From positions 1 to 38,500 of the forward strand of contig JARLIV010000022.1 of assembly GCA_031291555.1 (NCBI GenBank): 38,500 nt of DNA. Reading direction: 5' to 3'. The DNA comes from Methylovirgula sp. GTDB lineage: Bacteria; Pseudomonadota; Alphaproteobacteria; Rhizobiales; Beijerinckiaceae. Positions 1 through 38,500 of the stretch are shown here, one piece after another (the first letter of the stretch is position 1; each line of letters begins with the position of its first letter). A program made the translations under genes and the position numbers. A model generated the notes under the pieces. The model was not told where the DNA came from and did not search any database. It was given only the letters and a program-made list of their open reading frames with translations.

Positions 1-978
1 GCCCGCCAGGCGGCGATGAAGGCCGGCGTGCCGAAAGAGAAAACCGCCTGGGGCCTTAATCAAGTGTGCGGCTCGGGCCTGCGCGCGGTTGCGCTCGGCT
101 TGCAGCAGATCGCTAACGAGGACGCCAAGATCATCGTCGCTGGAGGCCAGGAGAGCATGTCGCTCTCGCCGCATGTCTCGCATCTGCGCGCTGGCACGAA
201 GATGGGCGACGTCAAGTTCATCGATTCGATGATCAAGGACGGGTTGACCGACGTCTTCAATAATTACCACATGGGCATCACGGCGGAAAATGTCGCCGCC
301 AAATGGCAGATCAGCCGCGAGGAGCAGGACAAGTTCGCGCTCGGCTCTCAGAACAAGGCCGAGGCGGCGCAGAAGGCCGGAAAGTTCGCCGACGAGATCA
401 CGCCCTTTACCGTGTCGACGCGCAAGGGCGACATCGTCGTCGATAGCGACGAATATATCCGCGCCGGGACGACGCTCGAGGCCCTTGCGAAATTGAAGCC
501 AGCTTTCCAGAAGGACGGCACGGTGACGGCCGGCAATGCCTCTGGCCTCAACGACGGCGCCGCGGGGCTCGTCATCATGACGGCGGATGAGGCGCGTGCG
601 CGCGGCTTGACGCCGCTGGCGCGCATCGCCTCTTGGGCGACGGCCGGCGTCGATCCGGCGCTCATGGGCTCCGGCCCGATTCCGGCGACTCGCAAGGCGC
701 TCGAAAAGGCCGGTTGGAAAGTAAAGGATCTCGACCTCGTCGAGGCCAACGAGGCTTTCGCCGCCCAAGCCCTCGCCGTCAACAAGGATCTAGGCTGGGA
801 TCCGGCCATCGTCAACGTCAATGGCGGCGCCATCGCCCTCGGCCACCCGATCGGCGCTTCGGGCGCGCGCATTCTCGTGACCCTGCTTTACGAGATGCAG
901 CGGCGCGGCGCGCATAAGGGGCTTGCGACGCTGTGCATCGGCGGCGGAATGGGGATTGCTCTCGCCGTTGAAAGGTGA
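1..978 (+). CDS. phaA: acetyl-CoA C-acetyltransferase (beta-ketothiolase), 5' end cut by window
   Basis: Thiolase that condenses two acetyl-CoA to acetoacetyl-CoA, the first step of polyhydroxybutyrate synthesis. The reading frame is open from base 1, so the N-terminus lies outside the window; about 325 codons remain of a family of roughly 390. The nucleophilic cysteine lies in [10 protein letters not shown] (bases about 58-90), the histidine in [10 protein letters not shown] (about 841-870) and the second cysteine in CIGGGMG near the C-terminus, so all catalytic elements present in this part are intact. It is followed 142 bp later by phaB in the same direction, the usual phaAB pairing. The symbol rests on that pairing; a catabolic thiolase is possible but less likely. 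Confidence 0.93.
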
Positions 979-1120
979 TTCGGCGCGGTCGCTTTGCTTT
1001 CGCTCAATGTCATGTGTGGCCTAAAGAAGAATATTCAGGCGTGCGACGAGCACCTAATAATGTCTCACAAGGCTGCTTCATAAGAGCGTCCAGCTCAGGG
1101 TCGATCAGGGAAGGAAGCAC

Positions 1121-1846
1121 ATGACACGCGTGGCGGTGGTTAGTGGCGGCACGCGCGGAATCGGCGCAGCCATCAGCAAGGCGCTGGCGAAGGCAGGCTA
1201 TCGCGTCGCCGCCGTTTATGCGGGCAATGACGAGGCAGCGGCCAAGTTCAAAAGCGAAACGGGTATCCCCGTCTACAAATGGGATGTGTCGGACTACGAG
1301 GCCTGCGCCGCCGGCCTTGCCAAAGTGGCGGGCGATCTCGGGCCCGTCGAGATTCTGGTCAACAATGCCGGCATCACGCGCGACAGCACGCTTCACAAGA
1401 TGAAGCCCGAGCAATGGTATGCCGTCATCAACACCAATCTCAATTCGCTTTTCAACATGACCCGGCCGGTGATCGAAGGCATGCGCGAGCGCGGCTTCGG
1501 CCGCATCGTGAATATCTCGTCGATCAACGGGCAAAAGGGCCAGATGGGCCAGACGAATTACGCCGCTGCGAAGGCGGGCGACATCGGCTTCACCAAATCA
1601 CTGGCGCAGGAAAATGCCAAGAAGGGCATCACCGTAAACGTCATCGCGCCAGGCTATATCGCGACGGAAATGGTTCGGGCTGTGCCGAAGGATGTCCTGG
1701 AAAAGACCATCCTGCCGCAGATTCCCGTCGGCCGGCTCGGTGCTGTCGAGGAGATTGCGCGCTGCGTCGTTTTTCTCGTCGCGGATGAGGCCGGTTTCAT
1801 CACCGGCGCGACGCTGAGCGTCAACGGCGGCCAGATCATGGTCTGA
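1121..1846 (+). CDS. phaB: NADPH-dependent acetoacetyl-CoA reductase
   Basis: Short-chain dehydrogenase of 241 residues, the normal length of PhaB. It reduces acetoacetyl-CoA to (R)-3-hydroxybutyryl-CoA for polyhydroxybutyrate polymerase. The Rossmann glycine motif GGTRGIG is at residues 9-15, NNAG near residue 84, and the catalytic Ser, Tyr and Lys are in SSINGQ and YAAAK around residues 138-155. The ATG is preceded by GGAAGG (about 1110-1115) at good spacing. It follows the thiolase gene, and the two form a polymer-synthesis pair; the synthase phaC is not in the window. A closer relation to FabG-type ketoacyl reductases cannot be excluded from motifs alone, but length and context favour PhaB. 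Confidence 0.93.
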   Translation: MTRVAVVSGGTRGIGAAISKALAKAGYRVAAVYAGNDEAAAKFKSETGIPVYKWDVSDYEACAAGLAKVAGDLGPVEILVNNAGITRDSTLHKMKPEQWYAVINTNLNSLFNMTRPVIEGMRERGFGRIVNISSINGQKGQMGQTNYAAAKAGDIGFTKSLAQENAKKGITVNVIAPGYIATEMVRAVPKDVLEKTILPQIPVGRLGAVEEIARCVVFLVADEAGFITGATLSVNGGQIMV

Positions 1847-1863
1847 CCGCTCTGTTTCTCGAT

Positions 1864-1906
1864 CATGATCTTTTCGGAAAACCGGTTCCCGCTTTTCCGG
1901 ATCATG
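1864..1906. repeat. extragenic palindrome downstream of phaB
   Basis: Imperfect inverted repeat opening with CATGATC and closing with GATCATG, with inner arms TCGGAAAA and TTTTCCGG around ACCGGTTCCC. This type of element is common between genes in Rhizobiales genomes. It lies between the convergent ends of phaB and rpmF, where it could act as a two-way transcription stop. A related hairpin lies at 12056-12104. Confidence 0.75.
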
Positions 1907-1917
1907 TTTGGCGCAGC

Positions 1918-2106
1918 TTATTCTTCCGCCGACTTGGGTGTCAGCACCTGACGGCCGCGATACATGCCGGTCTTGAGGTCGATGTGATGCGGACGGCGCA
2001 GTTCGCCCGAATCCTTGTCCTCGACATAGGTCGGCGCCTTGAGGGCATCCGCCGAGCGGCGGAAGCCGCGCTTCATCGGGGAGGTTTTCCGCTTCGGAAC
2101 GGCCAT
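1918..2106 (-). CDS. rpmF: 50S ribosomal protein L32
   Basis: 62-residue basic protein starting [10 protein letters not shown], the hallmark N-terminus of L32, and ending TPKSAEE, as in alphaproteobacterial L32. It is a structural protein of the large ribosomal subunit. The frame stays open upstream, but the methionine at 2106 is chosen because the family begins MAVPKRKxS. Alphaproteobacterial L32 lacks the zinc-binding cysteines of some other bacteria, and none are seen here. mtgA lies upstream on the same strand, a common arrangement in this order. Confidence 0.97.
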
Positions 2107-2272
2107 TGTCAGCTCCAGAAATAATAAGGCCGGCAAGCTGCCGGCGAATGGGTTGGAGGGCTGATACACGCAATCTCGCGTTCTGGCTATCCCCAAAATC
2201 GCCGGTGCTGCGCCGCGATCCCCAAACTCTGCATATATTCCAACATACTCATGTAGTTAAGGCAATGTTTCG

Positions 2273-2971
2273 TCACCGGACGCAGGCCAGGTTGGTCTCG
2301 CCGGCCCGGACGCGCGCCTCGACGATACGGGCATGGACCGTGACATGCCGGTTTGGCTTCAGCACCTTGCGGTGATACGGATCGGGCAGGACGGCCGCCA
2401 GGAGCGCCGCCTGGTGCAGAGTGAGCGCCGCCGCGGGCGCGTGGAAATAGAAATTGGCCGCCGCCTCCGCGCCGAAGAGGCCGTCATCGCCCCATTCGGC
2501 GATGTTGAGGTAGATCTCCAGAATGCGGCGCTTCGGCCAGACTAAGTCGAGGACGAGGGCGAGGGGAATTTCCAAGCCCTTGCGGATGTAGGAGCGGCCG
2601 GGCCAGAGAAACAGGTTCTTGGCGACCTGCATGGTGAGCGTCGACGCCCCGCGCGCAGGTCCGCCGATGCCGCTTTCGTCGATGACCTCGCGCATGGCGC
2701 CCCAATCGACGCCATGATGGCGGCAGAAATGCGCGTCCTCCGAGGTGACGACGGCGGCGCGCAAAGCTTCCGACATGCGCGAGAGCGGCACCCATTTTTG
2801 CTCGACCTTCTGGTGCAGGAGCATCCGTCCCAGCATCAGGGTCGAGACCGGGTTGACAAAACGAAACGCGACGGCGAGGCCGGCGAAAACCAGAAGAAGC
2901 AGCAAAATCAGCCGCACGCCCCAGCGCACGACGGTGCCAGCGACCTGCAAAAGCCGGAGATTTCTCGCCAT
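2273..2971 (-). CDS. mtgA: monofunctional biosynthetic peptidoglycan transglycosylase
   Basis: Glycosyltransferase family 51 enzyme that polymerises lipid II into glycan strands at the outer face of the inner membrane. An N-terminal membrane segment (rich in LILLLLLVFAGLAVAF) is followed by a single GT51 domain without a transpeptidase domain. The catalytic glutamate motif EDAHFCRHHGVD and the conserved GASTLTMQVAKNL and GRSYIRKGLE motifs are intact. About 232 residues from the methionine at 2971, normal for MtgA; an upstream ATG at 2998 in the same frame is possible. The start region faces that of the polyprenyl synthase, so the two genes are divergent and share a very short promoter region. 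Confidence 0.95.
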   Translation of the reverse strand: MARNLRLLQVAGTVVRWGVRLILLLLLVFAGLAVAFRFVNPVSTLMLGRMLLHQKVEQKWVPLSRMSEALRAAVVTSEDAHFCRHHGVDWGAMREVIDESGIGGPARGASTLTMQVAKNLFLWPGRSYIRKGLEIPLALVLDLVWPKRRILEIYLNIAEWGDDGLFGAEAAANFYFHAPAAALTLHQAALLAAVLPDPYHRKVLKPNRHVTVHARIVEARVRAGETNLACVR

Positions 2972-3042
2972 TCGCGAGCCTTGACCGATCTTCCGCAATG
3001 GGGCAAGCGGAACGGCGATATTGGTTCAAAGGCGGGTACGAT

Positions 3043-3969
3043 ATGACGGAAACGGTGGCACAGGAATTTCAAGCGCGATTGTCTTACGTCGCCGATGCCA
3101 CCGAGCGGATGCTGGACCAGCTCTTGTCTGAAAAGGCGCTGCCGGGGGAGACTTTCCGGCCGCCGGCCTTCCTCGGTGCCATGCGTTATGCGAGCCTGGG
3201 CGGCGGCAAGAGGCTGCGGCCGTTTCTGCTGGTCGAGACCGCGCGGCTCTTCGGGGTCGAGAACGAGGGTGTCCTGCGCGCCGGCGCAGCGCTCGAAATG
3301 ATCCATTGCTATTCACTGGTGCACGATGATCTGCCGGCGCTCGATAATGATGACCTGCGCCGCGGCCGTCCGACGACGCACAAGGCCTATGACGAGGCAA
3401 CCGCGATCCTCGTCGGCGACGCCCTGTTGACCTATGCCTTCGACGTCACGGCCGATCCGGCGACGGATCCTGATCCCGCGGTCCGCGCCGCGCTCGTCCT
3501 CGCTTTGGCCCGCGCGGCGGGCGTCGGCAACATGGTCGGCGGCCAAGTCATGGACCTTGAAGCCGAGACCTCGACCGAACCGCATTCGCCGGAGGGGGTC
3601 ATCCGCCTGCAATCGATGAAGACGGGGGCCTTGCTGCATTATGCGGTCGAGGCCGGAGCGATCTTCGCGCGCGTTGACGCCAAGGCGAAAGCGGCCCTGT
3701 CGCAGTATGGCAAGGCTCTCGGCGCCGCGTTCCAAGTCGCCGACGATATTCTCGACGTCGAAGCTGACGAAGCGGCCCTCGGCAAGCGCGCCGGCAAGGA
3801 TGCTGGCCGCAACAAGGCGACGCTCGTCGCCGCGCTCGGTCTCAAGGCCGCCCGCAAGCGCCGCGACGCGCTGGCGCAGGAGGCGATCGCTGCGCTCAGT
3901 TCCTTCCCGGATGAGAAGGCAGCCATCTTGAAGGAGGCGGCGCATTTCGCCGTCGCACGCAAAAATTGA
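3043..3969 (+). CDS. ispA: polyprenyl (farnesyl/geranylgeranyl) diphosphate synthase
   Basis: Short-chain trans-prenyl diphosphate synthase of 308 residues that condenses dimethylallyl/geranyl diphosphate with isopentenyl diphosphate. The first aspartate-rich motif reads HDDLPALDNDD (the DDxxxxD form with two extra residues typical of bacterial FPP synthases) and the second DDILD; the KRLRPF motif is present near residue 65. The methionine at 3043 is preferred over the in-frame ATG at 2998, which would overlap the mtgA start. Whether the product is C15 or C20 cannot be decided by eye. With ispG at 5379-6674 it marks an isoprenoid theme, but the two genes are not in one operon. The stop overlaps the next ATG. 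Confidence 0.9.
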   Translation: MTETVAQEFQARLSYVADATERMLDQLLSEKALPGETFRPPAFLGAMRYASLGGGKRLRPFLLVETARLFGVENEGVLRAGAALEMIHCYSLVHDDLPALDNDDLRRGRPTTHKAYDEATAILVGDALLTYAFDVTADPATDPDPAVRAALVLALARAAGVGNMVGGQVMDLEAETSTEPHSPEGVIRLQSMKTGALLHYAVEAGAIFARVDAKAKAALSQYGKALGAAFQVADDILDVEADEAALGKRAGKDAGRNKATLVAALGLKAARKRRDALAQEAIAALSSFPDEKAAILKEAAHFAVARKN

Positions 3970-4667
3970 TGCACGCGCCCACCACCCGGCGCCGCATCAC
4001 ATGGCCTGTTCGTGTCGTGCGGGCGCGCCCGCGCCTGTTCATTAGCCTCGCGTTCGGGGTCTTGGTTGGGTTTCTGCTGCCGAGCGACTGGCGCGTCATC
4101 ACCCGCATCCTGATCGGCTGGAACTCGGGGATATTTTTCTATTTCGTTGCCGTCGCGGGGATGGTCATCTCGGCCGATCGCGACTCAATGGCCCGCCGCG
4201 CGGTGGAGCAGGATGACGGGCGCCTCACCATATTGTTTCTCACGGTCGTCGCCGCCACGGCGGCCTTCGGCGCCATCTTCTATCAATTGCTGATGGTCAA
4301 GGATGTGCATGGTCTGCAGCGCGCGTTCCATCTGCTGCTCGCCGCCACGACCGTGATCAGCGCCTGGGCCTTCATCCACGTGATGTTCGCGCTGCATTAT
4401 GCCAGCGAATGCTTTTCCGAACGCGAATTGAAAACCTCGCCGGCGGCCAAGGCGCACGGCGGCCTGCGCTTTCCGGGTGACGAGACGCCGGACTATTTCG
4501 ACTTCTTCTATTTTTCCTTCGTGATCGGCGTCGCCTGCGCGACCGCAGACGTCAATATCACGTCGCGGATGATCCGGCGCACGGCGACGATCCACTGCAT
4601 CGTGGCCTTTTTCTTCAACAGCGCGGTGCTGGCGCTGACCGTCAATATCGCCGCGGGCCTCGTCTAA
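3969..4667 (+). CDS. DUF1345 family inner-membrane protein
   Basis: 232 residues with about five to six hydrophobic segments (for example IFFYFVAVAGMVI and LTILFLTVVAATAAF). The conserved HVMFALHYASEC followed by PDYFDFFYFSFVIG matches DUF1345 membrane proteins. Function is unknown. The ATG shares its A with the stop of the polyprenyl synthase (TGATG), so the genes are translationally coupled. A TTG three bases earlier is less likely to be the start. The family assignment is from remembered motifs. Confidence 0.85.
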   Translation: MHAPTTRRRITWPVRVVRARPRLFISLAFGVLVGFLLPSDWRVITRILIGWNSGIFFYFVAVAGMVISADRDSMARRAVEQDDGRLTILFLTVVAATAAFGAIFYQLLMVKDVHGLQRAFHLLLAATTVISAWAFIHVMFALHYASECFSERELKTSPAAKAHGGLRFPGDETPDYFDFFYFSFVIGVACATADVNITSRMIRRTATIHCIVAFFFNSAVLALTVNIAAGLV

Positions 4668-4689
4668 GGCGCGTTAGCCGACTTGCGCT

Positions 4690-5196
4690 TTAGCGCGGCG
4701 GATAGGGATGGCCGAAGGGGAAGCCGGAATCATCATCGTCATCATCGCCGGCAGGGCCATAATAGCCAGCGAAGAATGGCGTACCGACGCCATCGACGGG
4801 ATTATAGACGCCGTAGTTGTAAGCATTGTCCGGCGCGGCGAGGACCCAGCCATAAGTGCGGGCCGCCTGGTCGCGCGCCGCGGCAATCACCGGCGGCACA
4901 GCCCACGGCGGCGGCGCGTTGCGCATATGATAACGCCAGGCGCCGACGCGATATTGATAGGGCAGCGGATAGAAGCCGAGGCCGCCATGCGGATCGCCGA
5001 CGAGCTCCTGGTAGTGCCCGCGCTTGGAATAGACCTTGCCCGGCTCGATGACGCCGACCGACATGCCGCCGACATTGCGATAGCTGCTGTAATGCTGGCT
5101 ATGATGGTGATGCTTGCTCGCCGCCTGGGCGCCGGCCGGTGAGAAGGCGAGCGCCGTAACGCCCGCGAAAATCAAAGAAACCAAGCCCTTGCGCAT
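4690..5196 (-). CDS. secreted hypothetical protein with His-rich N-terminus and Asp-run near the C-terminus
   Basis: 168 residues beginning MRKGLVSLIFAGVTALAFSP and AQA, a clear Sec signal peptide. The mature protein starts with a His-rich stretch (SKHHHHSQHYSSY), has a middle part rich in Tyr, Pro and Gly, and ends with GDDDDDDSGFPFG. I do not recognise a family. The His and Asp clusters could bind metal, but this is only suggestive. The start at 5196 is chosen because the signal peptide begins there, although the frame is open further upstream. It stands alone, convergent with the DUF1345 gene. Confidence 0.8.
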   Translation of the reverse strand: MRKGLVSLIFAGVTALAFSPAGAQAASKHHHHSQHYSSYRNVGGMSVGVIEPGKVYSKRGHYQELVGDPHGGLGFYPLPYQYRVGAWRYHMRNAPPPWAVPPVIAAARDQAARTYGWVLAAPDNAYNYGVYNPVDGVGTPFFAGYYGPAGDDDDDDSGFPFGHPYPPR

Positions 5197-5378
5197 CGGC
5201 GAAACTCCCTGCGGCCGGTTCGGCCGCTTCAGGCGGCACTGTCCCCGCCGCCTCTTAATATAGTCTTCCGCCGCGCGGCTGCCGCCCATGCGCGGGATCA
5301 AAACCGCGCCAGAACAGCGTGGCCTGGGCAAAGATGCGCAAATTTTTTTGATCACATTTTAGCGAACGCGACGGGCGC

Positions 5379-6674
5379 TCACTCCGCCGCGTCTTTGGCA
5401 TTGCCGAAACGGCGCTCGATATAATCCTGCACCATGACCTTGAATTCGGCGGCGATGCCTTCGCCCCGCAAGGTCACCGCCTTCTTGCCGTCGATGAAGA
5501 CGGGAGCGGCCGGCGTCTCGCCGGTGCCGGGCAGGGAGATGCCGATGTCGGCGTGCTTGGATTCGCCGGGTCCGTTGACGATGCAGCCCATCACCGCGAC
5601 GTTGAGCGTCTCGACGCCGGGATAGCGGGTCTTCCAGTTGGGCATTTCCTCGCGAATATAGGCCTGAATATCGCGGGCGAGCTCCTGGAACACGGTCGAA
5701 GTCGTGCGGCCGCAGCCAGGGCAGGCGGCGACGAGCGGCACGAAAGTGCGGAAGCCCATCGTCTGCAGGATTTCCTGCGCCACTTTGACTTCGAGCGTGC
5801 GGTCGCCGCCGGGCTCGGGGGTCAGCGAGATGCGGATCGTGTCGCCAATGCCCTGCTGGAGTAGAACGCCCAAGGCGGCGGAGGAGGCGACAATGCCCTT
5901 CGAGCCCATGCCGGCCTCGGTGAGGCCGAGATGGATGGCGTAGTCGCTGCGCGCGGCGACCATCCGGTAGACCGTGATGAGGTCCTGCACGTTGGAGACT
6001 TTGGCCGAGAGGATAATGCGGTCGCGACCGAGGCCGAGTTCCTCCGCCCGCGCGGCTGAGAGGAGCGCCGATTGCACCATGGCCTCGCGCGTCACCGCGC
6101 CGGCGTCGAGCGGCTTGGGCGATTCGGCGTTCTCGTCCATCAGCCGCGTCAGCAGCTCCTGATCGAGCGAGCCCCAATTGGCGCCGATGCGCACGGCTTT
6201 GCCGTTCTTGATCGCGCATTCGATCATCGAGGCGAACTGAGTGTCGCGCTTGTCCTTGAAGCCGACATTGCCGGGATTGATGCGATATTTGGCGAGCGCC
6301 TCGGCGCAGGCGGGGTGATCGGCGAGCAGCTTGTGGCCGATATAATGGAAGTCGCCGATCAGCGGCACGTCGATGCCCATCCGGTCGAGCTTCTCGCGGA
6401 TATAAGGCACGGCCGCTGCGGCCTCGTCGCGATCGACGGTGATGCGGACAAGCTCCGAGCCGGCGCGGGCGAGATCGGCGACCTGCTTCGCCGTCGCCTC
6501 GACATCGGCCGTGTCGGTATTGGTCATCGACTGAACGATCACCGGGGCGCCGCCGCCGACCGTGATCGCGCCTTTGCCCGAGCCGATCTTGACGCCCACC
6601 GAATGGCGGCGCGGCGCCGGGCCGCTGGCAAGAACGGTGGAGGGATCGATCGCGCGTGTCAGAGTCTCGGACAT
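5379..6674 (-). CDS. ispG: 4-hydroxy-3-methylbut-2-en-1-yl diphosphate synthase
   Basis: 431-residue GcpE/IspG, the [4Fe-4S] enzyme of the MEP isoprenoid pathway that converts methylerythritol cyclodiphosphate to HMBPP. The N-terminal TIM-barrel part contains [15 protein letters not shown], and the C-terminal cluster-binding part holds CPGCGRTTS and GCIVNGPGE, which supply the three cluster cysteines. The start at 6674 (MSETLTRAI) is chosen over a GTG/ATG further upstream. Its reverse strand holds long but false reading frames because of high GC. It is the only gene between the secreted protein and the Zur-like regulator, all on the minus strand. Confidence 0.96.
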
Positions 6675-6811
6675 GAAAACCTTCTTCGTTTGCTGCCGGC
6701 GGTGCAATGGTGTACCCAGCGCCGCATCGTGACCCCGTCATGACGGCAGGCCACGGAGTGGTGCTTAAAATTGCCGCAGCCGTCAAGCGGCGCAGGGTGA
6801 CGCCTTTTTGC

Positions 6812-7318
6812 TCAGACGGTGGCCGCCTGCCCTCCGCAAGAGCGACAAAGCCCAGTTATTTCCAATACTTGACTATGTGGTACGAAGCCCGATTCGGCTC
6901 CGAGCGCGGCGATTTCACGATGCAGAGCCTTGGACGTGGCCTCCGTCACCGTGCCACAAGCCTCGCAGATGAGGAAAACCACCGGCTCCTCATGTTTATG
7001 TCCATGCGCGCAGGCCAAAAAGGCGTTGCGCGAGGCCAGCCGGTGCACCAGGCCGTTCTCGAGCAGAAAGTCGAGCGCCCGGTAGATGGAAATCGGGGCC
7101 GGGTGCTTGCCAGTCGCCACGGCGATCTTTTCGATCATGTCGTAGGCGCCAAGCGGGCGGCCTTCCTCGGCCAGGATTTCCAGCACCCGACGGCGCGCGG
7201 GCGTGAGCTTTGCCCCCTCGCGGCGGCAAAGATCCTCGGCATTGGCCATGGTGCTGCGGAACGCGGCGACAGCTTGGGCTTTTTTGGGCCGCGCCGGCGG
7301 CACGCGCTGTGCAGTCAT
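6812..7318 (-). CDS. zur: Fur-family transcriptional regulator, Zur-like (zinc uptake regulator)
   Basis: 168 residues with a winged-helix domain (KLTPARRRVLEILAEEGRPLGAYDMI) and a C-terminal dimer/metal part with CAHGHKHEE, the structural pair CEAC and the second pair CRSC. In Zur, as in other Fur proteins, these two CxxC pairs hold structural zinc. Length, the two pairs and the GAYDMIEKI motif fit Zur more than Fur. The methionine at 7318 is chosen. It would repress zinc uptake genes when zinc is sufficient; no znuABC neighbour is in the window. Irr at 16571 is a separate Fur paralogue. Confidence 0.85.
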   Translation of the reverse strand: MTAQRVPPARPKKAQAVAAFRSTMANAEDLCRREGAKLTPARRRVLEILAEEGRPLGAYDMIEKIAVATGKHPAPISIYRALDFLLENGLVHRLASRNAFLACAHGHKHEEPVVFLICEACGTVTEATSKALHREIAALGAESGFVPHSQVLEITGLCRSCGGQAATV

Positions 7319-7441
7319 CTTTCCATTATATCCGCCTGCGATCACAAAGGCGACAGTCACCTTTCGGCCTGCTTTGCGCTAGCCTAGATGAGTCGACTGA
7401 GATCAAAGCGCTTATTGCGCCCCGACCTCATGGAGGTAAGC

Positions 7442-8227
7442 ATGACGCTCAAGACACGCAATGCCATCGTGACCGGCTCGACGAGCGGCATCGGCCTCGC
7501 CATTGCGCGGGCTTTTGCCGAGCAAGGCGCCAATGTTCTCATCAACGGCTTCGGCGAGGCGGATGCGATCGAGGCCGAGCGCAGCAAGATCGAGAAGGAT
7601 TTCGGCGTCAAAAGCGTCTACTCCGCCGCCGACTTGACCAAGCCGGATCAAATCCGCGCCATGGTGAGCGAAGCCGAGACAGCCTTCGGCAGCGTCGACA
7701 TTCTCGTCAACAATGCCGGCATCCAGCATGTCGATCCGATCGAGAAGTTTCCGCCGGAGATGTGGGACAAGATCATCGCGCTTAATCTCTCTGCCGCCTT
7801 TCACGCGATAGCCGCGGTCATCCCGGGCATGAAGGCGCGCAAATGGGGGCGCATCATCTCCACGGCCTCCGCCCATTCCAAGGTCGCCTCGCCATTCAAA
7901 TCAGCTTATGTCTCGGCCAAGCACGGTATCGACGGGCTCACCAAGACCGCGGCGCTGGAACTCGCCACGTTCGGTGTCACCGTCAATTGCATTTCGCCCG
8001 GCTATGTCTGGACGCCGCTCGTCGAAAAGCAGATCCCCGATACGATGAAGGCGCGCAACCTGACCCGCGAGCAGGTGATTCACGACGTGCTGCTCGCGGC
8101 GCAGCCGACGAAGGAATTCGTCACCGTGGATCAGGTGGCGGCGCTCGCCCTCTTCCTCTGCACCGATGCGGCGAGCCAGATCACCGGCGCCAATCTCTCG
8201 ATCGACGGCGGCTGGACTGCCGCATAG
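7442..8227 (+). CDS. bdhA: D-3-hydroxybutyrate dehydrogenase
   Basis: Short-chain dehydrogenase of 261 residues that oxidises (R)-3-hydroxybutyrate to acetoacetate, used when stored polyhydroxybutyrate is consumed. Motifs are GSTSGIGLAIA (residues about 11-21), NNAGIQHVDPIEKFP, and SAHSKVASPFKSAYVSAKHG with catalytic Ser, Tyr and Lys. The NNAGIQHV and PTKEFV features are typical of 3-hydroxybutyrate dehydrogenases. A strong GGAGGT lies just before the ATG at 7442. It is 17 bp from the patatin gene, which is itself overlapped by cutA, so the three probably form one transcript. Confidence 0.9.
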   Translation: MTLKTRNAIVTGSTSGIGLAIARAFAEQGANVLINGFGEADAIEAERSKIEKDFGVKSVYSAADLTKPDQIRAMVSEAETAFGSVDILVNNAGIQHVDPIEKFPPEMWDKIIALNLSAAFHAIAAVIPGMKARKWGRIISTASAHSKVASPFKSAYVSAKHGIDGLTKTAALELATFGVTVNCISPGYVWTPLVEKQIPDTMKARNLTREQVIHDVLLAAQPTKEFVTVDQVAALALFLCTDAASQITGANLSIDGGWTAA

Positions 8228-8244
8228 CAGAGGAGCCGCCGCGG

Positions 8245-9261
8245 ATGACGAACCGCAAGAGCGTCAACCTCGCGCTGCAGGGCGGCGGCTCGCACGGCGC
8301 CTTCACTTGGGGCGTGCTGGATTATCTACTTGAGGACGGCCGCCTCGACATCGCGGCGGTCAGCGGCACCAGCGCGGGGGCGATGAATGCCGTCGTCCTC
8401 GCCCAAGGCTGGCTCGAAAATGGCCGTGACGGCGCTCGCGAAAAGCTCGGGCAGTTCTGGCGCTCGATCTCGACTGAGAATGCGCTGTCACCGGCGCAGA
8501 GCCGGTTCTTCGATCTCTTCTTCGGCCCACGCACGCTCGGCGGCCAATTCTCGTCCTTGTGGAGCGATCTTTTCACCCGCCTCACCAGCCCCTATCAATT
8601 CAATCCATTTGATTTCAATCCGTTGCTTGACCATCTCGAAGATGCCGTCGATTTCGAGAAGGTGCGCGCCTTCGACGGCTTCAAGCTTTTCGTCGCAGCG
8701 ACTAATGTGCGCACTGGCAAGATCCAGGTCTTCAAGGGCGCGGAGTTGACAGCCGACCACGTCATGGCTTCGGCCTGCCTGCCAACGCTCTTCCGCGCCG
8801 TCGAAATCGACGGCGAGCCCTATTGGGATGGCGGCTACATGGGCAATCCGGCGATCTTTCCGTTCTTCTATGAGAGCAGCTGCACCGACATCGTCATCGT
8901 CCAGATCAATCCGATCGAGCGGCATACGGTGCCGTACAGCGCGCGCGACATTCAAAACCGGCTGGACGAGATCACGTTCAATGGGGCCTTGATGGGCGAA
9001 TTGCGCGCCATCGATTTCGTTGTGCGCCTGATCGATGCCGGCAAGCTCTCCATAGACGATTATATGCGCCCGCTCGTCCACCGTATCGACGGCGGCGATC
9101 TTCTGCGCCCTTACGACGCCGCGACCAAGCTCGATGCAAGCTGGCCGCTCGTCAGCAACTTTTTCGAATTCGGCCGCAAGGCAGGCAAGCATTGGCTCGA
9201 TGAAACCTACGATTTCATCGGCCGGGAGAGCACGCTCGACCTGCGCATGGCCTATTCGTGA
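8245..9261 (+). CDS. patatin-like phospholipase
   Basis: 338-residue patatin-domain acyl hydrolase. The oxyanion-hole motif GGGSHGAF (residues 13-20), the nucleophile elbow GTSAG with Ser43, and DGG with Asp195 form the complete Ser-Asp dyad. No signal peptide is seen, so it is probably cytoplasmic or peripheral. The start at 8245 follows GAGGAG; the longer open frame upstream overlaps bdhA out of frame and is false. A patatin protein directly behind bdhA suggests a link to storage-polymer or lipid turnover, but this is inference. Confidence 0.92.
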   Translation: MTNRKSVNLALQGGGSHGAFTWGVLDYLLEDGRLDIAAVSGTSAGAMNAVVLAQGWLENGRDGAREKLGQFWRSISTENALSPAQSRFFDLFFGPRTLGGQFSSLWSDLFTRLTSPYQFNPFDFNPLLDHLEDAVDFEKVRAFDGFKLFVAATNVRTGKIQVFKGAELTADHVMASACLPTLFRAVEIDGEPYWDGGYMGNPAIFPFFYESSCTDIVIVQINPIERHTVPYSARDIQNRLDEITFNGALMGELRAIDFVVRLIDAGKLSIDDYMRPLVHRIDGGDLLRPYDAATKLDASWPLVSNFFEFGRKAGKHWLDETYDFIGRESTLDLRMAYS

Positions 9262-9593
9262 GCGGGCCGGCGACGTCGGGGGATCATGCCGTCGTGCTCA
9301 CGGCCTGTGGCACTACCGCCGCAGGCAAGATCGCCGAAATGCTGGTCCGCGACCGGCTCGCGGCCTGCGTGCAGAAGCTGCCGGTCGAGAGCACATATCG
9401 CTGGAAGGGCGGGATCGAGACGGCGCAGGAAGTGCTTCTGCTCATCAAGATCAAAACCGCCGATTACGCTGCCGTGGAACAGGCGATCCGTGCGCTGCAC
9501 GATTACGAGATTCCGGAGATCATCGCGCTGCCAGTGGCGCAAGGCTTTGCCGGCTACCTGTCCTGGATCGACGAAGTCACGCGGCGGTCTTAA
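9258..9593 (+). CDS. cutA: divalent-cation tolerance protein CutA
   Basis: 111 residues. The body matches CutA1: AAGKIAEMLVRDRLAACVQKL near the N-terminus, then YRWKGGIETAQEVLLLIKI, and EIPEIIALPVAQGFAGYLSWI near the C-terminus. CutA is a small trimeric ferredoxin-like protein linked to copper and other divalent-metal tolerance. The GTG start at 9258 overlaps the patatin stop (GTGA), showing translational coupling. Its TAA at 9591-9593 overlaps the stop of murU on the other strand, so the two genes converge with no spacer. Confidence 0.93.
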   Translation: MSGPATSGDHAVVLTACGTTAAGKIAEMLVRDRLAACVQKLPVESTYRWKGGIETAQEVLLLIKIKTADYAAVEQAIRALHDYEIPEIIALPVAQGFAGYLSWIDEVTRRS

Positions 9594-10303
9594 AGCACCG
9601 AGCGCGCGATCAACCGTTCGGCGTCGTCGATCGCCTGCGGCGTGCCGACATGCAGCCAGATGCCGTCGAGCCGCAGGCCGTGCAGGCGCCCCGTCTCGGC
9701 GGCCTTGAGGAAATAAGGCAGCAGGCGGAACGGGCCTTCCGGCGCATCGGCGAACAGCTGGGGCTTGATGATGCCGATGCCGGTATAGACGAAGGGCGCG
9801 ACGCGTCGCTCCTCGCGCTTTGTCAGGCGGCCGAAACCGTCCATGGTGAAATCACCGGGCCAATCGACGCCGGAGCTTGCCGGCGTCGCGGCGACAAGCA
9901 GAAGCACGTCCATTTCGTCCGGGTTCCACGCTGCGGCGAGGCGGGGGAGATTGGGCTTTGCGCCCTCGACCCAGAAGGCGTCCGTGTTGCAGAGAAAGAA
10001 TGGCGTGTCGCCGAGAATGGGCAGCGCCTTCTTGATCGCGCCGCCCTGGTCGAGCAGCAGATCGCGCTCGTCGGAAATGATGATCTTCGGGGCGCTACGG
10101 TCGGCGAGATGCGCCTCGATCTGATCGGCCAGATGATGCACGTTGACGACCGCGGTGCCGACTCCAGCGAGCGCAAACCGGTCGAGCAGATGGTCGATCA
10201 TCGGCTTGCCGCCGACCTTGATGAGCGGCTTCGGGATCGTCTGCGTCAGCGGCCGCATCCGCATGCCGCGCCCCGCCGCAAAGATCATGGCTTTATCCGG
10301 CAT
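9590..10303 (-). CDS. murU: N-acetylmuramate alpha-1-phosphate uridylyltransferase-like nucleotidyltransferase
   Basis: 237-residue sugar-phosphate nucleotidyltransferase. The signature AMIFAAGRGMRMRPLT is followed by PKPLIKVGGKPMIDH. It lies 77 bp behind the TsaE-AmgK gene on the same strand. AmgK plus MurU form the known cell-wall recycling route that turns N-acetylmuramate into UDP-MurNAc without the de novo steps. The neighbour makes MurU the best name; without it, only a nucleotidyltransferase could be claimed. The start at 10303 (MPDKAMIF) is chosen over an upstream ATG. Confidence 0.88.
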   Translation of the reverse strand: MPDKAMIFAAGRGMRMRPLTQTIPKPLIKVGGKPMIDHLLDRFALAGVGTAVVNVHHLADQIEAHLADRSAPKIIISDERDLLLDQGGAIKKALPILGDTPFFLCNTDAFWVEGAKPNLPRLAAAWNPDEMDVLLLVAATPASSGVDWPGDFTMDGFGRLTKREERRVAPFVYTGIGIIKPQLFADAPEGPFRLLPYFLKAAETGRLHGLRLDGIWLHVGTPQAIDDAERLIARSVL

Positions 10304-10380
10304 CGAAGACTTCGTGGGCAAGGAGACGAACTCGCACAACCTGATTTTACGCCCGGCCGATGCGAGCAAGGTGTAACCTG

Positions 10381-11934
10381 CTACGCGCCCCGGCTGAAGA
10401 GGCGCGGCAGGTGGGTCTCATACCAGCCCTTGAGACCGGACAACAAGGGATGCGCGAGATCCTTGGCTAAATTTTCTTCTACGCGTGGCAGATGTGCCAG
10501 ATATTGTGGTTTACGGTCGCGCTTATCGAGGCGCGCAAAAATACCGAGAATTTTCGTCGCCCGCTGGGCTCCGAGCACCGCATAGGCGCGGGCAAAGCCC
10601 CCCATATCGAAACCAGCGTCCGCGATGCGGCGCAATTGCGCATAATGGCCGAGGAGCTTCAGTTCCACCTCTGGCGGCACGCTCACCCGCGCATCCTGAA
10701 GCAGCGAAACGACGTCATAGGCCGGATGACCCAGCACGCAATCCTGAAAATCGATCAGGCCGACCCGGGCGCTGCCCTGGCGCTCGCCGAGCCAGAGGAT
10801 GTTGGGCGAATGAAAGTCGCGCAGTGTCCAGGTCCGCGGTCCGGCGACGATATCGCGCAGCGTATGCCGCCACAGATTGACGAAGCTCGCCTTGGCGCCG
10901 GAGGTCAGCGAGGCTTTGGCGATATGCGGCGCATACCAATCGAGGAGCAATTCGATTTCGACCGATAGCGCGTCAAGATCATAAGCCGGAATACGATATT
11001 CACTCGATCCATCGACGGGTATACTCGTCGGCAGATTCAATTGATGCAGCCGGGCCAGAAGCGCGACGGATTCGGCATAGCGCTCAGTGACGATCTCGCC
11101 GCCGCTGACGACGCTCTCGCTGCCGAAGTCCTCAAGAACCGCGACGCCGACATCGAGATCGACGGCATAAATCTCCGGCGCCGAGAAACCTTCGGCGCGC
11201 AGGCCTTTGTCGATCGCGACAAAGGGGCGGATGTTTTCCGCAAGATGCGCCAGCGTGCCATAGGATTTGCCGAAGCGGATCGGCGGCCCGTCCGCGCGCG
11301 GCGGCGAAATCATCAGTACGGCGGTAGCGCCGTCGGGCCGGACGAGCCGTTCATAAGCGCGGGTCGAGGCATCGCCCTGCATGAACTGCCGCTCGGCATC
11401 GTCAAAGCCGGACTCGGCCAGCACGTCATGGACGGCGTGGGCGATGTCGAGCCGCGCCGCGAATGTGCCGTAGCCGGTCAGAGTCGCGATGCGGAAACCC
11501 GCGTCCTGCGCTGGGTCTAGAGCCATGGCGATATCCAGCCGGTCAGGCGGCAGGCGCTCGCCGGCGCGGTCCGGCCATTCGACAAGAACGAGCGCGCCCT
11601 CCGCCGCCTCGTCCCAGCCAAGCTCATCCAGTTCATCGGGGTGGCGGATGCGATAGAGATCGGCATGGACGATCGGGAAATCGAGCCCGTCGTAAATCTG
11701 CATCAAGGTGAAGGTCGGGCTTGGTACTTCGATATCCGCGTCGCCCGTCAGGCTGCGGATCAGCGCGCGAGCGAAGGCTGTCTTGCCGGCGCCGAGTCCG
11801 CCGCTGAGAGTCACGATATCCCCCGGCTTCAGCCAATGGGCGATCTGGACAGCGAGCGTCGCGGTCTGCGCCTCGTCGGGAAGCGCGATCCGCCATGTCG
11901 CACGAGACTTTTGCTGCGACAGGCTCGACGCCAT
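10381..11934 (-). CDS. bifunctional TsaE (tRNA t6A ATPase) / AmgK-like anomeric sugar kinase
   Basis: 517-residue fusion. Residues about 20-150 are TsaE, the P-loop ATPase of tRNA threonylcarbamoyladenosine synthesis: Walker A GGLGAGKT (45-52), then PSPTF and HADLYR. Residues about 180-517 are an aminoglycoside phosphotransferase-fold kinase: GDASTRAYER at 188-197, catalytic Asp373 in LRDFHSPNILWL, and metal-binding Asp395 in LIDFQD. The kinase matches AmgK (N-acetylmuramate/N-acetylglucosamine 1-kinase), and murU follows. The same fusion is annotated in many alphaproteobacteria, so it is normal for the clade rather than a local accident. The start at 11934 (MASSLSQQ) is chosen because the residues upstream look unlike TsaE. 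It lies 174 bp behind divL. Confidence 0.92.
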   Translation of the reverse strand: MASSLSQQKSRATWRIALPDEAQTATLAVQIAHWLKPGDIVTLSGGLGAGKTAFARALIRSLTGDADIEVPSPTFTLMQIYDGLDFPIVHADLYRIRHPDELDELGWDEAAEGALVLVEWPDRAGERLPPDRLDIAMALDPAQDAGFRIATLTGYGTFAARLDIAHAVHDVLAESGFDDAERQFMQGDASTRAYERLVRPDGATAVLMISPPRADGPPIRFGKSYGTLAHLAENIRPFVAIDKGLRAEGFSAPEIYAVDLDVGVAVLEDFGSESVVSGGEIVTERYAESVALLARLHQLNLPTSIPVDGSSEYRIPAYDLDALSVEIELLLDWYAPHIAKASLTSGAKASFVNLWRHTLRDIVAGPRTWTLRDFHSPNILWLGERQGSARVGLIDFQDCVLGHPAYDVVSLLQDARVSVPPEVELKLLGHYAQLRRIADAGFDMGGFARAYAVLGAQRATKILGIFARLDKRDRKPQYLAHLPRVEENLAKDLAHPLLSGLKGWYETHLPRLFSRGA

Positions 11935-12055
11935 CGGTACGATACTCCTGATCTCGATTGGTGCATCAACGCGAAACTCGACCGCAAATGCAACCCTGGC
12001 CGGCCGCGGTGGGCGCAATACCCCCCGCTTTGTCTATCCCGCGCCTTTTTGGCTA

Positions 12056-12104
12056 GAGCGTGTTCCGGAAAAGTTGCGTGAATTTTTCCGATCCGAGCAC
12101 GCTC
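12056..12104. repeat. hairpin downstream of divL
   Basis: Inverted repeat with outer arms GAGCGTG and CACGCTC and inner arms CCGGAAAA and TTTTTCCG. It lies just beyond the divL stop and upstream of tsaE-amgK. It belongs to the same loose GGAAAA-type extragenic family as the repeat at 1864-1906 and could reduce read-through from divL. Confidence 0.65.
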
Positions 12105-12108
12105 CGAC

Positions 12109-14670
12109 CTAATGCGCGGCTTGGCCGGGAAATATGCAGCTCACGGTCGTCCCACGATTGGGCGCGGACTCGATCTCGACGCGCCCGCCGTGCAATTCGA
12201 CCAGAGAGCGTACGATCGACAGGCCGAGGCCGACGCCGCGATGGTTCGAGCCGAGGCTGTCCGTCGTGAAGCGCTTGAACACGTCGTCGATCACCTCTGG
12301 CGGAATGCCGCGGCCTTGGTCGCTGACCTTGAGGATGATCTCGTCGCCGCGCCGCAGCGCCGACAGCACGACCGTCTGGCCCGGCTGCGAGAAGCCGATC
12401 GCGTTCGAGAGCAGGTTGAACAGGATTTGCCGGATGCGCTGGCCATCGGCGACGAACGTGCCGACTCCATCCGAGGCCTCGACCTTGAGACGGATCGAGG
12501 ATTCGGCGAGCCGGTCCTGCACGCCCTGCGCCGCGAGATTGATGGTTTCGCGGATGTCGACCTTCTCGGGCTTCAGCTCCAGCGCATCGGCGTCGATCGA
12601 GGCGAGGTCGAGGATATTGTCGATGATCGCCAGCAGCGCCAACGACGAACTCGTGACATAGCCGGCATATTGCTTCTGCTTTTCATTGAGCGGGCCGGTA
12701 GCGGGATCGCCCAGCAATTCGATGAAGCCGATGATATTGGTCAGCGGCGAGCGCAGCTCGTAAGAGACGTGATGGACGAAATCGTTGCGCAATCTTTCCG
12801 CGTCCACCAGCGCCTTGTTGCGCTCGGTCAGCGCCCGCTCGACGCTGACGCTCGCCGTCACGTCAATGAAGGTCAGCAGGGTTGCCCCGTCGGGCAGCGG
12901 CTGCGCCGTGCAGTCGAGCACAGTGCCGTCCTGGCACGCGATCCGGCCCTGATAGCCCGTGCGCTGATCGTCGAGCCCGGTGACGACGCTGCGGATCGCG
13001 ACGAAGACGGGATCATCCTTGGCGAAAATCGTGCAGAATGTGCTGACGCGGTCGATATGCGGTTTGTCGTCGAGTTGCGCCGGATCGAGCTTGAGAAGCT
13101 GCGCGAAGGCCGGGTTGAAGAAATTGAGCCGCCCGTCCGTGCCGAAGACGGCGACGCCTTCCTTCAGCGTATCGAGCGTCTCGCTTTGCACGCGGGTCAG
13201 CGCGTTGAAGCGCGATTCGAGATGGAAGCGCTCGGTAACGTCATCGAAGAGATAAGTGACGCCGCCCTGCGGATTGGGGTTGATGACGACGCGCAGCGTC
13301 CGCCCGTCGGGCAGATACCAGACCTGCCCGGTCGTCTCCATCGCCTGGTAGGCGGATAGGACGCTGTCTTTCCAGGCGCGGAAATCGGCCTGCTCGGGCA
13401 AAAGCCGGGCGGCGCGCAGCCGGTCGAGGATTTCGGAATCCGACGGATATTCGTCGAGGTAGGCGGGCGGAAGCGACCAGAGCTGGCGATAGGCGGAATT
13501 GTGGAAGACGAGACGTTTGCGGCGGTCGAATATGGCGACCGCGGTCGAAAGCTGGTCGAGCGTCGCGGCGTGGGCCTTCGTCTGCCGCTCCATATCGGCG
13601 CGCAGCGCTTCAAGCTGCGAGATATCGGCGGCGATCCCGGCCGCGCCCAGCGCCACTGGGACTTCGACGATATCGAGCAGGCGGCGCTGCCCGGCCGCGA
13701 CGGCTGCGGCCCGGCCGCGCCAGATGGTACCGGCCTTGCGCGCCTCGATCGCGGCATCGCGGGTCGTGCGTTCGAGCAATTCCGTTCCACGCATGAGGGC
13801 GTCGGCGGCGTCCTTCGCCTCGACGGCGCGGACATAGGCGGCATTGACCCAGGCGAGCTTTTCGTCGCGGTCGCGCAGCCAGACCGGATAGCTCGTCGAA
13901 TCAAGCAGCGCGTGAAGCGCATCGAGTTCACTGTAGGAGCGCAACAGCCGCTCGCGCAGACGCGCGGCTTCGAGCCGGTCACCGGAGACATCGCGGATGC
14001 GCATGACGGCGCGCCCGCTGACCGCGCGGCCATCGAGCTCGAGCGTCCGGCCGGCGAGGCTTTCGACGTTGAAGTGAAAGGCTTCTCCGCGTGCCCGCAA
14101 TCTTTCGACGCAGGTTTCGAGCTGCTGGGCTGAATCCGGCGGCAGCCAGGAGCCGAAGCCGAGAATGCGCCGCGCGATCGGCTGGTCGGTGACGAGGCTC
14201 AGATCGCCTTCAATCTCGGCTTCATGGCCCGGGCCGTCCCAGGCGATAATGATCTGCGGCTCGGCCGCGAGAAAGACCTGCGCGCGATCGAATTTGGCGC
14301 GCATATCGTTGAGTTCGAGCGCATACGCCGCGTCCTGCTTCTCCCATTTGCGCGATTCGCGCAGGTGCAGAAGCGCGGTGACTGCGGAGAACATGACAAG
14401 GCCGACCAGCAGCGAGAGGCCGAGAATGTCCTGATTGGCCTGCAGATGCTGGAACATGAGCGCGGAATAGCTCGGCTCGGCGAAAGCGGGCGTCGCGGCG
14501 CAGCACAGGGCGGGCGCCGTCAAAAGCCTTGATGCCGACCCAAGCCGCACGTGCCAGGCCATTTGCCAATGTTGCGCGCTTGAGCCGTCCCGCTGCCGTG
14601 CTCGTGTGCCCATCGCGACCTCGTCATGACGCCGGCGCCGCGTCGAATCGCTCATGCCCGTTCGAATCAC
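12109..14670 (-). CDS. divL: DivL-type membrane PAS sensor kinase homologue with Tyr in the H-box
   Basis: 853 residues: an N-terminal signal-like segment (about 48-65), a transmembrane helix (about 81-102), several PAS-like domains (about 250-600), then a dimerisation helix and a HATPase domain. The H-box reads HHVSYELRSPLTN: the usual phospho-accepting histidine is Tyr637 (codon at 12760-12762). This replacement is the hallmark of Caulobacter DivL, which works with DivK and CckA upstream of CtrA. The ATP-binding domain keeps NLLSNAIGFS, SDQGRGIP and GVGLGLSIV. An alternative start is Met6 (14655). It precedes tsaE-amgK and murU on the same strand. DivL function here is inferred from the family. 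Confidence 0.88.
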   Translation of the reverse strand: MIRTGMSDSTRRRRHDEVAMGTRARQRDGSSAQHWQMAWHVRLGSASRLLTAPALCCAATPAFAEPSYSALMFQHLQANQDILGLSLLVGLVMFSAVTALLHLRESRKWEKQDAAYALELNDMRAKFDRAQVFLAAEPQIIIAWDGPGHEAEIEGDLSLVTDQPIARRILGFGSWLPPDSAQQLETCVERLRARGEAFHFNVESLAGRTLELDGRAVSGRAVMRIRDVSGDRLEAARLRERLLRSYSELDALHALLDSTSYPVWLRDRDEKLAWVNAAYVRAVEAKDAADALMRGTELLERTTRDAAIEARKAGTIWRGRAAAVAAGQRRLLDIVEVPVALGAAGIAADISQLEALRADMERQTKAHAATLDQLSTAVAIFDRRKRLVFHNSAYRQLWSLPPAYLDEYPSDSEILDRLRAARLLPEQADFRAWKDSVLSAYQAMETTGQVWYLPDGRTLRVVINPNPQGGVTYLFDDVTERFHLESRFNALTRVQSETLDTLKEGVAVFGTDGRLNFFNPAFAQLLKLDPAQLDDKPHIDRVSTFCTIFAKDDPVFVAIRSVVTGLDDQRTGYQGRIACQDGTVLDCTAQPLPDGATLLTFIDVTASVSVERALTERNKALVDAERLRNDFVHHVSYELRSPLTNIIGFIELLGDPATGPLNEKQKQYAGYVTSSSLALLAIIDNILDLASIDADALELKPEKVDIRETINLAAQGVQDRLAESSIRLKVEASDGVGTFVADGQRIRQILFNLLSNAIGFSQPGQTVVLSALRRGDEIILKVSDQGRGIPPEVIDDVFKRFTTDSLGSNHRGVGLGLSIVRSLVELHGGRVEIESAPNRGTTVSCIFPGQAAH

Positions 14671-14740
14671 CTATTTACAACATGTCGCGGCAATCTGGGG
14701 CGGGCCAAATATTTTGTCGGTTTCGTACACGGTCGAGTGA

Positions 14741-14974
14741 AGCAGGCCGATTGGGCCGCGATTCCGTGACCTGTGGTTTCGCGATCCCTGGGTCATCCAT
14801 TGCGCCGGTGGCAATAAGCCCTGGATTGCCAGCGATCCGGCCACGCCGCTCGATGCCCTACGGTGGAAGTTTGCCACGGCCTCGCCAGCGGCGAAGAATA
14901 TCAAAAACGATTATCTCGCGGCGCGCCGTGCCGCCGCGACCCCATACGACAAGAGTCCGCGCCGCCTCAGATGA
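14741..14974 (+). pseudogene. C-terminal remnant of a family-8-like glycosyltransferase
   Basis: A 77-codon open stretch with no start codon in reasonable context, ending at TGA 14972-14974. Its translation contains LWFRDPWVIHCAGGNKPW followed by IASDPATPLDALRW and NDYLAARRAA. The pattern of an aromatic residue, Pro-Trp, Ile-His, Gly and then Lys-Pro-Trp is typical of the C-terminal end of GT8-type glycosyltransferases. The rest of the gene is missing: the frame is closed upstream at 14738-14740 and divL begins at 14670 on the other strand. I call it a decayed fragment filling the 319-bp gap between divL and ahcY. The family name is from motif memory. Confidence 0.6.
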
Positions 14975-14989
14975 TCCGGCGGGCGAGCC

Positions 14990-16396
14990 TCAATACCGAT
15001 ATTGGTCCGGCTTGAACGGGCCAGCCTGCGGCACACCGATATAATCGGCCTGTTCCGGCGTCAGCTTGGTCAAATGGGCGCCGACCTTGGCGAGGTGGAG
15101 CGCGGCGACCTTCTCATCGAGATGCTTCGGCAGGGTATAGACACCGCGTTCATATTGGCCCTGCTTGGTCCAGAGCTCCATCTGCGCCAGGGTCTGGTTG
15201 GTGAACGAGGCCGACATGACGAAGGAGGGGTGGCCCATCGCATTGCCGAGATTGACGAGCCGGCCTTCCGACAGAAGGATGATGCGCTTGCCATCGGGGA
15301 ACTCGATCTCGTCCACCTGCGGCTTGACGTTGTTCCAGCGGAAATTGCGCAAGGCCGCGACCTGGATCTCCGAGTCGAAATGGCCGATGTTGCAGACGAT
15401 GGCGCGATCCTTCATCGCCCGCATATGCTCGAGCCGGATGACATCGATATTGCCCGTGCAGGTGACGAAAATGTCGGCGCGTGGCGCCGCATCTTCCATG
15501 GTCGCGACTTCGTAGCCTTCCATTGCCGCCTGAAGCGCACAGATCGGATCGACTTCGGAGACGATGACGCGGCAGCCGGCATTGCGCAGCGAAGCGGCGG
15601 AACCCTTGCCGACATCGCCGAAGCCGGCGACCATGGCGACCTTGCCGGCCATCATCACATCGGTGCCGCGCCGAATGCCGTCGACGAGCGACTCGCGGCA
15701 GCCGTAGAGGTTGTCGAACTTCGATTTCGTCACCGCATCGTTGACGTTGATCGCCGGCCAGAGGAGCTTGCCCTCCTTGTGCATGATGTAGAGCCGATGC
15801 ACGCCCGTGGTCGTCTCTTCGCTGACGCCCTTGATGCCGGCGGCGATGCGGCCATACCAGCCGGGGTTCTCCTTCAGCCGCTTCTTGATCGCGGCGAAGA
15901 GGACTTCCTCTTCTTCATTGGTTGCCTTTTCGAGGAAGGCAGTGTCGCCCTGTTCGGCGCGCACGCCAAAATGGATGAGCAGGGTCGCGTCGCCGCCATC
16001 GTCGAGGATGAGGTTCGGGCCGCCGCCATCGCCCCATTCAAAGATGCGGTGGGTATAATCCCAGTAATCGACCAGGCTCTCGCCCTTGCGCGCGAAGACC
16101 GGGATGCCGGCGGCGGCGATGGCGGCGGCGGCATGGTCCTGCGTCGAATAGATATTGCAGGAGGCCCAGCGCAGATCCGCGCCCAGCGCCCGCAGCGTCT
16201 CGATCAGCACGGCGGTCTGCACCGTCATATGCAGCGAACCGGCGATGCGCGCGCCGGCGAGCGGCTGGGAGGGGCCATATTCCGCCCGCGTCGCCATCAG
16301 CCCCGGCATTTCCGTTTCGGCGATGTCGATCTCCTTGCGGCCCCAGGCGGCAAGCCCCAAATCGGTTATGGCGGAATCGGCGGTCGAATGGGTCAT
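14990..16396 (-). CDS. ahcY: adenosylhomocysteinase
   Basis: 468-residue SAH hydrolase that splits S-adenosylhomocysteine into adenosine and homocysteine and so keeps methylation reactions running. It needs NAD, bound by [15 protein letters not shown]. Other signatures are [20 protein letters not shown] near the N-terminus, the [17 protein letters not shown] segment, and the family ending KPDQYRY. It is complete. It is divergent from irr with about 175 bp between the starts; I see no SAH riboswitch there, though I cannot rule one out by eye. Confidence 0.98.
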
Positions 16397-16570
16397 CAGG
16401 CGCTCCTTGAATTCCGCGCCGGTCTAGCCGATCGCCGCGGCCAAGGCAATAAGGATATAAACAAGTCTTTATGTGATTTCCTGAGAGGTTGATCCGTGGC
16501 ACGGAATCGTGGCTTGATCGTTTGGCGCGATTCCTGCTAAGCAAAAAGCTTGAGAAGGATTGTATTTGCG

Positions 16571-17062
16571 ATGATGTTTCGACTGCGCGAACAGATTATG
16601 CCCCCCAGCAACGGCCATATTCGCCCGTTGCTGGAAAAATATGGGCTGCGCGCCACGCGCCAGCGCCTGGGCTTGGCTAAGCTTCTGTTCAGCAAAGGCA
16701 ATCGTCACATCACCGCGGACGTTCTGGCGGCCGAGGCGCAGGAAGCGCGGATGTTTGCCTCGTTGGCGACGGTCTATAACGTTCTCAATCTCTTTGCCGA
16801 GGTGGGCCTCGTCCGCAGCTTCACCGTCGAGGGCGGCAAGACGATCTTCGATACGAACACGACCGATCACTGCCATTATTATTATGAAGACACCGGCCGC
16901 GTGACGGATATTTCGGCCAAGAACGTCAGCTTCGCTGGCCAGTTCGAGGCGCCGGAGGGCTATGAGGTCGTCAAGGTCGATGTCGTCGTGCGCTTGCGGC
17001 CGAAGCGGGACGGCCAGGCGCCGGCCGAGGCGCCCTCGACCCCCGACAATTCAGCACACTGA
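16571..17062 (+). CDS. irr: iron response regulator Irr (Fur family)
   Basis: 163-residue Fur-family protein. The motifs LRATRQRLGLAKLLFSKG, RHITADVLAAEA, SLATVYNVLNLFAEVGLV and TNTTDHCHYYYEDTG match Irr of alphaproteobacteria, which senses iron through haem and controls haem and iron genes. It lacks the CxxC pairs of Zur/Fur. The N-terminal GCPW-type haem motif of Bradyrhizobium is absent; the His cluster HCHYYY at the metal/haem site is present. The start is taken at ATG 16571 (a second ATG follows directly; a TTG at 16550 also lies in frame; Met at 16598 is another option). The 3' end overlaps the first leftward prophage-side gene by 12 bp. Confidence 0.9.
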   Translation: MMFRLREQIMPPSNGHIRPLLEKYGLRATRQRLGLAKLLFSKGNRHITADVLAAEAQEARMFASLATVYNVLNLFAEVGLVRSFTVEGGKTIFDTNTTDHCHYYYEDTGRVTDISAKNVSFAGQFEAPEGYEVVKVDVVVRLRPKRDGQAPAEAPSTPDNSAH

Positions 17063-17374
17063 CGTTCGGTTCGCGCCGTTGGCGCGCCGTAGCGTGCGGC
17101 CGAGCAGCAGCGCCGCCTTGGCGTTCAGCGCACTGATCTCGCCACCAAAGCCGAACCAGCGCCGCGGGTTTTGCCGCTCGCGCCGCAGCAGATGTTCGGC
17201 GACGGCAATGAGCGCCGCCGGGTCGGCGGCCGCGAGTCCGGGATATAGAATTTCCATCAGCATGGGCCGGCCGGCATAATCGCGGGCGCGGGCTTTCACC
17301 AGAAAAGCGGCGGTGCGCCGGGCTTGCGCGCGCAGAGCCTCGGCCGGGTCGTGTGGGGATGGCGGGATGGGCAT
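17051..17374 (-). CDS. small hypothetical protein, left edge of prophage
   Basis: 107 residues starting MPIPPSPHDPAEALRAQARR, mostly helical and basic, ending NGANRTSVC. A GGAGG sits just upstream of the ATG at 17374. I do not recognise a family. It lies downstream of the repressor on the same strand but has its own promoter region with a palindromic TACCTA/TAGGTA site at 17416-17430, suggesting control by the phage repressor. Its stop is inside the end of irr on the opposite strand. The longer open frame extending upstream into the repressor is false. Confidence 0.7.
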   Translation of the reverse strand: MPIPPSPHDPAEALRAQARRTAAFLVKARARDYAGRPMLMEILYPGLAAADPAALIAVAEHLLRRERQNPRRWFGFGGEISALNAKAALLLGRTLRRANGANRTSVC

Positions 17375-17415
17375 GAGCGTCCTCCGGTAAGAAGACGCAT
17401 TATATTCGGTCATTA

Positions 17416-17430
17416 TACCTAATATAGGTA
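17416..17430. promoter_or_regulatory. candidate repressor operator (TACCTA-ATA-TAGGTA)
   Basis: Perfect 15-bp inverted repeat with 6-bp arms, about 42 bp before the ATG of the leftward small gene and after the repressor stop. A further TACCT half-site follows at 17434-17438. The 9-mer ATTATACCT at 17412-17420 is the reverse complement of AGGTATAAT at 18157-18165 in the divergent promoter region. Confidence 0.65.
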
Positions 17431-17438
17431 CTGCTACC

Positions 17439-18098
17439 TTACATGGCAGAGTGGCGGGCTGATGCGATCCGCTGCCATTGGCCGGCTCGGACCACGGCTT
17501 GGATGGCCGCTGCCCAGATGACCTCGACGCCGCGGATCGGCGCGGCATTGTGGCTTTCGAGGTCGTAAGTGCCAGCGAGGGCACCGCGCCGCACGCGTTT
17601 GAGATAGCGCCGGCCGTCGCGCGTGCGCACCGCCGCCTCGCGGCCGACGACGTTTTCGGCATCCTCGCTCTGCCGCCAGCAGATGACGACATCGCCGGAA
17701 TCATAGCGCGGCCACATGCTGTCGCCTTCGACCTCGAAGGCAATCGTATCCACCGGCGTGGCGAAGGGCACGCTGATCTCGAAGAGGCCATCCTCCGGAA
17801 TTTGCTCATATTCCGGCAGGATCTCGGCGCCGGCACCGATCCGCCCGACAACTTTCACCTCGGTGCCGGCATTGGGATCGCCGACGCCTTCGAGGAGCCA
17901 CGAAGCGCTCGTCTTCAGCACGGGGGCGAGGGCGGCGAGCGTCTCGGTCGTGATGCCGCGGCGGTCGCCGTTCTTCACCGCGCGCTTCAGATTGCGGATC
18001 GCGTCCGGCTTCTTGGCCGCGAGCGAGGCCGCATGGGCGGAAAGGCCCAGAGCCTGCAAGCGGCTCTCGACGCGAGCCAGAATGTCTTCGAGTTCCAT
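17439..18098 (-). CDS. S24-family (CI/LexA-like) phage repressor
   Basis: 219 residues: an N-terminal helix-turn-helix part (about 1-70), a linker with GRIGAGAEI (about 85-93, the usual self-cleavage region), and a C-terminal S24 peptidase fold with Ser127 in EGDSMWPRYDSGDVV and Lys167 in RRYLKRVRRG. This is a CI-like repressor expected to cleave itself when RecA is activated and so induce the prophage. The start is at 18098. It is divergent from the gcrA-like gene across a 104-bp control region that holds a promoter with an embedded inverted repeat. Confidence 0.92.
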   Translation of the reverse strand: MELEDILARVESRLQALGLSAHAASLAAKKPDAIRNLKRAVKNGDRRGITTETLAALAPVLKTSASWLLEGVGDPNAGTEVKVVGRIGAGAEILPEYEQIPEDGLFEISVPFATPVDTIAFEVEGDSMWPRYDSGDVVICWRQSEDAENVVGREAAVRTRDGRRYLKRVRRGALAGTYDLESHNAAPIRGVEVIWAAAIQAVVRAGQWQRIASARHSAM

Positions 18099-18147
18099 AA
18101 CGGTAGATTGACCGATTTCCCGCAATCTGCATTATGTATTTTTACCG

Positions 18148-18176
18148 TTGACATCAAGGTATAATTACCTAATAAT
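18148..18176 (+). promoter_or_regulatory. sigma-70-type promoter of the rightward phage operon
   Basis: TTGACA at 18148-18153, 17-bp spacer, AATAAT at 18171-18176. The ATG of the first rightward gene follows at 18203 with a GAGGGAG ribosome site between. The spacer contains the inverted repeat AGGTA-TAAT-TACCT, so a bound repressor would block RNA polymerase. The region is markedly AT-rich compared with its surroundings. Confidence 0.75.
18157..18170. promoter_or_regulatory. candidate repressor operator inside the promoter spacer
   Basis: 14-bp inverted repeat AGGTA-TAAT-TACCT between the -35 and -10 boxes. It shares the 9-mer AGGTATAAT with the site upstream of the leftward small gene at 17412-17420. 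Binding by the S24 repressor encoded next door is inferred from position. Confidence 0.65.
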
Positions 18177-18202
18177 TCTCTCGGGTAACGAGGGAGACCG
18201 TG

Positions 18203-18529
18203 ATGCCATCTGAAAAAACGTCCTGGACGAGCGCGCGCGTCGCGCGGCTCGGCTTTCTGGTGGGGCAGGGGTTGGGCGCCAAGCGCATTGCCGAGGATCC
18301 GCTGATCGCCTCGACGCCCAATAATGTGCATCGCCAGGCGCAGCGCTTCGGCCTTGCCTTCCGCGATGCGCTGGCGATGAGCCTGCGCCTGACGCCGGAG
18401 GCCGCCGCCCGCTACGATGCCGCCGCAATCAAGCGCGGCCTCACGCGCGAAGCCTTGATTCGGCTGCTGCTGCTCGTCGCCGCAGACGAGCCGAACCTCC
18501 TTGACAACATCCTCGACGACGAGGCGTGA
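18203..18529 (+). CDS. GcrA-like small DNA-binding protein
   Basis: 108 residues. The N-terminal half resembles the HTH of the alphaproteobacterial cell-cycle regulator GcrA: a leading SWT, a segment RLGFLVGQGLGAKRIAEDPL, then STPNNVHRQAQRFGL, matching the GcrA pattern of an Ile-Ala helix, an N-x-V recognition segment and a closing RLGL. The C-terminal half (LTPEAAARYDAAAIKRG onward) is helical and ends in an acidic tail. ATG 18203 follows GAGGGAGA. It is the first gene of the rightward operon, so it may be a phage regulator or packaging factor. The resemblance is partial; a recombinase or small terminase-like HTH is an alternative. Confidence 0.55.
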   Translation: MPSEKTSWTSARVARLGFLVGQGLGAKRIAEDPLIASTPNNVHRQAQRFGLAFRDALAMSLRLTPEAAARYDAAAIKRGLTREALIRLLLLVAADEPNLLDNILDDEA

Positions 18530-18532
18530 GCG

Positions 18533-19048
18533 ATGGAGGATGATCTCAAGATCAATGCACTCGAAAAACCTTATGATGAAGAGAGCTTCGGCATTCCGCC
18601 GCGCTGGGAGCCGGAGCATGTCGGGCGCCGGCTGGTGAAGGCTTTCATGACTCTGGATCGGCTCCCCCGCACGCGCGGCCCGCGCGAGCCGGGCGGCCAC
18701 TGGCCGCAACATGCCGTCGAATGGGCGGATCGTTTGGCCCGCGCCGAACTCTCCGAGGCCGAGAGGCGCGCGCGCGAGGCGGCGCAGAATTTCACCATGC
18801 TGCGACCGACCTCAGCCGAGATTGCCGAGATGGAGAAAGCCTTCGATTGGCTACGCGAATTGCGCGCCGTCGATTCCGGCATGGCGCTGGTCGCGAGCCT
18901 TTGGGCGTTGCGCACGGCGCGACGCAAATCCGTGCGCCGGCTCTGCACCGAGAAGAAATGGGCGCCGCACACATTCTATCGCAAGCGCGCCAAGGCGCTC
19001 GCCTTTCTCGCCGAGCTTTTGAACTCGCGCAACGTGCCGGTGTTTTGA
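18533..19048 (+). CDS. DUF6362-like phage protein upstream of terminase
   Basis: 171 residues, 3 bp behind the GcrA-like gene. Notable segments are EHVGRRLVKAFMTLDRLP, then a WPQHAVEWADRL stretch, and a C-terminal helix-turn-helix-like part KSVRRLCTEKKWAPHTFYRKRAKAL. Proteins of this kind occur next to large terminases in alphaproteobacterial prophages. A small-terminase-like DNA-recognition role is plausible from position and the HTH-like end, but this is inference. The family name is from memory. Confidence 0.6.
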   Translation: MEDDLKINALEKPYDEESFGIPPRWEPEHVGRRLVKAFMTLDRLPRTRGPREPGGHWPQHAVEWADRLARAELSEAERRAREAAQNFTMLRPTSAEIAEMEKAFDWLRELRAVDSGMALVASLWALRTARRKSVRRLCTEKKWAPHTFYRKRAKALAFLAELLNSRNVPVF

Positions 19049-19159
19049 CGCGCCAAGCGATCCAGGCAGCCCTTCTGGGTTGCTTCGCTTCACTCGCAAT
19101 GACGACAATTCCTCGCCGTGCGCGAGTATGAAACATAGAAATCGCCTTTCGCGCCGTTC

Positions 19160-19534
19160 TTGACCGCGCGACAATTGCGAGCGACAACACGCGCATTGCA
19201 GCGCCCGATCTGCGCGCTGATTTCTCCCCCGATTGGCAGACTTCTTCGTGCGCTCCTCCGCGTCATGGCCGGGCTTGTCCCGGCCATCCACGCCGGGACC
19301 TCGCTGTGGCGATCGCAATGTAGCGGTGGTGTCATCGCGTGGATGCCCGGCACAAGGCCGGGCATGACAGTGGAGAGAACGGTGCCAAGACTGCGCATGC
19401 CGTTCTTACTGATGGCACGGACTCTTGTTGGCCGTCATCCTTGTACGAACTCGCAAAACCACGCTTCGCCGATCCATTGACCGCGCGACAATTTGCAAGG
19501 CATAACACGCGCATTGCAGCGCCGGTTCTGCGCC
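19160..19534 (+). repeat. pair of imperfect direct repeats (19160-19216 and 19477-19534)
   Basis: Both copies begin TTGACCGCGCGACAATT, then differ over 9-10 bases, then share AACACGCGCATTGCAGCGCC followed by TCTGCGC. Sequence before the copies is also loosely alike (GTATGAA versus GTACGAA). Similar sequences recur between genes in Bradyrhizobium-like genomes and give rise to false small reading frames. Confidence 0.75.
19262..19368. repeat. inverted pair of 31-bp palindromic units
   Basis: 19262-19292 (GTCATGGCCGGGCTTGT then CCCGGCCATCCACG) and 19338-19368 (CGTGGATGCCCGGCACAAG then GCCGGGCATGAC) are reverse complements of each other apart from paired G/C changes. Each unit is itself a hairpin. 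This ATGCCCGG/CCGGGCAT family is a widespread alphaproteobacterial extragenic element. Confidence 0.8.
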
Positions 19535-19547
19535 CGCTGCACGAGAC

Positions 19548-19581
19548 AAGGCCGCCGCGCATCGCGACGGCCTTTTGTTTT
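19548..19581 (+). terminator. terminator-like hairpin before terminase
   Basis: Arms AAGGCCG and CGGCCTT around a CGCG...CGCG inner pairing, followed by TTTTGTTTT. It stands about 50 bp before the terminase start, so it may end upstream transcription or act as an attenuator. Comparable hairpins precede the protease and capsid genes. Confidence 0.6.
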
Positions 19582-19632
19582 GCCGCGGCTCAGCCGCATG
19601 CTTCCCTGAAGGAAGTTTCCAAAGGAACCCCG

Positions 19633-20934
19633 ATGCCGTCATTCAGCCCGGGGCAGGAGGCGGCGCGCCGTCTCCTCGAAGGGCCGCAACGCTATACATG
19701 CCTTGCCGGCGGCACGCGCTCGGGCAAGACCTTTCTCATCACCCGCGCCATCCTCGCCCGCGCGTTGAAGGCGCCGGGTTCGCGCCACGCCATTCTGCGG
19801 TTTCATGCCAATGCCGCGCGCGCCTCGATCGCGCTCGACACCTTGCCGAACGTCGCGCGGCTCTGCTTTCCGAAACTCAAGCTGCGGCACGCGCGTCAGG
19901 ACGGTTTCTTCGAACTGCCGAATAAGTCGCGCATCTGGATCGGCGGTCTCGATGACAAGGAGCGGGTCGAGAAAATCCTCGGCCTCGAATATGTCAGCAT
20001 CTTCCTCAACGAGGCTTCGCAGATTCCTTATGCCTCCGCGCTCGTCGCCTTCACCCGGCTGGCGCAGAAGGTCGATGGCCTGAAGCAGCGCGCCTATGTC
20101 GATCTGAACCCGGTCGCAAAATCGCATTGGACAAATCTGCTTTTCGGCGAGAAGCGCGATCCGGTCTCGATGCAGAAGCTGAAAGATCCGAAGAATTACG
20201 CGCGCTCCTTTCTCAACCCTGTCGATAATACCGGAAACCTTGCACCGGAATTTCTGGAGAGCCTCGCCAATCTGCCGGAACGCCAGCGCAAGCGCTTCTA
20301 CGAAGGCGTCTATGTGGACGAGGTCGAAGCGGCGCTCTGGACCTATGAGATCATCGAGGCCGCGCGTTGCGCGCCGGGGGATATTCCCGAGGTCGCCCGC
20401 GCCAGCGTCGTCGTTGCGCTCGACCCGTCGGGCGCGGCGGGACGCGACGATCTCGGCGCCGACGAGATCGGCCTCATCGTCGCCGCGCGCGGGACGGATG
20501 GCGATTGCTACATCCTTGCTGATCGTTCCTGCCGCGAAGCGCCCGCCGTCTGGGGCCGCCGCGCCGTGACGGCGTTTCACGAATTCCGCGCCGATTGCAT
20601 CGTCGCCGAGTCGAACTTCGGCGGCGAGATGGTGCGCGCGACGATCCAGGCGGCCGACCCCAATGTGCCGGTGCGTCTCGTCACGGCGAGCCGCGGCAAA
20701 GCCGTGCGCGCCGAGCCGATCTCGGTGCGCTACGCGCAGCGTCAGGTGCATCACGCCGGGCGCTTTCCCAAGCTTGAGGATCAGCTCTGCGCCTTCACTG
20801 CTGCAGGCTTTAGCGGCCCCGGTAGCCCCGACCACGCCGACGCGGCGATCTGGGCGCTCACCTATCTTTTCGAACTCACCGACGGCACCGGCATCATCGA
20901 GTTCTACCGGCGCGAAGCCGATGCGCGAAAGTAG
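19633..20934 (+). CDS. phage large terminase subunit
   Basis: 433 residues from the ATG at 19633, which follows AAAGGA. The P-loop AGGTRSGKT is at residues 25-33; a LNEASQIPY segment fits the Walker B/DE region of terminases, and VALDPSGAAGRDD (about residue 260) fits the first acidic motif of the RNase-H-like nuclease that cuts concatemeric DNA. It drives ATP-powered packaging through the portal encoded next. The frame is open further upstream to 19339, but that part runs through repeats and should be ignored. Complete. Confidence 0.93.
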   Translation: MPSFSPGQEAARRLLEGPQRYTCLAGGTRSGKTFLITRAILARALKAPGSRHAILRFHANAARASIALDTLPNVARLCFPKLKLRHARQDGFFELPNKSRIWIGGLDDKERVEKILGLEYVSIFLNEASQIPYASALVAFTRLAQKVDGLKQRAYVDLNPVAKSHWTNLLFGEKRDPVSMQKLKDPKNYARSFLNPVDNTGNLAPEFLESLANLPERQRKRFYEGVYVDEVEAALWTYEIIEAARCAPGDIPEVARASVVVALDPSGAAGRDDLGADEIGLIVAARGTDGDCYILADRSCREAPAVWGRRAVTAFHEFRADCIVAESNFGGEMVRATIQAADPNVPVRLVTASRGKAVRAEPISVRYAQRQVHHAGRFPKLEDQLCAFTAAGFSGPGSPDHADAAIWALTYLFELTDGTGIIEFYRREADARK

Positions 20935-21015
20935 CGCTCACGTCGTCCAATAGAGCACGAAAGCGAGCAGCACCGGCGCGCAGAACGCTGCGGCGCGGGC
21001 GAAAAAGGAATGTTC

Positions 21016-22698
21016 ATGATTCAACGCGGCGAAGGTCAGCCGAGCTGGCCGCTCAGTCCCTATGAAGTGAGCGTGAGCTATGGCCAGGCCGGCGCGGCGG
21101 GGCAGGGGGCGGATTGGTTCGGCCCGCTCGCGCCCATCACGCCGCTGGCGCCACCGGAGGTCGCAGGCCGGCAGTGGGATTATCCCTCGGGCTATAATCT
21201 CGCGACCACGCCGCGCATCTACGAGCCGATCTCCTTCCATACCTTGCGCGGACTCGCCGAAGGCTATGATCTGCTGCGCCTCGTGATCGAGACGCGCAAG
21301 GATCAGGTCGCACGTCTTGTCTGGACCATCGGCCCGCGCAGCAAGCAACCGGGCGCCGATCCGCGTATCGCGGCGCTGCGCCAGTTCTTCGCCCGGCCGG
21401 ACGGGCTGCACACGTTCGGCGATTGGCTGCGGCTGCTGCTCGAAGAATTATTCGTCATCGACGCGCCGGCGCTCTATCTGCAACGCGACCGCGCCGGCCG
21501 CCTCGCCGCGCTGCTGCCGCTCGACGGCGCGACGATCAAGCCGGTGATCGACGATTGGGGCCGTACGCCGCAGCCCTATGTCGAGAATGGCGCGATGGTC
21601 TATCCCGTCGCCTATCAGCAGGTGCTGAAGGGCTATCCCGCCGTCGATTACTCCTTGCGCGACATCATCTACCGGCCGCGCAACATTCGCGTCAATCGCG
21701 CCTATGGCTTCGGCCCGGTCGAGCAGATCGTTACCAGCGTCAACATCGCTTTGCGGCGGCAGATGTATCTGCTCGACTATTTCACCCAAGGGAACATTCC
21801 CGACTCCCTCATCGGCGTGCCGGAGAACTGGACGCCGGACCAGATCGCCTCATACCAGAAATATTGGGACGCTTATTTCGACGGCGCTCTCGGCCGCCGC
21901 CGTCGGGCCAAGTTCGTTCCCGGCGGCGTCGCCAAGACGTTCATCCAGACCAAGGAGCCGGACCTCAAAGGCCCGTTCGATGAATGGCTGGCGCGCATCG
22001 TCTGTTTCGCCTTCTCGATCTCGCCGCAGGGCCTGACTCAGCAGATGAACCGCGCCACGGCGGAGACGCAAAAGGAGATCGCGGAAGAAGAGGGCCTCGC
22101 GCCTATTCTCGCTTGGGTGAAGGATCTGATCGACCAGATCATCGCGCAGGAATTTGACGCGCCCGATCTCGAATTCACTTGGAGCGCCGAGCCCTCGATC
22201 GATCCGCAGGCGCAGGAGGCGATCCTTTCGAGCTATGCGACGAAGGGCATCATCACGATCAACGAGGCGCGCGCCGCGCTGGGCCGCGATCCCTTTCCCA
22301 ATGCCGCCGCCAACACGCCGATGACGCTAACGGGCGGGGGATATGTGGGGCTGGGGGAGGCCACCACCGTCATCTCAAAGTCGTCCGTTCCATCGAAGGT
22401 TGATAAATCGACGAGCTGGGACGAAGATCAACATCCGCGCTGGCCTTCTGGGTCTGGCGATCATCAGGGCGGAGGTTTTGCGCCGAAGGATGAAGAGCAG
22501 GCTACCTCGTCGGAGAAAACTGCGCTTATCGACGACGATGGGTGCGATGAGGAGTGGAGAAGTGCTCTCCAATATTGTGAAGAACTCTTAGATTTGCATC
22601 CATTTCATCCCGATCGCGCGAAACTCGGTGGACATAAAACTCTCGATGGCTGCGCGAAGGGGTTTGTAAGCGCACGTTGCGGAGGAAATCCGGTCTGA
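21016..22698 (+). CDS. phage portal protein with C-terminal linker and toxin-like tail
   Basis: 560 residues. The portal core spans about 1-448 (anti-CBASS/HK97-like portal features: HTLRGLAEGYDLLRLVIETR, RPRNIRVNRAYGFGPVEQI, SISPQGLTQQMNRATAE, and the helical SSYATKGIITINEARAALG). An extra 112-residue extension follows: linker HPRWPSGSGDHQGGGFAP at 473-490, an acidic stretch, then a small domain with Cys510, Cys521, Cys546 and Cys555 ending CAKGFVSARCGGNPV. The same linker appears in the toxin at 26086-27269. AAGGA at 21005-21009 fits ATG 21016 better than ATG 21010. Its stop overlaps the next ATG. Toxin activity is inferred, not shown. Confidence 0.9.
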   Translation: MIQRGEGQPSWPLSPYEVSVSYGQAGAAGQGADWFGPLAPITPLAPPEVAGRQWDYPSGYNLATTPRIYEPISFHTLRGLAEGYDLLRLVIETRKDQVARLVWTIGPRSKQPGADPRIAALRQFFARPDGLHTFGDWLRLLLEELFVIDAPALYLQRDRAGRLAALLPLDGATIKPVIDDWGRTPQPYVENGAMVYPVAYQQVLKGYPAVDYSLRDIIYRPRNIRVNRAYGFGPVEQIVTSVNIALRRQMYLLDYFTQGNIPDSLIGVPENWTPDQIASYQKYWDAYFDGALGRRRRAKFVPGGVAKTFIQTKEPDLKGPFDEWLARIVCFAFSISPQGLTQQMNRATAETQKEIAEEEGLAPILAWVKDLIDQIIAQEFDAPDLEFTWSAEPSIDPQAQEAILSSYATKGIITINEARAALGRDPFPNAAANTPMTLTGGGYVGLGEATTVISKSSVPSKVDKSTSWDEDQHPRWPSGSGDHQGGGFAPKDEEQATSSEKTALIDDDGCDEEWRSALQYCEELLDLHPFHPDRAKLGGHKTLDGCAKGFVSARCGGNPV

Positions 22699-23198
22699 TG
22701 CAATTAAGCGATAACGATATTAGGAAAATTCAGAAGCTCATGCGCGAGAAGGCATGGTCGCCTGTTTATGCTTTGCTCGATGACGCCCGTGATCAAGCTA
22801 TAACACGCGAAGATAAAGCGCGTGAAACCTATTGGAGATCAATAGCTCTGAAAAATCAAGGCCGATATCAGGAAGCAATTGACCTTTTGCGCAAAGATGG
22901 CACGCTTTTTAATAGCCAATGCCTCCCGCTCAAGATCATTGCCGAGGTTCTTGAGAGGATGGGTGATGATCAAGGTGCTTTACGCGAATTGAGCATGGCC
23001 CCGATCGAGCAGGAAATGGAAGATTTTTACGGTCTCGCGATCGACACTAAATTCCTCTATTTCTATTTGCTGGCAAAAATAGGTGATCGCTCGGTTTTGA
23101 ACCGGCTTTCGGAAATACCGGACGATTATCGCCACATCACGATGGGTGGGAAGTTCTTGACGAAGGCGGACGTCGTCGCGCTGCTAAACCGAACCTGA
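22698..23198 (+). CDS. TPR-like small protein, candidate immunity for the portal tail
   Basis: 166 residues, all-helical, with TPR-like pairs around YWRSIALKNQGRYQEAIDLL and LKIIAEVLERMGDDQGALREL. ATG 22698 shares its base with the portal stop (TGATG), and a GGAGGAAA sits inside the portal 3' end, so the two are translationally coupled. The DNA is visibly AT-richer than its neighbours, pointing to separate origin. Position directly behind a C-terminal domain joined by a toxin-type linker makes immunity the leading guess. I recognise no specific immunity family; a chaperone for the portal tail is the alternative. Confidence 0.72.
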   Translation: MQLSDNDIRKIQKLMREKAWSPVYALLDDARDQAITREDKARETYWRSIALKNQGRYQEAIDLLRKDGTLFNSQCLPLKIIAEVLERMGDDQGALRELSMAPIEQEMEDFYGLAIDTKFLYFYLLAKIGDRSVLNRLSEIPDDYRHITMGGKFLTKADVVALLNRT

Positions 23199-23211
23199 AA
23201 ATAAATGGAAA

Positions 23212-23307
23212 GCGCCCGATCTCGAATTCGCCTGGAGCGCCGAGCCCTCGATCGATCCGCAGGCGCAGGAGGTGATCCTTTCGAGCTATACGGCGAAAGG
23301 CATCATC
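23212..23307 (+). pseudogene. 96-bp duplicate fragment of the portal gene
   Basis: Matches portal bases 22159-22254 without gaps and with six mismatches that I count by eye. It encodes APDLEFAWSAEPSIDPQAQE and the start of the following helix, then leaves portal similarity abruptly after GGCATCATC. There is no start. It is a scar of a second portal 3' end, separated from the real one by the tail and the TPR-like gene. Such scars are left when a C-terminal cassette is inserted or swapped by recombination. Confidence 0.9.
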
Positions 23308-23395
23308 TTGAATCTCGCAAAACGAGTGCTCTCCAATCTTGACGCCAGCATCGTCAAGCCCGATGAATCGCCCGGGCAAAGCGCGGAGCAGGGCG

Positions 23396-24802
23396 ATGTC
23401 GTATCGGGCGGCGTATCTTCGCATCGGGGCCGCGCTGCTCTTTGCAACACTTTTAAGTCCATCGGCCCGCGCCGACGAGGCGCCCCCAATCGCTCCCGAC
23501 AAGCCGGCGCCCTTCGTGACGCCCTCGCGCGTTTCAGCAACGATCGAGTTCGGCATTCCTGCGCTCGCGCGCGCGGTCGAGCGCGATGTGCCGCATCGCT
23601 TGGCGACCTTTGATGAGCGCATCCAGTGCGTTCACCGGCGTGTTCTTTTCTTCCGCGTCCGGGCCAATTGCGACATCGAAGGCTATGTCGAGCGCACCGG
23701 CCCGATTTCGCTTTACGGTCGCGGTGACGCCATTATCGGTTCGACGCCGATCTACGGGGCGGTGAGCGGACAGGGCGCGAATAGGTTCACGCGGCGCATT
23801 CACGGCGAGGCCGAGGCCGGCGTTACGGTCGAGGCGGAGGCGCGGCCGATGCTGCGGCACGATTGGTCGCTTGATCTTCGCCTGAGCGACAGCTTTCATT
23901 GGACCGAGCCGCCGGTGCTTCATGTGCTCGGCCGCAATATTCAGCTCGCCCGCTATGTCGAGCCGCGCATCCGCGAGCAACTCGCCCGCGTGCGCGTGCG
24001 CGCCGCTGAGGCCGTGCGCCGCCTTGATCTGCACGGCAAGGCGGAGACCGCCTGGCACCATGCCTTTACGCCGATCGAGCTTTCGGACAATCCGCCGGTT
24101 TGGCTGCAGCTCAACCCGCAAAGCGCCGCCTTCGCCGGCGTGCGCGCGGATCGCCGCGTACTTTGGGGCGTGCTTGAGATCGAGGGGAATGCTGCGACCT
24201 CTGTCGGCGCCGCGCCGGCGCCGGTCGCTGCCACGCCTTTGCCGCCGCTCGGTCGCGATATCGCGGCGCCGGGCAAGTTCGAAGTCATCCTGCCGGTGAA
24301 TGTCGGCTACGATTTCCTGAGCCAAAAGGTCAAGGAAGTCGCCGCCGCGCAGTTGAATGGCGATGTCGCGTTGCGCGACGTGAAGACCTATCCGTCGAAC
24401 GGAAAACTCATCGTCGGGTTGAAACTCGCGAAAAAGACCGACACGGCGCCCGACGCCGGCACCTGGCTTTATCTCACGGCGACGCCGCAGGTCGATCCCG
24501 AGACGCAGACCCTGCGTCTGCCGGACCTTGCGGCCCTCGCCGCGAAAGCCGATGCAGCCGTGCAGGCGAGCGGCGACGCCGATCTCGCCGATCGGCTGCG
24601 GCAGGCGAAAATCCTCTATCAAGAGGCCTATCAACGGCTGCTCGCGGCCGCGAACAAGAATCTGACGCGGCCCTTGAAGAACGGCTTCCGCATGGAGGGC
24701 CATCTCGACTCGGCCAAGCTCGATCATGTCGCACTGTTGCAGGATGGCGTCAGCATTGCGCTGCGCATGAGCGGCGATCTCAAGATTCTCTACGGCCTGT
24801 GA
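23396..24802 (+). CDS. secreted DUF4403 family protein
   Basis: 468 residues beginning MSYRAAYLRIGAALLFATLL and SPSARAD, a signal peptide. The body alternates beta-rich segments (for example WLQLNPQSAAFAGVRADRRVL) in the manner of DUF4403, which has an SMP/BPI-like lipid-carrier-type fold in some descriptions; function is unknown. A GGAG at about 23383 precedes ATG 23396. It overlaps nothing upstream but joins directly to the lipase gene downstream. It does not belong to phage morphogenesis; it looks like cargo carried in the late operon. The family name is from memory. Confidence 0.8.
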   Translation: MSYRAAYLRIGAALLFATLLSPSARADEAPPIAPDKPAPFVTPSRVSATIEFGIPALARAVERDVPHRLATFDERIQCVHRRVLFFRVRANCDIEGYVERTGPISLYGRGDAIIGSTPIYGAVSGQGANRFTRRIHGEAEAGVTVEAEARPMLRHDWSLDLRLSDSFHWTEPPVLHVLGRNIQLARYVEPRIREQLARVRVRAAEAVRRLDLHGKAETAWHHAFTPIELSDNPPVWLQLNPQSAAFAGVRADRRVLWGVLEIEGNAATSVGAAPAPVAATPLPPLGRDIAAPGKFEVILPVNVGYDFLSQKVKEVAAAQLNGDVALRDVKTYPSNGKLIVGLKLAKKTDTAPDAGTWLYLTATPQVDPETQTLRLPDLAALAAKADAAVQASGDADLADRLRQAKILYQEAYQRLLAAANKNLTRPLKNGFRMEGHLDSAKLDHVALLQDGVSIALRMSGDLKILYGL

Positions 24803-24804
24803 CG

Positions 24805-25956
24805 ATGCGTTTCGCCTGGCTGCTGGCTCTCGTCTCTCTTGCGGCTCCGGCCGCCGCGCAGACCGCGTTTTACGATGCGCCGCGCATCGATGCGATCGGC
24901 AAGCCCGGCACGCTCGTACGCGCAGAGCAGATGGAGGGCGCGCCGCTCAATGCCGCCGCCTATCGCGTGCTTTATCGCTCGACGAGTTTCGACGGCAGGC
25001 CGATCCTCGTCTCCGGCGTCGTCATCGTGCCGCAGGGCGCGCTGCCGCCGGGTGGCCGGCCGATCGTCGCTTGGGCGCATCCGACATCAGGCATCGTGCC
25101 GCGTTGCGCGCCCTCGCTCGCGCTCTTTTTCTTCCAGCAGGTGCAGGGCCTGCGCACGATGGTGCGGGACGGCTATGTCGTCGCTGCGACGGATTATCCC
25201 GGCCTCGGCACGCCGGGGCCGCATCCCTATCTCGTCGGCCTCAGCGAGGCGCGCGCCGTCATCGACAGCGTGCGCGTCGCGCGTAGCCTGCCGGGGGCAG
25301 GCGGCGCCAATCGCTTCATCGTTTGGGGCCATTCGCAAGGCGGCCACGCTGCGCTCTTCACCGGCCTCATCGCGAAGAGTTATGCGCCGGAACTGACGCT
25401 GCTCGGCGTCGCCGCTGCGGCGCCCGCGAGCGAGCTTGCGGATTTGATGGACGACGATCTTTCAACACCTGCGGGCAAGAACATCACCGCGATGACGCTG
25501 TGGAGCTGGCAGCGCGTCTATGGCGCGCCGATGGACAAGGTCGTCGATCCGCGCGCCATGCCGGCGATCGACAAGCTCGCGAAGGAATGTATCGAAGGGC
25601 CGTGGGATCTTTCCGCGCGTCAGCGGACCGAGAAGCCGCTGGAGCAGCACTTTCTGACCGTCGCGCGGCCCGCCGATGCCGAACCCTGGGGGTCGCTGCT
25701 CGCCAAGAACACGCCCGGCCCGTTGCCGCGTGACATTCCGGTGTTTCTCGCGCAGGGGCTTGACGATGCGGTCATCCGGCCCGCGGTGACGCAGGATTAT
25801 TTCGACAGACTCTGCGAGAGCGGGAGCAAGGTGCGGCTTTTCCTGATGCCGGGGGTCGGCCACGGCGCCGCGGCGATGAAGAGCGCACTCGAAGCCATCG
25901 CCTGGATGAGCGCCCGGTTTGCCGGCGAGACGCCGCCGAGTGATTGCGGGAAATAG
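24805..25956 (+). CDS. secreted alpha/beta-hydrolase, secretory-lipase type
   Basis: 383 residues with signal peptide MRFAWLLALVSLAAPAAAQ. The nucleophile elbow GHSQGG holds Ser177, Asp320/321 lies in QGLDDAVI, and His353 in GVGHGAA, so the Ser-Asp-His triad is complete. The AHPTSGIVPRCAPS motif and length fit the LIP secretory lipase family. It would hydrolyse esters in the periplasm or outside the cell. A GTG at 24799 overlapping the DUF4403 stop is an alternative start; ATG 24805 begins the signal peptide directly. The pair with DUF4403 may act together on lipids; this is inference. Confidence 0.88.
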   Translation: MRFAWLLALVSLAAPAAAQTAFYDAPRIDAIGKPGTLVRAEQMEGAPLNAAAYRVLYRSTSFDGRPILVSGVVIVPQGALPPGGRPIVAWAHPTSGIVPRCAPSLALFFFQQVQGLRTMVRDGYVVAATDYPGLGTPGPHPYLVGLSEARAVIDSVRVARSLPGAGGANRFIVWGHSQGGHAALFTGLIAKSYAPELTLLGVAAAAPASELADLMDDDLSTPAGKNITAMTLWSWQRVYGAPMDKVVDPRAMPAIDKLAKECIEGPWDLSARQRTEKPLEQHFLTVARPADAEPWGSLLAKNTPGPLPRDIPVFLAQGLDDAVIRPAVTQDYFDRLCESGSKVRLFLMPGVGHGAAAMKSALEAIAWMSARFAGETPPSDCGK

Positions 25957-26085
25957 GCACATCTTCATGCCGCTCGTGTCCGCCTGTCGGCGGCGCGAGG
26001 GCTTTGAGCGACACCGCTAGTTGAATCGCCTCGGCGCTGCGAACGCGCCTCCATAATCTCGTCTCATTATCCGTAGGATTTTTGC

Positions 26086-27269
26086 ATGCAGGCTCGAGCC
26101 GCCGGCGCGGTGTCCGTGCGCCTGCTGGAGCAACCGCGCACGCTTGTCGCAAGCGGCGAAGCGGTTTGGATCTGGCCGGGCATCGCACTCACGACGCGAC
26201 GTGGCGTCGAAATTGTGCCCGTCACGGACGCGACAATCCGCTTCTGGGTTTCGAGGCCGCACGGGCCGGAGGCGCTCGACAGAAATCTTACCCGCGCCGT
26301 TGCGCGCGCCGCACAGTGTCTCACGGCGGGGAACGAGACCGGCGCGCAGTGGGCGATCGATGCGCTCCAGCTGACAGAGTTCTCGCAGGACGGTGCATTG
26401 TTGGCCTGCGCAATTGCCGACGACTTTGCGTTCCGAAGCCGAACCTACGTACGCGCGCAACTCCGCGCACATGGAATGCGCGGGACATCGCGTTACATTT
26501 GCCGATCTTCAAGCTCCATGCCGAAGCGGCGGGGGCTTTGGCAAAGGGCGTCATCCCTTTCGATCCGCAAAAACATCCGCGCTGGCCAGCCGGTGCGGAG
26601 GATAGCCAGGGCGGTCAGTTTGCGCCCGTCGGCGGCGAGTCGGATGCTTCTGTCATTCCCGCGGCTGTCCGCCGGCCGAAGCGGCCAAAGAGACTACCAC
26701 CGTCTGGTTTGAAGGAGCATCTATCGGAGCCGCCGAGAGGAATCGGAGACAACAGTGGCAAGTTTCCAGAGCCGGATATTCCGCAAGAAGAGCCACCACC
26801 TGAAGTGCGATATGGAGTCGTCACCGAGATCGGGCAAGCGTTGCAAGAAGCCCTCACGGCAGGCGCCCTGCTATGGGTTCAAAATACGCTCGGGGGATTG
26901 GCAACGATTTGGTGGATGAAACAGGCAGCTACGAATTATTATTATCAGCTCTTGGCGAATCTCGATCCGCCCAAGACGCTGCAGGAATTGCAAGATGCCG
27001 TCAAAAGGCCGACCTTGGGCTATCATGTTCATCACATCGTCGAATGGGAGTCGGGCCTGGCGGACGGGATTACGCAGGACCGGATCGAGAGTTCTGATAA
27101 CTTGGTCGAAATTCCAGAAATGAAGCATCGGGAAATTTCAGATTGGTATCAGACTCCGAATAAGGAATTTGGGGGCTTGTCACCGCGTGATTATCTTAGG
27201 GGCAAAGGTTGGGAAGAACGATACGATCTCGGCATCCAGAAACTTAAAGATTTTGGGATCCTCAAATGA
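26086..27269 (+). CDS. linker-bearing nuclease toxin (HNH/His-Me-like C-terminus), apparent frameshift near 26430-26480
   Basis: The N-terminal part reads well in the frame of ATG 26086 (MQARAAGAVSVRLLEQPRT, then WPGIALTTRRGVEIVPV and ALDRNLTRAVARAAQ) to about 26425. The continuation NARDIALHLPIFKLHAEAAG reads one frame lower, so a one-base deletion or -1 shift lies between. The linker HPRWPAGAEDSQGGQFAP (about 26573-26626) follows, then a Pro-rich spacer, a helical part and the C-terminal domain YHVHHIVEWE (about 27020-27050), SSDNLVEIPEMKHREISDWY and SPRDYLRGKGWEERYDLG. The His-His, Asn and His spacing is HNH/His-Me-like. Its stop overlaps the DUF2019 ATG. Nuclease activity is inferred. Confidence 0.72.
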
Positions 27270-27637
27270 TCGAACAAAAACTCCTCGATACCTTGACGAT
27301 CGATGAATTGATCATGGCATTTGAGGAAGTTTGCCTCGCGCAAGACACGGAGTTGCGTAACGCGCGTCTTCACAAGAAGCCTGAACTCGTTCACCAGCTG
27401 TTCGCGATTGGCAAGGAACTGAAAAGTCGCGGCCGCGAAGCGCGCCTTGCACTGACGAGCCTTTATGACCATCCGAACATGCATGTGAGATTGAAGGCGG
27501 CGAGATACACGCTTGTTGTTGCGCCTCTCCCGTCGCGCCAGATATTGGAAAAGATAGCCAACTTCGGGCATATGCCGCAAGCGGCGGAAGCGCGCGAAAC
27601 GCTGCGCCACATCGACGAGGGTACGTTTCGGGATTAA
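27266..27637 (+). CDS. DUF2019 family protein, candidate immunity to the nuclease toxin
   Basis: 123 residues. LLDTLTIDELIMAFEEVCLAQD, then LKSRGREARLALTSLYDHPN and VRLKAARYTLVVAP, match DUF2019, a HEAT-like helical family. The ATG overlaps the toxin stop (ATGA at 27266-27269), a layout typical of toxin-immunity pairs. I infer that it neutralises the nuclease next door. The match to DUF2019 is by remembered sequence pattern. Confidence 0.85.
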   Translation: MIEQKLLDTLTIDELIMAFEEVCLAQDTELRNARLHKKPELVHQLFAIGKELKSRGREARLALTSLYDHPNMHVRLKAARYTLVVAPLPSRQILEKIANFGHMPQAAEARETLRHIDEGTFRD

Positions 27638-27685
27638 GCCACTGCAATGGAGTGGTGAAGGTCAAATCTCGCTTGAATTTTGTCG

Positions 27686-27713
27686 CCGCCACGCCCCGCG
27701 TCGGCGGTTTTTG
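27686..27713 (+). terminator. terminator-like hairpin before the protease gene
   Basis: Stem CCGCC-ACG pairing with CGTCGGCGG (one bulged base), loop of five, then TTTTTG. It lies in the 188-bp gap between the DUF2019 gene and the protease, about 110 bp before the protease start. It may separate cargo expression from head genes. Confidence 0.6.
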
Positions 27714-27825
27714 TTTGCGTATTTCTAGGGTCCAGCTTCGTCCAATCCGATCCCAGTTCGTCTCAACCGCTTTCTCAACGTGCACGGGTTTCGCACGCGC
27801 TCGAAAACGCATTGAAGGAGCCTTC

Positions 27826-28821
27826 ATGTCAGACCTGAACCTGTTCATTCCGATCACTAAGGTCGATGCGCAGCAGCGCCTCGTCTATGGCGTCGCGACG
27901 GCCGAGGCCGAGGACCGCGCCGGCGAGATTTGCGATTACGCCTCGACCAAGCCGCTCTACGAGAAATGGTCGCAGGAGATCGCCCAATCCTCCGGCGGCA
28001 AATCGCGCGGCAATCTGCGCGCCATGCACGGCGCAATCGCCGCCGGCAAGGTGACGGCGCTCAACTTCAACGACAAGAAAAAGCAGATCGAGATCTGCGC
28101 CAAGATCGTCGACGATGCCGAATGGAACAAGGTGAAGGAAGGCGTCTACACCGGATTCTCGCAAGGCGGCACCTATGCACGGCGCTGGACGGATGAAGAC
28201 GGCCGCACGCATTACACCGCCGCGCCGAGCGAAATCTCGCTCGTCGATCTGCCCTGCCTGCCGCAGGCGCGCTTTGAAATGGTGAAGACAGACGGCTCGC
28301 GCGAGTGGCGCTACCTCGTCAAGGATGCGGGCGCATTGGCGCAGCTCGCGCAAATCCTCGGCGAGATCGAGGATTTGAAGGAGGCCCTCGCGCCGGACGT
28401 GGACGATGACCAAGCCTATGCCGACACGATCACCCAGCTCGGGTCGCTCGTCGGCCAGGCGCGCAGCGTGCTTGAGACGATCGGCGCCGACGAGGACCAG
28501 GAGACGGCCGCGGAGGAGACGCCGGTCGCGGCGGATAAGCGCGCCGCCGCCCGCGGCCTTGATCTCGGCGGGCGCGAGGCCGGCGCCGCGTTCGGCAAGA
28601 GGCTCGATCGTCTCGATGCCATGCTCGCCGATCTGCTCAAGCGCGTGAAGAATATCGAGTCGCAGCCGCTGCCTCTGCCGCTCTCTGGCGCGGCCCGCGC
28701 GGTCTCGAAAGGCGAGGAGCGCGATGCGGGGCTTGAGAAGCTGCTCGCTGACCCTGACGCCTTGTCGCTTCTCGCCATCAAGCTCGCGCAGCGCAACGGG
28801 CGCAGCTTTCTGACGCGCTGA
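27826..28821 (+). CDS. prohead protease with scaffold-like C-terminus (XkdF-like)
   Basis: 331 residues. The N-terminal half holds ITKVDAQQRLVYGVATAEAEDRAGE, MHGAIAAGKV and YTGFSQGGTYARRW, which fits XkdF/U35-type prohead proteases (His and Ser catalytic residues). The C-terminal half is acidic and helical, like a scaffold. It cleaves scaffold and capsid N-termini during head maturation. GAAGGAG precedes ATG 27826; the frame is open further upstream but without coding character. It sits directly before the capsid gene, as expected. Confidence 0.85.
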   Translation: MSDLNLFIPITKVDAQQRLVYGVATAEAEDRAGEICDYASTKPLYEKWSQEIAQSSGGKSRGNLRAMHGAIAAGKVTALNFNDKKKQIEICAKIVDDAEWNKVKEGVYTGFSQGGTYARRWTDEDGRTHYTAAPSEISLVDLPCLPQARFEMVKTDGSREWRYLVKDAGALAQLAQILGEIEDLKEALAPDVDDDQAYADTITQLGSLVGQARSVLETIGADEDQETAAEETPVAADKRAAARGLDLGGREAGAAFGKRLDRLDAMLADLLKRVKNIESQPLPLPLSGAARAVSKGEERDAGLEKLLADPDALSLLAIKLAQRNGRSFLTR

Positions 28822-28833
28822 TTTTGTCCTGTT

Positions 28834-28939
28834 CTCATGCTTCGAGACACACGCTGCGCGTGCTCCTCAGCATGAGGGGTAATCTCATCAACAACACGTC
28901 CTTACCCTGAGGAGCTTGCGAAGCAAGCGTCTCGAAGGG
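28834..28939. repeat. two extragenic hairpin units between protease and capsid
   Basis: 28834-28876 runs from CTCATGCTTCGAGAC to CTCCTCAGCATGAG; 28905-28939 runs from CCCTGAGGAGCTTGCG to CGTCTCGAAGGG. Each folds on itself, and both contain the TTCGAGAC/CTCCTCA core (or its complement). It is the same family as the units at 30850-30969 and is widespread in Rhizobiales chromosomes. Confidence 0.8.
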
Positions 28940-28951
28940 TCAGCCAACGCA

Positions 28952-28974
28952 CGCGCCGTTTCCGGCGCGATTTT
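28952..28974 (+). terminator. terminator-like hairpin before the capsid gene
   Basis: Stem CGCGCCG / CGGCGCG with a TTTC loop, followed by ATTTTCATTT. It stands 18 bp before the capsid start, immediately upstream of the AGGAG ribosome site, so it may be an attenuator or mRNA stabiliser more than a true stop. Confidence 0.55.
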
Positions 28975-28991
28975 CATTTCAGGAGCCATAA

Positions 28992-30509
28992 ATGACCAGT
29001 GCAGTCAAAGTTCAGGATTTGCTTGCCAACATCAAGGCCGCGCAGCAGCGCCCGTTGGGCGATCCGCGGCTCGAAGGCCTGATCGGCCTCGAGAAAAGCA
29101 CGTTCACTGAGAATGCGAGCGCCACCTCGGGCCTCACTTTCTATGATCTCGAAGTCGGCGCCAAGCTGCTCTATCCAGTGCTGACCCCGCTGCGCAATGC
29201 GATCCCGCGCGTCTCCGGTAAGGGCGGTATTCAGGCGAATTGGCGCGCCATCACCGCGATCAATACCTCCGGCCTGCGCTTCGGCGTCTCGGCCGCCAAT
29301 CGCGGCGGCGCGCTCGCGGTCGCGACGCAGGATTACACCGCGACCTATAAGGGCATCGGCGTCGAGACCAGCGTCGATTTCGAGGCGCAATATGCCGGCC
29401 AGGGTTTCGACGACATCCGCGCCATCGCCGCGAAGACGGGCCTCGAAGCCTTGATGCTTGGCGAGGAGGCGATGATCCTTGGCGGCAACGGTTCGACGCT
29501 GCTCGGGACCACGCCGACGCCGACGCTCGTCGCATCTTCGGCCGGCGGCACGCTCGCGAGCCAGACGCTCTCCGTCGTCGCTGTCGCGCTAACGCTCGAC
29601 GGCGTGATGAACGGCTCGGTCGCCGGCGGCATCCAGGCCTCGATCACGCGGACGAATGCGGATGGCACGTCGGATACGTTCGGCGGCGGCGCGGCGAAGC
29701 AGTCGGCGAGTGCCACTGTTTCCGTCACCGGCCCGGACGGCAGCGTTGCCGCATCGATCAGCCCGGTGAAAGGCGCGCTCGGCTATGCCTGGTTCTGGGG
29801 CGCTGCGGGTTCGGAAGTGCTCGGCGCGATCACGTCGATCAATTCGCTCGTCATTACCGCGGCGGCGGCGGGCGCGCAGACCGCGGCTTCGCTCGGCGCG
29901 AGCGACAATTCGGTCAATGCTTTGGCTTTCGACGGGCTCATCTCCCAGGCCGTCAAGACGGGCTCCGGCGCCTATGTCGCGATCCAGCCGACGGGTACGG
30001 CCGGCGCCGGCACGCCGCTGACGGCGGATGGTTCCGGCGGTGTCGTCGAGATCGACGCGGCGCTGAAGTCCTTGTGGGACAATTATCGGCTCTCGCCCGA
30101 CACGATCTGGGTGTCCTCGCAGGAGGCGCTCAACATCTCCAAGAAAATCCTCACCGGTTCGACGGTCGCGGCGCAACGCTTCGTTTTCGAGGCGAGCCAG
30201 AACGCGATCGGCGGCGGCGTCATGGTGCGCACCTATCTCAACCGCTTCTCGATGCAAGGTGGCAGCAGCCTGGACATCAAGCTGCATCCCAATCTGCCGG
30301 CGGGCACGATCCTGCTGACGACGCAGGCGCTTCCCTATCCGCTCTCCGGCGTCGGCAATGTCATGCAGATCCGCACGCGGCAGGATTATTACCAGATCGA
30401 ATGGCCGCTGCGCTCGCGCAAATATGAATATGGCGTCTATGCGGACGAAGTGCTGCAGCACTATTTCCCGCCATCGCTCGCCGTCATCAGCAATATCGGC
30501 AACGGCTGA
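28992..30509 (+). CDS. HK97-fold major capsid protein with an internal insertion
   Basis: 505 residues, larger than typical HK97 capsids. The flanks look like a capsid: FYDLEVGAKLLYPVLTPLRN near the N-terminus, and the C-terminal SGVGNVMQIRTRQDYYQIEW and YGVYADEVLQHYFPP. Between about 175 and 305 is a Gly/Ser/Thr/Ala-rich beta-type stretch with TVSVTGPDGSVAAS and ALGYAWFWGAAGSE, an inserted domain likely on the capsid surface. AGGAG precedes the ATG. Position behind the protease supports the call. Its stop overlaps the next ATG. Confidence 0.88.
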   Translation: MTSAVKVQDLLANIKAAQQRPLGDPRLEGLIGLEKSTFTENASATSGLTFYDLEVGAKLLYPVLTPLRNAIPRVSGKGGIQANWRAITAINTSGLRFGVSAANRGGALAVATQDYTATYKGIGVETSVDFEAQYAGQGFDDIRAIAAKTGLEALMLGEEAMILGGNGSTLLGTTPTPTLVASSAGGTLASQTLSVVAVALTLDGVMNGSVAGGIQASITRTNADGTSDTFGGGAAKQSASATVSVTGPDGSVAASISPVKGALGYAWFWGAAGSEVLGAITSINSLVITAAAAGAQTAASLGASDNSVNALAFDGLISQAVKTGSGAYVAIQPTGTAGAGTPLTADGSGGVVEIDAALKSLWDNYRLSPDTIWVSSQEALNISKKILTGSTVAAQRFVFEASQNAIGGGVMVRTYLNRFSMQGGSSLDIKLHPNLPAGTILLTTQALPYPLSGVGNVMQIRTRQDYYQIEWPLRSRKYEYGVYADEVLQHYFPPSLAVISNIGNG

Positions 30510-30829
30510 TGCTTCTGCGCGCGCCCGCGCATTGCACGGGGCTATCGCACGAGGGCCGCGACTATCCTGTCGCTGCCAATGGGCTCATCGAGGTGGAAGA
30601 TCATCTTGCGCCCTTCTTTCTCGCGCATGGCTTTCTACTCTCACCGGGGGCGGAGCGGCCACGCTCGCCGCCGCCTGGCGGGAATATGCCGGACATCGAC
30701 GCTTTGAATCGGCGCGAGCTCTTTGCGCTGCTGCGGGAGAAAGGCGTGCGTGTCCGCCCACCCATCACCAATGACGCGCTGCGCGAGGCGGCGCGGCGCG
30801 CGGCGAACGAGGAAGCGCGCGAGGCGTAG
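30509..30829 (+). CDS. small head-region protein with a HeH/LEM-like C-terminus
   Basis: 106 residues; ATG shares a base with the capsid stop (TGATG). The N-terminal half is short beta-rich (HEGRDYPVAANGLIEVEDH). The C-terminal half, NRRELFALLREKGVRVRP then PITNDALREAARRA, resembles the small two-helix HeH/LEM-type motif seen at the ends of phage head-completion proteins. Precise role unknown. Confidence 0.75.
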   Translation: MLLRAPAHCTGLSHEGRDYPVAANGLIEVEDHLAPFFLAHGFLLSPGAERPRSPPPGGNMPDIDALNRRELFALLREKGVRVRPPITNDALREAARRAANEEAREA

Positions 30830-30849
30830 CGGCTTGTCGAAGACAATAT

Positions 30850-30969
30850 CCCTCACCCTGAGGCGCGAGCGCAGCGAGCCTCGAAGGGCGAGGGATCGCT
30901 CTTCAGGGCAGACTTATGACGCCCTCATGGTTCGAGACGGTCGCTTACGCGCCCTCCTCACCATGAGGG
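30850..30969. repeat. two extragenic hairpin units before the connector gene
   Basis: 30850-30895 is bounded by CCCTCACCCTGAGG and TCGAAGGGCGAGGGA; 30922-30969 is bounded by CCCTCATGGTTCGAGAC and CTCCTCACCATGAGGG. They belong to the same family as the pair at 28834-28939. The remaining gap up to 31039 shows nothing else I can name. Confidence 0.8.
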
Positions 30970-31038
30970 TTTCCCTGCCCGGATCGAGTCCTGGGAAAGC
31001 CACGACGATAAAGTTGCGCATCATCCAAGGATTATCCG

Positions 31039-31866
31039 ATGTCCTCTCCTTTCGATCTCGTCAGTCTCGCCGATCTCAAGACCTGGCTCGATCTTGCGAG
31101 CACCGATGATGATGCACTGCTCGGACGGCTCATCACGCAAGTGAGCCGCGCGACGCTCGCGTTTCTCGATCGCGGGAATATTCTGCCTTCGCGTATCGTC
31201 GAAACGCGGGACGGGCGCAACGACACCGAGATTGTCTTGCGACAATGGCCGGTGACGTCGATTGCCGCGCTGACTATCGACGGCATTCCGATCGCGCCCG
31301 CGCCGCCGCTGGTTGCGGGCGGTCCGCATCGGAGCGGCTATCTGCTCGAGACGGCGGAAAATGCGCCGCCGGGCCACATGCAGCGGCTTGCCTTGCGCGG
31401 CCGTCTGCTCACGGCCGGCGTGCAGAATATTTGCGTGACTTATACCGCCGGCTATCAGGTTTCGGCCGAGCCGGCCGTGGTGCCCGCAGTCGCGCCCTAT
31501 GAAGTGCTGGCGCAGGAGCCTTACGGCGATTGGGCCAACGATCGTGGAATCGTCTATGCCAATGGCACGCCGCTGACGGCTGTCGTATCGGCACCCGGCG
31601 CGGGGCAATATACGATCGCCGACGGCCTCTACACATTCTCCGCAACGGATGCCGGCGCTGGAGTCTTGCTCAGCTACGGCTATGTGCCGGCCGATCTTTG
31701 CTTCGCCGCAATGGACTGGATCGCCGAGCTTTATAATTACCGCAGCCGCATCGGCCAGCAGTCGAAATCGCTCGGCGGCCAGGAGACGACGTCCTTCATC
31801 GTCAAGAACGTGCCGGATTTCGTTGCCGCCGCTCTGCAGCCCTATCGCCGGGTGATCCTGCCATGA
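31039..31866 (+). CDS. head-tail connector (gp6-like) with inserted beta-module
   Basis: 275 residues. The N-terminus LADLKTWLDLASTDDDALLGRLI and the C-terminal LCFAAMDWIAELYNYRSRIG match gp6-type adaptor proteins that bind the portal ring. Residues about 152-216 form an insert: YEVLAQEPYGDWANDRGIVY, then an NGTPLTAVVS strand and GQYTIADGLYTFSATDAG. A similar module occurs in the tail tube protein. The stop overlaps the next start by 4 bp. Confidence 0.85.
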   Translation: MSSPFDLVSLADLKTWLDLASTDDDALLGRLITQVSRATLAFLDRGNILPSRIVETRDGRNDTEIVLRQWPVTSIAALTIDGIPIAPAPPLVAGGPHRSGYLLETAENAPPGHMQRLALRGRLLTAGVQNICVTYTAGYQVSAEPAVVPAVAPYEVLAQEPYGDWANDRGIVYANGTPLTAVVSAPGAGQYTIADGLYTFSATDAGAGVLLSYGYVPADLCFAAMDWIAELYNYRSRIGQQSKSLGGQETTSFIVKNVPDFVAAALQPYRRVILP

Positions 31867-32312
31867 TCGGCGTCGATCTCGATGCCGATGCGATCGCCAT
31901 GGCGCTGGCTGACAAGGCCGACGCCTTGCGCCAGGAGCTTGAAGACAAGGTCAGGGCCAATCTCTCCGGCGTGATTCTGAAATCACGCTCCGGCGCTCTG
32001 CTCGACTCGATCAGCTCAGACATTGAAGATGACGGGTCGGGCGTTACGGCGACGATCACAAGCGCCGATGTGCCCTATGCCGGCATTCTCGAATATGGCG
32101 GCAAGACCGCCGCGCATGACATCGTGCCGAGCAAGGCTAAGGCGCTCGCCTTCATCGCCGGCGGCGCCGAGCGTTTCGCGAAAATCGTGCATCATCCGGG
32201 TTCGACGATCCGCGCCTTCGCCTATATGGGCAGCGCGCTCGATGACCTGCGGGATGAGATTACGAGCGGGCTGAAAGCGGCGGTGCTTGAGGCGCTGGGA
32301 GCGGATCAATGA
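31863..32312 (+). CDS. HK97 gp10-like tail completion / stopper protein
   Basis: 149 residues, ATG within the previous stop (ATGA). LSGVILKSRSGALLDSISSDI and VPYAGILEYGGKTAAHDIVP are typical of the HK97 gp10 family, as are the following KAKALAFIAGG and the C-terminal helix. It sits in the neck, between connector and tail terminator. Next gene overlaps by 4 bp. Confidence 0.85.
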   Translation: MIGVDLDADAIAMALADKADALRQELEDKVRANLSGVILKSRSGALLDSISSDIEDDGSGVTATITSADVPYAGILEYGGKTAAHDIVPSKAKALAFIAGGAERFAKIVHHPGSTIRAFAYMGSALDDLRDEITSGLKAAVLEALGADQ

Positions 32313-32749
32313 CCACCTCACGCGACTCCGCGATAGTGGCGCTCGTGCGCCTCGTTGCGTCGGCCTATGCCTGGAAGAGCGGCCCGGTGCGCAAGCTGAA
32401 ACTCTGGAGCGATGTGCCGGCCGCGGCGCGGCCCGCCTGTTTCGTTTTCGAGGGCGGCCTCGAATCCTACGCCTGGAGCGAAGGCGCGGTGCCGAAGCGC
32501 GTCATCGAGCCCAAGCTCTTCATCTATCTCAGCGCCAGAGGCGATACGCCCGGCGCGTCTTTGCTCAATGGCGTGATGGACGCGCTCGACCAGGCCTTCG
32601 CGCTCTCCGGCGCCGATCTCGGCCTTGGACGCAATACGCTCTCCGGCGCGGCCTATAGCTGCCGTATCGACGGCAAGGTGCTGAAAGACCCCGGCGACCT
32701 CGACGGTGATGCGCTTCTTGTCGTGCCGGTCAGGATCGTGCTCGCCTAG
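32309..32749 (+). CDS. tail terminator protein (DUF3168-like)
   Basis: 146 residues starting MTTSRDSAIVALVRLVASAY, with LFIYLSARGDTPGASLLNGVMDAL cut into family-like strands, and a closing DGDALLVVPVRIVLA. Gene position between gp10-like and tail tube proteins is that of the tail terminator. DUF3168 is a less certain family label than the position-based role. Confidence 0.78.
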   Translation: MTTSRDSAIVALVRLVASAYAWKSGPVRKLKLWSDVPAAARPACFVFEGGLESYAWSEGAVPKRVIEPKLFIYLSARGDTPGASLLNGVMDALDQAFALSGADLGLGRNTLSGAAYSCRIDGKVLKDPGDLDGDALLVVPVRIVLA

Positions 32750-32771
32750 CCAATCAACGAAAGGATCACCC

Positions 32772-33509
32772 ATGTATAGTTTCGGCTCGGGCGTGCTCAT
32801 CGGCACGCGCAGCGATATTGCCAATGCGACGCCGCTCAACTTCGGCCTCGTTCAGGAAGTCACGATTGATGAATCGGCGGGCGTGAAGGAGCTTTACGGC
32901 CAATATCAGCGCCCGATCGCCATCGCCCGCGGCACGATCAAGACGACGGGCAAGGCCAAGGTCGCGCGCATCTCCGGCCTCGCCTTCGCCAATCTCTATT
33001 ATGGCGTCACGCCCGTGGCCGGGCAGGTCGCGACCTCGTTCGCCGAGGCCGCCGCCGTGCCGGCCACGAGCCCCTATACGCTGAGCGTCGCCAATGCGGC
33101 GAATTTCGTCGCCGATGCCGGCGTGCTCTATGCGGCGAGCGGCCTGCCGTTGACCAAAGTCGCGTCGAGTCCCACCGTTGGCGAATATAGCGATGCCGCC
33201 GGCGTTTATACGTTTGCCGCCGCCGACGAGGGCAAGGCGGTGCTCATCACCTATACTTATACGATCGCGAGCACGGGCCAGAAATTCACCATCGCCAATC
33301 AGCTCGTCGGCACGACGCCGACTTTCCAGGCCCTGTTCTACACGACCTTTCAGAATCAGGCGGTGACTTTGCAACTCAACAATTGCACGTCGAGCAAATT
33401 GAGCTTCGGCACCAAGCTTGAGGATTTCGTCATTCCGGAATTCGATTTCTCCTGCTTCGCCGATGCGGGCGGCAATGTGATGACCTGGTCCTTCGCGGAG
33501 GCCTCGTAA
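32772..33509 (+). CDS. major tail tube protein
   Basis: 245 residues beginning MYSFGSGVLIGTRSDIANATP. N- and C-terminal parts fit a phage tail tube protein (VQEVTIDESAGVKELYGQYQ, and FQNQAVTLQLNNCTSSKLSF near the end). An insert at about 100-164, containing LPLTKVASSPTVGEYSDAAG and VYTFAAADEGKAVLITYTY, resembles the insert in the connector at 31039-31866. GAAAGGA lies before the ATG. The stop overlaps the next ATG by one base. Confidence 0.88.
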   Translation: MYSFGSGVLIGTRSDIANATPLNFGLVQEVTIDESAGVKELYGQYQRPIAIARGTIKTTGKAKVARISGLAFANLYYGVTPVAGQVATSFAEAAAVPATSPYTLSVANAANFVADAGVLYAASGLPLTKVASSPTVGEYSDAAGVYTFAAADEGKAVLITYTYTIASTGQKFTIANQLVGTTPTFQALFYTTFQNQAVTLQLNNCTSSKLSFGTKLEDFVIPEFDFSCFADAGGNVMTWSFAEAS

Positions 33510-33841
33510 TGCGGCCGCAGCCGATCGTGCTTCACCTCGGCGGCCAGGACTTTCATGTGCGGCCACTGACCTTGGCGCAGGTGCAGCGCATCGAGCCGCT
33601 GCTCGCGACGCAATCGCAGCGCGCTGGGACAAGCATCGCTGTAGCGAGCGAGATCGTCGCCATCTCGCTTGAGCGCGATCATCCGCAAGCGGCCGCGACG
33701 CTCGGCGAGATGGAAGCGACCGCGACGGAGATCGCCGCCGCCATGCGCGCCGTTCTGCGTCTTGCGGGGTTCATCGCCGCCGATGGCGCGGAGACGGCAT
33801 CGGGGGAAGGTCAGGCGGGCGCGGACTCGATTTCGGCCTGA
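33509..33841 (+). CDS. tail assembly chaperone, gpG-like part
   Basis: 110 residues (MRPQPIVLHLGGQDFHVRP at the start). It lies between tail tube and tape measure, the position of lambda gpG. Near its 3' end is GGGGGAA at 33802-33808, at which a -1 shift would lead into the gpT-like part. Without a shift, it ends at TGA 33839-33841. Confidence 0.82.
   Translation: MRPQPIVLHLGGQDFHVRPLTLAQVQRIEPLLATQSQRAGTSIAVASEIVAISLERDHPQAAATLGEMEATATEIAAAMRAVLRLAGFIAADGAETASGEGQAGADSISA
33802..33808 (+). other. candidate -1 programmed frameshift site (GGGGGAA)
   Basis: In the upstream frame the codons read tcG GGG GAA. A -1 shift here enters the frame of the gpT-like ORF, which is open from here and reads DFGLIYARLMTACSYTPAEI across the upstream stop. 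The slip pairs well at GGG, less well at GAA, so exact site is uncertain. Lambda and many siphophages use such a shift at this gene. Confidence 0.6.
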
Positions 33842-33855
33842 TCTACGCCCGCCTG

Positions 33856-34080
33856 ATGACAGCCTGCAGCTATACGCCAGCCGAGATCGACGAGATGACG
33901 CTCTTCGATGTGGCAAATCTCTTTGCCTATTGGCGCGAGACGCCGCCTGCGCATGAAATCCTGAAATGTGTCTATCGCATCGCGCCGAAGCCCGCGGCAG
34001 AGCCGAACGCGGCGGGCGATCCGAGCGGCATCGGCGCGCTGATTGCGCGCTTTCCTGACGGACAGGTGAAGCAGACATGA
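33856..34080 (+). CDS. tail assembly chaperone, gpT-like part (made by -1 frameshift)
   Basis: 74 residues from ATG 33856, but coding clearly extends upstream in the same frame (DFGLIYARLMTAC), so the natural product is probably a gpG-T fusion from 33509 to 34080. The part contains YTPAEIDEMTLFDVANLFAYW, typical of chaperone C-termini that bind the tape measure. The end overlaps the tape-measure start. Confidence 0.75.
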   Translation: MTACSYTPAEIDEMTLFDVANLFAYWRETPPAHEILKCVYRIAPKPAAEPNAAGDPSGIGALIARFPDGQVKQT

Positions 34081-35327
34081 GTGACGACGTCACGATCACA
34101 TTCAGCGCCGATATCTCCGACCTGCAACGCGGGATGCAGCAGGCCTCGGCGGCAATCGATACGACGACGAGCGCCTTGCGCAGCGGCGCCTCGCAGCTCG
34201 GGGGAACTTTCTCGTCGCTGTCGCAAGCCTATGCGCAGAGCGCCGCGCAGGCGGCGCAGACGAGCCGCGACGCCAGCGAGACGCAGCTTGCTATCGCGCG
34301 CGCGCAGGCGAACGCCCAATACCAGATCGCGCTCGATGGCGTCAGAATGCAGGAGGCGCTCGTCAAGGAGCAGGCGCAGACCTCGCAAATGAGCCATGAG
34401 CAGCAATTGCAAAGCCTGCTCGCGCTCGAGGCTCAGCGCGAGGCGCTCGAGCGCCAGCATTTGCAGGCGGTGCAGGCGACCTATGCGCAGGATTCGGACG
34501 CCTATCTGCGCTTGCAGCAGCGGCTCGAAGAAGTCGAGGCTGAGGGTGCGTTGCGCCGCGAGCAGATCGAGCTGAACTATAATCGCGAAATCTATGCCGA
34601 TTATCGGCGGACCTTCGATCAGATCGGCTCCAGCGTCTCCACCGCGATCATGGGCATGATCGAGAGGCACGAAACGCTGCGCCAGGCCGCGCAGAAAGTG
34701 TTGCTCGCAATTATACAGGATTTCATCCAAGCGCGCGTCCGCACGGTGGCCGATTGGCTGGCTGGCGTCGCCACCGAGACCACGGCGACGCAGATCGGCC
34801 AGGCCGCGCAGACGGCTGCCGTGACGTCCGGCGTTGCGGCGCGCACATCGATGGAGCAGGCTGGCGCCGCCGCCGGGCTCGCCGCCAATGCCGCATCAAT
34901 GATCCGGCAGATATTGGCCTCGGCGCGGGAGACATTCGCGGGTGTCTTCGGGTTTCTCGCGCCGGTTTTGGGGCCGGCCGCGGCAGGCCCGGCGGCGGCC
35001 GCAGAGGGCGCGGTGGCGGCAGCCGCAAGTTTCGCCGTCGGCTCCTGGGAGTTGCCGTCGGATATGCTGGCCAATGTTCATCGCGGCGAGATGATCGTGC
35101 CGGCCGGCGCGACGCCTTGGGCGCAAGGTGTGCTGGCGAGCGCGGCCACTGGCGGCGCGGGTGGCGTGACCGTCAATCATGCGACGCATTTCAATATCAG
35201 CGCGCTCGATTCGCAGGATGTGAAGCGCTGGTTCAAGAACAATAGCAAGCTAATGCTGCGCACGATCAATGAGGCCGTGCGCCATGGCTCGCATCTCGGG
35301 CTCGACAGGCTGCGCAGCCCTGTATGA
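34077..35327 (+). CDS. tape measure protein (short)
   Basis: 416 residues, starting MSDDVTITFSADISDLQRG, with long Gln/Ala-rich coiled coil (about 60-170), hydrophobic helices (about 240-310) and a C-terminal part with WELPSDMLANVHRGEMIVP. Position after the chaperone and composition identify the tape measure, which sets tail length; its small size implies a short tail. It could alternatively be called a lambda-family minor tail protein. Next start overlaps by 4 bp. Confidence 0.88.
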   Translation: MSDDVTITFSADISDLQRGMQQASAAIDTTTSALRSGASQLGGTFSSLSQAYAQSAAQAAQTSRDASETQLAIARAQANAQYQIALDGVRMQEALVKEQAQTSQMSHEQQLQSLLALEAQREALERQHLQAVQATYAQDSDAYLRLQQRLEEVEAEGALRREQIELNYNREIYADYRRTFDQIGSSVSTAIMGMIERHETLRQAAQKVLLAIIQDFIQARVRTVADWLAGVATETTATQIGQAAQTAAVTSGVAARTSMEQAGAAAGLAANAASMIRQILASARETFAGVFGFLAPVLGPAAAGPAAAAEGAVAAAASFAVGSWELPSDMLANVHRGEMIVPAGATPWAQGVLASAATGGAGGVTVNHATHFNISALDSQDVKRWFKNNSKLMLRTINEAVRHGSHLGLDRLRSPV

Positions 35328-37594
35328 CTGGCTACATCTGCGGCGTGAACCTCCTGCCTTCGACGGGGGAGTTCACCTATGACACGATCGCCTATCTCGG
35401 CCAGCGCGCGACGGAGACTTCGCTCGTTTCAATCAATCGCTATGCGAATGGCGGCCCGCTGGCGGGCATCGGCAGCAAGACGGATTATTCCGTCGCGGTC
35501 GACAATCTGCAGGCGGAAGCGCCGGGCTGCACGACCGTTGCAATTGTCGCGGCCTGGTTCGGTTCTTCGACGGATGTGACAGCCTGCAAAATCTATCCCT
35601 CGACGACCTATATCAACGGCACGTTCCAGCAGGCCGGGGGTGGCGTGGATCATTGGCGTTGCTCCGGCCTGACGCAATCGTCCTCCGGTCTCATCGCCAT
35701 TCCACAGGTGAGCGGCAGCTTCATCTATGGCGGCACACCGTCCGACCAGTCGATCGTCCGCTGTTTTCAAGACTTGAAGGCGCGGGGATTTCGCACCGTC
35801 TTCTACCCTTTCGTGCTGATGACCGATGCGAATGAATCCTGGCGCGGGGAGATCACCTATTTAGGCGACGACATTTCGAGCGCGGCGACGGCGGCGATCA
35901 ATGCCTTTTTGGGTTCGGCGGCGGCTTCGCAGTTCACGCGCGACACGACGAACCTGACCGTCGCTTATTCCGGTCCGGCGACCGACTTCACCTATCGGCG
36001 GATGATCCTGCATTACGCCAACCTCTGCGTCGTCGCGGGTGGCGTCGATCTCTTTCTGCTCGGCTCGGAATTGCGCGGCCTGGAGATAGTGCGCGGCCCC
36101 GCCTGGACGAAAGCGGGCACGACAGGCGGCGACGGGAAGGTGACATGGGATTATCCCTTCGTCGCCGGGCTGATGCAATTGGCGGACGATGTTCGCGGCA
36201 TTTTCGACGCGGCAGGTCTCACGAAAGATGCGGCGGGTCCGCACAATCTCATCACCTATTCGGCCGATTGGTCGGACTGGATGGGCGTGCAGCATGCGGG
36301 CGAGAACGGCCAGTGGCCGCATCTCGACCAGCTCTATGCACACGAGAATATCGATCTCGTCTGCTTCGATAATTATCTGCCGCTGTCGGATTGGACGACG
36401 GGTGGCGGCGGGCTCGATGCGCTCTATTGGAACGCGCCCCTGCCGACCGTGTGGCCGCCGAGCACGACAGAGATGAACGGGCTCGGGCTTTCCGGTTCGC
36501 CGACGCTCTACAGCCTCGATTATCTCAAAGCGAATATCGAGGGCGGCGAGAAATTCAACTGGTATTATAGCGACGGCACGAATGCCGGCATCGGGCTCGA
36601 TCCAAATGGCACTGACCTTCGCGTTTCGTTGCCGCAGGGAGACCGGCTCACGCAGAGCCGCAATCCCTATGCCGCCGACCAGCAATTGCTGGCGAACAAG
36701 CAATTGCGCTGGTGGTGGAACAATCCGCATCAGGCGATCTATGATGCGGGTGACGGCAATGGCTGGGTACCGCACGGTCCTAATACGGAATGGGTGCCGC
36801 AATCGAAATCCATCACCTTCGCGGAATATGGATGTCCGGCGGCGGATCGCTGCACCAACCAGCCAAATGTCTTCTATAATCCCGCTGCCGCGGCCAGCGC
36901 GACGCCCTATTGGTCGATCTGGGATCGGGGCGCCGCCGGCGGATATGTGCCGCGCCGCGACGACGAGATTCAATTGCTCGCGCTGGAAGCCATCTATGAA
37001 TATTGGGTAACGGACGGCCATAACGCGACATCGGCGGCCGGCGTCAAGATGATCGAGCCGGCCTTCATGTCCGCGTGGAATTGGGACGCGCGGCCGTTCC
37101 CGACCTATCCGCAGCGAACGGACGTCTGGGGCGACGCAGGCAATTGGCCCTCGGGTCTCTGGCTCGACGGCAAAGGTCCGTTCCTCGTGCCGCCAGTGCC
37201 GGACGCGCCGCCTGCACCTTCGCTCTCCGCCACCTTTCCTATGCTGAGCGGGCAGGGCTGGTCGATCCATTATCGCCCGGCGTTCGCGACAGATGTCGCG
37301 GCGCATGTCTCGGGGCGTGAAAGCCGCGCCGCGAAAATTTCCGTGCCCCTGTGGGAGATCGAGTTGAGCTTCGATCTCTTGCGCGCGGATATTGCAGCCG
37401 ATCTGCAGATGATCGCTGGCTTCTTCGGTTCAATGGCCGGGCAGTCTGGGGCGTTCACCTTTCCAGTGCCGCCAGAGCTCGGCCTGGGGGCCACATTCGC
37501 GTGCCGCTTCGCTGACGATGTTCAAGACCCCGAAGAATTCATGCGCCAGCTCCATACCCTGCAATCGCTCAAACTCCGGACGGTGAAGCAGTGA
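35324..37594 (+). CDS. GTA_TIM-like barrel fused to a DUF2460 tail domain
   Basis: 756 residues. The first about 600 resemble the glycoside-hydrolase-like TIM barrel of GTA tail-fibre proteins: LITYSADWSDWMG (about 307-319), HLDQLYAHENIDLVCFDNYL and LPLSDW. After a Pro-rich linker (about 624-632) a DUF2460 domain follows (LSGQGWSIHYRPAFATDVA, HVSGRESRAAK, and closing LKLRTVKQ). In RcGTA the TIM barrel and DUF2460 are in separate proteins, so this is a rearranged fusion. It likely acts at the distal tail, on cell-surface glycans by inference. Confidence 0.85.
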   Translation: MTGYICGVNLLPSTGEFTYDTIAYLGQRATETSLVSINRYANGGPLAGIGSKTDYSVAVDNLQAEAPGCTTVAIVAAWFGSSTDVTACKIYPSTTYINGTFQQAGGGVDHWRCSGLTQSSSGLIAIPQVSGSFIYGGTPSDQSIVRCFQDLKARGFRTVFYPFVLMTDANESWRGEITYLGDDISSAATAAINAFLGSAAASQFTRDTTNLTVAYSGPATDFTYRRMILHYANLCVVAGGVDLFLLGSELRGLEIVRGPAWTKAGTTGGDGKVTWDYPFVAGLMQLADDVRGIFDAAGLTKDAAGPHNLITYSADWSDWMGVQHAGENGQWPHLDQLYAHENIDLVCFDNYLPLSDWTTGGGGLDALYWNAPLPTVWPPSTTEMNGLGLSGSPTLYSLDYLKANIEGGEKFNWYYSDGTNAGIGLDPNGTDLRVSLPQGDRLTQSRNPYAADQQLLANKQLRWWWNNPHQAIYDAGDGNGWVPHGPNTEWVPQSKSITFAEYGCPAADRCTNQPNVFYNPAAAASATPYWSIWDRGAAGGYVPRRDDEIQLLALEAIYEYWVTDGHNATSAAGVKMIEPAFMSAWNWDARPFPTYPQRTDVWGDAGNWPSGLWLDGKGPFLVPPVPDAPPAPSLSATFPMLSGQGWSIHYRPAFATDVAAHVSGRESRAAKISVPLWEIELSFDLLRADIAADLQMIAGFFGSMAGQSGAFTFPVPPELGLGATFACRFADDVQDPEEFMRQLHTLQSLKLRTVKQ

Positions 37595-38202
37595 CCGCGC
37601 CGCCGTCATTTCCCGCGCTCGCGGGTCAGGGCTGGTCGGTCCACAAGCGACCGACATTTTCAACGCGCGTCGCCTCGCATGTCTCCGGTCGCGAAGTGCG
37701 CAGCCCGCTCTTCGCCGCGACGCTCTATGAGTTCGAACTGACCTATGACGGGCTTGCGTCCAACGCCGCCTTTCCCGGTCTCGGCACGAATTCCCTGCAA
37801 AGCCTGATGGGCCTCTACCTCCAATGCGAAGGCCAATACGGCACCTTCCTCTATACCGATCCCAGCGATTGCATGGCGGCGGGGCAGGTGATCGCGGCGG
37901 GCGACGGCATGACGATAAGCTTCACTTTCCTGCGTGCGCTCGGCGGTCTCATCGAGCCGGTGTCTTGGGTTTCCACGGTCGCGAATGTTTATCTGAACGG
38001 CATCGCGCAAAGTTCGGGCTGGGCGCTCAGCCAGCCGAACACGCTGACGTTTGCTGCCGCGCCAGCGAGCGGCACCGTGATCAGCGCGGATTTCACCTAC
38101 GCCTTTCAATGCCGCTTTCTCGACGATCAGGAAGATTTCGAGAATTTCATGAGCGGTCTTTGGCAAGTTCAATCGCTGAAATTCCGGAGTGTGAAGCCGT
38201 GA
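37591..38202 (+). CDS. DUF2460 distal tail protein
   Basis: 203 residues from GTG 37591, which overlaps the previous stop (GTGA). Begins FPALAGQGWSVHKRPTFSTR, then HVSGREVRSPL, and ends LKFRSVKP, the DUF2460 pattern. It has a middle insert (VSWVSTVANVYLNGIAQ, then NTLTFAAAPASGTVISADF). It repeats the C-terminal domain of the preceding protein. It matches gp12-type GTA tail proteins. Confidence 0.88.
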   Translation: MTAPPSFPALAGQGWSVHKRPTFSTRVASHVSGREVRSPLFAATLYEFELTYDGLASNAAFPGLGTNSLQSLMGLYLQCEGQYGTFLYTDPSDCMAAGQVIAAGDGMTISFTFLRALGGLIEPVSWVSTVANVYLNGIAQSSGWALSQPNTLTFAAAPASGTVISADFTYAFQCRFLDDQEDFENFMSGLWQVQSLKFRSVKP

Positions 38203-38500
38203 AAGCCGCCTCGCCCGCTCTTGTCTCCTATATCAACGCCGTCCGCGCCCGGCGCGACGCGCCCTTGTTGATGGCCGATTGCTTTACGCTTTCCCTGCTT
38301 TCCGGCCTCGTTCTCACTTATACCAACGCCGATGTGCCGATCGCGCTGAATGGCTATACCTATGCAGCGAATTCCGTTCTGGTCGATGGCCTGAATTACA
38401 AATGCGCGGTCGGCCTCGATGTCGATCAGCAGAAGATCACGATCAGCGCAAGACCATCGGACACGATCGGCGGTGTGCCGTTCTTGCAGGCGCTGCGCAA
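38199..38500 (+). CDS. DUF2163 tail protein, 3' end outside the window
   Basis: Partial, about 100 residues from GTG 38199 overlapping the previous stop (GTGA). Translation includes SPALVSYINAVRARRDAPLL, then MADCFTLSLLSGLVLTYTN and DGLNYKCAVGLDVDQQKITIS, which fits DUF2163. In GTA-like tails a DUF2163 gene follows DUF2460 and precedes an NlpC/P60 peptidase. Confidence 0.85.
   Translation, partial: MKAASPALVSYINAVRARRDAPLLMADCFTLSLLSGLVLTYTNADVPIALNGYTYAANSVLVDGLNYKCAVGLDVDQQKITISARPSDTIGGVPFLQALR

Follow-up and report, generated by a model that had tools for sequence, protein, structure and literature searches.

The gene at positions 12109..14670 on the (-) strand of the window (the whole 38,500-nucleotide stretch analysed) encodes an ordinary member of the DivL family, an already known kind of protein, in which a tyrosine stands where histidine kinases carry the phospho-histidine. 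We put the probability that it is an ordinary divL ortholog, with the mechanism set out below, at about 0.93. The preliminary description had treated the tyrosine as the signature of DivL, and the residue does align with the Tyr550 of Caulobacter DivL; however, genuine DivLs also carry Phe, His, Val and other residues at this site, and the comparison across relatives indicates that Tyr is not strictly diagnostic of the family.

The open reading frame as called has 853 codons and begins with GTG, a start that is uncertain: relatives align to the window DivL only from about residue 12-85, and the true start, hence the residue numbering, may lie later than the called GTG. Since the start codon is unproved, the numbering used here is provisional. 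The product is an 853-residue PAS/HisKA/HATPase protein of the pseudokinase type, in which Pfam places several PAS domains ahead of the DHp/CA region, namely PAS_7 in two stretches (domain at 13222..13560, residues 371-483) and a second PAS region matching PAS_8/PAS_4 (12850..13179, residues 498-607). These are followed by the HisKA (DHp) domain (12589..12789, residues 628-694) and the HATPase_c (CA) domain (12127..12447, residues 742-848), all on the (-) strand. Towards the N-terminus a hydrophobic stretch, ILGLSLLVGLVMFSAVTALLHL (14365..14430, (-), about residues 81-102), recognised by inspection only, is a possible transmembrane helix.

The H box, HHVSYELRSP (12745..12774, (-), residues 633-642), lacks the phosphorylatable His and has instead, as the preliminary description had reported, Tyr637, whose codon occupies 12760-12762 (-). 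Because all 10 genomes examined from the same genus and 86 of the 95 own-family entries have Tyr at the acceptor position, Tyr637 is not a sequencing slip; every other kinase of the genome whose box was readable, by eye or by motif scan, has His there. The ATP-binding motifs had been described as intact, which holds for N756, for the G1 box DQGRGIP (12301..12321, (-), residues 784-790, with D784, G786 and G788), for the F box and for the glycines of the G2 box GVGLGLSIV (12211..12237, (-), residues 812-820), but not for the N box NLLSNAIGFS (12388..12417, (-), residues 752-761), where Gly759 takes the place of the Lys/Arg of ordinary kinases (NAIGFS versus NAIKFT). Most other kinases encoded by this genome carry Lys or Arg at this site. 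Gly is the commonest residue there in the 'same family' rows (71 of 85), and Lys is the commonest in other orders (83 rows). As the ATP-binding motifs are mostly kept, residual nucleotide binding by the window DivL is likely.

Several lines of evidence agree on the identity of the protein. In a phmmer search against the PDB, Caulobacter DivL (4Q20) came first with 160.8 bits, 61 bits above the next match (99.6), and with 4Q20 as query against the PF00512 kinases of the genome the window protein was in turn the best match (159.5 bits, next 122.4). A DHp/CA tree of 110 DivL rows and eight other kinases placed all DivL rows, including those of the window and of Caulobacter, on one side of a branch with SH-aLRT 96, apart from the other kinases. 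This tree omits long branches, CckA among them, because CckA had clustered with the DivLs in an earlier tree, on a very long branch (6.63). The gene also lies in a conserved locus, between ahcY (S-adenosylhomocysteine hydrolase; 14990..16396, (-)) upstream and a tsaE fused to a phosphotransferase domain (10381..12018, (-)) downstream, followed by a nucleotidyltransferase gene (9590..10369, (-)), all named by inspection, and the order ahcY-divL-tsaE-nucleotidyltransferase recurs around divL in many relatives.

These results bear on whether the protein could be a kinase of the PleC/DivJ/PdhS type whose His was lost independently and which only resembles DivL. HisKA and HATPase domains by themselves are indeed alike across these families, but the tree placement, the reciprocal best match with 4Q20 and the conserved locus all speak against such an origin, and the genome encodes a separate DivJ-like kinase (L003). 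That kinase has PAS, HisKA and HATPase domains like the window DivL and differs from it in having the His (LANVSHELRTPLNAI) and the N-box Lys and in occupying a separate branch. We therefore consider this origin extremely improbable, and retain the assignment to DivL.

The CckA/CtrA cell-cycle circuit predicted from the presence of DivL was borne out at the level of gene content, in a genome that is 88% complete. It encodes CtrA, at 421 bits against an NCBIfam cut-off of 350, ChpT (PF10090), and a CckA whose gene is truncated at a contig end and which best matches the Brucella CckA model (706 bits) and also matches the solved CckA structure 5IDM. The DivK gene adjoins that of PleD, and the complete genome of the relative G005 encodes a DivK of 99% identity; a PdhS-like kinase, recognised by inspection, is also encoded. 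The CckA match and the PdhS-like kinase point to an organism of the Rhizobiales rather than to a sphingomonad. Caulobacter query sequences served for the initial identification of CtrA and DivK, after which CtrA was confirmed by NCBIfam and DivK by conservation and gene order only.

The mechanism that we consider the best explanation is transferred from Caulobacter, in whose published model DivL has a kinase fold without catalytic activity, binds DivK~P through its DHp face, owes its phospho-specificity to the PAS domains and acts on CckA (PMC4211667, PMC7200025). According to PMC4211667, Caulobacter DivL lacks autokinase activity and can do without its CA domain, and Arg553 and Ala601 are docking residues whose substitution cuts DivK~P binding with severe effects. 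The two proteins share the PAS and DHp/CA architecture, the acceptor Tyr, and the G1 and G2 boxes (4Q20; PMC4211667), and Arg553 and Ala601 correspond to Arg640 and Ala690 of the window DivL; the CckA, ChpT, CtrA and DivK partners are encoded in both organisms. They differ at the N-box residue, which is Arg in Caulobacter DivL and Gly759 here, and at the DivK-contact position Tyr562, which is Phe649 here, as is usual among DivLs (Phe in 191 of 200 Tyr-type rows). The docking Arg is present in 199 of 200 rows of the Tyr type, in all 42 of the His type and in 8 of 9 of the Phe type.

By analogy with the Caulobacter work (PMC4211667, PMC7200025), from which we infer DivK~P sensing, absent kinase activity and control of CckA, the window DivL would be a probably membrane-anchored protein whose PAS domains and DHp/CA fold serve as a sensor rather than a kinase. 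The docking site for DivK~P would be the part of the DHp face near Arg640 and Ala690, while Tyr637 would be unable to act as a phospho-histidine and Gly759 in the N box would probably weaken ATP use further. Binding of DivK~P would alter the engagement of CckA by DivL, tipping CckA from kinase toward phosphatase and, via ChpT, leading to less CtrA~P; without DivK~P, DivL would support the kinase activity of CckA.

Across DivLs the acceptor position is predominantly, and not exclusively, Tyr. Among the sequences drawn from the class and from the relatives Tyr is present in 130 rows, with a minority having F, H, V, S, T, Q and others, and the 95 entries of the own family divide into 86 with Tyr, eight with Phe and a single one with His (L325). 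The Phe-type genes (L044, L050, L057, L290, L319, L328, L330 and L333 in the own family) are located at the conserved divL locus, and several of those in the own family have altered G1 or G2 boxes. His is concentrated elsewhere: in family f53 it is found in all 24 genomes that cover the site (L133, L146, L243-L266), and in family f99 it is found in genera g114 and g189 (L268, L269, L276-L285), with Tyr in five other genera. Best matches with His that were judged not to be DivL (L183, L184, L286, L081-L084) were excluded from the site counts; L286, from f99, was rejected as an additional and weaker match in a genome with a Tyr-bearing DivL.

Relatives with His at this site had been named in advance as evidence against the assignment of the window gene. 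They do occur, but in a tree of 73 longer DivL sequences the His rows are all nested among Tyr rows, and the window gene stays a DivL. On this tree His requires three changes, of which the starred branches force two, which suggests Tyr-to-His changes in at least two lineages and probably in three, L325 of the own family being a further single case. The His-type proteins of f53, g114 and g189 differ from the window DivL, with its Tyr637, in the acceptor, and are DivLs by the tree; those of f53 and g189 are so also by locus, since they lie in the ahcY-divL-tsaE-NTP arrangement, outside which the g114 genes are found. At the thresholds used there is one DivL per genome in these lineages. The f53 and g114 proteins have intact ATP boxes, N-box Lys included, and in g189 the ATP boxes are degraded, so that in these sequences the residue at the acceptor position and the condition of the ATP site change independently of each other.

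Of the seven f53, g114 and g189 genomes tested, six retain DivK at 72-76%; in the seventh, G348, which is an incomplete genome (73% complete), the best match is at 54%. In six genomes with an absent or degenerate DivL kinase domain no DivK was found at E 1e-25, G212 being an exception; this agrees with the tie between loss of the DivL kinase domain and loss of DivK described by Brilli et al. (PMC2877005). DivL-like proteins without any HisKA/HATPase region are L168, L176, L180 and L181; among their genomes, G107, G192 and G081 gave no DivK match at E 1e-25, and G212 (L176) gave one. In G165 DivL (L179) is apparently split into two adjacent frames, a sensor part and a 280-residue kinase part bearing the Tyr.

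Given that the protein is a DivL, the role of Tyr637 can be read in other ways. In the genetic code Tyr-to-His and Tyr-to-Phe each take one base change, and Tyr is nevertheless held in most DivLs; together with the conserved G1, F and G2 boxes and N-box Asn, this would suit an active enzyme that autophosphorylates Tyr637, a true tyrosine kinase derived from the histidine-kinase fold. We regard this as very unlikely, as the non-phosphorylatable Phe occupies the site in 8 of the 95 family entries, at the same locus, the N-box Lys is replaced by Gly, and the Caulobacter protein is described as having neither autokinase activity nor need of its CA domain (PMC4211667). Another reading, in which the protein is a DivL but Tyr637 has no function and an unused catalytic site drifts freely, draws on the occurrence of F, H, V, S, T and others and of degraded or absent kinase domains among DivLs. 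It is less easily dismissed but still improbable in our view, with Tyr retained in 130 of about 150 DivL candidates from the class and relatives and in 86 of the 95 family entries, and with growth and shape defects described for Caulobacter Y550H (PMC4211667). An inactive kinase fold that senses DivK~P remains the reading that we prefer.

The preliminary description also mentioned that CtrA controls gene transfer agents in other alphaproteobacteria, a remark that gained no support here. A phage-like cluster takes up the window from about 19.3 kb as far as the end of the contig (19339-38500), with genes for terminase, portal, DUF4403, lipase, DUF2019, capsid-like, tape-measure-like, GTA_TIM and DUF2460 proteins, the capsid-like protein sharing 64% identity with a protein of Brevundimonas phage Polewnik. 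Compared with the RcGTA-type set, GTA_TIM and DUF2460 are present, together with phage-type relatives of terminase, portal and capsid. The GTA_TIM gene (35987-37111) is the only one in the genome, and GTA_TIM is absent from all nine same-genus genomes searched. The terminase-portal part is common to most same-genus genomes compared, and the part at 19.4-26.0 kb has a collinear counterpart at 86% in G005, a complete genome without GTA_TIM; pieces at 69-81% over the whole cluster span are found in G019, from another genus. No CtrA box (TTAA-N7-TTAA, with at most one mismatch) was found in the window. Gene transfer agents can also come under indirect control, and although no support was gained for CtrA control of the cluster, its regulation may be of this kind. 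Between the divL region and the cluster lies a gene for a Peptidase_S24 (LexA/phage-repressor-like) protein (17439-18125, (-)).

DivL itself, its tyrosine, the dispensable kinase activity and the loss of the kinase domain are already published (PMC4211667, PMC2877005, PMC4426382), and the window gene is one more DivL, in a genome whose gene content confirms the components of a CckA/CtrA circuit. In PMC4211667 the Tyr is described as conserved throughout DivL homologs, with Ala in Magnetospirillum magneticum as the sole exception, whereas here Phe and His recur among true orthologs; a search of the openly accessible literature gave no account of naturally occurring DivLs of the His or Phe type. 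In our view the His revertants are the part worth following. We tentatively suggest, as a possible though rather doubtful reading, that the DivL tyrosine is reversible, with His regained in at least two and probably three lineages, two of them with full ATP motifs, and that some of these proteins may again be kinases of the CtrA pathway. Together the family offers a natural series, running from Tyr through Phe to His, the last with the ATP motifs either intact or degraded, and on to proteins with no kinase domain, which could be used to test the purpose of the tyrosine and whether a pseudokinase can be re-armed.
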